The notes under the pieces: generated by a model | What the model saw: the letters and a program-made list of their open reading frames with translations, nothing else | The model's database searches: none | Told to the model about the DNA's origin: nothing | Source of the DNA: a virus | Reading direction: 5' to 3' (one strand) | IMG/VR virus record: IMGVR_UViG_3300012929_000018 | Span: 18,503-82,502 of that record | Length of the DNA: 64,000 nucleotides | In this document: in pieces, positions 1-64,000 of the stretch | How the letters are laid out: each line of letters begins with the position of its first letter | Numbering within the stretch: the stretch's first letter is position 1 | Translations under genes and position numbers: made by a program

Positions 1-776
1 CGATAGCTCTCGACGTTGATTTCTCCCCAGCCTTTCTTCGGCTTCCAAAGCTTCGCGAATGGGTCGAAATAGCCGGGCGGGTTGGCAAGGCCGATAAATT
101 GGTGCTTCGGGTTGGTGCACAGGTTTCCGCCCGGTAGGGCATATTCCAAGATCGCCTCGGTGAGTTCTGACAACTCATCGCCGACGATGATGACTTCCTC
201 GTTGTGCATACCGATCAGTTTACCGACGGCCTCTTTCGCCTTCGAGCGTTCCGCCGCAATCAACGCCAAGCTGCTTTTGTCAGACGACACAAACGTCGGG
301 GAAACGTAGCGAATCACGTTCAACGACGCCATGACTTTGAGAGGCAGCGCCGGGACCGCGTTCACCAAATCCGTCATAGAGCCCCAGATACGACGCTTGG
401 CCGCCGGGATCGAGGTTGAGAGGACGCCGCCGAGAATCTTGCGCGCGTTCGCGAGATACTTAACTAGCAGCCACAAACCCGCGGTCTCTGATTTAGTCGT
501 GCCACCACCGCCGCCGAAGGCTGCGTAGGAATAATGGCACAATTCTTCAATCATATCCTCGCTCCATGGGTTGCGGACGAAAATTTTTGTGCGGTTGTTT
601 ACGACGTTCTTTGGGCCCCAAACCATTTCGACGACCTTCCAAAAGTGTTCGGCTTGGCCGAGGCCGCCCTTGTCAACGGGGTGCGCGATCCGAAAGCAAT
701 AAAGCTCTTGGTCGAGGCGACTCCACTTGGGCGAGAACTTTAGCTCATACCGCTGATTCGTCTGTTCTGTAGGCAT
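1..776 (-). CDS. terL: Terminase large subunit, N-terminal part (cut by left edge)
   Basis: The frame starts MPTEQTNQRYELKF and stays open for 258 codons to the window edge. A glycine-rich P-loop FGGGGGTTKSE lies at residues 87-97 and a Walker B strand VIIVGDE ends at D200-E201. This spacing fits the ATPase half of a phage DNA-packaging terminase, which translocates genome DNA into the prohead; the nuclease half would lie outside the window. The residue before the P-loop lysine is Thr where Gly is usual, although terminases tolerate variation there. It is transcribed away from the replication operon, in the same direction as the structural genes at the right end. The family is inferred from motif order and context, since no alignment was possible. 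Confidence 0.8.
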   Translation of the reverse strand, partial: MPTEQTNQRYELKFSPKWSRLDQELYCFRIAHPVDKGGLGQAEHFWKVVEMVWGPKNVVNNRTKIFVRNPWSEDMIEELCHYSYAAFGGGGGTTKSETAGLWLLVKYLANARKILGGVLSTSIPAAKRRIWGSMTDLVNAVPALPLKVMASLNVIRYVSPTFVSSDKSSLALIAAERSKAKEAVGKLIGMHNEEVIIVGDELSELTEAILEYALPGGNLCTNPKHQFIGLANPPGYFDPFAKLWKPKKGWGEINVESY

Positions 777-850
777 CTGCGAGGTTGCAGCTTACTCTGA
801 AAAATAATTGTTGCAACTGTTCATCGAGTCTGTCATTGTCGGAAACACAA

Positions 851-1294
851 ATGATTGCTATCGATCCCGGTGCATCTGGCGGAATGGTTTCAGCAGGACT
901 CGCTCTCATCGCGACTTCCATGCCGAAAACCGAACGCGATATTGTCGACTTCATCAAGTCTGACTCTAACGGGATTCATGCTACCGCTTATCTCGAAGAT
1001 CTTGTGAAATACACGGGCAGTAATATGCCTTCGTCGAGCATGGCGGTGTATGCCTCAAATTGGGGCATCATCAAAGGTTGCCTACTTACTCTCAACTATC
1101 GAATCGTATTGGTGCCGCCAAAGAAGTGGCAAGCTGCCCTCGGTCTCGGCTCCGCAAAAGGATTAACAAAAACACAATGGAAAAACAAACTGAAACAGAA
1201 AGCACAGGAACTCTTCCCCCAGCTACCGGTAACTCTTTCGACGGCGGATGCCCTCTTGATCTACGAAGCCGCCCGCCGCAACTTGTTAGGTTAA
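851..1294 (+). CDS. RuvC-like Holliday junction resolvase
   Basis: This 147-residue protein has the RNase H fold signature of RuvC-type endonucleases. IAIDPGASGG gives the first acidic residue (D5), AYLEDLV the second (E49) and STADALLIYEA the third (D133). Such phage enzymes cut branched DNA before packaging. An upstream in-frame ATG at 785 would add 22 residues, but the shorter start places the catalytic strand at the N-terminus as in RuvC. The gene lies back to back with terL and opens the plus-strand operon. Its last 118 bases overlap the next gene in another frame. Confidence 0.8.
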   Translation: MIAIDPGASGGMVSAGLALIATSMPKTERDIVDFIKSDSNGIHATAYLEDLVKYTGSNMPSSSMAVYASNWGIIKGCLLTLNYRIVLVPPKKWQAALGLGSAKGLTKTQWKNKLKQKAQELFPQLPVTLSTADALLIYEAARRNLLG

Positions 1295-1599
1295 AAGGCG
1301 ATAAGATTTTATTCATCGGCGGGCCGTATGATGGGCAGAGAAAGTGCCTGCCGAGAAACAATTATCCGATGACTCAAATCCACGGCTACGTGCCGCATGG
1401 CAACAATGCCGCCATTGACTCCGCGTGTGGAATCACCACCATCGACTATAACGTCGAACGGATTCGAGACGGTCACGGTAACTACTACGAAGTTGCAGTA
1501 GACCCGAAAATCAAGAATCTCATCGAAGCCTTAATGAAGGGCTACCATTATCATCGCAGGGATGCAGGGTTGCGGGGCTGCAGGCGCTCACGCTACTAA
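1177..1599 (+). CDS. Hypothetical protein with IGGPYDGQ motif
   Basis: The 140-residue product starts METQ-like (MEKQTETEST) inside the resolvase gene and contains KILFIGGPYDGQ near residue 43. The same LxIGGPxDGQ element, followed by a Tyr/His-containing region, occurs in the 79-residue product at 44466-44705, so the two look paralogous. Small phage proteins with this motif are known to me, but I know of no function. The overlap start is uncertain; a start further downstream is possible. Confidence 0.55.
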   Translation: MEKQTETESTGTLPPATGNSFDGGCPLDLRSRPPQLVRLKGDKILFIGGPYDGQRKCLPRNNYPMTQIHGYVPHGNNAAIDSACGITTIDYNVERIRDGHGNYYEVAVDPKIKNLIEALMKGYHYHRRDAGLRGCRRSRY

Positions 1600-1601
1600 A
1601 A

Positions 1602-1778
1602 ATGAGTGGCGAGGCAGGAAAAGGATTCCGCGGTGGACGGCCGGTGAACCAAAAGGTTTACGGACCCAACTTCGATTTTATTAACTGGCATAAAGGTAAA
1701 CAGGTCACACTCCCATGCGGATGCGCCGGAGATAAAGACGGTCCTGTGTTCTTGTGCCCTACCCACAGAAGTAAATGA
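1602..1778 (+). CDS. 58-aa zinc-ribbon-like protein
   Basis: A 58-codon frame begins just after the preceding stop and ends in an ATGA overlap with the methyltransferase gene. Its C-terminus reads LPCGCAGDKDGPVFLCPTH, with three Cys and a His suited to binding a metal. The tight spacing on both sides supports it as a real gene. Function is unknown. Confidence 0.5.
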   Translation: MSGEAGKGFRGGRPVNQKVYGPNFDFINWHKGKQVTLPCGCAGDKDGPVFLCPTHRSK

Positions 1779-2368
1779 ACGAGACTGCAAAAGCAATGCG
1801 CCGTCGATATGTCGAGGACGCGACCGGAATCTTCCCTTGGATGAAGATATTCAGGGGCAAAGGAATTGACGTAGGCTGCGGCCCCGACAAACTCCCATTC
1901 GCGGATTGCCGCGGGTTTGATCTATCCGACGGCGACGCGAACCTCCTAGCCACCTATTTTGTGGAAGGAGAGTTCGACTACCTTCACGCATCCCAATGTC
2001 TTGAACATATGATCGACCCTAAGCTTGCACTGCAGACTTGGGCACAGGTAGTCAAACCCCGCGGATACATCATCTTCACCGTTCCAGATTGGGTGCTCTA
2101 CGAGGGCTGCAAATTTCCTTCCCAATATAATCCCGATCATAAGTCCACGTGGTCGATGCTCTACAAAAAGAGCAACGCCCCTATTCATGTCCATGTGCCA
2201 ACTATGATTCGGGAAGCTTTGCCAAAGGCCGAAGTAATGCGGGAGATGTTGATCGACAACAACTATAATTACAATATCGGCACATCAGTAGATCAAACCT
2301 TTGACGAGTCTGATGGAGTAGAAGCTTTCATCGAAGTCGTTCTTCGACTTCCGCCCAAATCTAAATGA
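1775..2368 (+). CDS. Class I SAM-dependent methyltransferase
   Basis: The 197-residue product has the glycine-rich SAM-binding loop GIDVGCGPDKL at residues 30-40, then FDLSDG as the acidic end of strand 2, and DYLHASQCLEHMIDP, typical of type 11 methyltransferases, before VKPRGYIIFTVPD. The substrate is not evident. Its position, overlapped by a glycosyltransferase gene by four bases, hints at small-molecule or glycan modification rather than DNA methylation, but this is inference. Confidence 0.75.
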   Translation: MNETAKAMRRRYVEDATGIFPWMKIFRGKGIDVGCGPDKLPFADCRGFDLSDGDANLLATYFVEGEFDYLHASQCLEHMIDPKLALQTWAQVVKPRGYIIFTVPDWVLYEGCKFPSQYNPDHKSTWSMLYKKSNAPIHVHVPTMIREALPKAEVMREMLIDNNYNYNIGTSVDQTFDESDGVEAFIEVVLRLPPKSK

Positions 2369-3762
2369 GTAGATCAACTTACCTTCCCGCCGTAATAGTT
2401 CGCTGTGACGCACAGGCTGTGCAAGTAGACCGTTTGGTTCGACATTGCCGCGAACTTGACGGCACTGAATTAATCGTGATTGAAAATCCCGACAAGAGTG
2501 TGGCCGATAAAGGCTCATTCGAACTCAATCAGATTGCCGCGAACGCCCTGCATCTGGCATTGACCCAAATGAAGGGCCGTCCGTTCATTTGGTTAGAGGC
2601 TGATTCAATTCCGCTTCGCTCAGGGTGGCGAGCAGCTATTTCCGCTGAATACAAGAAGGTTGGAAAACCGTTTCTTCTACCTGACATGACTCGGTGCGCG
2701 AAGGAAGATATGGCTTCCGGCATCGGCGTTTACCCCGGCGATTCTCATTATCTAATTCCCAAAGGATTCCCTACTCACGGTTGGGATGCGTGGGTTGAAA
2801 AACATTTGCAGCCGGTGATTGGGCGATCGCGGCTGATTCAACATCGTTACGGCAAATATTTCATGGGCGACGCCGTTCCGTGGGAGTTCCCACGCGACAA
2901 ATCCATTCTTGACCCCGACGCCGTGATATTTCACAAAGACGGCGCACAGTCTCTAATCGACTGCTTTAGCCCTTCACCGTATGCCCTCGACTTTGCGACC
3001 GTAACCGGCCGTAAACCCGAAGCGCCTTTGTTCCGGCACGCCGGAGATATTGGCGATGTGATCGCTGCGCTTCCCATCTTTCGTGCAATGGGCGGCGGAA
3101 ACTTGCTGCTTTTCCACGACAAGGATGCGAAACCTGGAATGGCGCCGCGCGAGTCGATGGAAGGTAAACGCTTCGAAGCTATCAAGCCCCTACTCGAAGC
3201 TCAGCCATATATTTACAGTGTGGAGTGGGGCACGGGAGTCTCAACCAAAGGATTCCGCGAAGTCCTGCGCCCCCGCTTCGAGAGCCTCACTGAGCGGCAG
3301 GCCAGACATATCGACCAATGGCCGGTTGACCTTTCCCCATGGCTCACTGTGCCCGGCGACGTGCAGCCCACCGATCGGGTAATCTGCTGCCGGTCTCCGA
3401 GATACCACAACCAATATGCGTTCCCATGGAAAGCCGCGGCGGAAGCTTACGGTAACCGACTTCTTTTCATCGGTTTGCCAGACGAACATTCTGCGTTTGA
3501 AGGGATGCTGGGCTGCAGGGTTGAACACGCCAAGACGGAAAACTTTCTTGAAATCGCCCGCATCATGGCCGGAGCAAGACAGGTGATCGCCAATCAAAGC
3601 TCCCCATTATGGGTCGCGATGGGGCTCGGCAAAAAGGTGATCGTCGAAGGATGCTATCATTGCCCCAATACCGAGATTCCGCGTCCCGGTAGTTACTGGG
3701 CTTATTCACCCGAGCAAAACGAAGTCGTTCGCCAAGCGTTCGCGGCCGTGGCGCGCAAATGA
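2365..3762 (+). CDS. Two-domain glycosyltransferase-like protein
   Basis: The 465-residue protein seems to join two modules. Residues 1-200 resemble a GT-A fold enzyme with a short acidic motif in WLEADSIPL near residue 77. From about residue 222 the sequence HAGDIGDVIAALPIFR resembles the N-terminal glycine loop of GT-B heptosyltransferase-like (GT9) enzymes, and ANQSSPLWVAMGLGKKVI matches their C-terminal nucleotide-sugar region. A role in modifying surface glycan or virion is plausible. ATGA overlaps on both sides place it in the replication operon. Domain assignments come from motifs only. Confidence 0.6.
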   Translation: MSRSTYLPAVIVRCDAQAVQVDRLVRHCRELDGTELIVIENPDKSVADKGSFELNQIAANALHLALTQMKGRPFIWLEADSIPLRSGWRAAISAEYKKVGKPFLLPDMTRCAKEDMASGIGVYPGDSHYLIPKGFPTHGWDAWVEKHLQPVIGRSRLIQHRYGKYFMGDAVPWEFPRDKSILDPDAVIFHKDGAQSLIDCFSPSPYALDFATVTGRKPEAPLFRHAGDIGDVIAALPIFRAMGGGNLLLFHDKDAKPGMAPRESMEGKRFEAIKPLLEAQPYIYSVEWGTGVSTKGFREVLRPRFESLTERQARHIDQWPVDLSPWLTVPGDVQPTDRVICCRSPRYHNQYAFPWKAAAEAYGNRLLFIGLPDEHSAFEGMLGCRVEHAKTENFLEIARIMAGARQVIANQSSPLWVAMGLGKKVIVEGCYHCPNTEIPRPGSYWAYSPEQNEVVRQAFAAVARK

Positions 3763-6359
3763 AGAAACAGCTTTATCCTGAGCAGGTAGCGCACGCGGGC
3801 CTGCTGGCAAAATCCATTGAGCGCAATAACCATGCTCTCGACGGAAGCTCAACCGGCTGCGGCAAGACCTTGATCGCTTGCTCATTGCTCGCGCAATACA
3901 AACGCCCCGCGCTGGTAGTCGGCATGAAAAGCACCCTGCCTATGTGGGAGCAGGAAGTCAGGCAAACTTTAATCGACGCGAAGGTGAAGCCAAAAGACTG
4001 GCCCAAAGTTGGCGTCATCAATTATGAGAAGCTTCGCCGCGGCAGCGCGCAGTGGGGCGATTGGATCCGCAAGGGGCAGTGGCAGTGGAACCTGCCGAAA
4101 GATACCATCATCGTGTGGGATGAATTCCAAAACTGTCAGGGAATGAACACCCTCAATTCCAAAATGATGATCGCAGCGAAACCCTACACGAATATCCTGC
4201 TATCCGCCACCGGCGCCGAGGATCCGACAGATATGCGTGCCAGCGGCTACATCCTTGGCCTGCATGGGTTACGCGACTATTGGCAGTGGTGCCGTAAAAA
4301 TGGGTGCAACCCGAACCAATGGGGCGGGCTCGAGTTTGAGGGCGGCGACGAGATAATGGACCGCATTCACAAATACATTTTCCCCAACCACGGCAGCCGC
4401 CTCACGCTCGAAGACATGAAGGCGCACTTCACCGAGACCCAAATTGTTACCACTCCGCTGAACTTCGGCGAGGAGATTGAACAGATTTACGAGGAGATGG
4501 CGAAGGAAATCGCCAAACTCGAAGAGATTATGACCAGCGACTCCGATCACCCGGCGGCGCAAGCCCTGATCGAGAAGCTGCGCGCGCGGCAGCGGGTGGA
4601 GTTTTTGAAGGTCCCGACCATGATCGAAATGGCTGGCGACCTAATCAAAGAGGGGCGCAGCGTGGTGATTTTCGTCAATTTCCAAGAATCTATCAATGCC
4701 ATTCGCGAGCGGTTCCCCGGCTCGTTGGAAATCAGTGGCCGCGTGACCGGGCAGCCACGGCAGGACGCGATCGCTGCGTTCCAAGAGAACCGGTGCAAGT
4801 TGCTCGTCTGCAATTCTCAGGCCGGGGGCGTCAGCCTAAGCCTACACGACTTGGATGGTAACCATCCACGCACCGCGATCATATCGCCCGACTGGAACTC
4901 CAAACGTATTCTACAAGTGCTGGGCCGCGTGCACCGCGCCGGAGGCAAGTCGAACACCCAGCAGCACGTTTTGTTCGCCGCTGGCACCGTCGAGGTTCAG
5001 GTGGAGAAAGCTGTGCGCCGCGGGATGGAGCGCATCGGAATCTTCAATGACGGGTTGAAAAACGATTACGGAGATGGAAATCCTGTTATTATTGCACCAC
5101 CGGCGCCGAAAATTATTATTCCGGTTCCGACCACAACCCCCAACATTGGCTTGTCAGAAAAAGTGATATGTTTTTCCGACAATTCTATTGCATTTAATCA
5201 GCCTTTACGCGACAATAAACCCACAATGACGGATGAGAAACCAGTGCCCGCGGAGTCTCTCGAAGAGCCAGCACACGCCGAGTTCAGCCCCTCAAGTCTC
5301 TCGATGTTCGAGAAGTGCCCCGGCTGGCGCAACCGAAACGAAACCACTCCCCAATCGGAAGCGGGCACCCGCATCCACAAGGCGTTAGAGAAGAACGATA
5401 TTGAGTCTCTACCGAATGACGAGGAGAAAGCTGTCGCCCAGTCATGCCAAGATTTTATGGATTCCCTCATCGCGGAGCGCGGAGTTCCAGACACAGACCA
5501 TCGCGAAGTTCGCCTCTATATCGACCTTGGCGCTGAGCTAAAAACTTTCGGAACCTGCGATCGACTTATGACGTGGGGCAAACTCGGTATCCTAACGGAC
5601 TACAAATCGGGCTACCGACTAGTCGCCGACGCCGAGGAGAATGCGCAGGGATGGTCTTACATCATCGGCACCTTCCAGCGGCCGGATATGGCTCACTTGG
5701 AAGAAGTCATCATTTACTTTCTTATTCCCAACCGCGACGAGATTTCGAGCGCAGTGTTCAAGCGCAGCCAACTCCCGGCGATGCAGCTTCGGTTGAACAC
5801 CATCGTTCGCCGCGCCATGGCCGACAACGAATCGCAATACAACCCGCAGCCTGAGTTATGCGAGTATTGCGCCAGACAGGAGACTTGCCCGGCTCTCGCG
5901 TTGAAGGCTCTCATGATTTCCAAGCACATTGCAGCAGGGCTGCCTGTGCCAGCAAACGCCAGTGTGTCGAAAGACCGTCCGGCGGACATTCCGCAGTTGC
6001 TCCGGCTCGCGCCTCTCATGGAAGCGTGGGCGACGGGCGTGCGCAAAGAGGCGCTCAGACTGCAGATGGAAGAAGGCGTAGACGTTCGTGGGTTCAAACG
6101 TATCGAACGCTCCAACCCTCGTTCCGTCAACTCTGTAATCGGCACATGGAAGGTTATCAAAAACAAAGGCGTCAGCCTTGAAGATTTTTTGGACGCTTGC
6201 GGCAGCGTAAGCATCCCCAGTTTAGAAGAACTTGTCGCGTCACTAGCGGTGCGCGGTCAAAAAGGACCTGCAGCCAAGCAGTTCATCAACGACCTGCGCA
6301 CCGCGGATATTCTCAATGAAGGTGGAAAATCGTTCTACCTGAAAGAGCAGAAAAAGTAA
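3759..6359 (+). CDS. SF2 helicase fused to Fe-S PD-(D/E)XK nuclease
   Basis: In this 866-residue protein, residues 1-470 form an SF2 (SNF2/DEAD-type) motor: Walker A SSTGCGKT with K36, Walker B WDEFQ with D121-E122, and a C-terminal helicase half ending VLGRVHRAG. After a Pro-rich linker, residues 495-866 form a RecB/Cas4-like nuclease: GTCDRL then ILTDYKSG supply the acidic-Lys site, and C520 with C701, C704 and C710 match the four-Cys pattern of Fe-S cluster nucleases. An in-frame ATG at 5226 (residue 490) could express the nuclease alone. The likely role is DNA end processing in replication-recombination. Most phages encode these activities on separate proteins. Confidence 0.8.
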   Translation: MKKQLYPEQVAHAGLLAKSIERNNHALDGSSTGCGKTLIACSLLAQYKRPALVVGMKSTLPMWEQEVRQTLIDAKVKPKDWPKVGVINYEKLRRGSAQWGDWIRKGQWQWNLPKDTIIVWDEFQNCQGMNTLNSKMMIAAKPYTNILLSATGAEDPTDMRASGYILGLHGLRDYWQWCRKNGCNPNQWGGLEFEGGDEIMDRIHKYIFPNHGSRLTLEDMKAHFTETQIVTTPLNFGEEIEQIYEEMAKEIAKLEEIMTSDSDHPAAQALIEKLRARQRVEFLKVPTMIEMAGDLIKEGRSVVIFVNFQESINAIRERFPGSLEISGRVTGQPRQDAIAAFQENRCKLLVCNSQAGGVSLSLHDLDGNHPRTAIISPDWNSKRILQVLGRVHRAGGKSNTQQHVLFAAGTVEVQVEKAVRRGMERIGIFNDGLKNDYGDGNPVIIAPPAPKIIIPVPTTTPNIGLSEKVICFSDNSIAFNQPLRDNKPTMTDEKPVPAESLEEPAHAEFSPSSLSMFEKCPGWRNRNETTPQSEAGTRIHKALEKNDIESLPNDEEKAVAQSCQDFMDSLIAERGVPDTDHREVRLYIDLGAELKTFGTCDRLMTWGKLGILTDYKSGYRLVADAEENAQGWSYIIGTFQRPDMAHLEEVIIYFLIPNRDEISSAVFKRSQLPAMQLRLNTIVRRAMADNESQYNPQPELCEYCARQETCPALALKALMISKHIAAGLPVPANASVSKDRPADIPQLLRLAPLMEAWATGVRKEALRLQMEEGVDVRGFKRIERSNPRSVNSVIGTWKVIKNKGVSLEDFLDACGSVSIPSLEELVASLAVRGQKGPAAKQFINDLRTADILNEGGKSFYLKEQKK

Positions 6360-6400
6360 CCCAAACCAAATAGAGAAAGGTAATGAAAACCAAATAAGAT

Positions 6401-7207
6401 ATGGCAACCACATCATTCAAACCCAGAGTAGCAAAAGCAGACCCGGCCCCTCAGGCCGAACCCGCGTCCGTGGACAACGGCGGTCTTACCCGCGTGAGCG
6501 AGGAGACCACAGATAGCAAAGCAGTCGCAGTCCGTGAGGACCGCGCACCGGCTTTAGCTAATGGCGATCAAGCTTTCGCCGGAGCATGGGATCGAGACGA
6601 CATTCGCTTGCCACGAATCAACCTCGTCCACAAAACCTCAGATAACGAACTGATCAAAAAGTTCGGCATCGGCGGTTTCTGCTTCAACAAGGAAGTGAAA
6701 CTCAGCGACGGTGAAGCGCCAGGCATCACGGTTGTAGCAGTTCGCGCAGCCAAGGATTATGTCCAAAAACTGCCATACGGCTCTCCGGAAATGCCAGCGG
6801 TATTCAAGAACGCTGACGAAGTCGAAGCCAATGGCGGCTCTTTGAACTACAAAGACGCCGACAGCGGTAACTTCTTCGGCCCGCGCGCGCACATCCAACT
6901 CCTGATCGCGGCTCCGGAAGGCGCCAGCGATGCGGACTTGGCGTTGTTCCCTTACGACTTCAATGGCAAGGCGTATGGCTTCGCGATCTTGACGGTAGCG
7001 TCGAGCGCATTCACGAGCGTCGGCAAAGAACTGGCGACCCTCTGCAACAACAATAAGGTCATGCGTAAAGGGATGCGTTACGGCGCCCTCGCACTGACGA
7101 GTGAGATTCGCAAGAATGCGAAGAACTCGTGGCACATCCCGGTGATTAAGTTCACTGGCGAGAATGACGCGAAGCTCGTCGAGTTCATCGAAGGCTTACT
7201 GGCCTAA
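6401..7207 (+). CDS. Conserved phage protein, possible ssDNA-binding role
   Basis: The 268-residue product has a low-complexity N-terminal 60 residues rich in Ala, Pro and Glu, then a folded region with RLPRINLVHKTSD, GGFCFNKEV and a C-terminal stretch ending FIEGLLA. Proteins of this layout sit beside helicase and polymerase genes in some phages, so a single-strand-binding or accessory replication role is possible, but I cannot name a family. A Shine-Dalgarno-like GAAAGG lies well upstream at a four-codon frame (MKTK), and the spacing to this ATG is unusual. Confidence 0.6.
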   Translation: MATTSFKPRVAKADPAPQAEPASVDNGGLTRVSEETTDSKAVAVREDRAPALANGDQAFAGAWDRDDIRLPRINLVHKTSDNELIKKFGIGGFCFNKEVKLSDGEAPGITVVAVRAAKDYVQKLPYGSPEMPAVFKNADEVEANGGSLNYKDADSGNFFGPRAHIQLLIAAPEGASDADLALFPYDFNGKAYGFAILTVASSAFTSVGKELATLCNNNKVMRKGMRYGALALTSEIRKNAKNSWHIPVIKFTGENDAKLVEFIEGLLA

Positions 7208-7247
7208 TTCAAACCCTGCGCCTGCACTGCGGGCGCAGTCTTGAATT

Positions 7248-7499
7248 ATGAACATGTCCAAAAAGATCAATATCACAGGCGACTTCGTCGACTTCAAGAG
7301 AGTGTGGTCTGACGACGGCCAGAACCTTACCGCTGAAATCGGCGGCCAAACCACCAAAGGAACGTTCGTGAAGGTCAACGTCAAACTTAACTTCGATTGC
7401 TTGGCATACATCATGCCCGGCGTCAAAAAAGCATGGGAGACCGAGCGCGAAATCAGACAGGGCGCTATTCAGTCCATCGACAAAGCTCTAGGAATATGA
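7248..7499 (+). CDS. 83-aa hypothetical protein
   Basis: A small predicted beta-rich protein (KINITGDFVDFKRVW, TKGTFVKVNVKLNF) of unknown function, ending in an ATGA overlap with the dNMP kinase gene. A second in-frame ATG two codons later is an alternative start. The gene order (binding protein, this gene, kinase) suggests DNA metabolism, by context only. Confidence 0.55.
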   Translation: MNMSKKINITGDFVDFKRVWSDDGQNLTAEIGGQTTKGTFVKVNVKLNFDCLAYIMPGVKKAWETEREIRQGAIQSIDKALGI

Positions 7500-8035
7500 A
7501 ACTAATCGGATTGGTAGGACGCAAGAGCGTCGGAAAAGACACGGCAGCCATGGTGCTCACGCAGCAGGGCTACCAGATTGCAAAGTTCGCGGGCGGGCTG
7601 AAAGCCATGATCGCGGGATACCTCGCATACATCGGCGTGCCGGAAGACGCTATTAAGGCGATCATTGAAGACTACCGGGTGAAGGAAACTCCAAGTGGCT
7701 ACTTCGGCGGCAAAACTCCGCGCTATGTCATGCAGACCCTCGGCACCGAATGGGGCCGTGACCTAATCGCCCCGCAACTATGGGTGCAATCCTGCCTATG
7801 GCACTGCGAAAGTCTTGGCAAAGCCGTCATTACAGACGTGAGGTTTCCCAACGAAGTTGCCGCGGTCAAAGAACAAGGCGGCACAGTAATACGCATTGTG
7901 CGTAACGCATCACGCGTAGACAACCACGCCTCAGAAAATTTTATAGATTCCCTTGCAGTTGATCACGAAATCAGCAACAATGGAACCATCGACGAGCTTC
8001 ATCAGAAGCTTTTAACCATAGTGAAAGGACAATAA
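7496..8035 (+). CDS. Deoxynucleoside monophosphate kinase
   Basis: The 179-residue protein starts MKLIGLVGRKSVGKDT, a P-loop at residues 7-15, and contains VITDVRFPNEV and an Arg-rich lid segment (VIRIVRNASR), as in T4 gp1-type dNMP kinases, which phosphorylate dNMPs to feed phage DNA synthesis. The WGRDLIAPQLWVQ block is also typical. The start chosen is the ATG overlapping the previous stop. It is followed after one base by the next gene. Confidence 0.8.
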   Translation: MKLIGLVGRKSVGKDTAAMVLTQQGYQIAKFAGGLKAMIAGYLAYIGVPEDAIKAIIEDYRVKETPSGYFGGKTPRYVMQTLGTEWGRDLIAPQLWVQSCLWHCESLGKAVITDVRFPNEVAAVKEQGGTVIRIVRNASRVDNHASENFIDSLAVDHEISNNGTIDELHQKLLTIVKGQ

Positions 8036-8036
8036 C

Positions 8037-8546
8037 ATGGACGGAACAAATAAATATGACGACACAGCCAAAGGCGGATACTCCTACGCGGAGAAGCTTG
8101 AGGCAGTAGCGGCGGGCAATATGGCCCCCGAAGAAATCGGATTGGCAAGCGCCGAGGAAGCCCAGCTTCAAATAGTGCCGGACGAGAAAAAGAAACCGGT
8201 ATTCGGAACGACAATGATGTTCCGCGCTGGTGTGGTTCCTCTGGAACTGCGCGCGTTTTGGGCAGAGCAGGAATACAAGCAGGAGCGTAAGATCGTTTCT
8301 GCCGACTCCACCTTCGACAAGGATGCGTGGATGAAAGAGCACGAGAATGAATTTCCAATTCAAGGCGATCTGATCTGCGGACAGGCCGCGGCCAAGTTTT
8401 CTCGAAATTTCAAAGACCCGATTCTCGGAATGTGCCAGATGCTCCGCGTAGCAGCGGACATGTTGGAAATGAAATATACGGAAACCGACGCGCCACAAAC
8501 GCCCGCAACCGAACAGCAAAATGAATCACCGGCTCAAACTCAGTAG
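8037..8546 (+). CDS. 169-aa hypothetical protein
   Basis: An acidic protein of unknown function with the blocks SYAEKLEAVAAGNMAPEEIG and AKFSRNFKDPILGMCQMLRVAADML, probably helical. A preceding AGGACAATAAC supplies a weak ribosome binding site. It overlaps the next gene by 26 bases. Operon position suggests a replication accessory. Confidence 0.5.
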   Translation: MDGTNKYDDTAKGGYSYAEKLEAVAAGNMAPEEIGLASAEEAQLQIVPDEKKKPVFGTTMMFRAGVVPLELRAFWAEQEYKQERKIVSADSTFDKDAWMKEHENEFPIQGDLICGQAAAKFSRNFKDPILGMCQMLRVAADMLEMKYTETDAPQTPATEQQNESPAQTQ

Positions 8547-8706
8547 TCGTAAACGCGACCGGACATTCTACACACCGAAGAAAGCCGCCCCAAACTCGGG
8601 GTTGACCGATCGGTATGGCAGAATCTACGTCACTGAGGCATCGGGCGCGATTCGCCTGATTAAAGATATTCTAACTGGCCCCGACGATCCGCGTCGGCGC
8701 AACTAA
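8521..8706 (+). CDS. 61-aa basic protein, paralogue of the product at 23772-23945
   Basis: The central part TDRYGRIYVTEASGAIRLI resembles TDSYGKQYIRMSDGSLRKL in the 57-residue protein encoded near 23.8 kb. Both have a basic N-terminus (KRDRTFYTPKK versus LPKRRGVVAR). No function is known to me. The shared core suggests an in-genome duplication or a common small nucleic-acid-binding module. Confidence 0.55.
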   Translation: MNHRLKLSSRKRDRTFYTPKKAAPNSGLTDRYGRIYVTEASGAIRLIKDILTGPDDPRRRN

Positions 8707-8837
8707 TCTGGAATGCGCGCGAATGGTGTGCAGGCCGCAAGGCCCAGCGAGATGCTGCAACGGGTTCCTAGCTACGGTTTGCTGTCCGTGGCTTGTCTCA
8801 TAGACCCTGTGAAACACGTGCGCATTCCTTCACTTTT
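8707..8837. other. Short non-coding gap before polA
   Basis: These 131 bases have no convincing gene. They are the largest gap inside the replication operon, so an internal promoter or leader structure for polA is possible. I see no clear -35/-10 pair or hairpin terminator. Confidence 0.3.
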
Positions 8838-10709
8838 ATGAAAAATTATGCAATCGATTACGAAACGTTCTACTCCAAGGAGTATTCCATCAAGGACCTT
8901 GGAAACTGGGCTTACGTCCACCACCCTGAGTTCGACGCTTACATGTTGGCGGTCTCATGTGAAGAAGGAGACTGGGTGGGCAGGCCATCGGATTTCAATT
9001 GGGAACTTCTCAGAGGCCAACGTGCAATCGCTCATAATGCCGGATTCGAACACGCAGTAACCACCCGGCTCATCGAGCTTGGAATTATCCCTTACGTGGA
9101 GTTCGGCGACTTCGTCGACACCGCGGACCTTGCGGCCTACCTCGGCTTTCCGCGCAGCTTAGCGTCCGCCGCCAAAGGATTGCTAGGCGTGGCCGTCGAT
9201 AAGACCACCCGCGCGACCATGTGCGGCCAAAAGTGGGATGAGATGACGCCCGACTTCCAAGCCGAAGTAACCGCTTACGCTGGGGAAGACTCCCACCTTG
9301 AGCTTCGGCTCTGGAATGAACACGGCCACCGCTGGCCGGAAAACGAACAACTAATTTCAAAACTCACTCGCGAGATGTGTTGGCGCGGGCTACCTATTAG
9401 CATACCGCGTATTGAGGAAGGTATTGGAATACTCAGCGCCGCGTTGAACCGCACCCGCGATCGCATCCCGTGGATGAAACCGACGGGCAATCCGAAGATC
9501 GACAAGAAAAAGAGGCCAACCTCTCCCAAAGAGTTCAAAGCCGCCTGCCACAATGCAGGAATCGAGGCGCCTTCATCATTGGCGAAAACCAGTGAAGAAT
9601 TTGACGCATGGTTGAAAGAACATGGCGCGAACCTTCCGTGGGCCCGAGCGGTCGGCGAGATGCGCTCGCTCAACATGAAGTTGAAGAAACTCGAGACCAT
9701 GCGGACGCGCGCGAATGGCAGCATATTGCCATACTCGCTCAAATACTGTGGCGCCCATACTCTGCGCGACTCAGGTGACGCCGGTTTCAACCCGCAGAAC
9801 CTGGACCGATTGCCGATGTTCATTACGACCGAGAAGATCGTGACGGACGACACCGAGATTAAAGATTTCATGGTCATGCGCAAAGCAAATCAGATGCCCG
9901 CGGACGTGGGTGTGATCGACATGCGCGGCATGCTCGAAGCGCCAGAAGGAAAGATCTTCGGCGTCGTCGATTTGTCAGCGATTGAACCGTGCGTCATCGT
10001 TACCCTCGCAGGCGACTATGCGATGGTCGCGATGCTCAAGGCCGGAATGGACCCGTATGAGGCGCAGGCGCGCGCAGACGGCGAGTTCGGTGGCGAGGGC
10101 ACTCTCAAAGATTTCGACAAGGAAAACGGCACCCAACTTCGCCAATATAACAAGGTCAAAGTCCTTGGTTGCGGATACGGCGCTGGGCCTGAGAAGGTGC
10201 AGTTTATTGCAAAGACAATGGTCGGGCTCGATTTGGAGTTCAACGTCGTTGCGGCACTGGTCTCCAAATTTCGCTCGCGCGAGTTCATCCCGAACTTGTG
10301 GAAGCGGCTCGAATGGGATATGCGCCAATCCACCGGCGGCGATTATCAGATGGTTTTGCCAAGTGGCAGGGCTATGCTCTACCGCGACGTTAAGACGTGC
10401 GGGGGAATCACGGCGGTCATTCCGCGCAACGGCGTATTCATGCGCCTCGGATTCTGGGGCGGAACGCTAGCAGAGAACGCGACGCAGGCGGCAGCACGCG
10501 ACGTATTCATGGATCGAGTGATCGCCGTGAATGCCGAGAACTACGACATTCGCCTCCGAGTGCATGACGAAATCGTCACACTACTCGACGAGGAAGTGGC
10601 CGAATCAGATTTGAAAGTCATCACAAACATCATGGGAACCTCCCCGGCTTGGTGGCCTGAGCTACCGGTGCGCGCGGAAGGTCACCTCTGCAAGATTTAC
10701 CACAAATGA
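8838..10709 (+). CDS. polA: Family A DNA polymerase with 3'-5' exonuclease domain
   Basis: The 623-residue product has a DEDD exonuclease region (YAIDYETF with D7 and E9; AHNAGFE near residue 67; YAGEDSHLELRLW near 150) and a polymerase region. Motif A is VVDLSAIEPCV with D378, motif B is QYNKVKVLGCGYG, and motif C is RVHDEIV with H576-D577-E578. The chosen ATG puts the exonuclease strand at the very N-terminus; an upstream in-frame ATG at 8793 would add 15 residues. It is the replicative polymerase candidate. In motif A the usual Arg (IExR) is replaced by Cys, which is unusual for this family. Confidence 0.9.
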   Translation: MKNYAIDYETFYSKEYSIKDLGNWAYVHHPEFDAYMLAVSCEEGDWVGRPSDFNWELLRGQRAIAHNAGFEHAVTTRLIELGIIPYVEFGDFVDTADLAAYLGFPRSLASAAKGLLGVAVDKTTRATMCGQKWDEMTPDFQAEVTAYAGEDSHLELRLWNEHGHRWPENEQLISKLTREMCWRGLPISIPRIEEGIGILSAALNRTRDRIPWMKPTGNPKIDKKKRPTSPKEFKAACHNAGIEAPSSLAKTSEEFDAWLKEHGANLPWARAVGEMRSLNMKLKKLETMRTRANGSILPYSLKYCGAHTLRDSGDAGFNPQNLDRLPMFITTEKIVTDDTEIKDFMVMRKANQMPADVGVIDMRGMLEAPEGKIFGVVDLSAIEPCVIVTLAGDYAMVAMLKAGMDPYEAQARADGEFGGEGTLKDFDKENGTQLRQYNKVKVLGCGYGAGPEKVQFIAKTMVGLDLEFNVVAALVSKFRSREFIPNLWKRLEWDMRQSTGGDYQMVLPSGRAMLYRDVKTCGGITAVIPRNGVFMRLGFWGGTLAENATQAAARDVFMDRVIAVNAENYDIRLRVHDEIVTLLDEEVAESDLKVITNIMGTSPAWWPELPVRAEGHLCKIYHK

Positions 10710-10963
10710 TCTGTGACGTTATTAATGGCAGCTTCGAATTGGTCGGCGGAATCATGACTTGGTTCAACGTCCGGCGGCTGCTCAGAGACAAGAAGGTCCG
10801 CGGGGTCGACTGGCGCATCGCCGGATTCTGGTCCTCGTGGAGCATCTGGAACATCTTATACTACCCGCTGCTCAATCAGCCTATGTCGTGGTTGGCCGGG
10901 TTAGTGTTAGCAGTTGGAAACTTGGCGTGGCTTGGCCTCGCCTACATTTACAGAAACGCATAA
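10706..10963 (+). CDS. 85-aa small membrane protein
   Basis: Two hydrophobic segments (WRIAGFWSSWSIWNILYYPL and WLAGLVLAVGNLAWLGLAYI) flank a short hinge, so two transmembrane helices are likely. Similar small membrane proteins are common beside phage replication genes, and their function is unknown. It overlaps polA by four bases. Confidence 0.65.
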   Translation: MICDVINGSFELVGGIMTWFNVRRLLRDKKVRGVDWRIAGFWSSWSIWNILYYPLLNQPMSWLAGLVLAVGNLAWLGLAYIYRNA

Positions 10964-10964
10964 T

Positions 10965-11597
10965 ATGATCGAACAACCTGATATTGAAAAACCTCAAGAC
11001 TACTTGAAAGACCGGATTCCGGAGCCGGTTCTCGGCGGGTGGTTCACAACCTATTCCGGCAAGAAGTGGTATATCCTTGAGCCACGTCCGGAAGATGTAA
11101 ACATCAAAGACATTGCCCACGCGCTCTCGCTCATCTGCCGGTTTGGTGGGCATTCTCGAAATCACTACTCGGTAGGCGACCACTCAGTAATGTGCCGTAT
11201 TCGGGCAATCGAACTTTGGCCGACGGACTGGATGCTACAACTTCACATCCTTCTCCATGACGCCTCCGAAGCATACATCGGCGATATGGTTCGCCCGATG
11301 AAGGAAACAATGCCTGCTTTCAACGCTCTCGAAGACAAAACTCAGACCGCGATCTATATCGGGCTTGGGTTGCCAAAACCGACTGACGCTGAATATACTA
11401 AGATCAAGCGAGTCGACAACGAGCTTCTCATGGCCGAGCGCCGGGATATTATCAACAACGGCGGTCACGAATGGAACATTCCAGCCGAAGCATGGGATTT
11501 TCCGATTGGGTCTATGACTCCTGAGCAGTCCGAAAGCGCCTTTCTAAAGATGTATGGATTCCTTCGCTGGGCAGTTGGCCAGTCCGCGTCTCGTTAG
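10965..11597 (+). CDS. HD-domain nucleotide phosphohydrolase (YfbR-like)
   Basis: In the 210-residue product, residues 60-105 show the metal-binding HD signature: NHYSVGDHSVMC, then LLHDASEAYIGDM, and later a conserved Asp region. This arrangement fits the HD superfamily of 5'-deoxynucleotidases, which hydrolyse dNMPs and balance the dNTP pool. The ATG chosen follows the stop of the preceding gene by one base; a longer frame from 10914 would overlap that gene. The stop codon lies in the first unit of a 14-bp tandem repeat. Confidence 0.75.
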   Translation: MIEQPDIEKPQDYLKDRIPEPVLGGWFTTYSGKKWYILEPRPEDVNIKDIAHALSLICRFGGHSRNHYSVGDHSVMCRIRAIELWPTDWMLQLHILLHDASEAYIGDMVRPMKETMPAFNALEDKTQTAIYIGLGLPKPTDAEYTKIKRVDNELLMAERRDIINNGGHEWNIPAEAWDFPIGSMTPEQSESAFLKMYGFLRWAVGQSASR

Positions 11598-11634
11598 CTC
11601 TAAGTAGTTAGCTCTGAGTCGTTAGCAATGAGTC
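11593..11634. repeat. Three tandem 14-bp repeats across a gene junction
   Basis: The units are GTTAGCTCTAAGTA, GTTAGCTCTGAGTC and GTTAGCAATGAGTC. The first contains the stop codon (TAG) of the HD gene and the third contains the ATG of the nuclease gene. Such a structure can arise by slippage and sets the intergenic distance. No function is evident. Confidence 0.85.
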
Positions 11635-12200
11635 ATCCACTTGAAGATCTATGGGGAGAGAGCGCGAGCACTATACTCGATGCCATTTACTCATCGGGTG
11701 GTTACACTCAGCGCAGCGTCCGTGGAGTATTAGGCGAGCATTTGTTTAAGCCAATCCTCGTCGCTACCATGCCCGAATGGATAGTTGCTAAGGGTGACGG
11801 CAAAGGTGCAGTCGATTATAGTCTATCGCGTGGAGACGAAGAGCTTTTTATTCAGTGCAAGGTAATGCGATCCCAGAAGGGCAAGCCGTTGTATAAGGAT
11901 GGCTGCCCTGTCGTCGAATGCCAGAAAACCAACGGCAAGGTTAAAGGCACCCGCACATACAAGCAAGACCAGTTCGATATATTAGCCGTTAGTTTGTGGC
12001 CTATCTCGCAGAAGTGGGATGATTGGGCCTATTGCTGTGCATACCATTTAGAACGCCAACCCCGCCGAGCGCATGAAATTAAACCCATGCAGTCGATTGA
12101 CCTGCCACATGGATTATGGTCGAAGGACCTTAGGGTTATAGTTAGCAGGGCTGCAGGGAAGCGGGCTGTCAGACAAACTCAGCGACTTTTCAAAATATGA
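11628..12200 (+). CDS. PD-(D/E)XK-type nuclease-like protein
   Basis: The 190-residue protein contains GKGAVDYSLSRGDEELFIQCKVM around residues 63-83: an Asp followed by a Q-x-K strand, the variant active site found in many restriction-type and resolvase nucleases (D...QxK). GYTQRSVRGVLGEHLFKP at the N-terminus resembles the conserved Glu-bearing helix of that fold. A host-DNA-degrading or recombination nuclease is possible; a restriction role is not supported because no partner methyltransferase is adjacent. Confidence 0.55.
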   Translation: MSHPLEDLWGESASTILDAIYSSGGYTQRSVRGVLGEHLFKPILVATMPEWIVAKGDGKGAVDYSLSRGDEELFIQCKVMRSQKGKPLYKDGCPVVECQKTNGKVKGTRTYKQDQFDILAVSLWPISQKWDDWAYCCAYHLERQPRRAHEIKPMQSIDLPHGLWSKDLRVIVSRAAGKRAVRQTQRLFKI

Positions 12201-12502
12201 CCAAAGCAACCGACCCAATCCTCCAAGGCATCCGCGACGAACTGGATTCGCTCGACGAACAAATTGTAAAGCTCCTCGTGAAGCGTCACGCGGTTGCGGC
12301 CAATTGTTTGAAGTGGAAGCACGACAACAACCTCCCGCTTCACGCGCCCGAGCGTGAGTGGAGAATCACTCAGCGTGCGATTAGACTTGCACATGAACTG
12401 GATTTCCAGGAAGATGACTTCATTAGAGCGATTTACTGGCTGATGCTGGCGAATCCGTTCAAAAAATATTATGCCCACCACTACTGGGTCGAAACAGCAT
12501 GA
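12197..12502 (+). CDS. Chorismate mutase type II-like (AroQ fold) protein
   Basis: The 101-residue product matches the AroQ pattern: IRDELDSLDEQIVKLLVKRHAVA, then K-W-K, then APEREWRI, at the spacing of the E. coli chorismate mutase domain. Arg in IRDEL, Arg in VKRH, Lys of KWK and Arg-Glu of PERE correspond to the substrate-binding residues. In the last helix the usual Ser/Gln positions appear as Asn and Lys, so activity is uncertain. Chorismate mutase converts chorismate to prephenate for Phe/Tyr synthesis. It is embedded by ATGA overlaps between a nuclease and a primase gene, where such an enzyme is unexpected. Confidence 0.65.
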   Translation: MTKATDPILQGIRDELDSLDEQIVKLLVKRHAVAANCLKWKHDNNLPLHAPEREWRITQRAIRLAHELDFQEDDFIRAIYWLMLANPFKKYYAHHYWVETA

Positions 12503-13341
12503 CCGAGAAGCTATTCCCACATAAGGACTGCCCGACCGCCGGAACTGGATGCCATTCGTGGCTCTATTACATGGCGCACAAGGTGAAAAAGCACGGCGTC
12601 TCAGACGAAGTGGCGATTCCTTATATCACCGAGCGTATGTCGCGCCCGCCTGCGCCGCCGATGGAAGTCGAGCACGCGCTGGATGCGGCCCGCGGTGACG
12701 CCGGAACCCGAGTTACCCAACGGTGGCCGTCCAAGAGCTTCAAGCTCGTCCAAGAGATTTTCAAGAAACGGATCCCCGACTGGAAGCCCTTGCCGATTGA
12801 CTGCGAAGAGGCAATAGACCGTTTGTTTCCCGGCAACCCACTTCTATGCGTCGGGCAAGCCTCATTCAATTTTTGCACCCGGCCCCGCGAAGCCCTGCGT
12901 GGTAAGCTAGGAATGCGCGCGCTCATTGTTCCCTCCCCGATGAGCGAGCGGTTCGGCTACACGCAGGCAGCGCGCCGGGAACTGGAACAGGGCAAGAAGT
13001 TCGTCAGAAAGAGCGAGCACTCGCTTGAAAACACCGGGCCGCGCCACTACCTTATCACCGAGTGGGATTGGGGGACGCCCGACAAACACATGCTCCTAAT
13101 CCGCTACCTCGCACAGTTCTGGCCTCTGGCTTGCGTCGTTCACAGCGGCGGCAAAAGCACGCACGGCTGGTGGGATGTGCGAAACATTGATGAACAGAAG
13201 GTTAAAGATTTTTTCATGTTGGCCGCCGAGTGTGGCGCCGACACACGACTATGGCTGCGAAGCCAGTTCTGCCGGATGCCGGGCGGAACCCGTGACAACG
13301 GCAAACGGCAGGAGATACTTTACATAAACCCAAAACTATGA
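12499..13341 (+). CDS. AEP-type primase-like protein
   Basis: The 280-residue protein has YLITEWDWGTP as a candidate motif I (E-x-D) and VVHSGGKSTHGWWDV as motif II (S-x-H), the layout of archaeo-eukaryotic primase catalytic domains. A basic N-terminal region with CPTAGTGCHSW could be a small helper element. It overlaps the helicase gene by four bases, consistent with a primase-helicase pair replacing the bifunctional T7-type protein. Confidence 0.65.
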   Translation: MTEKLFPHKDCPTAGTGCHSWLYYMAHKVKKHGVSDEVAIPYITERMSRPPAPPMEVEHALDAARGDAGTRVTQRWPSKSFKLVQEIFKKRIPDWKPLPIDCEEAIDRLFPGNPLLCVGQASFNFCTRPREALRGKLGMRALIVPSPMSERFGYTQAARRELEQGKKFVRKSEHSLENTGPRHYLITEWDWGTPDKHMLLIRYLAQFWPLACVVHSGGKSTHGWWDVRNIDEQKVKDFFMLAAECGADTRLWLRSQFCRMPGGTRDNGKRQEILYINPKL

Positions 13342-14765
13342 GCATTCTAGGAGACGACGATTCTCAAGATCAATTCGCGGCTGAGGGCGGATTTGCCCCC
13401 ATGACCGACAACCCAAAAGAGGCCAAAGCATCCAAGTCCGCCCAGAAGGAAGCGATGAAAGCGGAGCAGGACCAGCAAGCGCGCGAGGCTTTGCAAACGG
13501 CGCTTCGCGACCTACATATGCATTTCGACGGCGAGAAGTATTGGTCGAAGCTGGAAGATGGGCGATGGGTCTCCGACACGGCGGCGAATGCGGCCGCGAA
13601 TGTGCGGCAGGACTTCAACCTCTACAAACCGGACTACGTCGAGCAGGTGCTTCACCGGGTCCGTAAGAACAGCCGCATCGACGGCGTCTTCCCCTATATC
13701 CATAACAAGCAGGAGATTATGCGGGAAGAAGGCGGCACCTTCCTCAACATTTCCCGGCGGCAGGTCATTGCTCCCGCACTCGAGCCCGGCGAGTTCACGT
13801 GGCTGCAAACCTATTTCGACAACATCTTCGATCCAGCCCAGCCGATCCAACGCGATCTGTTTCTGGCCTGGTTCCAGCGGCTGTATAAGTCGTCCCTCGA
13901 AGGCAACCTGTTGGCTGGCCAAGCCGTGATTATCGCGGGGCCGACCGGCACAGGCAAGACGCTGATGAACTACAAGATCATCGGCGCGGCGCTGGGCGGC
14001 CATACAGATGCGGCCGAGTATCTGCTGGGCAAGACTGCGTTCAATAAGGAAGCGGCCGAGACCGCGGTGTGGTGCGTCGACGACAACCGCGGCGGCGCCA
14101 CATGGGAGAAGCACGACGAGTTCGCGAACGCCCTCAAACGTTACGTGGCCAACCCCAAGATTCCCTATCACCCGAAGTTCTGCGATGCCACAACCGTCAC
14201 ATGGCGGGGCCGAATCGTCGTCACCTGCAACTTGGACGAGAAGTCGCTTTCTATTCTGCCGGAACTGGACGACTCGATCGTCGACAAACTGCTGTGGTTC
14301 AAGACTTCATCATTCCGACCGGACTTCAAAGACGTGGAAGCCGTAATTGAACGTGAGCTTCCTTTCTTCCTGCGCTGGTTGATCGACTGGGCACCACCCG
14401 CCGACGTGATCAAAGGCGATGAGCGGTTCCGGATCCTGCCCTACCAGCACCCCGACTTGGTTGCCGCGGCCCGAACGGCCAGCGCCGACTATCAACTTTC
14501 TGAGATGCTCCGGATCGCGATCCACAAGTCGATCATCAACGACAAGAAAGAAGTCGAACGTTGGATGACGGCGTCGGAGATTCGCGAGTGCCTCGATATT
14601 GAGGGGCTGCGTGGGTCGCTCGCCAAATTTGCCAACAATCGGCTGGGTATCGCCCTGTCCAAATTGTCGGAAACCGAAGATACCAAGCACCTTGTCCGCG
14701 GCGTCCGCCGGATCAAAGGGTTCAAGCAGTACCTTCTGACCCTCGACAAGACCGCGTGGCTGTAG
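13338..14765 (+). CDS. Replicative SF3-like helicase
   Basis: The 475-residue product has an acidic Lys/Ala/Gln-rich N-terminus, then an ATPase core with Walker A IAGPTGTGKTLMN near residue 200, Walker B WCVDDNRG near 250, and the sensor region VVTCNLDEKSLSILPELDD, followed by a winged-helix-like C-terminal part. This order matches D5/DUF5906-type phage and plasmid replication helicases. It is the last gene of the replication operon and is followed by a long non-coding, repeat-rich stretch. Confidence 0.75.
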   Translation: MSILGDDDSQDQFAAEGGFAPMTDNPKEAKASKSAQKEAMKAEQDQQAREALQTALRDLHMHFDGEKYWSKLEDGRWVSDTAANAAANVRQDFNLYKPDYVEQVLHRVRKNSRIDGVFPYIHNKQEIMREEGGTFLNISRRQVIAPALEPGEFTWLQTYFDNIFDPAQPIQRDLFLAWFQRLYKSSLEGNLLAGQAVIIAGPTGTGKTLMNYKIIGAALGGHTDAAEYLLGKTAFNKEAAETAVWCVDDNRGGATWEKHDEFANALKRYVANPKIPYHPKFCDATTVTWRGRIVVTCNLDEKSLSILPELDDSIVDKLLWFKTSSFRPDFKDVEAVIERELPFFLRWLIDWAPPADVIKGDERFRILPYQHPDLVAAARTASADYQLSEMLRIAIHKSIINDKKEVERWMTASEIRECLDIEGLRGSLAKFANNRLGIALSKLSETEDTKHLVRGVRRIKGFKQYLLTLDKTAWL

Positions 14766-15260
14766 CCACCACCGAAAAGGGTAGTGGCTACCTTAACCAC
14801 CACCAAGCCCACTTTCGTCGCAAGTGCTTTTAACGAATGGCCTTACGTGTATTTTGGGCACAAAACAGTGGTGGTAGCCAAATTCAAACCCTTCCGGCCG
14901 GAAGCTTGATTTTGAGCATAATATGATTATTTTTTTTTTCCAATGGAAGAAATAAGAAATGCCACTACCCACTACCTAAATCGAGAAGCCCTGCAACCCT
15001 GCTACATTCTACGCAATACCTATGATAAACGTTACCAAATTACAGGGCTGCAGGGCTTTAGGGAAGTAGGTGCCTAAGCAGGCAGTTACTCAGGGTGTCA
15101 AAATGGCACACTTCTTATATTTGCTGTTCGCGAATATCGAATATGAGAGGATTTGTAAAGGTTTCCGACGCTTTTCTTGAAACACTGTGGAGTTGGTGTC
15201 CGAATGCGCCAGTTTCTTCCGAATCGCGCCATTAATCCCGCCATTGTGTCGCGATTGGAT
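14766..15260. other. Non-coding, repeat-rich segment; candidate replication origin
   Basis: No convincing gene lies here. The stretch opens with the hairpin TAGCCACCACC...GGGTAGTGGCTA and repeats related blocks (AACCACCACC, GTGGTGGTAGCC, GCCACTACCCACTACC). It then has an AT-rich part with a run of about eleven T near 14930-14940. A long inverted repeat follows, with arms at 14986-15001 and 15043-15058 (AAGCCCTGCAACCCTG against CAGGGCTGCAGGGCTT). Iteron-like repeats plus an AT-rich tract next to primase and helicase genes suggest an origin; the hairpins could instead terminate the operon. Confidence 0.4.
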
Positions 15261-15266
15261 GACGAG

Positions 15267-15339
15267 AGCCGGAGACAGGCTTCGAACCCGTGACCGTCGG
15301 TTTACAAAACCGCTGCTCTGCCGACTGAGCTACACCGGC
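15267..15339 (-). tRNA. tRNA-Thr (TGT)
   Basis: The minus strand folds into a normal cloverleaf: acceptor GCCGGTG with CTCCGGC (one T-T mismatch), D-arm GCTCAGTCGGCAGAGC, anticodon loop TTTGTAA giving TGT, and T-arm ACGGGTTCGAAGCCTGT. CCA is not encoded. It is the only minus-strand tRNA in the window. Confidence 0.9.
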
Positions 15340-15350
15340 TCTCGTCGCCC

Positions 15351-15497
15351 TTAGCCGCCCTTCGCGTCTTTGCTCGGGAGGATATATTTGATCACAGCCG
15401 CAATCGCTTGCCCCGCCTTGTGGAGAGGATTTGCTTACGCCGGAACCGCCGCGACCATACTCGCAGCCACTAAACCGATCGTGATAAGTTTCTTCAT
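15351..15497 (-). pseudogene. Small secreted-peptide frame interrupted by in-frame TAA
   Basis: The frame reads MKKLITIGLVAASMVAAVPA, then TAA, then ANPLHKAGQAIAAVIKY and 10 further residues ending KDAKGG before a TAA. The first half is a textbook signal peptide, and the stop sits exactly where a signal-peptidase AxA site would be. The second half is basic and amphipathic. Either the gene is broken by a point change, the base is an error, or the stop is read through. It directly precedes tRNA-Thr on the same strand. Confidence 0.45.
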
Positions 15498-15579
15498 GAG
15501 CAGCAGCCTACTCCCCGCCCGGCGCCGCGCAACTACTAATTTCTTGAAAAATAGTAATTGGGGCGTATGCTCCCGGCCT

Positions 15580-15735
15580 ATGGCAGCTATTGTAACCCGC
15601 CCTGTGTGGCAACTGCTTCTGGCGATCTACCTGATCCTCGTTTGCGTCAACGCCTTCGTCGGCCTTGGGTCCGCGGCAATTATTGTCCCGATCCTCGCCG
15701 GTCTCGCTGGCCTCCTGATGCTTGTTGGAAAGTAA
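15580..15735 (+). CDS. 51-aa small membrane protein
   Basis: After MAAIVTRPVWQ the product is almost wholly hydrophobic (LLLAIYLILVCVNAFVGLG, AIIVPILAGLAGLLMLVG), predicting two membrane helices. The frame is open further upstream, but the ATG here begins the recognisable protein. It is followed after three bases by a GTG-started gene. Function is unknown. Confidence 0.55.
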   Translation: MAAIVTRPVWQLLLAIYLILVCVNAFVGLGSAAIIVPILAGLAGLLMLVGK

Positions 15736-15738
15736 CCC

Positions 15739-16182
15739 GTGAAGCTCAAACTTATTTCTGAGGCCGGGCTCGGCTTAGCCCTGCTCTGCGCCCTCGTTGT
15801 AGTCCCGATTCTTCAACCGAAGCCCTATCGCCCGACTGGGCCGGACCCTGATGCCGACTCGCCTATTGTCATTTTACAGAGAATTGACGCAGACTCCGTG
15901 CAATGTAAGGCCAAGCCGACCTGTGTTTGGAAACGACACGGCGATGGGCACACTGCAACCTTTCATCTCGAACTTACTACCGTATGCCCGGCCGCTGGCG
16001 CCGACAAAACTTACGTTTCTCGCGAGGCTACCGTTGATGCGGCCAAGGACCAATCCGGTGAGGTTGGCGCGGCCCTTCTCGTGATGATGGCGAATGAAAT
16101 CGTCGCGGCGGCTGGGAAAGACGGATTCGAGATGACTCCTAAAGCCTTGCTGCAGAGTTGCAACATGGAAGAAGTGAAGTAA
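15739..16182 (+). CDS. Membrane-anchored or secreted hypothetical protein
   Basis: A GTG start three bases after the preceding stop gives 147 residues. ISEAGLGLALLCALVVVPIL is an N-terminal membrane segment, followed by a Pro-rich stretch and a domain with three Cys (QCKAKPTCVW, TVCPAAG). The polar part probably lies outside the inner membrane. I do not recognise a family. Confidence 0.5.
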   Translation: MKLKLISEAGLGLALLCALVVVPILQPKPYRPTGPDPDADSPIVILQRIDADSVQCKAKPTCVWKRHGDGHTATFHLELTTVCPAAGADKTYVSREATVDAAKDQSGEVGAALLVMMANEIVAAAGKDGFEMTPKALLQSCNMEEVK

Positions 16183-16190
16183 TATCCCTC

Positions 16191-16337
16191 ATGCCTGCTG
16201 AGAGCCAAGCCCAACGTGGATACCTGAATGCAAGATTCGGTCACGCATGGGTTAAGAAACATCATTTCGATAACAAGGGTGCTCTCCCCGCTCACGTCAA
16301 GCCAAAGCCGCGTAATCAACACGGCATCGGCCATTGA
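16191..16337 (+). CDS. 48-aa basic phage protein
   Basis: The product MPAESQAQRGYLNARFGHAW continues with VKKHHFDNKGALP and is rich in Lys, Arg and His. Small proteins of this style (MPAxSxAQ...HF..KG.LP) are common in phages near structural or lysis genes; their function is unknown. It ends three bases before tRNA-Pro. Confidence 0.6.
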   Translation: MPAESQAQRGYLNARFGHAWVKKHHFDNKGALPAHVKPKPRNQHGIGH

Positions 16338-16339
16338 CT

Positions 16340-16412
16340 AGGGCAGTAGCTTAGCGGCTAGAGCATCTGGTTTGGGGCCAGGGTGGCGTGAGTTCGAATC
16401 TCACTTGCCCTA
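16340..16412 (+). tRNA. tRNA-Pro (TGG)
   Basis: Acceptor AGGGCAG pairs with TTGCCCT (one G-T), the D-arm is GCTTAGCGGCTAGAGC, the anticodon loop TTTGGGG gives TGG, and the T-arm is GTGAGTTCGAATCTCAC. CCA is not encoded. It lies between a small plus-strand gene and the convergent glycosyltransferase. Confidence 0.92.
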
Positions 16413-16421
16413 GTCAGCGGC

Positions 16422-17279
16422 CTAATAATCCATCCCGCACACGAACGCGCGAGCAATTATCTTGAGAATCTTGCGCCGGTTCCTGCGGTGCTTCCGGCTT
16501 TCCTCGCCGAGCAGCCTCATCATCGCGGGCATCCTTGTGGCCCTGTGATACTTCATCGCCAATCGGTCGTTTGCGTTTGCCCAGCCTTGTCCCGCCCACT
16601 TCATTTCGCGGTAGCTGGCGCCGAGGCGCGGGTGCCACAGGTGAAGGATTTGGTTGCGAGTCGATTTGTGCTTGGCGTAAAGGGTGTCCAGAGACCGGAG
16701 CAGAGCCACATCCTCGCCGCCCCAGCCAACGAAGCGTTCGTCGAACCCGCCGAGAATGTTGTAAGCCTCGCGGGGAAACATCATAATCATCGCGCCATAC
16801 CGGTGCCCGTAACTGGCTTTGGTCGTGCTCTCAACATCGCATGCGTCCGGCGGTGTCGGAAACTTGTATGGGAACTTCGGCGCAGAGCCTAGCACTTTCA
16901 AAGTAGCGGCCTCAGTCAGCCGATACAGCTTTCGGTAAGGAACGAACCACAGTCGGTTGCCTTCTTTCTGCTCCTCGATGATGCGGTCGGCGCACCTATC
17001 AATCACGTCAGCGTCGATATAAGCGTCAGCGTCCAAGATCACGAGGACTTTACCGTTGGCCCGGCGAGCGGCTCGGTTCATCGCGCGCGTCTTGCAGAAA
17101 GGATTCCCTGCAGCCCTGCCGATGATAATCTCGCAGTCAGGCAGCGCGTTGCGCATATACTTAATCACCCAGCGTAAGATTTTGCGCCGATACTTGTCAC
17201 GCCCATGGAAGGGAATGAGCAAGCTGATCTTCGGCCGCCGGAGCTTGTGCTTATCTAAAATAGTTTTCCACATCTTCAA
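16422..17279 (-). CDS. GT2-family glycosyltransferase
   Basis: The 285-residue protein starts near KISLLIPFHGRDKYRR, a GT-A nucleotide-binding strand, has VILDADAYID as the DxD metal site near residue 90, and FDERFVGWGGEDVALL near residue 197, the acceptor-site block shared by polypeptide/galactosyl transferases. The C-terminus is strongly basic. It is co-transcribed with the pyruvyl transferase upstream, overlapping it by 29 bases, so the pair may decorate a glycan. The pair is inserted on the minus strand between tRNA-Pro and a secreted-protein gene. Confidence 0.8.
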   Translation of the reverse strand: MKMWKTILDKHKLRRPKISLLIPFHGRDKYRRKILRWVIKYMRNALPDCEIIIGRAAGNPFCKTRAMNRAARRANGKVLVILDADAYIDADVIDRCADRIIEEQKEGNRLWFVPYRKLYRLTEAATLKVLGSAPKFPYKFPTPPDACDVESTTKASYGHRYGAMIMMFPREAYNILGGFDERFVGWGGEDVALLRSLDTLYAKHKSTRNQILHLWHPRLGASYREMKWAGQGWANANDRLAMKYHRATRMPAMMRLLGEESRKHRRNRRKILKIIARAFVCGMDY

Positions 17280-17988
17280 ATACCTCGAACAGTTGGTGCT
17301 GTAGATCGCTGATCTTGTGCGGGTCGGCAGTCATCAAGACACCAGGTTGAAATTTCATCCCTACACTAGCATGATAATCCCTCCACTTAAAGTCTCCACC
17401 TTCTTGATGGGCGTGGGTGATCATTCGCGGCGCCAACTCGATCCGGCGAGGGATAATGAAAGCGTCGGCAACGATCGCTCCGTGAAGGGAAGAGGTTACG
17501 ATCTTTTTGCACCGGCTGATTTCGCGAAGCACTTCCATCGGGTCTTGGGAAACGTCGATGATCCTCGGGTTGAATTTGGTGAACCGCGGGTCAAGAGCCA
17601 ACGTCTTGTCGGTCCAGTGGGGCACGATGCCAAGGTCGTATTCCTTATCGCGGTAGCCTACCAGTTCGTCTGCGAGTAAGCCGGGGTCGGCCATAACCAC
17701 ATCCCTCTTCAAACCTTTGGCGGTAAGGGGCCCGCGCACGGCAAGAAAAGTAGCGTGAGGTAGGTCAATCACGGTGCTTTCGTGGAGCTTACCTACCCCG
17801 GCAACTACTCCGGTCCAGTTCTTAGGTAGATGCCCTAGAATGGATCCGATCACAACTAGCTCAGCTTCTTCTGGCTTCGCCCAAACAGACTCGAGATTTG
17901 CGAATCTTCGGAGCAACATGGTCGCCAGCCGGTCGCCGAAGTTTGGTTTGTCTTTCCAAAAATATGCTTTTACGGCGGCGTGGATCAC
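17251..17988 (-). CDS. Polysaccharide pyruvyl transferase-like protein
   Basis: Family signs in order are PNFGDRLATMLLRR near the N-terminus, VVIGSILGHLP, LAVRGPLTAKGL, DPGLLADELV, and TSSLHGAIVADAF near the C-terminus, all typical of enzymes that transfer pyruvate to surface sugars. The GTG start at 17988 gives a family-like N-terminus (VIHAAVKAYFW); the frame is open to an ATG at 18123, but those extra 45 residues look non-native. No strong ribosome binding site was seen. It probably acts with the adjacent GT2 enzyme. Confidence 0.7.
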   Translation of the reverse strand: MIHAAVKAYFWKDKPNFGDRLATMLLRRFANLESVWAKPEEAELVVIGSILGHLPKNWTGVVAGVGKLHESTVIDLPHATFLAVRGPLTAKGLKRDVVMADPGLLADELVGYRDKEYDLGIVPHWTDKTLALDPRFTKFNPRIIDVSQDPMEVLREISRCKKIVTSSLHGAIVADAFIIPRRIELAPRMITHAHQEGGDFKWRDYHASVGMKFQPGVLMTADPHKISDLQHQLFEVFEDVENYFR

Positions 17989-18135
17989 AACATTTAGTGT
18001 ATCACGGCTTCGTCCGCTTGCTGTGAAAAAGAAAAATTCTTGAAAAGTTTTTTGCCGGGGAGTAGATTTTCTCAGCCCGAAGTGGATTAAAGGCTGAACA
18101 GGTCCCAGCAGAATTGGACCCAACGGAGGTAATGA

Positions 18136-18672
18136 ATGAAGAAAGTAATAATCGGAACTCTGTGCAGCGTGGCCCTAGCACTAGGCGCCTATGCGCAGAC
18201 GAATGAGGTAAGCATCAAGCAAAGTGAACGCGGCCCAGCGATGGGTCAACATGAGCGGGTGCAAACCAAAACGGAAATGCGCGGGTCTCCCCGGCAAATC
18301 CATCGCATGCAGCGAGACCAAATCCGAGAAACCGCAGGTGAGAACCGGCGTATCGAGGAGCATGGAAACGCTGTAATTGAGCGCGGCCATCCACGGACTG
18401 AGGTGCGCTCGGAGCAGCGCGTTGAAACCCGCGGTGATCGGTTCTTCTTCTTCGGTGGGCGAGAGCTTCACCGTCGAGGCGACTTCGACCGTAACGACGT
18501 GCACTTCCGCATCGGATTCCACCCTCGATTCTGGTGGACCCAGCACTACACCAACATCGTATTGATCAACGGGTGTTGGTATTACGAGGACGGCGGGTTC
18601 TTCTATCCGGCATACGGATACGACCCTGATTGCAGTTACCCTGACCAAGTGATCTTCTCATTTGGCGACTAA
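18136..18672 (+). CDS. Secreted Arg/His-rich protein with aromatic C-terminus
   Basis: MKKVIIGTLCSVALALGAYAQ is a signal peptide with an AYA-Q cleavage site. A 90-residue Glu/Arg/His-rich segment follows, then FHPRFWWTQHYTNIVLINGC and a Tyr/Phe-rich ending. The start has a strong GGAGG six bases upstream, and the gene ends in a strong terminator. The layout resembles secreted proteins of environmental bacteria more than phage proteins, so recent acquisition from a host is possible. Confidence 0.65.
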   Translation: MKKVIIGTLCSVALALGAYAQTNEVSIKQSERGPAMGQHERVQTKTEMRGSPRQIHRMQRDQIRETAGENRRIEEHGNAVIERGHPRTEVRSEQRVETRGDRFFFFGGRELHRRGDFDRNDVHFRIGFHPRFWWTQHYTNIVLINGCWYYEDGGFFYPAYGYDPDCSYPDQVIFSFGD

Positions 18673-18690
18673 GGGCGGCGGTTAGATAAG

Positions 18691-18727
18691 ACGCGTAGTT
18701 GGCAGAATCTGTCAGCTACGCGTTTTT
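18691..18727 (+). terminator. Rho-independent terminator
   Basis: ACGCGTAGTTGGCAG pairs with CTGTCAGCTACGCGT around an AAT loop (15 pairs, two G-T), followed by a T run. It ends the secreted-protein transcript and insulates it from the tRNA downstream. Confidence 0.9.
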
Positions 18728-18755
18728 ACTTCTAGCATAATTTGGCTAATTTGTG

Positions 18756-18761
18756 TATAAT
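18756..18761 (+). promoter_or_regulatory. -10 box (TATAAT) of tRNA promoter
   Basis: A perfect TATAAT ends seven bases before the 5' end of the tRNA, so transcription would start at or near the mature end. No good -35 (TTGACA) is seen at 16-18 bases; TTGGCT is present but only eight bases away. The promoter call rests on the -10 and its position. Confidence 0.5.
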
Positions 18762-18767
18762 TCGCGC

Positions 18768-18845
18768 ACCGGGATAGAGCAGCCTGGCCAGCTCGTCACG
18801 CTCATAACGTGAAGGTCGTGGGTTCAAATCCCACTCCCGGAACCA
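18768..18845 (+). tRNA. tRNA-Met (CAT), initiator-like
   Basis: The sequence folds with acceptor ACCGGGA/TCCCGGA, where the first pair is an A-A mismatch, anticodon loop CTCATAA, T-arm GTGGGTTCAAATCCCAC and encoded CCA. The unpaired 1-72 position and D-arm start GAGCAGCCTGG are hallmarks of bacterial initiator tRNA. The anticodon stem TCACG/CGTGA lacks the three consecutive G-C pairs usual for initiators, so its role may differ from the host's fMet tRNA. Confidence 0.85.
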
Positions 18846-18850
18846 ATTGT

Positions 18851-19111
18851 ATGCGCTTTATACTACTGTTCTTATTGCTGGTCTCACGCTTGACTTACGC
18901 CGGTGATACCTACGACTGCATCAACTCGAAGGGTGACTACATCAATTACGGACCGCCCGCACCGCCGCGGAACACCTCAATCGTTGGCGCGATCGATTCC
19001 CGCCGATACGACCGGTGGCTCCCGATGTTGAGCCAAGAAGATGAACGCCGCCTGCTGTTTATACAGGCTGCTCGACTGCGCGAATACGCCATTCTTTATG
19101 CCAACCCCTGA
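18851..19111 (+). CDS. 86-aa secreted hypothetical protein
   Basis: MRFILLFLLLVSRLTYAGD is a signal peptide with likely cleavage after TYA. The mature part holds one Cys, a Pro-rich turn (YGPPAPPRN) and ends YANP. The ATG lies five bases after the tRNA CCA, so the gene may be co-transcribed with the tRNA. Function is unknown. Confidence 0.6.
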   Translation: MRFILLFLLLVSRLTYAGDTYDCINSKGDYINYGPPAPPRNTSIVGAIDSRRYDRWLPMLSQEDERRLLFIQAARLREYAILYANP

Positions 19112-19340
19112 ACAACGCGATGAAGGCCGCCCCTGTGATTGGGAGCCAGAAGAACACGACCCGATTATGGTGGCCGCAATCAAGCGGCTTACTGATGAAG
19201 TTCAGCGATTGAAGCGTGAGGAACGCGAGAAGGCCATCAATGCCGTCTCGGAACAATGCACCTGCACCGCCCTTTTCACGAACGCCTTATGCCCAATTCA
19301 CGGCCCAGCGTTCACTCGCCACCTCGAAAATAGAAAGTAA
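19098..19340 (+). CDS. 80-aa Cys-containing protein
   Basis: MPTPEQRDEGRPCDWEPEEH begins an acidic protein with a helical middle (LTDEVQRLKREEREKAINAV) and a C-terminal CTCTALFTNALCPIH cluster that could bind zinc. The start overlaps the end of the preceding gene by 14 bases, the same style as neighbouring genes. Unrecognised. Confidence 0.55.
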   Translation: MPTPEQRDEGRPCDWEPEEHDPIMVAAIKRLTDEVQRLKREEREKAINAVSEQCTCTALFTNALCPIHGPAFTRHLENRK

Positions 19341-19342
19341 CT

Positions 19343-19603
19343 ATGCCCTCCCTCGTATCCGTATCCGAAGCAACCCGAGCCATTCAAAGCCCGTTGTTGC
19401 GCGCCATTGAAACCGTCGTCTCCGAAGAGATTGAAAAAGTCATCGAAGACGCGAAACGCAAAGTCGAGCAGAGAGTTCGCGGTGAAGTCGGTGCCATAGC
19501 CGCCCGTGTCCTTGAGAAGTTCAGCTTCGAGAGGCTGGGGCAGGAGTTAGTGATTCGTGTTGAATTCCCTGGCGCTAAGAGTAAGCTGCCGGGTGATCTG
19601 TAA
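19343..19603 (+). CDS. 86-aa helical hypothetical protein
   Basis: The product is mostly charged helix (VVSEEIEKVIEDAKRKVEQR) followed by LEKFSFERLGQELVIRV and a Pro/Lys tail. It follows the previous stop by two bases. A coiled-coil adaptor role is possible; no family is recognised. Confidence 0.55.
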   Translation: MPSLVSVSEATRAIQSPLLRAIETVVSEEIEKVIEDAKRKVEQRVRGEVGAIAARVLEKFSFERLGQELVIRVEFPGAKSKLPGDL

Positions 19604-19811
19604 ACCCGTAACCCCGATCCTCGAATGCCCGGTTTGTCCGGCGACGTGGGATCTGGGAAAGGTAGGAGTTCGCGGGCTCGATTATCAAGTGCCGATGCAT
19701 GTCCGAGTTCAATTTCGGGCACCGGCGATTCTCTGCGCGGGCTCGCACAAGAAGCTTCCGCTAACCTTTTACGACGCCGCGCCGTTGTCTCATGGCGAGC
19801 CACTGGCCTAA
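19593..19811 (+). CDS. 72-aa possible zinc-ribbon protein
   Basis: A GTG start overlapping the previous gene gives VICKPVTPILECPVCPATWD, with Cys pairs suited to a small zinc ribbon, and LCAGSHKKL later. The alternative ATG at 19557 sits well inside the previous gene. Composition after the ribbon is ordinary, so this call is moderate. Confidence 0.4.
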   Translation: MICKPVTPILECPVCPATWDLGKVGVRGLDYQVPMHVRVQFRAPAILCAGSHKKLPLTFYDAAPLSHGEPLA

Positions 19812-19887
19812 CCGCCGGTGCGTGAACTGAGACAAGTTGGCTCCCTACGTTGGAGAGCGACTTTCTGTCTCACTGGCGATTAAGGTG

Positions 19888-19958
19888 TGACCGTAGCTCA
19901 ATTGGCAGAGCCCTCGGTTGTGGACCTTGAGGTGCGAGTTCGATCCTCGTCGGTCACC
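19888..19958 (+). tRNA. tRNA-His (GTG) with weak anticodon stem
   Basis: Acceptor GTGACCG/CGGTCAC is perfect, the D-arm is GCTCAATTGGCAGAGC, the T-arm GCGAGTTCGATCCTCGT, and the anticodon loop TTGTGGA gives GTG. The five-pair anticodon stem is poor: only the two loop-proximal G-C pairs and the closing C-G form normally. The base before the acceptor is T rather than the encoded G(-1) that bacterial tRNA-His normally carries. CCA is absent. Confidence 0.75.
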
Positions 19959-19970
19959 CCTTAGTCGCTC

Positions 19971-20008
19971 ACCTTCGGGTTTTTATAGGAAAAAATTTTT
20001 TAACCTCC
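19971..20008. repeat. A/T-tract terminator-like element, copy 1 of 3
   Basis: ACCTTCGGGTTTTTATAGG is followed by a six-A, six-T tract. Related elements lie at 32861-32890 and 36793-36823. Each lies 3' of a gene or tRNA and combines a CC-T-run-GG core with an A/T tract. It probably terminates the tRNA-His transcript. Confidence 0.55.
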
Positions 20009-20102
20009 CCTCATCACCTACACACCTGCACGTGCGGGGGCCCGCGGGGGTAGGGGTGGGTCTGCTTCTGGGAGCAGGCATAAGCGCGCTCGCGTGATGC
20101 CT

Positions 20103-20115
20103 GCGCATAATGCGC
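20103..20115 (+). promoter_or_regulatory. GCGCATAATGCGC palindrome, copy 1 of 7
   Basis: A perfect palindrome about one central A, containing CATAAT, which resembles a -10 box. It ends 13 bases before an ATG and is followed by GGGAG. The same palindrome recurs upstream of six other genes up to 36.9 kb. Confidence 0.65.
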
Positions 20116-20128
20116 GGGAGATGGTCGA

Positions 20129-20671
20129 ATGAAAATCACACGAACAAGTCCATCGCTCAAACAATCGAACATCAATCACGTGTGCGAGAGCGCACGTATG
20201 CACGGTCGAACACGCTCGCCTCATTGGAGTTGGAACGCCGAAGCAGAAGTCAATTCCCTACGGGAAAACCGGCACGATTTCAGAATGCCGAAGGCATTAG
20301 ACCGGAAAGCCCAAGGCAAATGGGTGAACGAATACACGCCTAAGGTGCAGCCCTGCGACGGTGTAACCGTGACGCCTGTAAAGGGAAACAGGGTTGCATG
20401 GCTGAGTGAGGAACAAACTAAACGTTTCAAAATCACAATCACGAATGACGCAGGCGTTGAAGAACAGGCACGCATGAGCATGAAATTCACCACCTTAGCA
20501 ATTCTTACTTACGGAAAAGTAGTAGAATTTGTTCGCTGCCACCGCGGCGTAAACGTGCGTGACATGCGCACAGACACGCTCAGATCACCCGCGTATGTCA
20601 CCGCTGAAATTCGCCGCTTAATTCCGGTTAATGCGGAACAAGCGATTGAGCAGCTATTCGCGACTGAATAG
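20129..20671 (+). CDS. 180-aa hypothetical protein
   Basis: A basic N-terminal half (ESARMHGRTRSPHWSWNAEA) is followed by a more ordered region (GVTVTPVKGNRVAWLSEEQ, MSMKFTTLAILTYGKVVEFV). A GGGAGATGG Shine-Dalgarno-like stretch links it to the palindrome upstream. I do not recognise the family; DNA or RNA binding is possible given the charge. Confidence 0.55.
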   Translation: MKITRTSPSLKQSNINHVCESARMHGRTRSPHWSWNAEAEVNSLRENRHDFRMPKALDRKAQGKWVNEYTPKVQPCDGVTVTPVKGNRVAWLSEEQTKRFKITITNDAGVEEQARMSMKFTTLAILTYGKVVEFVRCHRGVNVRDMRTDTLRSPAYVTAEIRRLIPVNAEQAIEQLFATE

Positions 20672-20687
20672 CACGCACATCACGCTT

Positions 20688-20700
20688 GCGCATAATGCGT
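20688..20700 (+). promoter_or_regulatory. GCGCATAATGCGT palindrome, copy 2 of 7
   Basis: The last base is T instead of C; the rest matches copy 1. It is followed by GTGAAGAAAG and an ATG 15 bases after the palindrome. Confidence 0.6.
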
Positions 20701-20715
20701 GTGAAGAAAGTAACC

Positions 20716-20850
20716 ATGAAAAACAAATTATCTGAAATCCTGTTCGATCTGAGTGAGCGCCTGCCTAAATGCCTGAACGCATTAGCGTGGACGCTCGACC
20801 GTGTGAGCCGCGCTATGGTAGCGAATAGCGTTGACTCAATCGGACTTTGA
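20716..20850 (+). CDS. 44-aa hypothetical protein
   Basis: MKNKLSEILFDLSERLPKCL starts a short helical protein ending DSIGL. A GAAGAAAG ribosome site lies at good spacing, directly after the palindrome. Its size makes it a possible host-takeover peptide, by context only. Confidence 0.5.
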   Translation: MKNKLSEILFDLSERLPKCLNALAWTLDRVSRAMVANSVDSIGL

Positions 20851-20860
20851 CTGTCACACG

Positions 20861-20905
20861 CCTTCGAGCGCAGCGCGCTATGTGTGCGCATAATGCGCTC
20901 GAAGG
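20861..20905. repeat. 11-bp inverted repeat enclosing palindrome copy 3
   Basis: CCTTCGAGCGC and GCGCTCGAAGG are perfect inverted repeats separated by 23 bases. The second arm shares its first four bases with the palindrome at 20886. As RNA it would form a long hairpin over the putative ribosome site of the next frame, so the site may be attenuated. This flank is not seen at the other six palindromes. Confidence 0.7.
20886..20898 (+). promoter_or_regulatory. GCGCATAATGCGC palindrome, copy 3 of 7
   Basis: A perfect copy, followed by TCGAAGGAA and a GTG codon 10 bases after the palindrome. Confidence 0.6.
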
Positions 20906-20907
20906 AA

Positions 20908-20961
20908 GTGACCGCCAGTCGGTTGCTCGGAAATGAGCGAAGCAGAGTAGCGAGTGAATGA
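20908..20961 (+). CDS. Possible 17-aa leader peptide
   Basis: The GTG frame VTASRLLGNERSRVASE ends in an ATGA overlap with the next short frame. The GAAGGAA ribosome-like site and the coupling are the only support; it may be spurious. Confidence 0.25.
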   Translation: MTASRLLGNERSRVASE

Positions 20962-21077
20962 AAGCGGGTAGTCGCATGAGTCGCCACAGCGTCAATCTCA
21001 TGTGTAAGCTGCGAATAGCTCGTGAGGGTAGCTACAAGCGTGTTCTAGTCCGGAAAATTAACCATCCGGTTTCGTAA
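20958..21077 (+). CDS. 39-aa basic hypothetical protein
   Basis: MKAGSRMSRHSVNLMCKLRI continues to NHPVS and is strongly basic. It starts in an ATGA overlap with the leader frame. Short length makes it tentative. Confidence 0.35.
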   Translation: MKAGSRMSRHSVNLMCKLRIAREGSYKRVLVRKINHPVS

Positions 21078-21386
21078 GGGTGTTCAATGATGCTACACCC
21101 ACGGTGAGGCCCGAACAAACGGGTGCGTAGAAGCGAGTTGGCTCTCGTGGAACGCATCACGCAAAAGCCTGATCGTCGGATATTAAAAACCAAATTCAAC
21201 ACGCATACGAGTGACGCGACGTTATTCGTAGATGGCTGCGCGACGCAGCTATCAGCGTGCAGCCCTGTGGCCCTGCTACAATGTTCCAGAATACGCGTGA
21301 TGCGTAGGACGGCAGCATTTCAGGGACACTAGCCAGTGCATCTCACACGTGACGTGTGACGTGTTACAGGGTTGCAATCTGATACC
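21078..21386. other. Segment without a clear gene
   Basis: A 69-codon frame at 21123 has unconvincing composition. The stretch holds small hairpins (GCTGCGCGACGCAGC near 21236; TCACACGTGACGTGTGA near 21341) and a copy of the interspersed GCAGCCCTG motif. It may be leader or structured RNA. Confidence 0.4.
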
Positions 21387-21815
21387 ATGAGTGATTTAAC
21401 CATTCAAGCGAACGGTCAGGCTCTAACGCTCGGAAACTTCGGCGGGGTCACTAAACCCGACTTCCGAACGAAAAACGCGAAGGAGTATCTGTCCGCGCAT
21501 TTCGGTGTCACTGTAGTCAAAGGCATGAAAATGCCTGACGTGAAAGCGGCTGTCCTCGCGACGGGCGTTACGGAAGCGAATTTCAAACTCGCCCGTAAAA
21601 CCTACGACGGGAACAAGCAACAGTATCACGTCGAGTGCCGCAAAGTGACGGCGCTTCTCGCGGCTGACCCGAATTATCGGCAGTCCATTCGCAAGATGAA
21701 AACGGGTGCGGTTGTGACGTTCCGTAAAATCGGGGCCGTTGCTGCCAAGCAATCTGCCGCCGCCCGTATCGCGCAGTTGGAAGCGAAGCTCGCAGCGGCG
21801 GGCATCGCGGCCTAA
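21387..21815 (+). CDS. 142-aa hypothetical protein
   Basis: MSDLTIQANGQALTLGNFGG begins a basic Ala/Lys-rich protein with KPDFRTKNAKEYLSAHFGVT and a C-terminal helix QSAAARIAQLEAKLAAAG. The ATG here is preferred over an upstream TTG. A DNA-binding role is possible from the basic pattern and short helix. It is directly followed by the hairpin-rich region. Confidence 0.55.
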   Translation: MSDLTIQANGQALTLGNFGGVTKPDFRTKNAKEYLSAHFGVTVVKGMKMPDVKAAVLATGVTEANFKLARKTYDGNKQQYHVECRKVTALLAADPNYRQSIRKMKTGAVVTFRKIGAVAAKQSAAARIAQLEAKLAAAGIAA

Positions 21816-22226
21816 TCGCGTCGGCGCGACTTCGGAGTGTGAATGTCTGTGGGTGCGCAAGCGCCCACAGCAATTCGCTCTCACCTAAGGTGAACAGCTA
21901 GGCATACGCTATGAAAACAGTGCGGCTTTAGGGAACGATAGCGAAGAAAAGTGGCGAAGCGTAAATCGGGTTGGCCCGTAAAGCCTAACGATCAGGCGCG
22001 CGCAAGTCGCACCCCGCGACTAGGCCCCAAACGGCGAAAGCACGTTGCAACGTGCCCGCTGCGTTGGTCAGCGGCGGGTGTGCGGCGCATGTTGAGTGCT
22101 CAGTCAGGCTGGGTGGAAGTAGGCGCGTGAACATGACGCGCGCTGAGAAGCGGCGGGCCAAAAGCTCGCAAAATAGGCCCATGCTGCCGCGCGGTGGCAT
22201 GTGACGCACCCGGCCTGACTGCGCAC
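21816..22226 (+). ncRNA. Candidate large structured RNA
   Basis: No good ORF is present, while at least nine hairpins follow one another: 21847-21870, 21881-21893, 21967-21978, 21983-21997, 22005-22021, 22040-22055 (GCACGTTGCAACGTGC), and 22056-22074. A 13-pair helix (22101-22113 with 22209-22221, one G-U) closes a junction holding hairpins 22123-22141, 22155-22180 and 22180-22201. It lies between tRNA-bearing segments, a setting where large phage RNAs such as GOLLD and ROOL occur. The strand is assumed from its neighbours. No family match could be tested. Confidence 0.5.
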
Positions 22227-22326
22227 AAGCGTAGTAGATGTGATTTCGGTTACAGCTAGTTCTTTGAATTACAACTAAGATTACGTTCTCACTGGCACGC
22301 TGGCTCTGCCTAAACCAGCACAATTT

Positions 22327-22521
22327 ATGAACCATGCAATGACACCACGCGAAAACTATCGCCCTTATACGCCTGCGGAAATCCAGGCTATTCGTGCGGC
22401 CGGGCGCATCACGCGCGCCGCGCGATGGGACTGCGCCAACCTCGAACAAAGGATGGAAATGCACCCTGAATTGAACCCGAACAAGCGGTGGTTTGAGCAG
22501 AAGGCGTGGAAACTACTATGA
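22327..22521 (+). CDS. 64-aa basic hypothetical protein
   Basis: MNHAMTPRENYRPYTPAEIQ starts an Arg-rich protein with AIRAAGRITRAARWDCANLE, possibly a small helical nucleic-acid binder. It ends in an ATGA overlap with the next gene. The TTTATGAAC-type start recurs in this block. Confidence 0.5.
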   Translation: MNHAMTPRENYRPYTPAEIQAIRAAGRITRAARWDCANLEQRMEMHPELNPNKRWFEQKAWKLL

Positions 22522-22718
22522 CCATCGAAGTAAAACGAGACGGAAAGACGGTCTGCACGATCATCAAAGGCTCGGGCAGAATTAGCAGCGACAAGCTGAA
22601 ATTGCTCGCGATCAGATATAACGCGGGCCATTTAAGCACTTTCAACGATATGCGCGAGGTAGTTCGACAGGCGAAAGTCATTCGCTTGGAGAAAGCTCTC
22701 GCGGTAATGTGCGCATAA
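22518..22718 (+). CDS. 66-aa hypothetical protein
   Basis: A beta-hairpin-like start (MTIEVKRDGKTVCTIIKGSG) is followed by basic helices ending ALAVMCA. Its last codons lie within palindrome copy 4, so the palindrome is partly coding here. Unrecognised. Confidence 0.5.
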   Translation: MTIEVKRDGKTVCTIIKGSGRISSDKLKLLAIRYNAGHLSTFNDMREVVRQAKVIRLEKALAVMCA

Positions 22719-22723
22719 TGCGC
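22711..22723 (+). promoter_or_regulatory. GCGCATAATGCGC palindrome, copy 4 of 7
   Basis: A perfect copy spanning the stop codon of the preceding gene. The following ATG lies 32 bases away, more than at other copies, with GAAAGGAAACC just before it. Confidence 0.6.
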
Positions 22724-22755
22724 GCGAAGCAGATAACCAACAACGAAAGGAAACC

Positions 22756-22947
22756 ATGAAACACACCATCACACTGACAAAGGACAAAGAGACGAAGAAC
22801 AAAATTCGTTTCTCGAACGAACCCACCGACGCGATTAGCGGAAGCTTATACATCGCGAAGGAACTCGTCGGCAACGTGAATGCGATTCAGTTCGCAATCG
22901 AGTTGCCCGAGGTTGCGGTGACTGCTCCGACTCCGGTCGAAGCGTAG
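22756..22947 (+). CDS. 63-aa hypothetical protein
   Basis: MKHTITLTKDKETKNKIRFS and the later ISGSLYIAKELVGN suggest a small beta-rich fold like single-strand-binding-type mini proteins, but I cannot assign it. A good GAAAGGAAACC ribosome site precedes it. It is the last gene before the tRNA cluster. Confidence 0.55.
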   Translation: MKHTITLTKDKETKNKIRFSNEPTDAISGSLYIAKELVGNVNAIQFAIELPEVAVTAPTPVEA

Positions 22948-22997
22948 TTGATACGCAGCGCCCCGTGTGATAACGTGGGCGTTGCAATCAGTTACGT

Positions 22998-23073
22998 TGT
23001 AAGGTAGCTCAGTTGGTAGAGCAGGCGCCTGTTAAGCGCCGCGTCGTAGGTTCGACTCCTACCCTTACAGCCA
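22998..23073 (+). tRNA. tRNA-Asn (GTT), CCA encoded
   Basis: Perfect acceptor TGTAAGG/CCTTACA, D-arm GCTCAGTTGGTAGAGC, anticodon arm GGCGC-CTGTTAA-GCGCC giving GTT, T-arm GTAGGTTCGACTCCTAC, discriminator G and encoded CCA. Confidence 0.95.
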
Positions 23074-23077
23074 ACAC

Positions 23078-23148
23078 ACAGGGGGCGAAGGCAGTAGCGC
23101 GAACTCCAAATCCGCGTGTGATGAGTTCGATTCTCATACCCTGTGCCA
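23078..23148 (+). tRNA. tRNA-Trp-like (CCA anticodon) with shortened D-arm
   Basis: Acceptor ACAGGGG/ACCCTGT (last pair G-A), T-arm ATGAGTTCGATTCTCAT, discriminator G and encoded CCA are normal. The anticodon loop CTCCAAA gives CCA (Trp). Only 14 bases separate acceptor and anticodon stem instead of about 19, so the D-arm is cut down, and the anticodon stem GCGAA/TCCGC has one A-C mismatch. It begins four bases after tRNA-Asn. Confidence 0.6.
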
Positions 23149-23176
23149 CTTTTTGACTAGGTTGGTTGCGCAACAA

Positions 23177-23268
23177 TGACCTGCACCTTGCATCGCGGTA
23201 GCCGTTGCAGCGGTGGAACGAAGTAAGAGCGTTGTTGTCGATGGTCCGATTCCATCGCTGGTCACCCA
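23177..23268 (+). other. 92-nt tRNA-like element
   Basis: The 3' half resembles a tRNA: an acceptor strand CTGGTCA pairs with TGACCTG (one mismatch), a six-pair T-stem encloses TCCGATT, and CCA is encoded. The hairpin AACG...CGTT would be a long variable arm. No seven-base loop with T33 and an adequate stem is seen, so no anticodon can be assigned. It may be a decayed tRNA or a tRNA mimic. Confidence 0.35.
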
Positions 23269-23272
23269 CTTT

Positions 23273-23506
23273 ATGAACGAGACAGACGAACGCCTGCAAA
23301 GGCAATGGGCGCAGATTGAGAGCAATCGACGCGCCGACAAGATCGTGCGCCGTCGTAAGATCGCGCAAGTCACGGGCGGCTGTGACCGCTGCCCGCCTCA
23401 CGCGAAGGAGAACGCGCGCCTCAAAGGGCGTAAGCCGCGCGAGGATAAGCACAAGAATCACCGCACGGTTAAGTGGAGTAGCCACCATTCCGTGCCTATT
23501 TACTAA
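23273..23506 (+). CDS. 77-aa basic hypothetical protein
   Basis: MNETDERLQRQWAQIESNRR begins a helical, then basic Cys/His-containing protein (GGCDRCPPHAKENAR), which could include a small metal site. It starts four bases after the tRNA-like element. Unrecognised. Confidence 0.5.
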   Translation: MNETDERLQRQWAQIESNRRADKIVRRRKIAQVTGGCDRCPPHAKENARLKGRKPREDKHKNHRTVKWSSHHSVPIY

Positions 23507-23509
23507 TTT

Positions 23510-23698
23510 ATGAACAGAGGAAACAGACAGGCGGACATACAGTTCCGCGATATGCTGTGGCGTTACGACCCACGGTCAATCGAAAGCGATACACCCACGG
23601 CCGAGTGGACGTGTGCGCCCGAACCTAAGTGCGTTGTCGCACGTAGTTTGGGTGAAAGTAGAGTTGTGAACGCACGGGGCGTTCGCAGAGCAGCATGA
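23510..23698 (+). CDS. 62-aa hypothetical protein
   Basis: MNRGNRQADIQFRDMLWRYD is followed by WTCAPEPKCVVARS; charge is mixed and no motif is recognised. It ends in an ATGA overlap with a membrane-peptide gene. Confidence 0.45.
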   Translation: MNRGNRQADIQFRDMLWRYDPRSIESDTPTAEWTCAPEPKCVVARSLGESRVVNARGVRRAA

Positions 23699-23787
23699 GT
23701 TGGGAAACAATCGGGTGGCTATTGACGATACCGGGATGGTGCGTTATAGGCATCACAGCAATCATCAAACTATGCAAACCACAATAG
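23695..23787 (+). CDS. 30-aa single-span membrane peptide
   Basis: MSWETIGWLLTIPGWCVIGI then TAIIKLCKPQ forms one membrane helix with a short Lys tail. It starts in an ATGA overlap and shares its last 16 bases with the next gene. Confidence 0.45.
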   Translation: MSWETIGWLLTIPGWCVIGITAIIKLCKPQ

Positions 23788-23945
23788 AAACGCTCCCTAA
23801 GCGCCGCGGCGTTGTCGCGCGAGCTAACGGGATTACGGATAGCTACGGCAAGCAATATATTCGCATGAGCGATGGTAGCTTGCGCAAATTAAACGCAGTT
23901 ACTGAGCCGCAACAGCCGCTCGTTCTCGGTGGGTTCGAGGTATGA
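23772..23945 (+). CDS. 57-aa paralogue of the product at 8521-8706
   Basis: MQTTIETLPKRRGVVARANG precedes TDSYGKQYIRMSDGSLRKL, which matches the spacing and residues of the 61-aa protein in the replication operon. The start here overlaps the membrane peptide gene. Function is unknown. Confidence 0.55.
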   Translation: MQTTIETLPKRRGVVARANGITDSYGKQYIRMSDGSLRKLNAVTEPQQPLVLGGFEV

Positions 23946-24178
23946 GTGAGATTCACACAGATGAGTGGAAGCATCGCCGTGACACGTTGGTCGGATTCGT
24001 GATTATGTGCAATAACAACAATTGCTCTAATCGCCCATTCGATGACGCGCGCAGCGTGCGACCTGTGATCACCTGTGAAAACGTGCTCGAAGCAATGCGC
24101 GAGCGCATGCCGGACATTACGGCAGCGCAGCGTGTGGATTTCGTGCATGTCGCGAAGGGATTCATACCAATCAAGTAG
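23942..24178 (+). CDS. 78-aa hypothetical protein
   Basis: MSEIHTDEWKHRRDTLVGFV, a CNNNNCSNRPFDD stretch with two Cys, and a C-terminal helix ending HVAKGFIPIK. Unrecognised; ATGA overlap with the previous gene. Confidence 0.5.
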   Translation: MSEIHTDEWKHRRDTLVGFVIMCNNNNCSNRPFDDARSVRPVITCENVLEAMRERMPDITAAQRVDFVHVAKGFIPIK

Positions 24179-24189
24179 GAGACAAAACT

Positions 24190-24432
24190 ATGGCAAATCG
24201 ACAGACAAGGTGGTTGCTCGCCCACGGGCGCGGCACCAAAAACGTGGTGGGCAGCAGCCCAGCGCGTGCAGAGCATATTGACCGCCCGCTATTTCATGGC
24301 GTGACGTGCAATACTGCGAACAAGAAAACCAAGCCGCGTGACTCACTCGGCAAGTTGCGGACGTTGAGCAGCAAGCGAGTGCTCGACAAGCGCATCACGG
24401 CTTACGCGGTCAATCCAATTTACGCATCATGA
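24190..24432 (+). CDS. 80-aa basic hypothetical protein
   Basis: An Arg/Lys-rich protein (MANRQTRWLLAHGRGTKN, LRTLSSKRVLDKRITAY) preceded by GGAGACAAAACT. It may bind nucleic acid; no family recognised. It overlaps the next gene by four bases. Confidence 0.5.
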   Translation: MANRQTRWLLAHGRGTKNVVGSSPARAEHIDRPLFHGVTCNTANKKTKPRDSLGKLRTLSSKRVLDKRITAYAVNPIYAS

Positions 24433-24596
24433 AGCCGCCGTTCTGGATTTTCTACCAAGTTATGATGGTAGTGATACTGGCGCTGTCGGCGCTGGTAGCT
24501 GTGCCGTTGTGGGCGGCGTTTGAGTTTGCGATGCTTCCTTGGCATCTTCACCGGATGCATCGGAGACAATCTCGCCCTCGATCACGACGGGAGTAG
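24429..24596 (+). CDS. 55-aa membrane protein overlapping an antisense gene
   Basis: MKPPFWIFYQVMMVVILALS continues ALVAVPLWAAFEFAML as one or two membrane helices, then a His/Arg-rich tail. The ATGA overlap with the gene upstream supports it. Its last 137 bases lie opposite the C-terminal codons of the minus-strand HTH gene, so both strands would be coding. Confidence 0.45.
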   Translation: MKPPFWIFYQVMMVVILALSALVAVPLWAAFEFAMLPWHLHRMHRRQSRPRSRRE

Positions 24597-25038
24597 GTTC
24601 ATCGTCGGCGCTCATCGCCTCATTGATGTTGATGAGTGTCTGTGATACCACATCCTGAGTGTCGAGACCTGCGGCGCGCCGAGCAATTTTGTCAGCGAGT
24701 TCAGCTTCGCGGAAATTGCTCGGCGCCTTGGCCTTCATCAATTTCAGCGAATCATGGGCTAAGTTGAAAGCTACCTTGCGGTGGTTTTCACCTTTCTCCA
24801 ACCATTCATCGGCTTTCTTGGCAATGGCATTCTCAGCGGCCTTTTCAGCGGCTCGCGTTTGGATAGCCCCGATCATGCGTGATACGAGCGTCAATCGCTT
24901 GCGGTTCACCCGCCTGCGAATGGTGTTCGCCGATACGCCAAATCGGGCCGAAAGCTCCTGAATGTTAAGGCATTCGGCGGTGGCTGCATCTTGAATGGCG
25001 ACCCAAGGGATACCTTTGGTGGGCGGTCTCTTCTCCAT
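24460..25038 (-). CDS. HTH protein, putative small terminase subunit
   Basis: The 192-residue product starts MEKRPPTKGIPWVAIQDAAT and contains a helix-turn-helix (LNIQELSARFGVSANTIRRR), then long charged helices ending DKIARRAAGLDTQDV and an acidic, Pro/Thr tail. This HTH-coiled-coil layout is typical of small terminases and of some phage regulators. The ATG at 25038 is preferred to the far-upstream one, which would overlap the divergent gene. It is the only minus gene between 18.1 and 46.6 kb. Confidence 0.55.
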   Translation of the reverse strand: MEKRPPTKGIPWVAIQDAATAECLNIQELSARFGVSANTIRRRVNRKRLTLVSRMIGAIQTRAAEKAAENAIAKKADEWLEKGENHRKVAFNLAHDSLKLMKAKAPSNFREAELADKIARRAAGLDTQDVVSQTLININEAMSADDEPTPVVIEGEIVSDASGEDAKEASQTQTPPTTAQLPAPTAPVSLPS

Positions 25039-25066
25039 GTGTGACCGCAACCTTACGACAAACTTT

Positions 25067-25282
25067 ATGGATAAGCAAGACGAAACGGTAGATCGTTGCA
25101 CCCGCATACGCGCGCCATGGACAAAGTGGCGTTTGTGTGTCGGCGTGGAGACGAAATACATGCCGATCGTTATGGCCGGGCTCTCTAACGAGGGCGCGCT
25201 CAAGGTCGGCATGATTACAGCTTGCCAGAGCAAGCTTGAGGGCGGGATTATTGTTCTACGCCCTTTACACGGAGCAAATTGA
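25067..25282 (+). CDS. 71-aa hypothetical protein
   Basis: MDKQDETVDRCTRIRAPWTK leads into an ordinary folded segment (YMPIVMAGLSNEGALKVGMI). The ATG here is 28 bases from the start of the divergent HTH gene, so both promoters must lie in coding sequence or that gap. Unrecognised. Confidence 0.5.
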   Translation: MDKQDETVDRCTRIRAPWTKWRLCVGVETKYMPIVMAGLSNEGALKVGMITACQSKLEGGIIVLRPLHGAN

Positions 25283-25545
25283 TGGACATAAATCAAACGC
25301 ACGACGCCATCCAGAAGGCGATGAGCGACGCTAGGGAAACTCCCGAATACAAGCAAGAAGGCGAGGAACTGAAAAAGTTTAACCCGCGGAAGCGCGGTGG
25401 CGCTGCGTATCCTAAACGCAGCGGCATGTCACGGCGCAAGCTACGAGCAAAACAACTCGCGCCGCCGATCACACAGGAGCGCACGAATGCGTTGCTCGAC
25501 GCTGCGCTGAAAGTTTGGAGTTTGAAGCATGGATACACAGACTAA
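25282..25545 (+). CDS. 87-aa basic hypothetical protein
   Basis: MDINQTHDAIQKAMSDARET is followed by a strongly basic middle (FNPRKRGGAAYPKRSGMSRR) and a C-terminal helix, suggesting nucleic-acid binding. The start overlaps the previous stop by one base, and the end overlaps the PRTase gene by 17 bases. Confidence 0.5.
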   Translation: MDINQTHDAIQKAMSDARETPEYKQEGEELKKFNPRKRGGAAYPKRSGMSRRKLRAKQLAPPITQERTNALLDAALKVWSLKHGYTD

Positions 25546-26278
25546 CGACAGACCCAAGATGCGGATAGACTTCCCATCGCAATACGCGTGGGAACAATAC
25601 CTTCGCGACCAGCCTGTGCCAGCATTACTCGGCTATCGTTCGATGCTAGAAGTGGCACTCGACGCGCCAACCCCGCCCACGCAGCTACGCCTGGATATGC
25701 GCACGCGCACAGGTAATGTGCCGCATCATGCCAGTGCTGATGTGGTGAAGTCGGATTACTTGTCGAATGTTATGTCACCCATCGGGTTACAGAAGGTCGT
25801 GCGTAAGGTGTGCTCGGTCATTAAGAAAAGCGGCGTCGAGTTCGATTCGATTGCATTCCGTGGATTCAGTGGAGCGTTGGTTGCGCCGCTGGTCGCCTGT
25901 CGATTGAAGAAAGGATTCCTCGCGGTGCGCAAGCACAAGGATAACGAGGATTGTCATTCGAGCTATCCTGTCGAGGGCGCAGTCAAAGCGCATTGCCATT
26001 ACATAATCATTGACGACATTATCAGCAGCGGCGCAACCGTCTGGAACATCGTTACCGAACTCAACACTTTCAAATATATTGATGTTTCCACTAACGGGAA
26101 CACCGACTACCAGATCTTCAAACGCAAGTGCGTGGGTGTGTTCCTTTACAACTCATGGGTGAGCGATAAGGGTAAGGGACACGGCTTCGACTTCGAGACG
26201 CGCGAGATTCATGCTGCCTACGGTGCTGACACCGAGGATTCATTTCATCTGCCTGTTTGGTCGTTCTCGGCAAAATAG
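25529..26278 (+). CDS. Type I phosphoribosyltransferase-like protein
   Basis: In the 249-residue product, HYIIIDDIISSGATVW near residue 155 is the PRPP-binding loop, and FDSIAFRGFSGALVAPLVA near 110 fits the preceding beta-strand and loop of the PRTase fold. The flexible loop GFLAVRKHKDNEDCHSSY and extra C-terminal strands point to an orotate-type or salvage-type enzyme. The substrate base is unknown. It lies away from the main nucleotide genes. Confidence 0.7.
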   Translation: MDTQTNDRPKMRIDFPSQYAWEQYLRDQPVPALLGYRSMLEVALDAPTPPTQLRLDMRTRTGNVPHHASADVVKSDYLSNVMSPIGLQKVVRKVCSVIKKSGVEFDSIAFRGFSGALVAPLVACRLKKGFLAVRKHKDNEDCHSSYPVEGAVKAHCHYIIIDDIISSGATVWNIVTELNTFKYIDVSTNGNTDYQIFKRKCVGVFLYNSWVSDKGKGHGFDFETREIHAAYGADTEDSFHLPVWSFSAK

Positions 26279-26280
26279 GC

Positions 26281-26310
26281 TTGACAACAACTAACGAAAA
26301 GGAGTAGAAC
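26281..26310 (+). promoter_or_regulatory. Sigma70-like promoter candidate
   Basis: A perfect TTGACA directly follows the PRTase stop, and TAGAAC lies 18 bases later as a weak -10. It would drive the gene at 26317. This is the one good -35 box noticed in the block, in contrast to the palindrome sites. Confidence 0.4.
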
Positions 26311-26316
26311 GAATTT

Positions 26317-26457
26317 ATGACCAGATTAAAACAATGGATTGCGTGGCGCTATCGCCACCACTTCGTGTTCAAGTGCATTCATCCACGCGGCTGTGAGTTC
26401 TGCTCGTGGTGTGGGTTTGGGCACTACCGAAGCAAGTATTGGGCGGGACACAGATGA
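26317..26457 (+). CDS. 46-aa zinc-finger-like protein
   Basis: A basic protein with KCIHPRGCEFCSWCGFGHY, four Cys and two His that could hold one or two metals. It ends in an ATGA overlap with the next gene. Similar tiny Cys-rich proteins recur downstream (27730, 28024, 38496, 40571). Confidence 0.55.
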   Translation: MTRLKQWIAWRYRHHFVFKCIHPRGCEFCSWCGFGHYRSKYWAGHR

Positions 26458-26828
26458 ACGGACGAAACAAAAGCACTGCAACCCTGCCACCCTGCAACCC
26501 TGAACGGGGTAATCCGAACTTCGTGAGCATCATTGCTCAGTCACTGTGGTTCGTGGAAATGATGCCGCAGGGCTACAGGCACGGAGAGGAACGGCGCAAT
26601 GAGGTGTTCATGATGAACGTGACACCCGCTGAGTTCCAATGCCTGCAATACAAGAAGATGCGCGACTTCAAGCGAGTTCGCTTAGGTGAACAGGCGCTCG
26701 CGAATCATCGCAAGATCGACAATTTCAGGCCGATGTTCGGCACTCTGAGTCGGAGTCAACGACTCGCAAAACGGGAAAGGAAGAATGAAAGACGTAAAGA
26801 TAAAGCTAACGTTCCAACGTGTGCATAA
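26454..26828 (+). CDS. 124-aa hypothetical protein
   Basis: MNGRNKSTATLPPCNPERGN starts a protein with FVSIIAQSLWFVEMMPQGYR and a basic tail (RLAKRERKNERRKDK). The gene contains CTGCAACCCTGCCACCCTGC, part of the interspersed CCCTG-repeat family. Function is unknown. Confidence 0.5.
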   Translation: MNGRNKSTATLPPCNPERGNPNFVSIIAQSLWFVEMMPQGYRHGEERRNEVFMMNVTPAEFQCLQYKKMRDFKRVRLGEQALANHRKIDNFRPMFGTLSRSQRLAKRERKNERRKDKANVPTCA

Positions 26829-27018
26829 CATAGGCCGCGGCGGAACGGTCAACCAAAAGTATCAACTCAATCAAATTGAGAACGCGGTGACCGCGCGAGT
26901 TGCTAGCCCAGAGGCGGGCGCGTGGACGATCTATCGCGTGGGTGACATAGTGTCAGAGGCCCACGTGCAAGAGTTCGTCGCCGACAAACACTTCTACGAA
27001 GTGAAGGTGAAGTCATGA
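26785..27018 (+). CDS. 77-aa hypothetical protein
   Basis: MKDVKIKLTFQRVHNIGRGG starts in the tail of the previous gene (44-base overlap). The product alternates beta-like stretches (AWTIYRVGDIVSE, FYEVKVKS). A GGAAAGGAAG ribosome site precedes it inside the other gene. Confidence 0.5.
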   Translation: MKDVKIKLTFQRVHNIGRGGTVNQKYQLNQIENAVTARVASPEAGAWTIYRVGDIVSEAHVQEFVADKHFYEVKVKS

Positions 27019-27269
27019 CAGTTCAAGAATTCTACACCGACGAGAGTAAGTGGTGCAAGGACACGCTGTCAGACGGCAAAGGGGCGACGTGCCTACTCGG
27101 CGCGCTGTCCTCGTGTCATCAAACGAAGGGCGCCTACACGCAGGCATTGGGACAGCTTGTAGCTGCAATCCAAGCCTACGTGGGCTACACTTCGGTTGCT
27201 CGATTCAACGACGCCGAGACAACCACCTTCGCGGACATTGTGAAGGTAGTGAGAATGGCGGGTGTATAA
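27015..27269 (+). CDS. DUF6197-like small protein
   Basis: The 84-residue product has CLLGALSSCHQTK, a C-x-L-G-A-L motif, and ends SVARFNDAETTTFADIVKVV. This pattern resembles the DUF6197 family, small proteins found in phages and bacteria with unknown function. The match is by memory of the motif. Confidence 0.55.
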   Translation: MTVQEFYTDESKWCKDTLSDGKGATCLLGALSSCHQTKGAYTQALGQLVAAIQAYVGYTSVARFNDAETTTFADIVKVVRMAGV

Positions 27270-27556
27270 TGGAATCAATCAAAATGATTAAGCGTGACGT
27301 GGTGGGCGCGGGCACCGGGCCTAAGTTGTGCCCGGTCGCACGCGCGTTGAAGCGCCACTTCGGAGCGGAGCAATCAAGCTGTGGCTTCACAACATGCAAT
27401 ATCGAGATACGGAGCGGCCCTCGAACAGTCGAGCGGCGCTACTTCGATTTGGATAATAAAACTGCGGTGAAGATTCACAAATTCGAGGATATGCCGGGAA
27501 CTGAGGTTGGGCCTTGGCGCCTGCCTCACACAATCAAACTAACGGAGACCACATGA
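27269..27556 (+). CDS. 95-aa hypothetical protein
   Basis: MESIKMIKRDVVGAGTGPKL leads to a Cys-containing centre (SSCGFTTCNIEIRSG) and ends KLTETT. The ATG overlaps the previous stop by one base. Unrecognised. Confidence 0.5.
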   Translation: MESIKMIKRDVVGAGTGPKLCPVARALKRHFGAEQSSCGFTTCNIEIRSGPRTVERRYFDLDNKTAVKIHKFEDMPGTEVGPWRLPHTIKLTETT

Positions 27557-27726
27557 GCGTGGATACCAATCAAGATGAAACCAACCTGCGCTATGCGCTC
27601 ACACAACCAGACCGCACCGTGTATGAGAAACTACGCGCGCACCTGATTGAGCAGCATGGCTATGATGGGTTTCGTGAGATTCAAAGGAGTGCATTTCGCG
27701 TGCTCGCGAGTTTGTGCTCAGGATAA
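27553..27726 (+). CDS. 57-aa hypothetical protein
   Basis: MSVDTNQDETNLRYALTQPD and LRAHLIEQHGYDGFREIQRS suggest a small helical protein. ATGA overlap with the previous gene. Confidence 0.45.
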   Translation: MSVDTNQDETNLRYALTQPDRTVYEKLRAHLIEQHGYDGFREIQRSAFRVLASLCSG

Positions 27727-27729
27727 TTT

Positions 27730-28023
27730 ATGTTACTAAGCGAATGCTGTAGCGCCCCACCTTGGGGCACCGAAGAATACGGAATCTGTGGTGACTGCAA
27801 AGAGCATTGCGGATTCTATGACGACGAGGAACCTGTGCGCGAGCGCATGGAGTTCTCACCCGAACAACAGGCAATCATCGACAAGTTGATGCTGCCGGTA
27901 TGCGTGGAGTGCGATCAGCCAGTGGCTGTATTCAGCGACGGCGGCACACTCCACCACAACAACAGCGGACAGATCGACGCCGAGAGCGACGCCGATCATG
28001 CGCCGCGCATCAAGGAAGGTTGA
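27730..28023 (+). CDS. 97-aa zinc-ribbon protein
   Basis: MLLSECCSAPPWGTEEYGIC with GDCKEHCGFYDDEE gives the C-C...C-x2-C spacing of small treble-clef or ribbon proteins widespread in phages. A second pair lies in LPVCVECDQP. It is probably a nucleic-acid or protein adaptor; the exact role is unknown. Confidence 0.6.
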   Translation: MLLSECCSAPPWGTEEYGICGDCKEHCGFYDDEEPVRERMEFSPEQQAIIDKLMLPVCVECDQPVAVFSDGGTLHHNNSGQIDAESDADHAPRIKEG

Positions 28024-28182
28024 ATGAGCACATGGGCCAAGACTTTTGCGGCGGACCAGCACGCTAGGCGTGTATCTGGAATGCGAACATGGTCAGTGCG
28101 GTGCGATCAATGCGCCGTGCTGGTTATCAACAATGTGGTATGCCATGAGCACGGCTGCCCAACACAACGAAAGAAACGATGA
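28024..28182 (+). CDS. 52-aa zinc-binding-like protein
   Basis: MSTWAKTFAADQHARRVSGM, then VRCDQCAVLVIN and VCHEHGCPTQ, gives two Cys pairs and two His. It directly follows the previous stop and ends in an ATGA overlap. Confidence 0.5.
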   Translation: MSTWAKTFAADQHARRVSGMRTWSVRCDQCAVLVINNVVCHEHGCPTQRKKR

Positions 28183-28406
28183 ACACAGAACAACGCAGAG
28201 ATGTGCGCGGGGCGCTGATTAAGGTCGGCTTCAACCGCGGATATAGCATCGGCGACGATCAGATCGAACGAGTAGTCCATGCCGTCGCCGGTGTGGAAGG
28301 TGAGCGCCGCAAAGGGTGTTACACCGAGCTATTCAAACACCCAGACGGGACGCTCGTGTCGGTAACGTGGGCTGAGAAAAGCCACCTTCCGTCGAGGAAC
28401 TGCTAA
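28179..28406 (+). CDS. 75-aa hypothetical protein
   Basis: MNTEQRRDVRGALIKVGFNR with GYSIGDDQIERVVHAVAGVE; probably helical followed by a small strand region. Unrecognised. Confidence 0.45.
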   Translation: MNTEQRRDVRGALIKVGFNRGYSIGDDQIERVVHAVAGVEGERRKGCYTELFKHPDGTLVSVTWAEKSHLPSRNC

Positions 28407-28412
28407 CAATTT

Positions 28413-29111
28413 ATGGCAAGGGAAACCAAACAACAAAGAAAAGAATCCAAGCTACAACGCGACCGCTTGCGGATTCTGCTAGACGTAGTGTCGCAACTAG
28501 ACGAGCACAAGCTCATAGCTGAGCAGGGCGTCTATGTTAAATTCAGCCCGAAGGTGTCCAGTCGTGCTATCAACAAGCGCGGCGACATGCAATCGAACCT
28601 CAATAACCTCGTGAGCAAGCGTAAGCCGTGCCGAGTGTGCGCGCTTGGCGCATGCTTCATCAGCGCGGTGACGTTGTTCGACAAGGTGCAGACTCAGGAC
28701 ATTCTGGCTGAGGAATTGCTTCTCAAGACGAACACTCGTGACGGGATTCGGCACGACGTTGAAGAAGCCAACATGCGCGAGAAGTTGCTGCCTTACTTCA
28801 ACTCGTTGGAGTTGGGCGTAATCGAAGCCTTGTTCGAGGACAAAGCGAACTTCATCGGCGGTGAGACGCAAGACTTCCCCGATCAAGATTTCGAGGATGA
28901 ACGTCAAGCATACGACGACGCGGCGATACTTCAACAATTGTTGAATGCGACCGACTCGACGGCTGACCGGCTGCGTTGGATTATGAACGCGGCGGCGAAC
29001 CTCGTCCACACTGGCAAAGCGATCAACGTGCGTGGTTTCAGAGACCAAGTGCTCGTATCGCTTGGCAGCGATGATTGGTTCAATTCAGTTCGAGACAGCA
29101 ACGACCTGTAA
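28413..29111 (+). CDS. 232-aa hypothetical protein with CVCALGAC motif
   Basis: A helical, Lys-rich start (MARETKQQRKESKLQRDRLR), a centre with CRVCALGACFISAVTLFD, and an acidic C-terminal half. The CxVCALGA element recurs in phage proteins I cannot name further. Among the larger products of this block, it has no recognised domain. Confidence 0.55.
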   Translation: MARETKQQRKESKLQRDRLRILLDVVSQLDEHKLIAEQGVYVKFSPKVSSRAINKRGDMQSNLNNLVSKRKPCRVCALGACFISAVTLFDKVQTQDILAEELLLKTNTRDGIRHDVEEANMREKLLPYFNSLELGVIEALFEDKANFIGGETQDFPDQDFEDERQAYDDAAILQQLLNATDSTADRLRWIMNAAANLVHTGKAINVRGFRDQVLVSLGSDDWFNSVRDSNDL

Positions 29112-29143
29112 TCATGTCAGCGCCTCGGTGACGGGGCGCTGCA

Positions 29144-29656
29144 ATGATTATGAGCAAAATACAACTAAAACCAGAAGCTGTGCGCCTATTGCGCGCAGTC
29201 CAAAAACAAATCCGTAAGGCGCCCACATCTTTCGATATGAGCGTCATCGCGGAGAAAGCCAAGTATAAGGAAATCACGGCAAGCGTGATTCTAAACAACG
29301 AGCTACTTCCGCCTTGCGGCACGACGGCGTGCATTGCAGGCTGGGTGCTGATCAAAAGCAATCAACCGTTCGAGGGTAATTCCCCGTTGAGTCGTGCTGC
29401 TGATATACTCGGCCTCAACAACGAAAGCGACGGAAGCGACTACGGACAGTTGTTCCTGTCGAGCAAGTGGCCCAAGTATAGTAAGCGCGACAATCAGCTT
29501 ATGCATAAGCTGTTTCGGTTGGACAAGATTCGCGACGACAAGCTCATCAACGGGCGGTCCACGCGTATCATCAACAGTCGCATCAAGCGGGTGATTAAGG
29601 AGCGCGGTCAGTTAGCGATCAAGCGCATCGACCTGCTGATCGACAAAGGAATATGA
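29144..29656 (+). CDS. 170-aa hypothetical protein with CGTTACIAGW motif
   Basis: After a basic N-terminal helix, PCGTTACIAGWVLIKSN follows, a motif recurring in uncharacterised phage and bacterial proteins, then a basic C-terminal half (RIINSRIKRVIKERG). It overlaps the ligase gene by four bases. An in-frame second ATG at 29150 is an alternative start. Confidence 0.5.
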   Translation: MIMSKIQLKPEAVRLLRAVQKQIRKAPTSFDMSVIAEKAKYKEITASVILNNELLPPCGTTACIAGWVLIKSNQPFEGNSPLSRAADILGLNNESDGSDYGQLFLSSKWPKYSKRDNQLMHKLFRLDKIRDDKLINGRSTRIINSRIKRVIKERGQLAIKRIDLLIDKGI

Positions 29657-30558
29657 TTACAAAGCCGATGCTGGCGGGCAAGTGCTCGTCAGCAGCGCGC
29701 CTCACCTACCCGGTGCTGGCGACGCCCAAGTTAGATGGTATCCGCTGCCTTATCATCAACGGCAAGGCGGTGAGTCGGGCATTCAAAGCAATCCCGAACG
29801 ATTATATCCGATACACGATAGAAGCGTGTATAAATAGCTATCAATTCGATGGTGAAATCATCATCCCGAATCGAAGCTTCAACGACCTAAGCGGCGACGT
29901 GCGCCGTAAGGACGGGCGACCAACCAATTTCGAGTATCATGTATTCGATTACGTGCAGGAGTCCACGGCCTCATGCAACGGGTTGAAGGTCGTTTACAGT
30001 CAACGCATGCGCAACCTTGCAGCCCTGCAGAACCTAGCCCCGTTCGTGGTGAAGGTGCTGCCGGTTACAATCGCGAACGAAGCGGAGCTTCTCGCGTATG
30101 AGGAAGCCCAACTCGCTCTCGGTTACGAAGGCGTGATGGTGCGCGGGCCGAACAGCCCATACAAGTGCGGCCGTTCGTCGGAGAACGAAGGCTACTTGCT
30201 CAAGGTCAAACGATTCGAGGACAGTGAGGCCGTCGTCGTAGGGTATGAGGAACTCATGCACAACGATAACGTGGCTACGCGCGACGCCTTCGGGCGCACC
30301 GAGCGCAGCACGAACCAGGAAAACCTACGCCCCGCGGGCGTATTGGGCAAGCTGGTGTGCCAGTATCGCAACGCAGCCGGTAACATGGTTGAGTTCGGTA
30401 TCGGCACAGGGTATGACGCCAAGACCCGCGCGGAGTTGTGGGTTAAGCGCGACAAACTCAAGAACAAGATCGTGAAGTTCAAGCACCAGCCAAGCGGCGC
30501 CGACGAGCGCCCGCGGTTCCCGGTGTTCCTTGGATTCCGCGACAAGTGGGATATGTAA
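29653..30558 (+). CDS. ATP-dependent DNA ligase
   Basis: The 301-residue protein has the adenylated-lysine motif ATPKLDGIR with K26, FDGEIIIP as motif III, FEYHVFDYV, EGVMVRGP as motif IV, and YLLKVKRF as motif V. An OB-fold-like C-terminal part follows. It seals nicks during phage replication. The size matches short phage ligases of the T7 kind. Confidence 0.88.
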   Translation: MITKPMLAGKCSSAARLTYPVLATPKLDGIRCLIINGKAVSRAFKAIPNDYIRYTIEACINSYQFDGEIIIPNRSFNDLSGDVRRKDGRPTNFEYHVFDYVQESTASCNGLKVVYSQRMRNLAALQNLAPFVVKVLPVTIANEAELLAYEEAQLALGYEGVMVRGPNSPYKCGRSSENEGYLLKVKRFEDSEAVVVGYEELMHNDNVATRDAFGRTERSTNQENLRPAGVLGKLVCQYRNAAGNMVEFGIGTGYDAKTRAELWVKRDKLKNKIVKFKHQPSGADERPRFPVFLGFRDKWDM

Positions 30559-30560
30559 TT

Positions 30561-30803
30561 ATGAACACAGGACAAATCATAGTGAGGGAAACTACCGCCA
30601 AACACAACGGACGTAGAATCGTCATGGTGTTCGGCGTGCTCGCGTTGGATGAGAACTCCAACCTGAAAGGCGAGCATCAATACACGGTGGTCGGCGGTGG
30701 CGGAAGCCTTCGCTTCGACGACCGTGATGGAAAGGACATGACCGCGCGGTCAATAGGCAACACGCCTGACGGCTTGCTGCGGGAACCAATATGGAAAGTA
30801 TGA
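30561..30803 (+). CDS. 80-aa hypothetical protein
   Basis: MNTGQIIVRETTAKHNGRRI and YTVVGGGGSLRFDDRDGKD suggest a small beta protein. Starts two bases after the ligase stop and overlaps the next gene by 13 bases. Confidence 0.45.
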   Translation: MNTGQIIVRETTAKHNGRRIVMVFGVLALDENSNLKGEHQYTVVGGGGSLRFDDRDGKDMTARSIGNTPDGLLREPIWKV

Positions 30804-31027
30804 AGATGACATTTGAAAGTGAAAATCGAAAATCGATCACCAAACCTAGATCATTGATCTGGCAGTATGGGGTTGTTGATAATGCCGACCGGGTGCGATA
30901 CCCTGCTCGGCGCAGCAAGATCACAGGACGGGTGCAGGTTAAGCTGCGCCTGTGTAATTGGGTAACCATTAACGAGAGATGGATGTTCAATCCAGCCCTT
31001 TGGGTTGACTTCCGATTATTTCTATGA
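30791..31027 (+). CDS. 78-aa hypothetical protein
   Basis: MESMKMTFESENRKSITKPR and later KLRLCNWVTINERWMFNP; a basic protein rich in Trp/Phe near the C-terminus. Unrecognised. Confidence 0.45.
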   Translation: MESMKMTFESENRKSITKPRSLIWQYGVVDNADRVRYPARRSKITGRVQVKLRLCNWVTINERWMFNPALWVDFRLFL

Positions 31028-31269
31028 AACTAACACTCGAACTGACAGAGGACCCCGAAGGCGGGTTCACAACCCGACGTGAGTGGTCGGGCACGAAGGA
31101 CGCGCCGCCGCTATTCATCAAAATAGCCCAGCGCCTCGAACTCGCGGTGCTGTCAACGCTAGACATGTTCAGCCATTCGCTCGGCACCGGCGAAGGCAAG
31201 ACCGAAGAAGAAGCGCGAATCAAATTAGACATTGACCGCTCCATTCGTAAGGCAGGGGAGCCCGAATAA
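31024..31269 (+). CDS. 81-aa hypothetical protein
   Basis: MKLTLELTEDPEGGFTTRRE continues to helices ending DIDRSIRKAG. Four-base overlap with the previous gene and one-base overlap with the next. Confidence 0.45.
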   Translation: MKLTLELTEDPEGGFTTRREWSGTKDAPPLFIKIAQRLELAVLSTLDMFSHSLGTGEGKTEEEARIKLDIDRSIRKAGEPE

Positions 31270-31526
31270 TGTTTACGTGGCATCCGATAAGCGAAGACCC
31301 GCCGCGCACCGGCTACTACGTGTTGGCGCACTACGGGACAATGACAGCGCACAACTTCTGGCGCGGGCACGACAAGCCGTGGATTAACCCCGAGGGGATA
31401 AAATACGGATGGGTGTCTGACCAATTCGGCAGAGACCCGTTGGCGTTCCGCCCTACCCACTGGATGTTCGTGCCATTTCCACCTTGCGAGGTTCCGCCAT
31501 CATGGGAAGCAAGACCAACAGGTTAG
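31269..31526 (+). CDS. DUF551-like protein
   Basis: The 85-residue product opens MFTWHPISEDPPRTGYYVLA and has YGTMTAHNFWRGHD and FRPTHWMFVPFPP, the W-x-P-I-S...PP...H-W pattern of DUF551 proteins, common in phages and without known function. Confidence 0.65.
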   Translation: MFTWHPISEDPPRTGYYVLAHYGTMTAHNFWRGHDKPWINPEGIKYGWVSDQFGRDPLAFRPTHWMFVPFPPCEVPPSWEARPTG

Positions 31527-32002
31527 GAATTAAGACGGCGGTTAGCGATCGTGAAGCACGAACGCTCCGCTCGCTCGCGACCGGCCAGAGGGTGATCGAG
31601 GTAGGCTCGTTGCTCGGCTATTCAACTATCACGTTGGCTAGCCGGGCGACGCACGTTGACGCGATTGACCCGCACAACGGCTACCCATATTACAACCCTG
31701 TTCCCACGCTGCCCTGCTTCCTTGCAAACCTGCAACGGTGGGGCGTGGACGCAAAGGTGACGGCGCGGGTAGGGTTGGCGCAGGAGTGGCTGGATAAGTT
31801 GAAGGCCGACATGGCATTCATCGACTGCACCGGCTTCTATGAGGACACTAAGTTTTGCCTCAACCATGCGCAGGCAGCTGTAATAGCGGTGCATGATTTC
31901 GGGCGGCGGGGCTGCGATGGCGTGGCACGCGCCGTAATTGAATTTGTTAGAGAAAGAAACCGAGAGTTGTCGATGATCGACACTCTTGCAATCATCACAT
32001 GA
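31502..32002 (+). CDS. Class I methyltransferase-like protein (O-MTase type)
   Basis: In the 166-residue product, GQRVIEVGSLLGYSTITLA near residue 30 is a SAM-binding loop, HVDAIDPHNGYP gives the acidic ribose-binding end, and KADMAFIDCTGFYED is typical of class I O-methyltransferases. The substrate is unknown. It overlaps the previous gene by 25 bases in another frame. Confidence 0.6.
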   Translation: MGSKTNRLGIKTAVSDREARTLRSLATGQRVIEVGSLLGYSTITLASRATHVDAIDPHNGYPYYNPVPTLPCFLANLQRWGVDAKVTARVGLAQEWLDKLKADMAFIDCTGFYEDTKFCLNHAQAAVIAVHDFGRRGCDGVARAVIEFVRERNRELSMIDTLAIIT

Positions 32003-32004
32003 GC

Positions 32005-32017
32005 GCGCATAATGCGC
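32005..32017 (+). promoter_or_regulatory. GCGCATAATGCGC palindrome, copy 5 of 7
   Basis: A perfect copy three bases after a stop codon, followed by AGAAAGGGAA and an ATG 14 bases downstream. TTGCAA lies 16 bases upstream of CATAAT and could act as a -35. Confidence 0.65.
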
Positions 32018-32031
32018 ACTAGAAAGGGAAA

Positions 32032-32256
32032 ATGAGATACAACATAATCGACAAGAAAAAGCCAACGTCGGTTGAGCCGACCGTCAACCTCTCGTTTGAG
32101 CGTGAGGAAGATGGTAGTGTAAACGTAATGGCGGATAGATGGTATATCCTTACGTTTGAAACCAATGGCAAAATCCAACGCTGCGCGTCTGTGCCCTCGG
32201 GCATCGGCTTCAAGGTGGATGAAAAAGGCCACGTGCTCACGACCAAGGAACTATGA
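32032..32256 (+). CDS. 74-aa hypothetical protein
   Basis: MRYNIIDKKKPTSVEPTVNL with VMADRWYILTFETNG suggests a small beta fold. A strong AGAAAGGGAA site sits between palindrome and start. Unrecognised. Confidence 0.5.
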   Translation: MRYNIIDKKKPTSVEPTVNLSFEREEDGSVNVMADRWYILTFETNGKIQRCASVPSGIGFKVDEKGHVLTTKEL

Positions 32257-32278
32257 AACCGCTAACAAGAAAGGTAAC

Positions 32279-32572
32279 ATGAAACAAATCAGAGAGTTTC
32301 CGTCGAGCTTAATGACGGGATACCAAACCTACACGCCCGGCAAGCTGCTCGACATTGCCGCGGAAATGACCCGCTCGGGTATCGAATCCATCGACTTCGA
32401 AATCGAAGAAGTATGGGAAAATTCCCACAGCATTCAATGTCGCGAGCGCAGGCTCGAGACCGATCAGGAATACATCGAACGCATCGAGAAAGATCGCAAG
32501 TTCGACGAACAGCGCGAGCAGTATGAGCACGCGACGTATCTCCGTCTTCAACGCAAGTTTGGAAAGCAATAA
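32279..32572 (+). CDS. 97-aa hypothetical protein
   Basis: MKQIREFPSSLMTGYQTYTP, GKLLDIAAEMTRSGIESID, then a long charged helix with many Glu/Arg. A GAAAGGTAAC ribosome site precedes it. It may form a coiled coil. Confidence 0.5.
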   Translation: MKQIREFPSSLMTGYQTYTPGKLLDIAAEMTRSGIESIDFEIEEVWENSHSIQCRERRLETDQEYIERIEKDRKFDEQREQYEHATYLRLQRKFGKQ

Positions 32573-32575
32573 ACT

Positions 32576-32716
32576 ATGAAATGGAAAATAAACATACTGT
32601 TCCCGTTCCTGATCGCATTCACGATCTGGGCGGGAGTAACCGGACACGTATCGTGGTGGACAATCGCCCTGATCGTGGCTAGCCATGCCGAAGTGAACGT
32701 TCACTTCACGATATGA
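32576..32716 (+). CDS. 46-aa membrane protein
   Basis: MKWKINILFPFLIAFTIWAG with VTGHVSWWTIALIVASHA forms two probable membrane spans. ATGA overlap with the next gene. Confidence 0.5.
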   Translation: MKWKINILFPFLIAFTIWAGVTGHVSWWTIALIVASHAEVNVHFTI

Positions 32717-32862
32717 GCGAAACCAACAATCAAGTAGCGGCGCGGGCAGTCCGTGATCTGCGCAGGCAAAAGCAACATCGACCCCAAGTATGGCGGACTG
32801 TGCGCGGCGAGCGCCGCGTCTACGTCTCCGACGGCGGCGGGTGTGTTGAGAGGGTAGAGTAA
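32713..32862 (+). CDS. 49-aa basic hypothetical protein
   Basis: MSETNNQVAARAVRDLRRQK with WRTVRGERRVYVSDGGGC is highly basic. Its stop codon overlaps the A/T-tract element. Confidence 0.4.
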   Translation: MSETNNQVAARAVRDLRRQKQHRPQVWRTVRGERRVYVSDGGGCVERVE

Positions 32863-32890
32863 CCTCGGTTTTTTGAGGGAAAAAATTTTT
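32861..32890. repeat. A/T-tract terminator-like element, copy 2 of 3
   Basis: AACCTCGGTTTTTTGAGGG is followed by a six-A, five-T tract. CCTC can pair with GAGG around the T-run, and T6 with the following A6. See copies at 19971 and 36793. Confidence 0.6.
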
Positions 32891-32914
32891 AGCGAAATAA
32901 CTAGCAAAAGTTTA

Positions 32915-33475
32915 ATGAACCTGCCAAAATCGAAATCACTAATGAATGCGTTACTCTACTCACCAACGGGCGTGGCAGAGTATGACCCATCACGGGGCAT
33001 ATCCTACCCGCTTCCATTTGAACCTAGTCCCGAGGACTTTGCCTCTGGCCTCGTCGAGGAAAACCCGACGTTGCCTGACGAGGACACCGGCTCTGACTAT
33101 GCTACCTCTGATTATATGCAGCCCGAGTGGCGATCACTCCGCTCTGTGCTCGACCGTAACTTCGGCCCCGGCGGCGGTCGCTTCGTGTGGTATACCCACA
33201 CCGGCGAGGCGATGGACCCGGCAGACATGGCGACACCGCACGTATTCTATGCTCTGCGCATGGTCTGGAATCACAGCGTGCCGCGGGTAATGAAGGTCGG
33301 CGACGGCCCGAACTACCCTGACGTGCGCCTTTGGTGCGACGCCTACAAACAGGCAGCGATCACCACACTCGCGAATGAACTCGCGCAGCGAGACGACGAA
33401 CTGAATGAAGATTTGCGGATGGAGTTGTTCGAGATGGTTCAAAAGACCCTCGTCATTCTCCAACTCGGCCTGTAA
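32915..33475 (+). CDS. 186-aa hypothetical protein
   Basis: MNLPKSKSLMNALLYSPTGV starts an acidic protein with VWYTHTGEAMDPADMATPHV and a helical end (NELAQRDDELNEDLRMELFE). An upstream TTG start would fall in the A/T element and is less likely. Followed by a strong terminator. Unrecognised. Confidence 0.55.
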   Translation: MNLPKSKSLMNALLYSPTGVAEYDPSRGISYPLPFEPSPEDFASGLVEENPTLPDEDTGSDYATSDYMQPEWRSLRSVLDRNFGPGGGRFVWYTHTGEAMDPADMATPHVFYALRMVWNHSVPRVMKVGDGPNYPDVRLWCDAYKQAAITTLANELAQRDDELNEDLRMELFEMVQKTLVILQLGL

Positions 33476-33496
33476 TTTCTCCCGTTGGTAACCCGC

Positions 33497-33533
33497 GTGG
33501 CGACGCTCGCAAGGGCGTCGCCACTTTTCTTTT
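33497..33533 (+). terminator. Rho-independent terminator
   Basis: GTGGCGACGC and GCGTCGCCAC form a ten-pair stem around TCGCAAGG, followed by TTTTCTTTT. It closes the unit before palindrome copy 6. Confidence 0.92.
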
Positions 33534-33558
33534 AACGATACAGGAGTATCATATCTGC

Positions 33559-33571
33559 GCGCATAATGCGC
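33559..33571 (+). promoter_or_regulatory. GCGCATAATGCGC palindrome, copy 6 of 7
   Basis: The surrounding stretch CTGCGCGCATAATGCGCGCG then AAAGGATCGAAATGA is nearly the same as at copy 7, so more than 30 bases are conserved. It lies between a terminator and a gene start. Confidence 0.7.
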
Positions 33572-33590
33572 GCGAAAGGATCGAAATGAA

Positions 33591-33788
33591 ATGACTATGC
33601 TCAAACTGCGGCTGATGTTGTGGTTCGCCAAACAATTATTTAACTTGATCGTGACGTGGGAAGGCCCCAACGGTCGGGCTGTGATGTTCTTGGCAGCCAA
33701 TATACGCGACTTGAACTGCGGAGTGCGCAGCTACGTGGAAGCGTTAGACCAATCTTATATCGACAACGATAACAAACAGAAGGAGTAA
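33591..33788 (+). CDS. 65-aa hypothetical protein
   Basis: MTMLKLRLMLWFAKQLFNLI begins an amphipathic, hydrophobic N-terminus, then RAVMFLAANIRDLNCGVRSY. An ATG five bases earlier gives only MK-stop, so this start is used. It leads the rIIAB unit. Confidence 0.5.
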   Translation: MTMLKLRLMLWFAKQLFNLIVTWEGPNGRAVMFLAANIRDLNCGVRSYVEALDQSYIDNDNKQKE

Positions 33789-33790
33789 AC

Positions 33791-35962
33791 ATGAAAGTAG
33801 TGAGTGAGGGAACAGCATCCCTACTCGGCGGGACGGATGCGCCTATCAATATGGGCATATCCACAGACCCCGAGGACCAGCTTATGATCTTGAACGTGTT
33901 GAGCAATTCGCTCTACACCGACAAGGTCGCAGCCGTGTTAAGGGAATACGGATGCAATGGGTTCGACGCCAACGTCGAAGCAGGCCGAGGGCATCAGCCC
34001 ATCGAAATTCGCCTGCCCAATAGGTTAGACCCGACGCTAGCAATTCGGGACTTCGGCTACGGCATGAGTGAGGCTCAGATTCTCAACGTGTTCTGCCGAC
34101 TTGGGCGCTCGACCAAGCGCCAGTCCAATACCTTCACCGGCATGTTAGGTATCGGCTCGAAGGCGGGCTTCGCTTATGGCGACAGCTTCGTCGTGACGAG
34201 CTTTAACGGCGGCAGCAAGACAGTGTATAATTGCTTCCGCGATCAGGGCGCACCACGCCTTGCCAAGATGCACGAAGAACCGAGCGACTCGCCGGATGGA
34301 ATCGAAGTGAAGGTGCCGATTAGGGTCGGTGACTTCCAAGAGTTCATCACCAAAGCCGAGCGTATCTATCGTTACTTCAAGGTGCGGCCAATCATCCACG
34401 GCGTAAGCGGGTGGACGTGGGCCGAGCGCGGCGTCGCTGAGTTCTCCGGCACAGGCTGGCGATACACCGGCGTCGGCAGTTCCGTGGCAATCATGGGCAA
34501 CGTGGGCTACACGCTCACCGAAGCAGCCCTGCCACAGTCGGTCGATGCTCGCCTGCGAACGTTGATTAACCTCGGGGTCGAGTTGGACTTCGAGATTGGT
34601 GACCTTGAGATTGCTGCCAACCGAGAAGGTTTGCAGTATAAGGAGCACACAATCAAGTCGATTGTAGCGCGGCTCACCATTGTAGCCGACGAGGTTACCA
34701 AGGTGTTCACCGATCGCATTGCAACGGCGCCGTCCCTCTGGGATGCGCACCGTATGTATGGCGACAACTTCGAGAAGATGGGCCAGTCCCAATACGGGAT
34801 GCGCACGTTGAAAGAAGTAGTGAACAAGGGCATCACGTGGCAGGGTAAGAAGATCACGACGGGCCGGTTTGCATTGCTGCCGAGCCAGTGGGTCGGGGTT
34901 ACAATGCCGGGTGTGCACATCGTTGAGTATCACAAGGACAGATACTACGCGAGCCGCACGCAGAAGCGTGACAATCCTGGTGACACCTACGCGTCGGAGA
35001 AAACGCAGCTTTGCTTCAATGATCTGGCGTCGCAGACCAACAGTCCGTCGAGGGTGAAGGGGTTCTTTGAAACCAAGACCACGTTCGAGCGGTTGGTGAC
35101 GTTCACATTCGAGAACGATACCGCGAAGAAGAAATACATCAGGCTGGTTCAACTCGACGGAGCGCCGACGATAAACCTGTCGTCAGTTCCGCCGTCGATC
35201 ATCGTGAGCACGAGCAGCGGCAGCAGCGGGCCGAGTGAGCATCGCGCTAAACACAGCGCCAAGGTGTTCGAGTTGGCAGCAGCGCGCCCGGTGCAGGGCT
35301 CGTCGGTCAGGAGCAAGTGGTGGGAAAAGACGGAAGTCGATCTTGAGAATGACTCGGGAATTTACGTGAAGATTCACAAGTTCTCCGCGTTGCTCGCCGA
35401 CGGCCCGATTGAACCGACTCAGTTCTGGAATGACTCGCGGGCCTTAATCAAGGCAGGCATCATCACCGGCAAGATCGTGGGTCTCAAGCAGGCAATGGTG
35501 GATAAGATCGGCAAGGGATGGGTGTCCCTCGAAGATCACATCAAAGCGAATCTCGATCAATGGGTGACCGCCAACAAGCAGACGGTAGCGGATGCTGACG
35601 GGGCGCTTGCGCATAAGGAATGGATTCCGAAGAAGTGGGCGCGGCATTTCAGTCCGAAGTCCGCGATGCATCGGTATCTGCGAGCGTTCGAGTTGATGGT
35701 TGAGAACGGCAAGAAAACCTCGGACATGGTTGATTCCATTCGTCGCGGGTATAACTGCCTGCTCAAGAAGTCAGTGCTCGACAAGCTGCCGAGCCCGACG
35801 CATGATTTGGATAAGCTCAGCAAGGAAGCGTTGAACACGTATACGTTGCTGGCTATCCTGAACAAGCAGTCGCCCTACGTGTGGGATGAACGCCATCACG
35901 TCGGGGGCAATGCTTCACTCTTGCAATCGTGCAAGGAATATGTTCAACTAGTAAACCAATAA
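33791..35962 (+). CDS. rIIA: rIIA-like protein with GHKL ATPase
   Basis: The 723-residue product carries a GHKL ATP-binding site: the N-box REYGCNGFDAN near residue 50, IRDFGYGMS (D-x-G-x-G) near residue 80, and GMLGIGSKAGFAYG near 118, followed by a transducer-like and a long variable C-terminal region. This is the domain order of T4 rIIA, which with rIIB protects infection from host exclusion and affects lysis timing. The neighbouring gene is rIIB-like, as in T4. Confidence 0.85.
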   Translation: MKVVSEGTASLLGGTDAPINMGISTDPEDQLMILNVLSNSLYTDKVAAVLREYGCNGFDANVEAGRGHQPIEIRLPNRLDPTLAIRDFGYGMSEAQILNVFCRLGRSTKRQSNTFTGMLGIGSKAGFAYGDSFVVTSFNGGSKTVYNCFRDQGAPRLAKMHEEPSDSPDGIEVKVPIRVGDFQEFITKAERIYRYFKVRPIIHGVSGWTWAERGVAEFSGTGWRYTGVGSSVAIMGNVGYTLTEAALPQSVDARLRTLINLGVELDFEIGDLEIAANREGLQYKEHTIKSIVARLTIVADEVTKVFTDRIATAPSLWDAHRMYGDNFEKMGQSQYGMRTLKEVVNKGITWQGKKITTGRFALLPSQWVGVTMPGVHIVEYHKDRYYASRTQKRDNPGDTYASEKTQLCFNDLASQTNSPSRVKGFFETKTTFERLVTFTFENDTAKKKYIRLVQLDGAPTINLSSVPPSIIVSTSSGSSGPSEHRAKHSAKVFELAAARPVQGSSVRSKWWEKTEVDLENDSGIYVKIHKFSALLADGPIEPTQFWNDSRALIKAGIITGKIVGLKQAMVDKIGKGWVSLEDHIKANLDQWVTANKQTVADADGALAHKEWIPKKWARHFSPKSAMHRYLRAFELMVENGKKTSDMVDSIRRGYNCLLKKSVLDKLPSPTHDLDKLSKEALNTYTLLAILNKQSPYVWDERHHVGGNASLLQSCKEYVQLVNQ

Positions 35963-35992
35963 CAAAACAACAAGAAAGGGAAAGCAAAGAGA

Positions 35993-36745
35993 ATGAGTAA
36001 GTTAAGTTACATTATCACCGGCCAAGGCATTACTGCCGTGGTTGACGGTGAGACCATGACCATCACTTCGGACAATCCAAGTTACGGTCAGGTGTTAGAC
36101 GCGATCAAGGACGGTGAGGAACCGTATCGCATCGCAGAGTTGTTCCGCGCGGCCAACGCCGTGAAGCGGTATCTGCAAGGCGTTGTCGAAGTCGACGAAC
36201 TGATGGGCGAAGTCACCTACAATGGTGAGCCTGTTGCGAACGTCATTGTCGACCGCATCCTGCAGTTCATGTCGGATGGATTGCCAGTCAATCCGCTCAT
36301 CAAGTTCCTTGAGAACCTGATGTTGAACCCGAGTCGCCGGTCGATTCAGGAACTGTATAAGTTCCTCGAACACAAGTCGTTGCCCATCACGGACGACGGC
36401 TGCTTTCTCGCCTACAAAGGCGTGGACGACAACTTCAAGGATTACCACACTGGTAAATACTCGAACACCGTCGGGTCGATCAACAAGATGCCTCGCGGCA
36501 CTGTTGATGATGACTTCCGTGTATCCTGCGGCACCGGCTTCCATGTCGGCTCGCTCGAATACGCGACCACATTCGGCAACGGTAACACCGTCGTCGTGTG
36601 TAAGGTCAACCCGAAGGACGTGGTTGCAGTTCCGGAAGATTCGTCTTGCCAGAAATGCCGCACCGCGGAGTATGAGGTAGTTGACCTGTTCCAAGGTGCG
36701 ATCAATCGCCCACTGGTTAATTCGGCCTCGCCGTATAGCTACTAG
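35993..36745 (+). CDS. rIIB: rIIB-like protein
   Basis: The 250-residue product has FLENLMLNPSRRSIQELYKF near residue 105, PITDDGCFLAYKGVDDNFKD near 130 and a His-containing block SCGTGFHVGSLEYATTFGNG near 182. This layout is shared by T4 rIIB and relatives. It lies 30 bases after rIIA with a good AGAAAGGGAAAG site. The unit ends in a hairpin. Confidence 0.82.
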   Translation: MSKLSYIITGQGITAVVDGETMTITSDNPSYGQVLDAIKDGEEPYRIAELFRAANAVKRYLQGVVEVDELMGEVTYNGEPVANVIVDRILQFMSDGLPVNPLIKFLENLMLNPSRRSIQELYKFLEHKSLPITDDGCFLAYKGVDDNFKDYHTGKYSNTVGSINKMPRGTVDDDFRVSCGTGFHVGSLEYATTFGNGNTVVVCKVNPKDVVAVPEDSSCQKCRTAEYEVVDLFQGAINRPLVNSASPYSY

Positions 36746-36759
36746 TCGTTAGCGGAAAC

Positions 36760-36792
36760 AAGACACGCGCTGTTCTATCCGGTGCGTGTCTT
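36760..36792 (+). terminator. Terminator hairpin after rIIB
   Basis: AAGACACGC and GCGTGTCTT form a nine-pair stem around a 15-base loop. The T-run is not immediate but follows within AACCTCGGGTTTTTT. It is likely to end the rIIAB transcript. Confidence 0.7.
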
Positions 36793-36823
36793 AACCTCGG
36801 GTTTTTTGGGAGCAAAAAATTTC
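36793..36823. repeat. A/T-tract terminator-like element, copy 3 of 3
   Basis: AACCTCGGGTTTTTTGGGAG then CAAAAAATTTC is the third version of the element at 19971 and 32861. AACC can also pair with GGTT directly before the T-run. Confidence 0.6.
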
Positions 36824-36859
36824 TGAAATTTTGCGCCCTTTAGTTTAACACGAACCTGC

Positions 36860-36872
36860 GCGCATAATGCGC
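36860..36872 (+). promoter_or_regulatory. GCGCATAATGCGC palindrome, copy 7 of 7
   Basis: Flanked as at copy 6 (CTGCGC before, GYGAAAGGATYGAAATGA after), with an ATG 14 bases downstream. It follows a terminator by about 40 bases. Confidence 0.7.
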
Positions 36873-36886
36873 GTGAAAGGATTGAA

Positions 36887-37102
36887 ATGAAGATTGAGAT
36901 TTACAAGACAGCACTGTGTCGTGGATGCTTTAGCCGAGCGGCCATACTTCAAGTGCTGTATGAACCACATGATGTGCCATCTACAGGCATGTCCTTTTGG
37001 TTCTCGACCGTGCCTCGCGATCAAGGGGATGTGCTTGCCATCAACAAGCAGGCAGAGACCATCGCAGATCGGGTGAACGCGGAACGAGATGGAACAATAT
37101 GA
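36887..37102 (+). CDS. 71-aa hypothetical protein
   Basis: MKIEIYKTALCRGCFSRAAI contains a CxxC pair and the later FWFSTVPRDQGDVLAIN. It overlaps the next gene by four bases. A small ribbon or thioredoxin-like mini fold is possible, but I cannot assign it. Confidence 0.5.
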   Translation: MKIEIYKTALCRGCFSRAAILQVLYEPHDVPSTGMSFWFSTVPRDQGDVLAINKQAETIADRVNAERDGTI

Positions 37103-37803
37103 ACTACCTAAGCGTTGGCGTAGACGCCAAGACAAAGAAAGGTGAGAAGCAAGGATACCTCACAGGTATTCTTTACATGGCCCCGGCACAGGTGGCAGGC
37201 GGACGTAACATGTGTCCGTTCTCCACGGCGGGGTGTCGAGCGGTGTGCCTTTACACGGCAGGCCGCGGCGGTTTCAACAGCGTGCAAGAGGCGCGCATCA
37301 GGAAGACGTTGGAGTTCCAGACGAACCCCGACGAGTTCTGCAAGCTCATCATCGAGGACATTGTGTCGCTCGTGAAGAAGGCAGCGAAGCAGGATATGAT
37401 TCCGGCGGTGCGGCTCAACGGCACGACTGACATTGAGTGGGAGAAGTATGGTATCATGGAACAGTTCCCTGACCTACAGTTTTACGACTACACGAAGTGG
37501 CCGTGCGGTAGGCGAATGGGTATTCCATCGAACTACCATCTGACCTATTCGTTTAGCGAAAGTCCGAAGGCGGAACTCAATGCGATCGGTTGGAAGATAC
37601 GTGGGTTCAACACAGCGGCGGTGTTCGCTGGTGGGTTGCCGACTCACTTCAAGATAGGCGAGACGGGCGTGCCCGTGATCGACGGTGACCTTAGTGATCT
37701 TAGGTTCCTCGACCCGAAGGGTGTCGTCGTAGGTCTCAAGACCAAGGGCAAAGCCCGCGGTGTAGTAGATGCTGGCACGGGCTTCGTGCAGAAAGGAATA
37801 TAA
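37099..37803 (+). CDS. Conserved phage protein (DUF7227-like)
   Basis: The 234-residue product has GGRNMCPFSTAGCRAVCLYT near residue 35, AVRLNGTTDIEWEKYG, FPDLQFYDYTKWP and GDLSDLRFLDPKGVVVGLKT. This combination is recurrent in environmental phages and is listed, as far as I recall, under DUF7227. The conserved Cys trio suggests a metal or redox site. Function is unknown. Confidence 0.65.
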   Translation: MNYLSVGVDAKTKKGEKQGYLTGILYMAPAQVAGGRNMCPFSTAGCRAVCLYTAGRGGFNSVQEARIRKTLEFQTNPDEFCKLIIEDIVSLVKKAAKQDMIPAVRLNGTTDIEWEKYGIMEQFPDLQFYDYTKWPCGRRMGIPSNYHLTYSFSESPKAELNAIGWKIRGFNTAAVFAGGLPTHFKIGETGVPVIDGDLSDLRFLDPKGVVVGLKTKGKARGVVDAGTGFVQKGI

Positions 37804-38027
37804 TGAACAGAGAAGCAGCGGTCATCAAAGCCGCAAATGTATTAGGAAAAGCAAGCGAGCACCTGCGCAACAAAGGTTATGCAGGACTCGCATCGGAATG
37901 CGACGGTGCGATCAAAGACTTGCAGGCAAGTGTGGCGGAAAGCCGCGCGCTTGATGAAGCGTCGGTCAGCGAACTGGTGCGCGCGGCAACGCTGTGCGTG
38001 AAGCGGTTCACAGCCATAAGACTATGA
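37803..38027 (+). CDS. 74-aa helical hypothetical protein
   Basis: MNREAAVIKAANVLGKASEH continues as Ala-rich helices ending VKRFTAIRL. One-base overlap with the previous stop and a four-base overlap with the next gene. Confidence 0.45.
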   Translation: MNREAAVIKAANVLGKASEHLRNKGYAGLASECDGAIKDLQASVAESRALDEASVSELVRAATLCVKRFTAIRL

Positions 38028-38317
38028 GCTTCCCGTATCATAAATCACACGTGTCGCCGCTCGCGCTCCACATAGCTATCCACTATGCCACGCGATGTAA
38101 CGACTTCGAGAACATGTGGTCGCCAGCACAGATCACCATCTTCAAGCAGTTCGTGTTGCAGGGAATCCTGCGAACACCAACGGACGCGGAGCGCGAGGCT
38201 GGTTGGGATAACAAGTATATCGCTACGGATAAGTGTCGCGCATGGGTTGAACTCCTGTGCAAGACACCGTTCCCAATCCAGATGTGGGTTGACCCACGCA
38301 CCGAGGAAATGGTATGA
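38024..38317 (+). CDS. 97-aa hypothetical protein
   Basis: MSFPYHKSHVSPLALHIAIH, NMWSPAQITIFKQFVLQG and WVELLCKTPFPIQMWVDPRT. I know no family. The layout is like a small winged or helical adaptor. Confidence 0.45.
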   Translation: MSFPYHKSHVSPLALHIAIHYATRCNDFENMWSPAQITIFKQFVLQGILRTPTDAEREAGWDNKYIATDKCRAWVELLCKTPFPIQMWVDPRTEEMV

Positions 38318-38499
38318 AGTGGATACTCATAGCGATTGCTGTGACGGCCTTCGCCGTTGCACTCCGCGACTACTCTCGAACGCCCACTCCTACTCGGGAG
38401 TATGAGGAGTTCGACACGCCGCGCTTGGAACCAACTCCATCACAGGAAGAAATCAATGAGCGCGTGACGAAGGCGTTGCGCCTGAATCCACCACTATGA
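38314..38499 (+). CDS. 61-aa membrane-anchored protein
   Basis: MKWILIAIAVTAFAVALRDY is one membrane span or uncleaved signal, then a Pro/Glu-rich acidic tail. ATGA overlaps on both sides. Confidence 0.5.
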   Translation: MKWILIAIAVTAFAVALRDYSRTPTPTREYEEFDTPRLEPTPSQEEINERVTKALRLNPPL

Positions 38500-38666
38500 A
38501 GATACACCTGCGAGGCGATTGGGGTATGACGAGGTGCGGCCTTGAGGGTTGGCGCCGTTTGTGGGGTGGATGGGATAGCAAGTGGGCGCTGCCCAACACC
38601 GACGACAGAAGAAAGGTTACGTGTCGCAAGTGCAAGCGAACCAAGAAAACAAAATTCACACTATGA
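38496..38666 (+). CDS. 56-aa basic Cys-containing protein
   Basis: MKIHLRGDWGMTRCGLEGWR with VTCRKCKRTKK is a basic mini protein with a CxxC knuckle. ATGA overlap with the next gene. Confidence 0.45.
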   Translation: MKIHLRGDWGMTRCGLEGWRRLWGGWDSKWALPNTDDRRKVTCRKCKRTKKTKFTL

Positions 38667-38908
38667 ACGAATGGAAACAACTAGGCGCTGACCAGTGGGA
38701 GTTCACCGGCGAGACGACAACTCACAAGGATGGACTGGAATCTACCTTCACCGCGACGGTGCAGTGGATTGAACGGCGTTACCGAGAGTCCAAGAACTTT
38801 AGGTTCGAGGCAATCATCGGCGACAAGAGTTATTACTTCCGAACGCTCGCAGGAGCGAAGCGATTCGTGGAGAACTACGCAATACAGAAAGGCAAACTTG
38901 AAAGATAA
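38663..38908 (+). CDS. 81-aa hypothetical protein
   Basis: MNEWKQLGADQWEFTGETTT, TATVQWIERRYRESKNF and ENYAIQKGKLER suggest alternating strands then a helix. Unrecognised. Confidence 0.45.
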   Translation: MNEWKQLGADQWEFTGETTTHKDGLESTFTATVQWIERRYRESKNFRFEAIIGDKSYYFRTLAGAKRFVENYAIQKGKLER

Positions 38909-39176
38909 CAACGGAATAGTAATTGAGGTAGGCGATCTAGTCGCCTACAATCGGAGCGGTGACGTGGTCAAAGGCGTCGTCGAGAAGTTTGGTCGGGTGC
39001 TGCCGATGGGTTGGCAGACACGCTCGCGTGACTTACTCAAGTATACTTACGTGCGCAATCAACGCGATAAGAAACTGTCGAAGGTAAAGCGTCCGCAATC
39101 GTTGATGGTGATTGGGAAGATGGCTACGACTAACCAAATCGGCGAGCCCATCTGGCGACCCATGTGGTATCTATGA
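38898..39176 (+). CDS. 92-aa hypothetical protein (TTG start)
   Basis: The TTG preceded by AGAAAGGCAAAC gives LKDNNGIVIEVGDLVAYNRS and GVVEKFGRVLPMGWQTRS, an SH3-like small beta barrel pattern (G-D-L-V). The start overlaps the end of the previous gene. Function is unknown. Confidence 0.5.
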   Translation: MKDNNGIVIEVGDLVAYNRSGDVVKGVVEKFGRVLPMGWQTRSRDLLKYTYVRNQRDKKLSKVKRPQSLMVIGKMATTNQIGEPIWRPMWYL

Positions 39177-39379
39177 ACTGGATGCTTACTTGCTTCAAGA
39201 TACTCCGATGCTTCGGAGAAAACGAAGGCACGTGGTATAGTATAGATTGGGAATATTACGGCATCACACCCGCCGAACAAGAACACATCAGAAAGGAGTA
39301 TCAGCTATGGGTAGACAACTTAACGTCCTCATCGCCTGCGAAGAATCAGGCGCCGTCAGAGACGCCTTCCGAGAGCTAG
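39173..39379 (+). CDS. 68-aa hypothetical protein
   Basis: MNWMLTCFKILRCFGENEGT, an acidic middle (YYGITPAEQEHIRKEYQ) and a Ser/Pro-rich tail. Its last 73 bases overlap the start of the methyltransferase-like gene in another frame. Confidence 0.4.
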   Translation: MNWMLTCFKILRCFGENEGTWYSIDWEYYGITPAEQEHIRKEYQLWVDNLTSSSPAKNQAPSETPSES

Positions 39380-40098
39380 GGCACAACGCGTGGAGTTGCG
39401 ACCTGCAGCCCTGCGACCCTGCATCCAAGTTCTCGGGCTACCATTTGCTGGGCAACGCGATCACGGCTGCATGCCAGCCTTGGACGTTCCCATCGCTGCC
39501 GACCGTAGTGATGGGGCCGTGGTGGGATCTGTTGATCGCGCACCCACCTTGCACCTACCTATGCAACAGTGGGGTGCGGTGGTTGTTCCGCGATACTCAG
39601 CCATTCGTCAGTTCTTTGACCCGCTCGTGCAATACACGCATCGCAACAACGATGGGTATGGTTACTCGCAAGGGGAAGTTCACACGCCCAGCCAACCGCA
39701 CGCGGGTAGCATTGATGCATGACGCAGGGACGCTGTTCCGCATACTCTACAATCAAAGCTACATCGCACACATCGCAGTCGAGAATCCGATCATGCACAG
39801 CTACGGCAAGCATGCGTGCGGCGTCGGCAAACCGTCACAGGTAATCCAGCCGTGGATGTTCGGGCACTCGGAGAACAAGGCGACCTGCTTGTGGTTGAAG
39901 AACCTGCCGAAGTTGACTTACGACAAACAGAATGCGGAGTTCACTAAGAACATGATGGTTTACTTGCCGAAGAAGATGACCAATCGCATCCACTATACGA
40001 GCCCCGGCCCCGAGCGGGCGAAGCTGCGGTCCAAGACTTACCCCGGAATTGCGCTTGCAATGGCGACGCAGTGGTCCGACTATATTCAAAGCTTATGA
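39307..40098 (+). CDS. Cytosine-specific DNA methyltransferase-like protein
   Basis: The 263-residue protein starts MGRQLNVLIACEESGAVRDA, a SAM-loop-like strand found in C5-methyltransferase relatives. DLLIAHPPCTYLCNSGVRW carries the PPC nucleophile loop (PPCT rather than PPCQ), and IAVENPIMHS carries the ENP motif. The C-terminal half is short and the recognition domain is not clear. It may protect phage DNA or hypermodify it; activity is unproven. Confidence 0.7.
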   Translation: MGRQLNVLIACEESGAVRDAFRELGHNAWSCDLQPCDPASKFSGYHLLGNAITAACQPWTFPSLPTVVMGPWWDLLIAHPPCTYLCNSGVRWLFRDTQPFVSSLTRSCNTRIATTMGMVTRKGKFTRPANRTRVALMHDAGTLFRILYNQSYIAHIAVENPIMHSYGKHACGVGKPSQVIQPWMFGHSENKATCLWLKNLPKLTYDKQNAEFTKNMMVYLPKKMTNRIHYTSPGPERAKLRSKTYPGIALAMATQWSDYIQSL

Positions 40099-40262
40099 AC
40101 CTCACCGACAAAGACCCACTTCGAATGTTCGAGGACGAAGTCGAAGCCGAGATAGATGAGAACGAGCGCATCATCCTTGACGCGTGGAAGGATGCTGAGG
40201 AGAAATACTACCGACAAATTTATGAAGACGAACACTACAACTCACCCGAATGTAACCAGTAA
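40095..40262 (+). CDS. 55-aa acidic hypothetical protein
   Basis: MNLTDKDPLRMFEDEVEAEI with ILDAWKDAEEKYYRQI is acidic and helical, possibly a DNA mimic by charge alone. Overlaps the next gene by 41 bases. Confidence 0.45.
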   Translation: MNLTDKDPLRMFEDEVEAEIDENERIILDAWKDAEEKYYRQIYEDEHYNSPECNQ

Positions 40263-40404
40263 ACTATTTGCGTCATGGTCAGACCCCGTGTGGGATGGGC
40301 CGCCCAAGGCTGCCTCGAAAGAGGGAAGGGCGGCCCGCCCACACGAACCGGGCTATGCGCAATTCATCGGCTTGTGCCGACTCAACACAGAAGGAGACGA
40401 ATGA
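40222..40404 (+). CDS. 60-aa hypothetical protein
   Basis: MKTNTTTHPNVTSKLFASWS then DGPPKAASKEGRAARPHEPG, a basic and Pro-rich protein, ending in an ATGA overlap. The long overlap with the previous gene lowers confidence. Confidence 0.35.
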   Translation: MKTNTTTHPNVTSKLFASWSDPVWDGPPKAASKEGRAARPHEPGYAQFIGLCRLNTEGDE

Positions 40405-40574
40405 TAATAATTGAACCAGAAAATCTCGTGCTAGAAGGGCTCGATGAACCCGCGAACTTCATCGTGCGTAAAGCACTTGCCGCGGCGTTGACGGCCGACC
40501 CATTGTTTCAAGCCGCCTATGAAACCGTATATCAAGCTACCATCGCCGAGATACTCCACGGAGTGACGCTGTGA
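40401..40574 (+). CDS. 57-aa hypothetical protein
   Basis: MIIIEPENLVLEGLDEPANF and VRKALAAALTADPLFQAAYE indicate a small strand then helix. ATGA/GTGA overlaps on both sides. Confidence 0.4.
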   Translation: MIIIEPENLVLEGLDEPANFIVRKALAAALTADPLFQAAYETVYQATIAEILHGVTL

Positions 40575-40750
40575 AGTATCCAGACCAATGCGCATGCGGC
40601 GGCTTCTTCGCGCACAGTAGTAAGTGCCCGAAGTATCAGACGCCTGCCGAAGCCCACAAGCAATGGCTCGCAGAGCAGAAAGCGAAAGCGCCCAAGGATA
40701 ACTATACTTATACCGATGTGGTGAATCCCGCGGTCGCCGTAAGGATATGA
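40571..40750 (+). CDS. 59-aa zinc-binding-like protein (GTG start)
   Basis: A GTG overlapping the previous stop gives VKYPDQCACGGFFAHSSKCP, with Cys/His spacing of a small ribbon, and a helical tail (HKQWLAEQKAKAPK). The stop overlaps the next ATG. Confidence 0.45.
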   Translation: MKYPDQCACGGFFAHSSKCPKYQTPAEAHKQWLAEQKAKAPKDNYTYTDVVNPAVAVRI

Positions 40751-41007
40751 CGACCATCGAGTGCGCGGCTGTGCAGCTACGCGACGGGCGCATCATCCGA
40801 GAGCGGACACATCGCGCGTGCTGGCAGATGATACTCGCGGGCGTGGGCCACGACCCCGACATGCTCCCGAAGGGACGCGAGGGATTCGTGACCAGCGGGG
40901 GAGACTTCGTCAACCCGTGGGCGGCTGCAACGTTGGCGCGAGCCGCGGGCACGTTCATATCTGACCCGAAGAAAGGGCTGCAAGACCACGATTTAGATTG
41001 CTATTAA
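40747..41007 (+). CDS. 86-aa hypothetical protein
   Basis: MTTIECAAVQLRDGRIIRER, HDPDMLPKGREGFVTSGGDF and a C-terminal KGLQDHDLDCY. The central part resembles small phage proteins of unknown function (REGFVTS.G.FVNP). Confidence 0.5.
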   Translation: MTTIECAAVQLRDGRIIRERTHRACWQMILAGVGHDPDMLPKGREGFVTSGGDFVNPWAAATLARAAGTFISDPKKGLQDHDLDCY

Positions 41008-41033
41008 ACACAAAAAGTAGGAGAATCAAACCA

Positions 41034-41240
41034 ATGAAAATCATGACCACGGCGATCCTCGCCATCACCTTAATCGCGAGCGAGTTTGCCTTTGTGCAGC
41101 ACGAGCGCGCGCAAGCCGAAGCCCTCGAAGGCGCCTTCAAATTGATGGTGTTTTCCCAAGCCCTGCGTTCTGCCCTGCCCCCGGCTGCGCAACCGCACAA
41201 GCCTGTATTTCCAGGTGGAGCGCAACAGGAAACGCTGTAA
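41034..41240 (+). CDS. 68-aa secreted or anchored small protein
   Basis: MKIMTTAILAITLIASEFAF is a signal or anchor helix, then an Ala/Pro-rich tail. Its stop overlaps the next ATG by one base. Confidence 0.45.
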   Translation: MKIMTTAILAITLIASEFAFVQHERAQAEALEGAFKLMVFSQALRSALPPAAQPHKPVFPGGAQQETL

Positions 41241-41611
41241 TGATCGGCCCGACAAGCGAGCCGAATCAATGCATGGGGTGTCAAAGCAAGTGGCCCATAC
41301 TACGCGGAACTTACGACAGGCATATAGTTCCCGGCGGCTACCCCGGCGAAATGATTTGGTGCTCCAAAAATACTTATGACTTACCCACACCGGGACACTG
41401 CTCCTTGGGAGCGTGTCGTCCGAGAACCGATGATCGGACAACTGATGCCACTTCAATACCGGCGGGTATTGCTTGCGCGGATTTTGCTGCGCCCGGCACG
41501 AAAGACCAGACTGTCCTCTTTACGCACGTCACTGAGGAAGATTTTACTTTGATGCTCGAAGTCGACGTGGCCTTTATCGACTGGCTTCGGAGACGTTGTA
41601 TAATTTTATGA
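41240..41611 (+). CDS. 123-aa protein with Cys-rich N-terminus
   Basis: MIGPTSEPNQCMGCQSKWPI with HIVPGGYPGEMIWCSKNTY forms a C-x2-C...C ribbon-like start; a Cys/Arg-rich middle and an acidic end follow. The start overlaps the previous stop. Function is unknown. Confidence 0.5.
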   Translation: MIGPTSEPNQCMGCQSKWPILRGTYDRHIVPGGYPGEMIWCSKNTYDLPTPGHCSLGACRPRTDDRTTDATSIPAGIACADFAAPGTKDQTVLFTHVTEEDFTLMLEVDVAFIDWLRRRCIIL

Positions 41612-41934
41612 GCGACAACACACCAGCAGAACCATTGTTCAAAGCCCCGCCGTCTTTATTGGAGACGTTGCTGGGTTTGATGAAACGCGGTAGATCAATG
41701 CGCCAAGTGGTGCAGATCTTACGCACGCAGCGTAAACGCCAACCCCTCGGGTATGGAGCGAAGCTCCGCATGCGCCGGATGGATTGGATTCGCGAGTCGC
41801 AGACCCAAGGTATCGCTGTCGCCCTCGACCGCAAAGTTTGCAGATCAGAAGGGCGGCTCTCCGCGCATCTAACGGCGTATTACCCGATGCATCGCCACAC
41901 TAAAGCGGACCTGTGGGATGTTCGACGAGCCTAA
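41608..41934 (+). CDS. 108-aa basic hypothetical protein
   Basis: MSDNTPAEPLFKAPPSLLET, then basic GRSMRQVVQILRTQRKRQPL and RLSAHLTAYYPMHRHTK. The basic helices may bind nucleic acid. Overlaps the next gene by 17 bases. Confidence 0.45.
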   Translation: MSDNTPAEPLFKAPPSLLETLLGLMKRGRSMRQVVQILRTQRKRQPLGYGAKLRMRRMDWIRESQTQGIAVALDRKVCRSEGRLSAHLTAYYPMHRHTKADLWDVRRA

Positions 41935-42121
41935 GGTCGACGACATATACCGGCACAAGGTGACCGGCCTGACGTATCGCGTACTCGAAGTCACGTTCTA
42001 CAAGGTGAGCGCGGTGCAGGAATGTCCCGTCCCTAACTGGTCGTGGCGTGGAGACCGTGCAGATTTCTTGATCGACTTTGTGCTCATCAATCACCACGGC
42101 TATTCGCATCAACGCATATGA
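41918..42121 (+). CDS. 67-aa hypothetical protein
   Basis: MFDEPKVDDIYRHKVTGLTY continues RVLEVTFYKVSAVQE and DFLIDFVLINHHGYSH, probably a small beta barrel. ATGA overlap with the next gene. Confidence 0.45.
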   Translation: MFDEPKVDDIYRHKVTGLTYRVLEVTFYKVSAVQECPVPNWSWRGDRADFLIDFVLINHHGYSHQRI

Positions 42122-42402
42122 GTTGGCGCCCCGAACCAACTGATTGGCGTGGGTCGACGCGTAAGCGTCACATGGTGAAGTGGGACCCGCGGCCGGGATG
42201 GAAGCGCGCGTGCGAATGGCCGCTGCGAAAGTTCTATCTTGTGGTTTACGACCCGTTTATCTGGGTTCCAGAAGAAGAACTGGTGTGGGACGATCAGCCG
42301 CATGACGCGGCGCGCGAAGGGCGTGCAGCTTTAGCATTGCTCTTTGCCTTCTTTGCTGCGATACTGGCAGCGATTTGGATTATGAGTTTCATTTTCAGAT
42401 GA
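42118..42402 (+). CDS. 94-aa protein with C-terminal membrane helix
   Basis: A basic N-terminal half (MSWRPEPTDWRGSTRKRHMV) precedes an acidic stretch and the span ALALLFAFFAAILAAIWIMS. Probably inner-membrane, N-terminus in the cytoplasm. Confidence 0.5.
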   Translation: MSWRPEPTDWRGSTRKRHMVKWDPRPGWKRACEWPLRKFYLVVYDPFIWVPEEELVWDDQPHDAAREGRAALALLFAFFAAILAAIWIMSFIFR

Positions 42403-42500
42403 TAACACTAGACGAAACCGATCGCGCCGCCTTGACGTTGTTCGCATGCATCATAGTATTCGTCGGCAATATTTGGATGGCATTCTTTCGAAAACAATGA
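42399..42500 (+). CDS. 33-aa membrane peptide
   Basis: MITLDETDRAALTLFACIIV then [13 protein letters not shown] is a single span with a Lys/Arg end. ATGA overlaps with genes on both sides. Confidence 0.45.
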   Translation: MITLDETDRAALTLFACIIVFVGNIWMAFFRKQ

Positions 42501-42883
42501 ACACACAACAAACATCCGCCAGTAAAATTGAGGACCTGCCCCCGGCCAAATCACAACGACACGAACTTCATCTACGCATCTGTATGGATGATTTTCGTGG
42601 AGACTTCGCGGGAAGGCGTGCGCTCGAAACCACATTCGAACTCATTGAGAAGGTGAAGGCAGCGGTCTTTTCCAAGGGCGGCAAGATCATGTCATTCAAA
42701 TTCGACAATACTCCGACGCGCGATGCCAATCCAGGCGGCGACATTGCCACACTAAGCTTCGATATTCGCACGCCGTATCATTGCGTGGCTACGCTTGAGT
42801 ATTTATTCTACAGTTGGGTTGAGCCACTGAGTCCACAGGGGCATCAGTCCACGGTGGCTATCAACTTCAAGGTTCAGCTATGA
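42497..42883 (+). CDS. 128-aa hypothetical protein
   Basis: [20 protein letters not shown], then [20 protein letters not shown] and a beta-rich end ([27 protein letters not shown]). Unrecognised. Confidence 0.5.
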
Positions 42884-43734
42884 GGAAATTCTTTTTGATT
42901 TGCTTGCTCGCTGTAAGTCTGTGCGGTGCTGTCGCCGCACAGACGCCTGCGTTGAGCGGATTCGTTTACGACGGCGGCGTGTTCACCGATGGAACGACTT
43001 TGATCCTTGGCCAGACCTACACGGTGTGGGGAATGGCGAACGCCGACGCGCACAGCGTTGTGTTCAGCAAAGACGGCGTCACCATGAAGGTCGATCAGAC
43101 AGACCCTTACTCTTTCACGTGGGCACCCAACGCACTAGGCGCTCACATCATTGCCGCAAGGCCGTGGAGTTCAACAACTGGCACGGGAATCTTCGGCTCA
43201 GTAATCCTAGTGCACTACAATGTAATCAATGCTACCCAAACACCTACCCCAACACCGACGCCTACCCCTACAGGAACTCCGACACCATCTCCAATTCCGA
43301 CTCAGTCGCCAACGCCAACAGCGACGCCGACTCCTACAGGAACTCCAACACCAACCATTTCTCCAACAGGAACTCCAACTCCGACGCCAACAGGAAGTCC
43401 GACGCCGTCTCCGACTCCTACTGGGACCCCAAGCAGTACTCCGATACCTACCCCCACACCTATCGGTGGAACCAAAGTCGTCACTTTCGCATGGTCCGGC
43501 ACCGCTGACACCTTATGGTATGGAGCTAAGAGCGAGGCAGTGGTTCAGAACTATACCGGTGTCATCTGCGCACCTGCCACAACGTGCACAGGCACAGCCT
43601 TCCCACTCTCCCATAGCCTCGTGCTACCCGTAGGAGTGCAGACGGTTAAGGTCAGCATGGCTACGGGGCAACATTACTTCGTTGTCGTTAGCAACGCTGG
43701 CGGCAACAGCAACCTGATTGAATTTGATTTATGA
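42880..43734 (+). CDS. Secreted protein with Pro-Thr repeat linker
   Basis: The 284-residue product has a signal peptide ([21 protein letters not shown]), an Ig-like domain of about 90 residues ([20 protein letters not shown]), about 75 residues of [10 protein letters not shown] repeats, and a C-terminal beta domain starting near [16 protein letters not shown]. Such domain-linker-domain proteins are common among extracellular proteins of environmental bacteria. In a phage the role could be host surface modification or virion attachment. The linker DNA is itself a degenerate repeat of CCNACNCC units. Confidence 0.65.
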
Positions 43735-43898
43735 TTAAAACATTAAAAGCAATCCAAACATCGGTTTGGGTTCTAGGTATTTTCATCCTCGTCGCCATCA
43801 CAGGAGTTGCGATTCAAGTCGACAACATCGAACGAAACCTGACCCGAACCGACAAGGCACTTACCGCAATCGAAAAGAAATTAGGTATTGAGCTATGA
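43731..43898 (+). CDS. 55-aa membrane protein with coiled coil
   Basis: [20 protein letters not shown] with [20 protein letters not shown] is one membrane span then a short helix with heptad-like spacing. ATGA overlap on both sides. Confidence 0.5.
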
Positions 43899-44068
43899 GC
43901 GAAGGAAAGCCGCAGGCCCATGTGGTTCTTGGTCGGGGTGGATATAACCAATCCATTCTGCCTGCGGCGTTCCTTCGCTCACGCCCCAATGGGCCACCTC
44001 AATCTCCTGTGCCGGGCCTTAGCCGCCATGAATGTCGGGATGGTTGTTGCGTCATCTACTTTCGATAA
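43895..44068 (+). CDS. 57-aa hypothetical protein containing a large inverted repeat
   Basis: [20 protein letters not shown] and later HECRDGCCVIYFR. The gene starts in an ATGA overlap, but much of it is one 22-base inverted repeat and its loop, so it may instead be a structural or regulatory segment. Confidence as coding is low. Confidence 0.35.
   Translation: MSEGKPQAHVVLGRGGYNQSILPAAFLRSRPNGPPQSPVPGLSRHECRDGCCVIYFR
43896..43981. repeat. 22-nt inverted repeat with 42-nt loop
   Basis: Arms at 43896-43917 (TGAGCGAAGGAAAGCCGCAG...) and 43960-43981 (...GCGGCGTTCCTTCGCTCA) pair with one mismatch. No T-run follows, so it is not an ordinary terminator. Confidence 0.85.
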
Positions 44069-44070
44069 TT

Positions 44071-44466
44071 ATGAAAGAGTTAAAAAACTACGAGGTAAAG
44101 ATTCGTCAGTTCAACGGTCACTATGATGTGACCATCACTGATGTTTCATCTAACGAGGCTTTGATCGCCTCACAGAAGATGCGGCTGAACTCCCCAGACG
44201 TGGACTTGAAAGACGACGAGTCACGGCGCCGGGCGCTGGACGCGTTCTTCTCGAACATTTCCTACATCTTGCGGCAGCGCACATTCCCCAATGACACGTT
44301 GGTCTACGACACGGTCGAGAGTGTCCACGGTAAGAAGCTCATCAACCCGCGCTACCCTGCGTTGTGTGGTTGTCCGTCTGGAAAGCCTGGTGAAAAAGGC
44401 CCAGAGGGGCTGCCTCTGCATCTCAAGAAAGACTTCGGCTGCTACGTGCCGGGATCGGATGACTAA
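44071..44466 (+). CDS. 131-aa hypothetical protein
   Basis: MKELKNYEVKIRQFNGHYDV, a helix ALDAFFSNISYILRQR, and a C-terminal CGCPSGKPGEKG and DFGCYVPGSDD. A preceding ATCTACTTTCGATAATT gives no strong ribosome site. The stop overlaps the next start. Confidence 0.5.
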   Translation: MKELKNYEVKIRQFNGHYDVTITDVSSNEALIASQKMRLNSPDVDLKDDESRRRALDAFFSNISYILRQRTFPNDTLVYDTVESVHGKKLINPRYPALCGCPSGKPGEKGPEGLPLHLKKDFGCYVPGSDD

Positions 44467-44705
44467 TGAGAATCATCAAAGAGACTGACAAATACGTGAT
44501 CGTGCGCTGGCACGAGGATTATGACTCGCTCAACGATAGCAAAGAGCAGAAACTACTCTGCATCGGCGGGCCGTTCGACGGCCAGATGAAAGCTGGTTGT
44601 CAGATTGAAGAGGCTTATTGCCAGTATAACCGCGGCGAGTATCGTCGCAAAGGCACACCGCATAAGGCTGTCTACATTCACGCCGCGGCGTTGGTATCAG
44701 AATGA
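44466..44705 (+). CDS. 79-aa paralogue of the IGGPYDGQ protein
   Basis: KLLCIGGPFDGQ near residue 38 matches ILFIGGPYDGQ in the product at 1177-1599, and Tyr/His residues follow at similar distances. Function is unknown. ATGA overlap with the HAD gene. Confidence 0.55.
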   Translation: MRIIKETDKYVIVRWHEDYDSLNDSKEQKLLCIGGPFDGQMKAGCQIEEAYCQYNRGEYRRKGTPHKAVYIHAAALVSE

Positions 44706-45073
44706 TTATCGCGATCGACTTCGACGGGACGTGCGTCACGCATGAGTATCCTCAGATCGGCCGTAGCATCGGCGCTGAGGATGTGCTGCAAAAACTGGTA
44801 GCGGCGGGGCACAAGCTTGTTCTTTGGACAATGCGCTCGGGTCCATATCTCGAAGACGCTAAGCTGTGGTTCGAGGCGCGAGAGATTCCCTTGTTCGGTG
44901 TGAATGAGAACCCTAATCAACACGTGTGGACAGATAGCCCGAAGGCTTACGCGCAACTCTACATCGACGACGCGGCGCTTGGCGCACCGTTGATTGAGCC
45001 ACCCGGCGAACGATTTTATCTTGATTGGGGTGTCACTAAGATGTGGCTTTACCGGGACGGGGTGTTATTTTGA
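44702..45073 (+). CDS. HAD-family phosphatase
   Basis: In the 123-residue product, MIIAIDFDGTCV gives the DxD nucleophile motif at the N-terminus, LVLWTMRSGPYL gives motif II (Thr), and YIDDAALGA gives the last acidic motif. Short single-domain HADs of this kind in phages act on phosphorylated nucleotides or proteins, or as DNA 3'-phosphatases; the substrate is not clear. Confidence 0.72.
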   Translation: MIIAIDFDGTCVTHEYPQIGRSIGAEDVLQKLVAAGHKLVLWTMRSGPYLEDAKLWFEAREIPLFGVNENPNQHVWTDSPKAYAQLYIDDAALGAPLIEPPGERFYLDWGVTKMWLYRDGVLF

Positions 45074-45513
45074 ATCGAGTGCTCGTCGGCAACTACGTGC
45101 TCGGTGCGGAGCGCGTCGAACTCTACGTGGACTACGAGCAGCAAGGCGCCAACCTATGCCTGTGTCCCGAGACTGGCTTTCCATGGATTAGTCTTGGCTT
45201 CGACTTCGCGGACGTTGAGGAGCTAGTCGACTGGCAGCACATCTATGCCAGCCTTATGCATGAGGTATTCGAGGCTGCAGCTATGCGCATGGGGCTGCGC
45301 CTGTCGGACACGCAGCAGGTATCAATGTCCACCAGCCGGTTCATCTTCCTGATGACACATGAGCAGTTCGAGGAATGCTCGACGCGCACAGCTTATTACA
45401 TGGCCGAGTGCGAGCCCGCGCTCAAACGACTTTTCATTCAGTGCAAAAAGAAACCAGTAAAAAGAAAGGCAATAATTGAAGCTCTTAAAATTAAGACAGA
45501 TCGAAAACGGTAA
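45070..45513 (+). CDS. 147-aa hypothetical protein (TTG start)
   Basis: The TTG overlapping the HAD stop gives LNRVLVGNYVLGAERVELYV, then VDWQHIYASLMHEVFEAAAM and a Lys-rich tail. A H-E pair lies in LMHEVFE. Such HE-containing small phage proteins are uncharacterised. The start is uncertain. Confidence 0.45.
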   Translation: MNRVLVGNYVLGAERVELYVDYEQQGANLCLCPETGFPWISLGFDFADVEELVDWQHIYASLMHEVFEAAAMRMGLRLSDTQQVSMSTSRFIFLMTHEQFEECSTRTAYYMAECEPALKRLFIQCKKKPVKRKAIIEALKIKTDRKR

Positions 45514-45898
45514 GGAGTTCTACGTGAACGCGGACGAGATTGCGTCCGTCAATCCGGTGTCCAAACTTACAGCCGAAGTAATCGTCGGCCAAGACAACAC
45601 CATCAACTACACCCTCATCACGTTGAAGAACGGAGTGAAGGTGAATGCTAAGGAATCGCCATACCAAATCGCGAACTCGGGAATCGCTGAGTTAGTCTTT
45701 CCTTATGGAGTGAAGGGCGACGGAGCATCCGGCCCGAAGGCGGACTACACGGCGAAGCATGGACATGGCACCCAGCCGTGGGCCCCTGACGCCAACCTCG
45801 AACGGTCCAGAGTTTGCTGTGCGACCGGGCCGGTAGAGGCTCCTGCAGCAAAGGACGCCCTCCTATCGGTATTGAACCCGGTTCAAGACAAGCCGTGA
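45476..45898 (+). CDS. 140-aa hypothetical protein (TTG start)
   Basis: The N-terminal 70 residues (KLLKLRQIENGKEFYVNADE, INYTLITLKNGVKVNAKES) look like a flagellar-FlbD-like small beta fold; the rest is Gly/Pro/Ala-rich. Overlaps the previous gene by 38 bases. Confidence 0.45.
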   Translation: MKLLKLRQIENGKEFYVNADEIASVNPVSKLTAEVIVGQDNTINYTLITLKNGVKVNAKESPYQIANSGIAELVFPYGVKGDGASGPKADYTAKHGHGTQPWAPDANLERSRVCCATGPVEAPAAKDALLSVLNPVQDKP

Positions 45899-46485
45899 AC
45901 CCACAAGTAATTCCAACCGAGCCGGAGCTTGCCCATCTGGGCGGCTACGTGCCCGGCGGCGATGAGGCAACGTGGTATCCGGACCTGTGGCGGTATCTCG
46001 TTAAGAAACTTGACGTGCATACCGTGGTTGACGTGGGCTGTGGCGACGGCCAGGCCATCAAGTTCTTCCGCGATGAGTTAGGCTGCAAGGTATTAGGCCT
46101 CGACGGACTGCCGCAAGAGGACCCCGACATTGAAGTCTGGGACTTCGTGAAGGGTCCGCGGCGAGGCGTGCCTGTGCCCCGGTGTGATTTGATTTGGTGC
46201 TGCGAGTTCGTCGAGCACATTCCGGAGGAGCACATGAAGAACTTTCTTCGCGCGTTTCAAGCCGGAACGTATGTTGCGATGACGCACGCTGAGCCGGGGC
46301 AGCCGGGGCACCATCACGTGAACTGTAAGACGAGCCAGTATTGGATCGGGGCGCTAGCCGCGGCCGGATATGGCTTCGAAGACATACTCACTAAATGCGC
46401 ACGCATCGCTGCCTCAACCAATGAGAGTCCGTGGAACCACTTCAAGCGTTCCGGCCTCGTGTTCAAACGCCATGACGTGTCCTGA
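45895..46485 (+). CDS. Class I SAM-dependent methyltransferase
   Basis: A GTG start overlapping the previous stop gives a 196-residue protein with VVDVGCGDGQAIKFFRDE (SAM loop) near residue 43, LGLDGLPQEDP, and LIWCCEFVEHIPEEHM, typical of type 11/12 methyltransferases. HHHVNCKTSQYWIGALAAAG ends the core. The substrate is not evident. It is the third small methyltransferase in the window. Confidence 0.7.
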   Translation: MNPQVIPTEPELAHLGGYVPGGDEATWYPDLWRYLVKKLDVHTVVDVGCGDGQAIKFFRDELGCKVLGLDGLPQEDPDIEVWDFVKGPRRGVPVPRCDLIWCCEFVEHIPEEHMKNFLRAFQAGTYVAMTHAEPGQPGHHHVNCKTSQYWIGALAAAGYGFEDILTKCARIAASTNESPWNHFKRSGLVFKRHDVS

Positions 46486-46627
46486 GTGCGGCGGAACGTG
46501 GGTGTTTTACAACGAGGGTCACGACCCCGGTGATGCGCCGTGTTTAAGAAATCAAGTTCGGAAGCTTTGCAAACGGGTGAAAGAACTCGAAGAAAAGGTA
46601 GAGCAGATTCTACCTACGCTTAACTAG
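46472..46627 (+). CDS. 51-aa zinc-ribbon plus coiled-coil protein
   Basis: MTCPECGGTWVFYNEGHDPG has a CPxC pair, another Cys follows, and KLCKRVKELEEKVEQILP is a short coiled coil. It is the last plus-strand gene and overlaps the convergent minus gene by eight bases. Confidence 0.6.
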   Translation: MTCPECGGTWVFYNEGHDPGDAPCLRNQVRKLCKRVKELEEKVEQILPTLN

Positions 46628-47237
46628 ATGATTCATTCACACCACCACGAAGCTTCCAACAATTCGGATTCGGAGAGTAATCCAAGTCGCCCGTCCCTGC
46701 TCGAAGTGTTTCTATTGGGATATGCACTTGAGTTTTGTTCTCGCAACCGCATACTCCGCAGTTTTGCAGCCCTGCATCTTGCGAAGTGCTGCGCTGCAAT
46801 ATGGTCGCACGAAAAGCGTCGACGGTTGCGCGGCACACGCCGCAGCCGTGCATGCCCACGTTCAGTGGACACTGAGCACAGATTGACGCGCGCCTCTCTG
46901 CTTCCGCCTGAGACACAAGCTGTCCTCCGGAGGCAATGAAAGCGCCTGTCGTCTTGAGAAACGATTCAACCTGCCGCCAGCTAATGCTTGTAACCAACCG
47001 GGCCCCAGTGTCGCAGTAATTCATGCGATCCTCAGTGCTCATATTTTCGCACATCTGCGCCTCAACCTCACTGGCTAAGCCCTCATCAAACGGAAGGTTA
47101 TTATTGTTCCGATGCTGCGCGACCTTGTTGACGAGGGACTGCCACGTAATCCCGGTCATCGTATGATTCGTTTCCTTCTGCGTGTAACGCCACCCGCCGG
47201 GCGGCCCAACAGTTAAGTCTCTTATATGATTAGCCAT
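46620..47237 (-). CDS. 205-aa Cys-rich hypothetical protein
   Basis: The N-terminal half is helical (SLVNKVAQHRNNNNLPFDEG). The C-terminal half has ICAQCPLNVGMHGCGVCRAT and QNCGVCGCENKTQVH, two or more metal-type Cys clusters. It directly follows the giant polyvalent gene on the minus strand and ends head to head with the plus-strand block. A DNA- or ribosome-related role cannot be settled. Confidence 0.55.
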   Translation of the reverse strand: MANHIRDLTVGPPGGWRYTQKETNHTMTGITWQSLVNKVAQHRNNNNLPFDEGLASEVEAQMCENMSTEDRMNYCDTGARLVTSISWRQVESFLKTTGAFIASGGQLVSQAEAERRASICAQCPLNVGMHGCGVCRATVDAFRATILQRSTSQDAGLQNCGVCGCENKTQVHIPIETLRAGTGDLDYSPNPNCWKLRGGVNESSS

Positions 47238-47327
47238 TTATGAACCACAATGTTTGTTTGCCCATCCAAATCGTTAGCGTCGTGACACCAATCTACATCG
47301 TTTTCTGCGCTGTGAAAGCATTGTTTC

Positions 47328-50300
47328 TTATTGGAAGTCCGACAGCTTCGGCTTCTTCGCATTCTTATGCAGCAGTTTCACCAACGCCGAATCGGATACT
47401 TTCATCTGGCTCAGCGTCGAGCGCAGCAAGTTCGCATTTGTTTTATGATCTGCCTGCGCTTCGTTGTAAACCTTTCTTTGATCTGCGGTCAACGCATGCA
47501 AGAACAGCTTCTCCGTATCGGCCTTGCCCGAGAACTTCTCCGGCGCAATCCCACCGTGGGTAATACCCACAGCCTTCTTGATCTGCTCCTCGGTCGCACC
47601 GCGGGCGGCTAGCAGTTCAATCTCCGATTTGACTGCACTGGTGTTGCGGTTGTCGAGGGCTGATCGCAGGTCACGATAGACCGGCGGGCTGTTGTCACCA
47701 TAGCTCTTGTCATCACGGAAGCGATGGGCCAGCGCGAACATCTCACCACGCGGCGTCTGCGACGCATTCAGTTTGAAGCCCGCGGATTGAAACAAAGTCT
47801 TTTCCCACGCCGCCGGTTGCCGGGTGACGCGAAAGCCGAGCAACTGTCGGGGGTCACGCTCGACGGCTGCGCCTGCCAGTGGTGGCAACGGGATGAGGGA
47901 TTCCAAAGCAGCCTTCGCCCGGTCGGTGCTATTGGCAAACCGCTTGCCGGAGTAGTCGCGGTTGAGCAGAGTGTTGACTGCGCCATGCGCCACGGGGTTC
48001 AGCTTATTAAAGAGGATGCGCTGCGCAATGTCGAGCGGTTCCATGTGCTGCGAGCGATAGCGGTATGCCATGAAGGCGTATTCAGAACCAATCTCAAGTG
48101 GGTTGAACTCGAACTCGCCGCGCCCACCGATCTGTGGGATGTGCAGCGCGAACCAATCGCCCTTCTTATTTTGGAAAGTAGAGTGCCCGTTCATGGCGAG
48201 GCTCATCACCTGCATGGCGACGAACGTGCCGAGAACGGCCGTGATCTGCCCCTGCGCCACGACGCCGAGCCGCGCCTTGCCTTGGAGCAAGTCGATCGGT
48301 GCCCTGAGAAGCTGCCCGTAGCCGCGGAACTCTTGGGTTAGCTGACTCTCGGCCCACTGTGGCGCGAGCAATAAGGACCGCAGCATGTTCTGAGTCTGAG
48401 GATTCTTGAACACGGATTGCAGTTGAAGGTTACCGAAAATTTCATTGGTCTCTTTGGCGGTGCGCCGAAGGATTTCGTCACGGCTGAGTTCGCCGAAGCG
48501 CGATTGATTGCGTTCCAGGTTCGCGAGTGCCGTCTGTAGCATGGCCCCGCGGCTCAGTTTTTTGAACACCCACGAGTTGAACCCATTCAGGTAGGGCGCG
48601 AGATATTTCGTCAGTTCCGCGTCCATGTTGTCAGAAATCTTGGCGACGTTGAGGCCGCTACGGATGAGCGACTGCGCATTCTCGTAGTGCGTCAGCGCGT
48701 AGTCATGCTGCTCTTTGCTAATGTCGCCTAGCGCGAGCGCCTTAGCCAAGTCCGGCTTGGAGTATTCGAGGATCGACAGACCTTTGCCGTAGCCGAAGCG
48801 AGCCGCGCCCTTTGAGAACGCCGCTTCCTTGAACATGATTCGGCCCACGTGGAAGGTATCGAGAACCAAAGTGTTTCGCTTCATGAATCCCGCCCACTTG
48901 TTGAGGGCGTTGCGCTGGCTGTCGCCGTAGATCGCCTTGAACAGAGGCACGTAGTCCTCGTGCACGACGAGCGGCGCGCCACTCGGCACGTTCACCAGAC
49001 GGTAGCCTTTCGGCACAGCCTTTTCCTCACCGTGATAAAGCGTTGTGCGAGTGTCCATGGTGTCGATGATGGGTTTGCCATCCGGCGCCAACACTGACCG
49101 CAATGATTCGTGGTAAATTTTTTGCTGAATCAAACGCTCGCCTGCCTCGATGCGGTGTGCATCCAGTTCGGCAATATCGAGAGTCTTGGGTGTGAACCCG
49201 GCCGCGATTGCATCGGACAAAGTTTCAAACGAACGAGCTTTAGTGAAGTAACGAAGTCCGCCCTTGCCGTCCGGCACAGCAAACATATCGTTCTCGCTCA
49301 CATCAGGGCTCTTCAAAATTCGCGTCACGTAGTCTTCCAAAAGCGGAGTGTCAATACCGTAGGTGTGTTCGCGGTCGGCAATGTCTTTCATCGCCTGCGT
49401 GTGTGCCTCTTTACCTACGAGCTTATCGAAATTTTCAATGGCGTGGTCATAGAGGGGCAGGTATTTCTTGCCAGACTCTGCACCGTTGGCGATCTGATCG
49501 CGGCCAATCTCGAGCCGTTGCAGGTCTTTGCCATGGTCGATGATGAGAGTTGAGGCAGAACGATCCTGCATGACTTCCTTGCCTGGTTTTGCCACGCTGC
49601 CGTAATCCTGCGCCACACGATTTGAACCTTGTTCCGCTAGGATTCGAGGAATGTTGTTTGCCGAGTTCGCTCCGGCCACCACGATTTCCTTGCCGCTGTC
49701 TTTGAGTCGCGCCACGTTGCCGGTGATTGGGTTCTTAACTTGGAATCGCTCGACTAGCGTTGGCTCTTGCAGCCTCGCTGAGATAGTCAGTTGATCCTTG
49801 AGGGCGCTCTTAGTTGCGGGTGACGAACCTGTGTCGTCGTCGATCTGTTTGCTGAGTGCCTCGACCTGCGCCTTGTTCGGAACGCCTTCGATTGAGATGT
49901 TGCGCTTGCCGCCAACGCGTTGTGCATATTTGATCTTGGCCTGCTCATCTTCCTCGGGGGCTGGCTCAGTTGCGGTGCCGCGCGGCTCGGAGAATCCTAG
50001 CGCGTCAGCGCCGCCTTGAAGATGTGCGGGACGATACAACTCCTTGAGGGAGTTCCGAGGATCGCCGGTCTCGCGATCGTGAATTAGAGTGCGTCCGTTA
50101 TCCTGCGCATGGTTCATCAGCAGCTTCTCACCGGCGGTGTTACCACGCTTACCGGTGAAGTAGGTGTTCGTGTTGTCGTGCAGCACACGCAGGAAGCCGC
50201 GGGCCTCTAAGAAATCTTTAACGTCACCTTCGGACATATCCAAGACAGAGCCGTAGCCTTTGTCCTTAGCTGCCTGATCGAAGGCGGAAGCGAGTTCAGG

Positions 50301-53300
50301 TTTGGACTGAATGTATTCCCACGCGGCGCTGCCGTGGCTGCCGTGTCCGCCGAACACCAATGGGTTGACGCCAGCGGTCAGACCTTGGTGAAAACGTTCG
50401 TCGATGGGCAGGAACTTTCCTTCCGGCGTGACCCAGCCGTTGCCTTCAACATGATTCAAAAGATTGAGCACCGGCTTCCGTGCCTCGCCGGTCAACTGCG
50501 GTTCTTCTGCTGGCGGCTCTTCGTCGCCCGCGATTTCCGCATTCAACTCCTCTTGAGTCATGCCGGTTTTGCTTTCATCGGCCTGACGTGCGTTGACTTC
50601 GGCCAGCTTGGCCCGGCCTTCGGCGGTGAATGTCTCGGGTGCTGAGGCCAGACCGATACGTTTGAAGTCGGCGGTGATTTCCTCACGGCGCTTCTCGTAT
50701 TCCTTCATCACATCGAAGCCCTTGCCTTGGCGCTTAGCTTCTGCTTGAGCTTCGGCGTATGCTTGCTTGTTGATCTTGCTGCGCTCAGCGCGGTTGAGTC
50801 CTTGCTTATCCTTGATCTTATTCAGATCCGGCTTGTATTCCTTACCTTTGTTGGCCTCGTCGAAAAGCTTTTGCATTTCCTTCTTAGCTTCCTCGGCCCC
50901 TTGGAATTTAATATTCTCCTGCCGGGCGCGCTCCACCACAATTTCACGCACCGTTTGTTGCGCCTTACCTTCTTTGATTAGAGTGAACATGTTATCGAGA
51001 GCTGCGCGCAGTGGCGAGGTAGAAGTGATTTCCTTTCCGCCTAACAGAGTCATGATTGCGCTTTTGACTTTGTCTAGGATGTGCTCGAACTTCGACTTAC
51101 CAAGTGCTTCTCCTTTTTGCCATCCAACAGTAGCATCCTCAAGTCGAACTGGTTCTGAGTGCTCGAGATTATTCAGGAAGTTTTGGAACTCAGGATTGGT
51201 CAACGCCTCGGTAACAAATTCGTGAAGGTTGGATAAGCCGTAGTATAGTCGGCCAAGATTATCTGGATGCTCGTAGCGTCCGTATTGAGCGTCTTGAAAA
51301 TCTGCCAACTCTTTTGCAGACTCAGGTAGCCGACCTTTAGCCCGTTCAAAAATGATATTTGAAATGTTGTCGTGCAGCTTACTCAACACATCATAAGCTC
51401 GTTGTTCAGCCGGATTGCGCTTGGCATCCGGCTCTAGTTTAGCGTCCAAGATTCCGTGGACTAGTTCATGCATGAAGGTAGTTTTGATTCCACCAAGATG
51501 CCGACCGCCCGCGAGATTAAACTCCATCGTGTCGGATGTGTGCCAGTATCGACCGCCGTAACGCTCGTTCGGGTTAGACACAATCTTAATACGAATGTGG
51601 GATAGATCGAAGCCGGAGCTTTGAATTAGCTTGGCAACCTCACGCATGAAAGCTGGGGTTTTAGGATCGGCGATAACGTGATCAAGCGTGTCATTGAGAC
51701 TGATCCGCGTTCTTCCCTCGTGTTGTATAAGACCCATATCGTCGGCTTCATCCGTCTGCTCTTTTACGATCTTTGCGTCAACTCTACCTGAAAGTTTTCT
51801 GAGAAATTGCTCCGTTTCCTCTATCACACCAATCTCAGTCTTAGGCCCTTCTTCGGGAGCTGAATCATACTGAATAGCATCATCCGGTATACCGCGATCT
51901 TCCGACTCCTGTCGAACGGCTTCGTTGATTGCTTCGAGTTTGTCACCCACTGCGATGTGCGCGTGAGCCTTGCCGAATGCATCCTGCTCTTGGCGAAGCT
52001 GCGTATAGGAACGCTGCTGCTCCCCAGCCCTGACGCCCTGACTCCCTAAAGCTTCTTCATGAGATAATTGCACCCGGCCCAGCGAGGTATCAACGTCACC
52101 GACGTAGTATTGCTTGGCTTCGGGGTCCCATTTCATATGGTCGCTGATCGCGGGGTTGACCTTCTCGTCATCGAGTAGCGCGTCGGGAATGTAAAGTCGG
52201 TTGCCTGCGTCATTGCTGAATAGACCTTGGTCTTTCTGCTGCGCAGTTATGTCGGGATCGTTAGTGAACTGCGGGCGAGTGCGAGTAACACCGTCGGCGT
52301 CCTTCGTCTCGATCATCGGCAGTTCTTCCTTCGTGTAATCGTGCTCGATGTTCGTAACCTTCGAGCCTTCGGGAACGGCTTCCGGCGGGTATGCGCGTTC
52401 CAGTTCCTTCTGCAAATTGGCGCGCAAGTCCTGAGCGGACGTAATATCCATGGCCGGATGCGCTTCTTGAATCTCGTCGAGGCTCGGCACCACGCCACGT
52501 TTGATCGTGTCGCCGGTGATCTGGGCCTTGGCTTCCGCCATACCTGGGGCTTCGGCGCGCGCTTCTTTGCGCTTGGCGGATGCAGCCTGTTGCTCGGCGC
52601 GGTGGGCAGCCTTGTTCGCTGCGCTGCGCTCGGCGCGGGTCGCACCTTCGCCAGCCTTGGGAATTTCCGGCGCGGGTTTGGACCTAGCCGCTTTCAGCAA
52701 TTCAGCGCGGCGCGCGTTGTATGCCGCCGTAACATCAAAATCTTTTCCCCGGCCTGACTTGCGCTTCATGTCCTGTGCGTCGGCGTATGCTTGCTTATTC
52801 AGCGCGCTCATCTCTGGCGTCTCTAACTTACGCTCAGTCACAGAACCGCGAGGTTCAGTGCCAGCAAACTTGTCGCGCAGTTCGATGCGTCGTTCCAGAA
52901 GATCGTGGAGCGAGGCGTTAGTCGGAACTTCAAAGGTAGCGCCGTGTGACGGAGAACGTGGGTCAATCTCGGTGAACTGTTCGCCAACCATTCCACGGCC
53001 ATCGTAGGTCAGGTCTTTCAGGTTGCCGTTGTTGATTGCCTCAACTGCTTCCTTGGCCACCGGAGTCTTGGGTTGAGGATTGCGTTCGGCGATACGTGCC
53101 TTGTGCTGCTCGTTCTGAGCTTCACGGGCGGCGACTTCATCCGGCGCAACTTCGGTGGCAGACGCGCGAGGTTCTTGCGGAACCGGCGACTCCTTGATCG
53201 TAACGTCGTTAGCTTTCAGTTTCTCACGGACTCCGGCCAATGCTTCGGCGGGAGTCATCGTGCTCGATTTGCGAAATTGTAAATCTCTGATGAGCGGGTG

Positions 53301-55304
53301 ATCGCTCGCTATTGTGTTTTGTTTGAAAGCTTCGTAGACCGCGCCCACATCCCTGCCTGCTTTGAGTGAGGAAATTAAAGATTTGATCGCGCCCTGTTCA
53401 CGCTCGTTAGGTCGGTTGTCTGTGGTCTCGGTGACCTTTCTGCTTGAAGCGCCGCGTGTAAAGATTCCATCTTGGCCCTTAGTATAGGTTACGCCTTTGA
53501 TGACTTTGGTTTCAGCAGGCTTCTCCACGCTAGTAACGTGGCTTGGGCCGAACTTCAACTCTAACTTGGCGTCAGGCTCGACTGCCGACTTGGGAGCAAA
53601 TGCTTTTTCTTTCTCGGCGATTGCTTCGTCGAGTTGGCGGTGAAATTCATTAGCTTCCGCGGAGTCCTTCGGATAGCTTGCGTCGACTTCTTTCTTGGCC
53701 GCCTGCAAATCTGCAACCTCAGCACCGGCTGGGATTTCAATCTTCGGTGTGCGATCGCCGCTGGTATCCGTTTCAAATCCCAAAGTCACTTCCTTGGCAG
53801 CAGCGGGGGCTTCGACTTTCTTGCCGCCCTTAGTTTCAATCGTGACCTTGCCGGTTTTCATCTGAGTCGTGCCTTCTGGCAACGGCTGGTTGGCTTGATC
53901 CTGCATCACCTTGGCGACTTCGGGCGAGTCCGCGGCTTGCGCTTGATCGGCGGCCGCTTGTGCAACATCTTTGCTCACCTGCGCTTTGGCTTGTGCCTTG
54001 TCGGGTTCGGAAACCTTAACACCCAATGTAGGTTTGCCCGCCTCACTCGCCGAGTGCATAGAAGCGTAAACTAAATTGAAAGCCTCGGTGGACGGGTCAG
54101 TCGCTTCGGTGAAAGCGCCTACAGCCTTAGCAACCTTCTCACCGGCGGGTGCGGTAGCCGCAGCTTCGACGGCTTTGTTGATTCGAGAACTGGTTTCGTT
54201 AGCCGTAGCACCGCCCATGAAATGCGAGAGATACTTAGTCATCACGGTCGCGCCTTGAGGCAGCAACTTAGCAACACCTAACGCAGCGAGCTTGGACATT
54301 CCGCCGAACACAGCCATACCCAAAGCAGAACGCACAGCAGTTTGCTCGGCTTCTTTATCCGACAAACCAGCGGCCTTTGCATCGGCCTCGGCTGCAGCGC
54401 CAGCGTGAAGAATGACTAATGGAAGTGCGACGATACCTTCGGCGGCCATTGCCGTGCCTGAGCCAGCACCGCGAGCCATTGTCGCAGGGATTGTTTCAGT
54501 CAAGCCGGGATCGACAGCAGATTCTTTCGGCGCCGTTTTCACACGGTTAGCCCAGTAATCGGCGGCATCCTTCGCCATGCTTGGACCGGAAACTCCTGTG
54601 ACGCCCATAGCGGCGTTGGCTTCCTTGCCCATCTGATCGAGGATGTTCGCCCCGCCCGACAAGCCTTTGAAAATAAATTGCCCTGCATCCGTGCCGAACT
54701 CTCGCATGGCATTGAGGGTCTGGTGACCGACACCGTAATCAACCTCGGGAGTTTTGTCGAGGTAATAAGCGTGAGCAATATCAGGGCCTAAGGGCTGCAG
54801 TTTCGCACGCACGTCTGCCTTCGAAAGTTTAGTCGAGTCACCGACAGCAGCGTCAGCGATCTTCACGCGAGCTTGGTCGGGTGTGATTCCACCAGCGGCG
54901 GCACTCAATTCGTTTTGTCGAAGGGCCGCGCCCTTATTGAAAGCGTCTTTGACCGTGCCCCAATCTGGGTGGTCCTGCAACATATTGTAGGTCGAGTCGT
55001 GCCAGCGCGAGAACGCAACAAGCTGTTTCTCAGGGGTCGCAGCTTTATATTCAGGAGTCGCGGTCACATCGTTCCATGTCGGATGATCTTCGGCTGGGGC
55101 CTCGGCAGCCTGCGGGGCGGGCGGAACTGAGACCTGAGTGATTGATGGCGGCGGCGCTGCATTCGCATTCACCGGCGCGGCGGGCGGCTGCGGCTGTTGC
55201 GGCGGGGCGTCAACGCGAGCGTTGACCTGACTTTGAAGGGTATCGAGCCCCTGCTCTAACTCAGCAGTGCGCTCAGTAATCGGATCGGCCATGTTAAGGG
55301 ACAA
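47328..55304 (-). CDS. 2658-aa large polyvalent virion-type protein with zincin domain
   Basis: A single uninterrupted frame. The N-terminus is Gln/Pro-rich. Residues about 270-340 include hydrophobic Ala/Gly segments (VALPLVILHAGAAAEADAKA). Many Lys/Glu/Ala-rich coiled regions follow. A metallopeptidase site HELVHG lies at H1279-H1283, with HEFVTEALTNPEF further on as a likely third ligand region. The C-terminal 700 residues hold ordered segments (WAGFMKRNTLVLDTFHVGRI, QWAESQLTQEFRGYG, IGGRGEFEFNPLEIG). This resembles large polyvalent proteins that phages inject with their DNA to condition the host. Exact domain borders need profile searches. Confidence 0.7.
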   Translation of the reverse strand: MSLNMADPITERTAELEQGLDTLQSQVNARVDAPPQQPQPPAAPVNANAAPPPSITQVSVPPAPQAAEAPAEDHPTWNDVTATPEYKAATPEKQLVAFSRWHDSTYNMLQDHPDWGTVKDAFNKGAALRQNELSAAAGGITPDQARVKIADAAVGDSTKLSKADVRAKLQPLGPDIAHAYYLDKTPEVDYGVGHQTLNAMREFGTDAGQFIFKGLSGGANILDQMGKEANAAMGVTGVSGPSMAKDAADYWANRVKTAPKESAVDPGLTETIPATMARGAGSGTAMAAEGIVALPLVILHAGAAAEADAKAAGLSDKEAEQTAVRSALGMAVFGGMSKLAALGVAKLLPQGATVMTKYLSHFMGGATANETSSRINKAVEAAATAPAGEKVAKAVGAFTEATDPSTEAFNLVYASMHSASEAGKPTLGVKVSEPDKAQAKAQVSKDVAQAAADQAQAADSPEVAKVMQDQANQPLPEGTTQMKTGKVTIETKGGKKVEAPAAAKEVTLGFETDTSGDRTPKIEIPAGAEVADLQAAKKEVDASYPKDSAEANEFHRQLDEAIAEKEKAFAPKSAVEPDAKLELKFGPSHVTSVEKPAETKVIKGVTYTKGQDGIFTRGASSRKVTETTDNRPNEREQGAIKSLISSLKAGRDVGAVYEAFKQNTIASDHPLIRDLQFRKSSTMTPAEALAGVREKLKANDVTIKESPVPQEPRASATEVAPDEVAAREAQNEQHKARIAERNPQPKTPVAKEAVEAINNGNLKDLTYDGRGMVGEQFTEIDPRSPSHGATFEVPTNASLHDLLERRIELRDKFAGTEPRGSVTERKLETPEMSALNKQAYADAQDMKRKSGRGKDFDVTAAYNARRAELLKAARSKPAPEIPKAGEGATRAERSAANKAAHRAEQQAASAKRKEARAEAPGMAEAKAQITGDTIKRGVVPSLDEIQEAHPAMDITSAQDLRANLQKELERAYPPEAVPEGSKVTNIEHDYTKEELPMIETKDADGVTRTRPQFTNDPDITAQQKDQGLFSNDAGNRLYIPDALLDDEKVNPAISDHMKWDPEAKQYYVGDVDTSLGRVQLSHEEALGSQGVRAGEQQRSYTQLRQEQDAFGKAHAHIAVGDKLEAINEAVRQESEDRGIPDDAIQYDSAPEEGPKTEIGVIEETEQFLRKLSGRVDAKIVKEQTDEADDMGLIQHEGRTRISLNDTLDHVIADPKTPAFMREVAKLIQSSGFDLSHIRIKIVSNPNERYGGRYWHTSDTMEFNLAGGRHLGGIKTTFMHELVHGILDAKLEPDAKRNPAEQRAYDVLSKLHDNISNIIFERAKGRLPESAKELADFQDAQYGRYEHPDNLGRLYYGLSNLHEFVTEALTNPEFQNFLNNLEHSEPVRLEDATVGWQKGEALGKSKFEHILDKVKSAIMTLLGGKEITSTSPLRAALDNMFTLIKEGKAQQTVREIVVERARQENIKFQGAEEAKKEMQKLFDEANKGKEYKPDLNKIKDKQGLNRAERSKINKQAYAEAQAEAKRQGKGFDVMKEYEKRREEITADFKRIGLASAPETFTAEGRAKLAEVNARQADESKTGMTQEELNAEIAGDEEPPAEEPQLTGEARKPVLNLLNHVEGNGWVTPEGKFLPIDERFHQGLTAGVNPLVFGGHGSHGSAAWEYIQSKPELASAFDQAAKDKGYGSVLDMSEGDVKDFLEARGFLRVLHDNTNTYFTGKRGNTAGEKLLMNHAQDNGRTLIHDRETGDPRNSLKELYRPAHLQGGADALGFSEPRGTATEPAPEEDEQAKIKYAQRVGGKRNISIEGVPNKAQVEALSKQIDDDTGSSPATKSALKDQLTISARLQEPTLVERFQVKNPITGNVARLKDSGKEIVVAGANSANNIPRILAEQGSNRVAQDYGSVAKPGKEVMQDRSASTLIIDHGKDLQRLEIGRDQIANGAESGKKYLPLYDHAIENFDKLVGKEAHTQAMKDIADREHTYGIDTPLLEDYVTRILKSPDVSENDMFAVPDGKGGLRYFTKARSFETLSDAIAAGFTPKTLDIAELDAHRIEAGERLIQQKIYHESLRSVLAPDGKPIIDTMDTRTTLYHGEEKAVPKGYRLVNVPSGAPLVVHEDYVPLFKAIYGDSQRNALNKWAGFMKRNTLVLDTFHVGRIMFKEAAFSKGAARFGYGKGLSILEYSKPDLAKALALGDISKEQHDYALTHYENAQSLIRSGLNVAKISDNMDAELTKYLAPYLNGFNSWVFKKLSRGAMLQTALANLERNQSRFGELSRDEILRRTAKETNEIFGNLQLQSVFKNPQTQNMLRSLLLAPQWAESQLTQEFRGYGQLLRAPIDLLQGKARLGVVAQGQITAVLGTFVAMQVMSLAMNGHSTFQNKKGDWFALHIPQIGGRGEFEFNPLEIGSEYAFMAYRYRSQHMEPLDIAQRILFNKLNPVAHGAVNTLLNRDYSGKRFANSTDRAKAALESLIPLPPLAGAAVERDPRQLLGFRVTRQPAAWEKTLFQSAGFKLNASQTPRGEMFALAHRFRDDKSYGDNSPPVYRDLRSALDNRNTSAVKSEIELLAARGATEEQIKKAVGITHGGIAPEKFSGKADTEKLFLHALTADQRKVYNEAQADHKTNANLLRSTLSQMKVSDSALVKLLHKNAKKPKLSDFQ

Positions 55305-56220
55305 AGGATGCGGCGGGCTTCAATGCAGGTGCGGCGGAAACTGCAGGTGTTCCGCCTTTGCCGGGAACTGTGCCGCGCGCGATATTAACTCGGGCGGTTC
55401 GTAAAGCTTGTTTCATCAAAGCAACATCAGGATCGTTAGGATCCAAATCGGGGTCGGCGAGTGCGGCTTTCATTTCCGCGGCGGTCTTGTGAGCAGCAGT
55501 CATCTCAGCGGTCTCGGCCTTGTTGCCATAACCGGCGGCTTTCTTGGCCGCGGACTGTTGCGTAACGTAATCCAGATTGTAAACGACATTACCAGTTCGA
55601 GGGTTTCGTTGAAGATATTTGGGCATGGCGCTTTTACCGTCCCATACAGGAAAGTCCTCGTTGGTTAGAGAACCGTCGGCGATACCGGCAGCGATAACCT
55701 TCGACGCTTTTTCTTGATAGGCTTCTTCCTGCTTCGCATTCGCCTCGGTGAGCGCCAAGTGTTTTGCATTCGCGTTGAGCTTCATGTTCAGCGAATGAAT
55801 CACACTCGGGTCGGAGGCGGCGCCTGGATTCTTGGCGAGGATCGCGGCGGCCTTGTCTTGCATCTGAGGATCGTCGATTGCCACGTGCGCGAAATCGGTA
55901 TGGAAAGCACCCGCGTCCGCCGCAACGTTGGCTTGGTGGAGCGCGTCGTGAAAGTATTTGGCGGTCTCCGCATAGTTCTTGGCGTCGTTGAGCGCCGTGT
56001 TGTGGGCGTGCATGGCATTGCGATAATCCTGCACTTGACCGCGATCCGTGAATCCACCGTCAGGGCGCGTCGGCATCTCAGGGATTGGGCCGGGAGCGTT
56101 CGCCGTGACGTTTTCGTAATTGGCGGTAGCGGCCGCAATCGCCGCTCGCGGGTCACCGGGAGCATATTGCTGCACATCCTGAAACTTGTTGGGGTCGTTA
56201 CCTGTGAAATCGGTTGGCAT
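55294..56220 (-). CDS. 308-aa virion-associated hypothetical protein
   Basis: MPTDFTGNDPNKFQDVQQYA begins an Ala/Lys-rich, mostly helical protein (AAAILAKNPGAASDPSVIHS, KQEEAYQEKASKVIAAGI) with a Pro-rich tail. It overlaps the polyvalent gene by 11 bases and is probably an internal virion or scaffold-like partner, by context. Unrecognised. Confidence 0.5.
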   Translation of the reverse strand: MPTDFTGNDPNKFQDVQQYAPGDPRAAIAAATANYENVTANAPGPIPEMPTRPDGGFTDRGQVQDYRNAMHAHNTALNDAKNYAETAKYFHDALHQANVAADAGAFHTDFAHVAIDDPQMQDKAAAILAKNPGAASDPSVIHSLNMKLNANAKHLALTEANAKQEEAYQEKASKVIAAGIADGSLTNEDFPVWDGKSAMPKYLQRNPRTGNVVYNLDYVTQQSAAKKAAGYGNKAETAEMTAAHKTAAEMKAALADPDLDPNDPDVALMKQALRTARVNIARGTVPGKGGTPAVSAAPALKPAASFVP

Positions 56221-56221
56221 A

Positions 56222-56722
56222 TTAGTAGTTGCGGGCGATGGCGCGCTTGCGGGCGACGAAGAGATTCTGAGCGGGGGCGACCGGCGGGGCCGAGAATCGA
56301 GCCTCAGTGGCTAAAAATTCGGGGGAGGGCTCCTGTGTGGGTTGGGTAGAACCAAATAATTTGGCAAATCCTTGAGCCACACGATCAGACAGAGCACCCG
56401 CGCGCTGGGCCAGCGTTGGCTCTGGCGGCGTCGCACCCTGTTGCTGGGGTGGAAGTGGCTGCTGGGCTAGGATAGGCTGTCCTGCGCGAGCCTGAGCGAC
56501 GGTCGGGACCGTCTGGCCGGGAGCCATGCCCGCGGCGACAGGCGCCGTGCCGGGAATGGTATCGGCAGTTGGCTGCGCTGGTTGGCCTGACACGACAGGC
56601 AACGGCGGTGCAACCGGGAGGGGCTGCGTCGGGGTCGTGTTCACGCTGACCGTGGTGGGTGTAGCGGAACCCGTCTTGTTCGCCAGTTCGTTCGCTGCAT
56701 CAATGGAAAAGGGTGAGGCCAT
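56222..56722 (-). CDS. 166-aa Pro/Ala/Thr-rich protein
   Basis: Most of the product is low complexity (TPTQPLPVAPPLPVVSG, PLPPQQQGATPPEPTLAQR) with a helical end (RVAQGFAKLFGSTQP). It may be a flexible virion linker. Same operon as its neighbours. Confidence 0.5.
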   Translation of the reverse strand: MASPFSIDAANELANKTGSATPTTVSVNTTPTQPLPVAPPLPVVSGQPAQPTADTIPGTAPVAAGMAPGQTVPTVAQARAGQPILAQQPLPPQQQGATPPEPTLAQRAGALSDRVAQGFAKLFGSTQPTQEPSPEFLATEARFSAPPVAPAQNLFVARKRAIARNY

Positions 56723-56725
56723 AAA

Positions 56726-57640
56726 TTAATAGTGGCTGGTGAAGCGGGGTGTGGTCCCGCCGGGGTAGACGAAACGAACCACCGGGATGGAATTGTTCGA
56801 GTTCACATCACCGAGTTCGAGGTTGAGCATGTTGACCGCGTCGTTTTCGTATCGGTCTGCGAGGGTAATGTCGTTCTCGGCACGATATTGCAGCGAGTCC
56901 ATCATGGACTCAAGCGCGCTGACATTGGTGAAGGGGATTACATCCTGATCGTTCGTGAACTCGATGTGGCGCAACTTGGCTAGCACGAGGATCGTCGCCG
57001 AAGCTGTGCCGACATATCTGTCGACTGCATAACGCCGGTAAAAAGATTCCTCGGTCGTCGGGTTCATCCACGCCACATTCGTAACGGTCGCGTCCAGCGC
57101 CGTGTGAAAGACTCGCACGGAGACAGGACCTTGCTCCTTGTGAATGCGGTCGATATGATGGAAAGGGTTGGCTGCCGGAGCGTCGGCTTTGTTATTGATC
57201 TGCAATTGAACCGGCATTCCATCGGCATCGGTTCCGTAGATGGTGACTGGATGGTCGTCCGTCCCGGTGTAGTCGATGCTGAGGGTGCCGTCGAAGTTCG
57301 TTCCGTAAAGTGTTGCGTGCCCGTCACCTAGATCGCGAAGGATTTCTAGGTTGCATCCGGCGGACAGTGCAGCCCTGTGACCCGGCAGAAATTGATACCA
57401 CTGATTGCCAATATCCATCACGTAGTCTTGCCCCTCGTCGATAACCCCCTCGACCGTCCGATAGTTCTGAGGGAGAACCGTTAGGCCATTGAGAACCAGC
57501 AGCCTCAGATCATGAAGAGACCCGACAAAATTACCGTTGAGCATGAGCCGCTCGCAACAGCGATTGATCCTGTATTCGAGCTTGTCCTCAGGGCTACGGT
57601 GTCGCAGGGCTTCCTTCGCCCGAAGTAGTGTTAGACGCAT
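56726..57640 (-). CDS. 304-aa structural-type protein
   Basis: MRLTLLRAKEALRHRSPEDK is followed by RINRCCERLMLNGNFVGS and beta-rich stretches (GTLSIDYTGTDDHPVTIYGT, VSVRVFHTALDATVTNVAW), ending RFVYPGGTTPRFTSHY. Size and position suggest a tail or connector component of the virion; I cannot name it. The 41-base gap upstream holds the repeat CAGGGTTGCAGGGG. Confidence 0.5.
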   Translation of the reverse strand: MRLTLLRAKEALRHRSPEDKLEYRINRCCERLMLNGNFVGSLHDLRLLVLNGLTVLPQNYRTVEGVIDEGQDYVMDIGNQWYQFLPGHRAALSAGCNLEILRDLGDGHATLYGTNFDGTLSIDYTGTDDHPVTIYGTDADGMPVQLQINNKADAPAANPFHHIDRIHKEQGPVSVRVFHTALDATVTNVAWMNPTTEESFYRRYAVDRYVGTASATILVLAKLRHIEFTNDQDVIPFTNVSALESMMDSLQYRAENDITLADRYENDAVNMLNLELGDVNSNNSIPVVRFVYPGGTTPRFTSHY

Positions 57641-57681
57641 GCTGGTGGAATGTTACAGGGTTGCAGGGGTTTAGTCAAGGG

Positions 57682-58638
57682 TTAGCCGAGAGGATCGTTA
57701 AGTTGGGCTCCCGTGGTGGCGTCGTAAACGGGGTTGCCTTGGCTATCAGAGAATGGGAAGAAGGCCGTGGCAGTTAGTTTCAACGTGCAGGCAGACCCAG
57801 TTAGGGAGTATGTAACATTGGGGTCGATAATTTGCACAGGGATATTGAAAGGGGCCGAAACCACTGGATCGACTACGATATTGGCATTCGGAGAATTGCT
57901 GGGGCCTAGGAAGAACTGGGAATTAGTGCCAAATACCGCGGATGCCGTGCACGAAATTCGTGGTGAAAAACGGATAAGTGCAGGATCGGCGTCATCAAAA
58001 TATTCAATCATGTCCGCGCCTTGATTTTGCCACGTGTAAAAAGGATTGGAAGCCGCGTCGTAGTCCCTCATAAATTTCAGAAATATATTACTTTCATCGC
58101 TGGCGGAAGGTGTGCCGTTAAAGACAAACGCTCCGTGCATCACAATAGTAGGGAAGGGAACCGTCGGATTAGGTGGGGTAATGTTTGGGACAAGCCCGAA
58201 GTCATGCAGAGGCATGTGATTACCTGTGATGATACCAACGTCTTGCATATACAAAGGAGTGATGTGATCAGCGGGTGTAAAATCTTGGCGCATTTTATCT
58301 ACCTCGTCAGTAATCGGGCCATGATAAGTAGCTATATCATTTTGCACCCATAACCAACCCGCTGTGATCGGGGTGTTAATTAAAGTTAGTACCGCAGATT
58401 TAGTATTGGTGCCATCTGTAGAGGACGCACTCCATTGCCCTGTTAACTCCCATGCTCGAACACGCCAAGTTACCGCCATTAGTTGATCTAAAGTCAACGA
58501 AGTATTCCATTCTACCGCAGCTATCGGCGTAACTCCGCGAGTCCTAACTGCGGCGAACACCGTGGGGTCTACTGTAGGCCAAAGCTGGTGATCGCGATAA
58601 CGAGTATTCCCGATTAGAATTGGAATCTTTTTACCCAT
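57682..58638 (-). CDS. 318-aa structural-type protein
   Basis: A beta-rich, Thr/Pro/Asn-rich product (AVEWNTSLTLDQLMAVTW, NIPVQIIDPNVTYSLTGSAC) ending YDATTGAQLNDPLG. The style fits virion decoration or tail proteins. It directly abuts the next gene upstream. No family recognised. Confidence 0.5.
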   Translation of the reverse strand: MGKKIPILIGNTRYRDHQLWPTVDPTVFAAVRTRGVTPIAAVEWNTSLTLDQLMAVTWRVRAWELTGQWSASSTDGTNTKSAVLTLINTPITAGWLWVQNDIATYHGPITDEVDKMRQDFTPADHITPLYMQDVGIITGNHMPLHDFGLVPNITPPNPTVPFPTIVMHGAFVFNGTPSASDESNIFLKFMRDYDAASNPFYTWQNQGADMIEYFDDADPALIRFSPRISCTASAVFGTNSQFFLGPSNSPNANIVVDPVVSAPFNIPVQIIDPNVTYSLTGSACTLKLTATAFFPFSDSQGNPVYDATTGAQLNDPLG

Positions 58639-59295
58639 TTAGATAGCACTCACCCAGCCGGAGTAGACCGCTACAGGAATAACGGCTGGTTGCCCGTTGT
58701 TCGCTCCGTAGATAAGCTGGAAGTTAATGTCGCCGCACTGTGTGTTGACCGGGGTAAAGCTAGAGATATGACCATTAACGTCGAAGTCTATATACGTGCG
58801 CCCAATCTCAACACGGAATGTGCCGAGCGTAGGATCAGCAACATCGGCTTCCACTGCAAAAGTAAGTGATGTGATGGCTAGTGTGCTAGTGTCATAAGTC
58901 ACGATCAAGTTAATGAAGGCGCCGTCATACACGTCGAGTGTGTATTCATCGGTGCCCATTCCCGGTGGCCTCCCTCCGATCACTTCAACATCGCGAATCA
59001 AAACTTTAGGGTTGTCTGCGTTGACCGGGTCAATGAACTGCTCTAACAAGAACGAGAAGAATACCGTGTTTCCGCCGCCATCCTTCAACGGATCTTTTAC
59101 CTCGGTAGGGACGATGCTGGTGGGGGCCTCAGATACGGGCATAGCTTCTACCGTGGCTCGCGGCCACGTCACCGGCGCTTGTTCACGATTTGTCTGAGCA
59201 TTGTTTCCGCGGATTCCGTAGTTATCGTTCTGCCAAGTAGGCTTGGCTGCTTCGAAGAACTTTCGAAAATCCGGATCATCCGGCATGTTATCCAT
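58639..59295 (-). CDS. 218-aa structural-type protein
   Basis: The ATG at 59295 follows the stop of the preceding gene by two bases and gives MDNMPDDPDFRKFFEAAKPT; a longer frame would overlap that gene. The rest is beta-rich (VTYDTSTLAITSLTFAVEAD). Likely a virion protein. Confidence 0.5.
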   Translation of the reverse strand: MDNMPDDPDFRKFFEAAKPTWQNDNYGIRGNNAQTNREQAPVTWPRATVEAMPVSEAPTSIVPTEVKDPLKDGGGNTVFFSFLLEQFIDPVNADNPKVLIRDVEVIGGRPPGMGTDEYTLDVYDGAFINLIVTYDTSTLAITSLTFAVEADVADPTLGTFRVEIGRTYIDFDVNGHISSFTPVNTQCGDINFQLIYGANNGQPAVIPVAVYSGWVSAI

Positions 59296-59297
59296 AA

Positions 59298-61271
59298 TTA
59301 AGAGGGTATGCGGGCGTAGATTAGTTCCTGCACAAACAAACCAAACCGCCACCGAGTCACGGGGGCCGCAATTAGAATCTCAGTTCCAGGGGTCAGCACA
59401 CCGGGAGTGCTAAGTGGAATGTCCACAACAAGGCGGCCCGACGTGCTAACGACTCGGGAGACCGAGATAGGTAAACCTTGATCATCTGTAACGCTTGCTT
59501 GAACCGTGACCGGGAACGTTGCAAAATTTGGGTTATTGATGAAGTAGTTTCCTGTTAGAACGGGGCCGAGGCGGAAAGGAATAAAGTGTGCGGTCGAACT
59601 AAACAAGCTATGCGCATAGTCAGTGCCGTCGCCGCCCTCTTCTTTCACAGTGAGCGCGCGGATGTAGGCCGTGCCGTGAACCGGGTTAATCAAAGTAGGA
59701 ATCGGAACGTTGCCCAACCCCGGCGCGTTAGGTAAAAACTTCCGGACGATGCGGGTGCGCACTGGGCCGGAGTATCCACCGGCGATGCGAATTAAAATAT
59801 TTCCTACCGGACTAGAAAGCGCGATCACATCGCAACGTGCGAACTTAGAATCATCATTCTGGTGAGTAGATGAATACTCAACCGTGGGCTCCCACTCACC
59901 GGTCACACCCAAAAGAACGTCGGGGAAGCTGTAGTTCTGCGTCGAGCCGTATTCAAGATCGGGCGGCAGGGTGTTCAGGTCAACCTTGCTGGTAATCTGA
60001 ATCGAGCGCCAGCGATCATAAGGCATCACATCCACATAGCCTGCGACAATAGGGCCGAATGCAGCATTAAGAGGATCGATCACCTGCTTCTTCACATTGA
60101 CTGCGATACCTTCCTGCGGGTCGACGGTGCGCTCGAATAGTATTGGCCAGTCGGTTACTTTGTGAGTGATCTTCTCTGAATTGCCGTCGCCTAAAAGTTT
60201 AACTTCCGCGTCGGTAACGAACTTGCCAACCTCGAGATTTTGGTCGCCCACTGCAACCGTCTTTTCAATGACGCCTTCGCTGGAAAAGCCTTCGCCGAAA
60301 CGCCCTTGAGATAAATGCTCAATGTCTTTGTCGATCATCGTCTTCGGCAGAGGCACGTCTGCGCGCTTCGTGACCGAGGTGCGTTTAACAAATTCGTCTT
60401 TCTGCGCTTCGCTCTTGGCTAGTTCGCCCGTGCCGAGAGTTGGAAGAACGGCGTCGCCTTCAACATCGAGAGCCTCGGTGACTGTGGGAATCAATCCGCG
60501 GAACTCCGGCGGCATCAAGTCAGGGCGCTCAATCAAGTGAGCGTCGGCAGGAAACACGTCGGGCACGGTTCCGGTAGTCACCTTGGCTTTCGCCGTAGTG
60601 GTGCGCTCCACCTTGAGGACTTCCGTTAGCGCGCTCGACGTGGGAACGTTTTCAGTCACCACTTCCTGCGTGTCGATAGCGATGATCTGCTTTACCGGGC
60701 TCTGCTCATAGGAGCGGATGATCGGCGACGGCAGGCGCTCGTAGACGCGCTGGACATTAACGAAAATGGAATCAAGGACCGGGTCGTCAAACCGAACAAC
60801 CTTGTGGTCAATCAGAAGTAAGTTTGGATAAACTGGATCAGCCGAATCAGCCGCGGGTTCGTCGGGTAGAGAAGGGTCGTCAGAAAGTTCGTCATCCACA
60901 ACCAAATTCGGGAACGCTTCGGTGCGGAGTCTGGTGTAGGTGCGGGTGACTTGCGGGTAATCTTTGTCGACATAAGGATAGGTTACAATCGCGTTGTAAG
61001 TGTCCTCGTTCGAGCGTTCATCGAGGTAATACCAATCAACCCATCCAGTTTGGTCGCTGGGCACCGCCGTTGCAAATACAAAACCTTCAAGCTTCTGCGC
61101 CTCGGGGCCGTCATACTTGTCGCCATGAGCGGGCAGCACGTAACCACCGGCGCGGCTGTCCTTTCGCACCACAAAAATGCGATCCGTCAGGTCGGGCGTC
61201 GGATAGGATTTGACGATCGGCTTGCCGGGCTTGGGATACGTCGCGGCGTAAGGGTCGGGTTGGCTGGCCAT
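59298..61271 (-). CDS. 657-aa structural-type protein
   Basis: A long beta-rich, Pro/Asp-rich protein starting MASQPDPYAATYPKPGKPIV with repeated acidic and Thr stretches (TTTAKAKVTTGTVPDVFPAD) and a C-terminal VTRWRFGLFVQELIYARIPS. Size and place among structural genes suggest a tail fibre, spike or stopper component. No transmembrane or catalytic motif is seen. Confidence 0.5.
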   Translation of the reverse strand: MASQPDPYAATYPKPGKPIVKSYPTPDLTDRIFVVRKDSRAGGYVLPAHGDKYDGPEAQKLEGFVFATAVPSDQTGWVDWYYLDERSNEDTYNAIVTYPYVDKDYPQVTRTYTRLRTEAFPNLVVDDELSDDPSLPDEPAADSADPVYPNLLLIDHKVVRFDDPVLDSIFVNVQRVYERLPSPIIRSYEQSPVKQIIAIDTQEVVTENVPTSSALTEVLKVERTTTAKAKVTTGTVPDVFPADAHLIERPDLMPPEFRGLIPTVTEALDVEGDAVLPTLGTGELAKSEAQKDEFVKRTSVTKRADVPLPKTMIDKDIEHLSQGRFGEGFSSEGVIEKTVAVGDQNLEVGKFVTDAEVKLLGDGNSEKITHKVTDWPILFERTVDPQEGIAVNVKKQVIDPLNAAFGPIVAGYVDVMPYDRWRSIQITSKVDLNTLPPDLEYGSTQNYSFPDVLLGVTGEWEPTVEYSSTHQNDDSKFARCDVIALSSPVGNILIRIAGGYSGPVRTRIVRKFLPNAPGLGNVPIPTLINPVHGTAYIRALTVKEEGGDGTDYAHSLFSSTAHFIPFRLGPVLTGNYFINNPNFATFPVTVQASVTDDQGLPISVSRVVSTSGRLVVDIPLSTPGVLTPGTEILIAAPVTRWRFGLFVQELIYARIPS

Positions 61272-61305
61272 TGAAGTTACCTTATACGATGGAACGGGCT
61301 AATTA

Positions 61306-61440
61306 TCAAGGGCTGAGTGGGTCCGGCGGGATTGGATCCGGCGGCGGTTCGGGACGCGGCGCGCCGTAGAATGGGCGCTTCTTGAACTTCTTCCAGTGCT
61401 TGCTTTCGCGTGGACGCCAAGGGCGTTTATGGTTGCTCAC
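61306..61440 (-). CDS. 44-aa basic Pro-rich protein (GTG start)
   Basis: The GTG overlaps the stop of the upstream gene (GTGA) and gives VSNHKRPWRPRESKHWKKFK, then RRPFYGAPRP-like Pro-rich residues ending PDPLSP. The coupling and composition support it. Function is unknown. Confidence 0.45.
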   Translation of the reverse strand: MSNHKRPWRPRESKHWKKFKKRPFYGAPRPEPPPDPIPPDPLSP

Positions 61441-61739
61441 TGAGAAATCGGCTCATTCATAGCCTCGTGGTCGTCAGGAAAGTCGATCTTGGTAAGCTCG
61501 TGCAGTTCTACAGCCGCGGTATGGATAATCTCGGCGTATTCTCGCACACAATTTGCTTCCCACCGCTCATTCGTCTTAGCGCGGGCTTCGTGTTTGCGTT
61601 TCTTGAAGTGAGCAGCGTCCGCTAAGTGTGTGCGTAAACTTGCCCACGCAAGGTCAATACTCCTAGCGAGATTGGTTCGACGCTCGGCGCGCTCTTGTTT
61701 GGGCGAAAGCTTACGAGGTTTATGAGATGTTCGTGCCAT
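61437..61739 (-). CDS. 100-aa basic hypothetical protein
   Basis: MARTSHKPRKLSPKQERAER, then helices (RSIDLAWASLRTHLADAAHF, KHEARAKTNERWEANCVREY) and an acidic end. Overlaps the chitosanase gene by 20 bases. A virion or DNA-binding role is possible. Confidence 0.5.
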   Translation of the reverse strand: MARTSHKPRKLSPKQERAERRTNLARSIDLAWASLRTHLADAAHFKKRKHEARAKTNERWEANCVREYAEIIHTAAVELHELTKIDFPDDHEAMNEPISQ

Positions 61740-62382
61740 TGGCGATCAGCGGTGGGTTGAAATTCCAGTTTGCGACCGCGATCTGGGCGAGAAAGAAATC
61801 CGGACGATAGAGCGTATTGACTAGCGGCTTTCCTTTGCTGGCCAGCCACGCGCGCCGGGTTCCAAGATATTCGTGAATCCAAGTCTTCTCATCGCCGCCG
61901 TTGTCGGGTTTGCTTTCGGAGAATCGGGCCATCAGAAATTGTAACATCCCGCCTGAATGGAGATAGCTGTCAGCGATGACCGCTACAGAGAGTGGTAATT
62001 CAAACTGGTGTCTGGCCGCCCAGTCGAATGCGGGCTGTAGATAAACCTCGGTGAAGAGTTCATCCTGCGCGTCCCTCATAGCCTGCTCCGTTGAAGCCCT
62101 GTGAAGGAGCGACAGGAGTTCCTGGTCGTCAGGCTGCAGGGCTTGGTGATCGGCGAATTGTCCAGACAGCGCGCCACCCTTGGAAATGTATCGGTCAATC
62201 ACCTTCTTGAGATTGCCGCCGTCGGCGGTAAATCCACGGCCTAAAGTGATTTGGCGACGGTTGCCGTTTCCATCGTGGTAAATATAGATCGCGCCGTAGT
62301 TTGTTTCTGCCGAAGCGTCGTCGTTCTCGAAGGCGTTCAGCATGCGGGCGATGTGGCGAATAAGGTCGGGGGTCGGAGTCAT
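61720..62382 (-). CDS. GH46 chitosanase-like endolysin
   Basis: The 220-residue protein tracks Streptomyces GH46 chitosanase blocks: an N-terminal helix with Glu (ARMLNAFEN), QITLGRGFTADGGNLKKVID (matching the GDGRGYTGGIIGF region), VIADSYLHSGGMLQFLM, GGDEKTWIHEYLGTRRAWLA and the closing NFNPPLIANGTNI. GH46 enzymes are glycoside hydrolases using a Glu/Asp pair; in phages, relatives with this fold act on peptidoglycan. The ATG at 62382 overlaps the stop of the holin-like gene. Putative endolysin, with the exact substrate unknown. Confidence 0.72.
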   Translation of the reverse strand: MTPTPDLIRHIARMLNAFENDDASAETNYGAIYIYHDGNGNRRQITLGRGFTADGGNLKKVIDRYISKGGALSGQFADHQALQPDDQELLSLLHRASTEQAMRDAQDELFTEVYLQPAFDWAARHQFELPLSVAVIADSYLHSGGMLQFLMARFSESKPDNGGDEKTWIHEYLGTRRAWLASKGKPLVNTLYRPDFFLAQIAVANWNFNPPLIANGTNIS

Positions 62383-62801
62383 TAGGGCACAATGGCGGCA
62401 GGGGTGAAGGGTGGTTGGGCCGGTGCTCCCGTCGAAGCTGGCGTCACCACAGGCGGCCCGGTCGGGCCCGTAGGTTGTGGGCAAGGGCCGGGGCCGGTTG
62501 GGGCGCCTGTTGGCGGGATCGGTTCGGCGATGGTTTGGGTCTGCTGCAGCACGCTATTGGCCTTGTATTCAACCGCGGCCTGCGCGCCCGCGTAGACCGC
62601 CACCAAGCCGCTGACGGCGGTAATGGCGACGTTTGCGAGGGGTCCGATGTGTCCGGCAATCTCCGGCTTGATATAGCAGGTGGCGGCACCGGCGCAGAAC
62701 AGACCGACAACGGTCCACATTCCGTGGGCCACCATGCGGTATTTTTTCGATTCCGCTGGCTCGGTTGCCAACTGCTCGCGTACTAAACCGAACAGGTCCA
62801 C
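62382..62801 (-). CDS. Holin-like membrane protein with Pro/Gly tail
   Basis: A GTG start five bases after the upstream stop gives VDLFGLVREQLATEPAESKK, two hydrophobic spans (GMWTVVGLFCAGAATCYI; ANVAITAVSGLVAVYAGAQA) and a tail rich in PTGP repeats. Two spans directly before an endolysin suggest a class II holin. A longer ATG frame would overlap the upstream gene. The Pro-Gly tail is unusual for a holin. Confidence 0.55.
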   Translation of the reverse strand: MDLFGLVREQLATEPAESKKYRMVAHGMWTVVGLFCAGAATCYIKPEIAGHIGPLANVAITAVSGLVAVYAGAQAAVEYKANSVLQQTQTIAEPIPPTGAPTGPGPCPQPTGPTGPPVVTPASTGAPAQPPFTPAAIVP

Positions 62802-62805
62802 AGAT

Positions 62806-63033
62806 TTATTTCTTAGCGTCGAGTTCGGATTTGAGTCGCGCGATGATGCTTTTGGCATCCGCGATGACTTTCTGAGCGGCCTCGGCTACATCAAGTTTAT
62901 GGCCCGAGATAGCATCTTCCGCTTCCTTGACTGCGTTGCTAAGGCGCCGTTCCTGAATGGCGATCTGAATCTGCTTCCGATAGACGTAGACGGCAATAGC
63001 CGCCCCAATAACCAAGAGTAAAAGTAAGAGCAT
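62806..63033 (-). CDS. 75-aa inner-membrane spanin-like protein
   Basis: MLLLLLLVIGAAIAVYVYRK is one N-terminal span, followed by a coiled coil (ERRLSNAVKEAEDAISGHKL). This is the layout of i-spanins, which bridge to an outer-membrane partner to disrupt the envelope. The role is inferred from layout and lysis-cassette context. Confidence 0.5.
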   Translation of the reverse strand: MLLLLLLVIGAAIAVYVYRKQIQIAIQERRLSNAVKEAEDAISGHKLDVAEAAQKVIADAKSIIARLKSELDAKK

Positions 63034-63077
63034 GGCCCAAGATCGCCGAGACCTTGGGCCATGTCAAGACCACCCCG

Positions 63078-63701
63078 CTACAAGTAAAATAATAGAAAAG
63101 TTGACACCGCGATCGGCGCTGCGATGGTGAGGTATAGGATGGGCGGCGTGAAAGCTGCAAAGTGGAACAGCGAATAAATTAAAAACAACGTCGCAGCCGC
63201 CGCTACTCCTATAATCCAGAATTTCAACTTGTGGTATTTCCCGACTGCCACGTCTCGCTCTCCGATAGCGGTGTTCAATTCCCCGATCTTCGTATTAAGA
63301 GTTTCCGTCTGGTCGCTCACTTGCTTTTGCAAATTGGGAATGTCGACCGTTTTTGCTTTGGTCAGTTCATCTTGTGCGCTTTGTAACGCAACCTGCGTAT
63401 TAAGTAGCTCGTCCGTGAGGCCGTCGATTTCCTGTTTCAAACTCAGGATAAGCTCAGCGTTTTCGGAAGTCTTCGGCACGATCTTTTCGATTTGCTCCAC
63501 CTTGGTTTTGGCGACCTTGGCATGGGCCTGCGCTTTGGTTGTGCTGACCTTGGCGGCGGTGATTTTTTCGCTCGCGGTGTTTACCCGCTGGCCGACAACG
63601 GCTGTGCTCGGCGCCACATAGTTACCGCGCTGGCCGGTCGTGCCGCACGCAGTGAAAGCGAGGGCAACCGCCATCGCGAGGATGGGTAGGAATTTCTTCA
63701 T
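63078..63701 (-). CDS. Lipoprotein with coiled coil and C-terminal membrane helices (spanin-like)
   Basis: The ATG at 63701 starts a lipoprotein signal (MKKFLPILAMAVALAFTAC, lipobox AFTAC). About 130 residues of coiled coil follow (VEQIEKIVPKTSENAELILS and onward), then hydrophobic spans (WIIGVAAAATLFLIYSLFHF) to the C-terminus. A lipidated N-terminus plus membrane C-terminus is the pattern of u-spanins, although this protein is longer than most. A lipoprotein also implies a Gram-negative host. Confidence 0.6.
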   Translation of the reverse strand: MKKFLPILAMAVALAFTACGTTGQRGNYVAPSTAVVGQRVNTASEKITAAKVSTTKAQAHAKVAKTKVEQIEKIVPKTSENAELILSLKQEIDGLTDELLNTQVALQSAQDELTKAKTVDIPNLQKQVSDQTETLNTKIGELNTAIGERDVAVGKYHKLKFWIIGVAAAATLFLIYSLFHFAAFTPPILYLTIAAPIAVSTFLLFYL

Positions 63702-63744
63702 TGTTCTGCGATGATATGAAACTTCCGGAAATTCTGCAACAGAA

Positions 63745-64000
63745 TTATTTATCTTCCGGCTTGCCTGTTTTCTCGTCAACAAGAGGGCCTTGATAAATAG
63801 GCGACTTGGACTTGCCGTTCGAGGGTTTGGGAAAGGGTGTTGCAGTCGGCGCGGCAGATGCGCTGGGCGCCGGTGCTGGCGTCGGGGTAGGAAACTCAGG
63901 AATTGGAACTGCGATGATGACGGGTTCCTCTTGAATGCGAGTGGTGTGATAGTGGTGCCGATTCCGAACAACGACCCGAACCGGCTCGCTGGCCGTGCAA
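63745..64000 (-). CDS. Partial protein with Pro/Ala-rich C-terminus (cut by right edge)
   Basis: The frame is open from the window edge to a TAA at 63745: CTASEPVRVVVRNRHHYHTT, a Pro/Ala/Thr stretch, then NGKSKSPIYQGPLVDEKTGK. The N-terminus lies outside. It may be a secreted or virion tail protein. Unrecognised. Confidence 0.5.
   Translation of the reverse strand, partial: CTASEPVRVVVRNRHHYHTTRIQEEPVIIAVPIPEFPTPTPAPAPSASAAPTATPFPKPSNGKSKSPIYQGPLVDEKTGKPEDK

Follow-up and report, generated by a model that had tools for sequence, protein, structure and literature searches.

A gene-free stretch of 425 nt in the genome of a tailed phage (positions 21816-22240) is real and noncoding, and it is more structured than its base composition would give. 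Our leading explanation, which we hold with slightly less than even confidence, is that it serves as the sense-strand template of a structured noncoding RNA that is encoded by the phage, specific to its lineage and possibly working with the adjacent protein. In partial support of it, coding signal is absent, stems are in excess, the fold is strand-specific, and two related phages show a comparable arrangement of gene-free, structured sequence. The initial annotation had proposed a large undescribed structured RNA at this place: the stretch is indeed noncoding, strongly and strand-specifically structured and, at the sensitivity used, outside every Rfam 15 family; the RNA itself is a candidate, with no sequence homologue found in IMG/VR, phage or plasmid records.

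Source phage and its relatives

The analysed DNA, a window of 64,000 nt to which all positions refer unless stated otherwise, corresponds to bases 18503-82502 of an 82.5-kb virus contig. Its genes include those for a family-A DNA polymerase, a DNA helicase-exonuclease fusion, an ATP-dependent DNA ligase and RIIA/RIIB-like proteins, which identify the virus as a tailed phage. In a collection of 50,697 phage records, no relative was detected by megablast (window positions 1-25000) or by tblastn with portal or primase, and relatives were obtained from IMG/VR only. With terminases that are 53-60% identical, these comprised G009 (82 kb), G024 (79 kb), G023 (52 kb) and the fragments G016, G017 and G019; G020, G021, G022, G025 and G026 are more distant. 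A scan of genome contigs returned distant terminase relatives only. The two assemblies that carry them bear the labels Verrucomicrobia and Spartobacteria, a hint at the host group. A primase scan gave no match.

A noncoding stretch rich in hairpins

Codon usage rules out a coding explanation for either strand of positions 21816-22240. All ORFs of at least 25 aa within 21816-22326, on both strands, received negative codon-usage log-odds (-1.6 to -21.8); the same scoring gave +35.9 for the ORF immediately upstream of 21816. Counting perfect stems of at least six pairs with at most one G-U, we found seven hairpins in the 425 nt, compared to a mean of 2.31 in dinucleotide shuffles, only one of which (out of 200) reached seven. 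The annotated picture of some 400 bases that lack a convincing ORF and hold clustered short stems is borne out by both measures. GNRA loops accounted for 7 of the 77 hairpin loops in the candidate stretches, versus 14 of 470 in controls.

Within the stretch lies a closed multibranch domain (Table 1) that none of 200 shuffles equalled in stability (z = -6.05) and whose MFE structure is identical to the centroid. Its closing helix, originally described as 13 pairs (22101-22113 with 22209-22221), proved real and extends to 15 pairs including one G-U (22101-22115 with 22207-22221), with a further extension formed by 22096-22099 and 22223-22226. The three-hairpin multibranch junction seen at first reading was likewise recovered, the MFE structure containing three stable inner hairpins (22123-22141, 22153-22169 and 22180-22201) plus a doubtful one of three pairs (22142-22151). 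Stems of at least 13 pairs within about 200 nt are scarce: the 82.5-kb contig has only five, the 15-pair helix among them and one located at a tRNA, and shuffled genomes have zero or one.

Folded as + strand RNA, the 425-nt stretch has a z-score of -4.5, compared to -2.1 for the - strand RNA. The greater stability of the sense RNA favours an RNA over a DNA hairpin element. All candidate stretches of the three phages compared below lean to the sense strand, each lying within or near the tail of its own genome's spread. By itself, the z-score is not decisive, since the whole genome folds strongly: windows of 425 nt average -1.0 (sd 1.7), scores of -4.5 to -5.6 occur in several of them, and 21816-22240 shows nothing remarkable when examined in 200-nt windows. 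Energy per nucleotide is more discriminating, with -0.472 for 21816-22240 against a genome mean of -0.348 (sd 0.036), which, among this phage's 425-nt windows, lies beyond the first percentile. In the relatives, whose stretches are longer than the windows used for this comparison, G024 is beyond the first percentile as well (-0.395 over 1080 nt) and G009 is in the top 5%.

The strong background folding, with several windows equal to 21816-22240, would suit a stretch devoid of function, that is, a hypervariable island, poor in genes and rich in GC, whose predicted folds arise as a side effect of composition and genome-wide strong folding; so would the absence of sequence- or structure-level conservation in local alignment, Sankoff alignment and covariance-model searches (see below). 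We nevertheless regard this as distinctly unlikely, given that the stem excess is rare (just 4 of the 411 windows of the 82.5-kb contig reach seven hairpins), that so few stems match the 15-pair helix and that in three phages the small gene or its positional counterpart has a long gene-free stretch next to it.

Layout of the larger unit

The initial annotation confined the element to 21816-22226. A structured stretch does lie there, but these boundaries are too narrow, and a second gene-free structured stretch (candidate RNA 1) is found upstream. Along the + strand, the palindromic repeat (copy at 20888) is followed by this stretch (~20900-21386), a small protein gene and the reported stretch (candidate RNA 2). 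Candidate RNA 1 contains a 10-bp hairpin (21231-21253) and is more stable as sense than as antisense; positions 20851-21371 fold with z -4.7, and other limits (39380-39873 of the contig) give z -2.2. The intervening gene encodes a 142-aa protein with a pI of 10.1 and a charge of +12.7 that matched no Pfam or PHROGs family, and its AlphaFold2 model (mean pLDDT 48) was set aside. As annotated, the element is located between tRNA-bearing segments, flanked by the genes for tRNA-His and tRNA-Asn. A search of the + strand for terminator-like or sigma-70-like sites found none, a point against our leading explanation.

Table 1 Features of the candidate unit and its flanks
Feature	Position	Strand	Basis or remark
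tRNA-His (GTG)	19887-19960	+	upstream of the unit
Palindromic repeat copy TGTGCGCATAATGCGCTCGAAGGAAGTGACC, probable promoter or operator	20869-20913	+	direct-repeat families D1 and D2; putative role
Upstream gene-free structured stretch (candidate RNA 1)	20900-21386	+	no coding signal; folds
Small basic protein gene, 142 aa	21387-21815	+	coding score +35.9; ATG at 21387, stop at 21813-21815
Reported structured stretch (candidate RNA 2)	21816-22240	+	hairpin count, strand asymmetry, energy, no coding signal
10-bp hairpin (one G-U) with GCAA tetraloop	21847-21870	+	stem census
8-bp perfect hairpin	22055-22078	+	stem census; the 425-nt MFE uses an alternative pairing here
Closed multibranch domain	22094-22228	+	z -6.05, MFE equals centroid; stem census
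tRNA-Asn (GTT)	22998-23073	+	downstream of the unit

Two further features were observed around the unit. The gene-free stretch 19604-20128 contains tRNA-His and six hairpins, and given its presence, a longer RNA island may include the structured unit. Positions 23077-23149 look tRNA-like by eye, with a seven-pair acceptor stem (CACAGGG/CCCTGTG), a CCA 3′ end and a CTCCAAA loop with a CCA anticodon; neither ARAGORN nor Rfam calls a tRNA there, and the predicted fold is just partly tRNA-like.

The palindromic repeat upstream of candidate RNA 1 is likely a phage promoter or operator. The window has seven exact copies of GCATAATGCG, each of them on the + strand, and most copies of the palindromic repeat TGYGCGCATAATGCGCG lie no more than about 150 nt from a start codon. 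The copy at 20888 is the sole one that leads into a long gene-free stretch rather than to a start codon. Copies of TGYGCGCATAATGCGCGYGAA are present at 20105, 20690, 20888, 22713, 32007, 33561 and 36862 on the + strand, mostly just upstream of early genes. The central stem of the repeat (GCGCA-TAA-TGCGC) resembles hairpin promoters of the kind that N4-type virion RNA polymerases use. A 2658-aa protein (47328-55304, - strand), considered as such a polymerase reading the hairpin repeats, had no match in PHROGs, Pfam or PDB; in relatives, proteins of 1947 and 2461 aa occupy a similar place, at an identity of only about 25%.

The two stretches pair with each other no more than by chance. A single split RNA into which the protein gene had been inserted is thus unsupported. 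The same result would agree with both stretches acting in cis, as the leader and trailer (UTRs) of the basic-protein transcript that serve its stability, attenuation or autoregulation by the basic protein, without an independent RNA product. Stretch 1 spans the interval from the promoter-like repeat to the protein's start codon, other repeat copies also sit mostly close to start codons, and the encoded protein is basic, all of which fits such a role. A leader of 480 nt plus a trailer of 430 nt would, however, be long for a phage gene, and it is the trailer that holds the strongest and best-defined fold. We consider this cis-acting role unlikely, if far from negligible.

Comparable gene-free stretches in related phages

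G024 encodes a homologue of the 142-aa protein (34-35% identity, E 1.8e-10), beyond which neither IMG/VR scans with the protein or its motifs nor tblastn in phage records found another. In G024, ~1.1 kb containing one weakly scoring ORF only precedes the homologous gene, and a gene-free gap of 1080 nt, the longest of this genome, starts 269 nt past it, with a 46-aa ORF between; 981 nt of the gap fold with z -3.7. At the corresponding place, G009 carries a 149-aa gene whose product has a similar C-terminal charged helix. Because BLASTP gives no alignment with the 142-aa protein, we treat this gene as a positional counterpart only. Directly before it lie 1330 gene-free nt, again the longest gap of the respective genome, of which 880 nt fold with z -5.0. 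A long gene-free structured stretch therefore recurs beside the small gene or its positional counterpart in three phages.

Searches for DNA similarity in IMG/VR, phage and plasmid records and the relatives matched only tRNAs and gave no alignable homologue of the stretch. When the candidate stretches of the three phages were aligned locally, scores stayed at shuffle level, or were marginal under lenient settings, and in sparse Sankoff structure-aware pairwise alignment the best real scores did not exceed those of mirrored or random decoys. A single-sequence covariance model of the junction domain found nothing in 564 kb of relatives, retrieving itself only and, weakly, its own antisense. This is a counterpoint to our leading explanation: an RNA under strong constraint might be expected to retain some sequence where neighbouring proteins keep 35-65% identity.

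One strong match emerged from an all-against-all comparison of the relatives' gene-free gaps, but it is probably coding, as it overlaps an ORF with protein-level matches in relatives. Separately, positions 36997-37803 code for a conserved protein (phrog_1617) whose function is unknown. G009 and G024 encode versions with 59-67% identity, and environmental viruses carry it very commonly, at no fewer than 548 loci.

GC skew near the unit

Along the contig, cumulative GC skew reaches its lowest value at window position 19423 (contig 37925), and the best change-point of third-position skew in the early genes maps to window position ~19530 (block-permutation p below 0.002), 1.3-2.3 kb from the two stretches. 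The region at about 19400-19550 adjoins the gene-free cluster and is a possible replication origin or gene-module boundary. With the skew change-point only ~2 kb away, a transcribed origin or leader region is the main rival to an RNA product.

If it were an origin, the gene-free, G-rich sense stretches would lie at or near it, and their hairpins or an R-loop would serve initiation. In line with this, the change-points of G024, G020 and G026 are also within about 2 kb of these genomes' own large gene-free clusters. The best change-point of G009, however, is weak (p 0.07) and 14 kb away, and the skew changes in the opposite direction in G020 and G026, so that the step may just mark a boundary between gene modules. 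In addition, it is closer to the gap at 19604-20128 than to 21816-22240; positions 19000-23200 are free of iteron-like direct repeats except for the promoter-like motif, which recurs 10-16 kb away; and the fold is strand-specific. A transcribed replication-origin region is thus, in our estimate, improbable.

Proposed mode of action

Sense bias, stem excess, GNRA loops and the tRNA neighbourhood lead us to favour a structured RNA derived from an early transcript. Transcription would most likely start at the palindromic repeat at 20888 and would proceed towards the tRNA genes, crossing stretch 1, the basic-protein gene and stretch 2 on the way. The two stretches are predicted to fold separately and would probably be freed by the same processing that matures the tRNAs. 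The RNA, with the basic protein from the intervening gene possibly bound to it, could then play its part in infection as a stable RNA or ribonucleoprotein, in a manner akin to that proposed for GOLLD and ROOL while standing outside both families.

A bolder version, to which we assign only a small chance, is that the unit represents a large phage RNA of a new class, carried by an uncultured lineage: two structured segments around a basic-protein gene would form an infection-specific ribonucleoprotein that evolves so fast that each phage species has its own version. To our knowledge, large phage RNAs such as GOLLD and ROOL have been discovered through conserved sequence only, and their functions are open. 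If the unit is real, it would be a further, independent large phage RNA, one whose candidate protein partner is encoded within the unit itself and whose phage group has no cultured relatives in the searched collections. The partner protein would offer a direct handle, by pull-down or deletion, on what such RNAs do, and the case would show that they can diverge too far to be discovered by homology.

Relation to known large RNAs

At the gathering threshold, Rfam 15 (covering, among others, HEARO, OLE, raiA, group I/II introns, RNase P and tmRNA) identified only tRNAs. With permissive filters and E up to 10, cmscan of 20850-22350 returned chance matches only, with neither GOLLD nor ROOL among them; the best was Clostridiales-1 on the minus strand (E 0.19; 19.6 bits versus a cut-off of 48). 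The GOLLD covariance model (RF02032; conserved 3′ half) had no match at E up to 10 in the contig itself, G009, G024, G023, G020 or G021. Nor was the ROOL model (RF03087) matched, although control genomes were silent too, so that a divergent relative may be missed. The Infernal search suggested in the initial annotation (GOLLD, ROOL, HEARO and OLE) has thereby been run and matched none of these families, and the affiliation to GOLLD or ROOL, at first left undecided, finds no match in direct searches with either model.

OLE (Ornate Large Extremophilic) RNA is a large structured bacterial RNA that works with proteins encoded close by. Its partnership with nearby proteins loosely parallels the basic-protein gene here. 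However, OLE is encoded on the chromosomes of extremophilic and anaerobic bacteria rather than by phages, whereas the present candidate is phage-borne and matches no Rfam family.

GOLLD and ROOL are large phage RNAs of unknown function that are often found near tRNA islands (PMC12286853). Expression of GOLLD rises during lysis and the RNA forms a 14-mer nanocage (PMC12286853). ROOL, from phages or prophages, is as abundant as 16S rRNA and also forms an RNA nanocage. The candidate unit occupies the same kind of location, a phage contig in which tRNA-His and tRNA-Asn flank it. As neither model matches, the likeness is one of context and size only and we claim no membership. The ROOL covariance model is unmatched here (as it is in the control genomes), and what is shared with ROOL is the phage location near tRNA genes (PMC12286853). 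Unlike in GOLLD, whose model is unmatched as well, a basic-protein gene sits between two structured stretches; like GOLLD, the candidate is multi-hairpin, phage-encoded and close to tRNA genes, and its size falls in a comparable range when either stretch 2 alone or the two stretches together are considered (PMC12286853).
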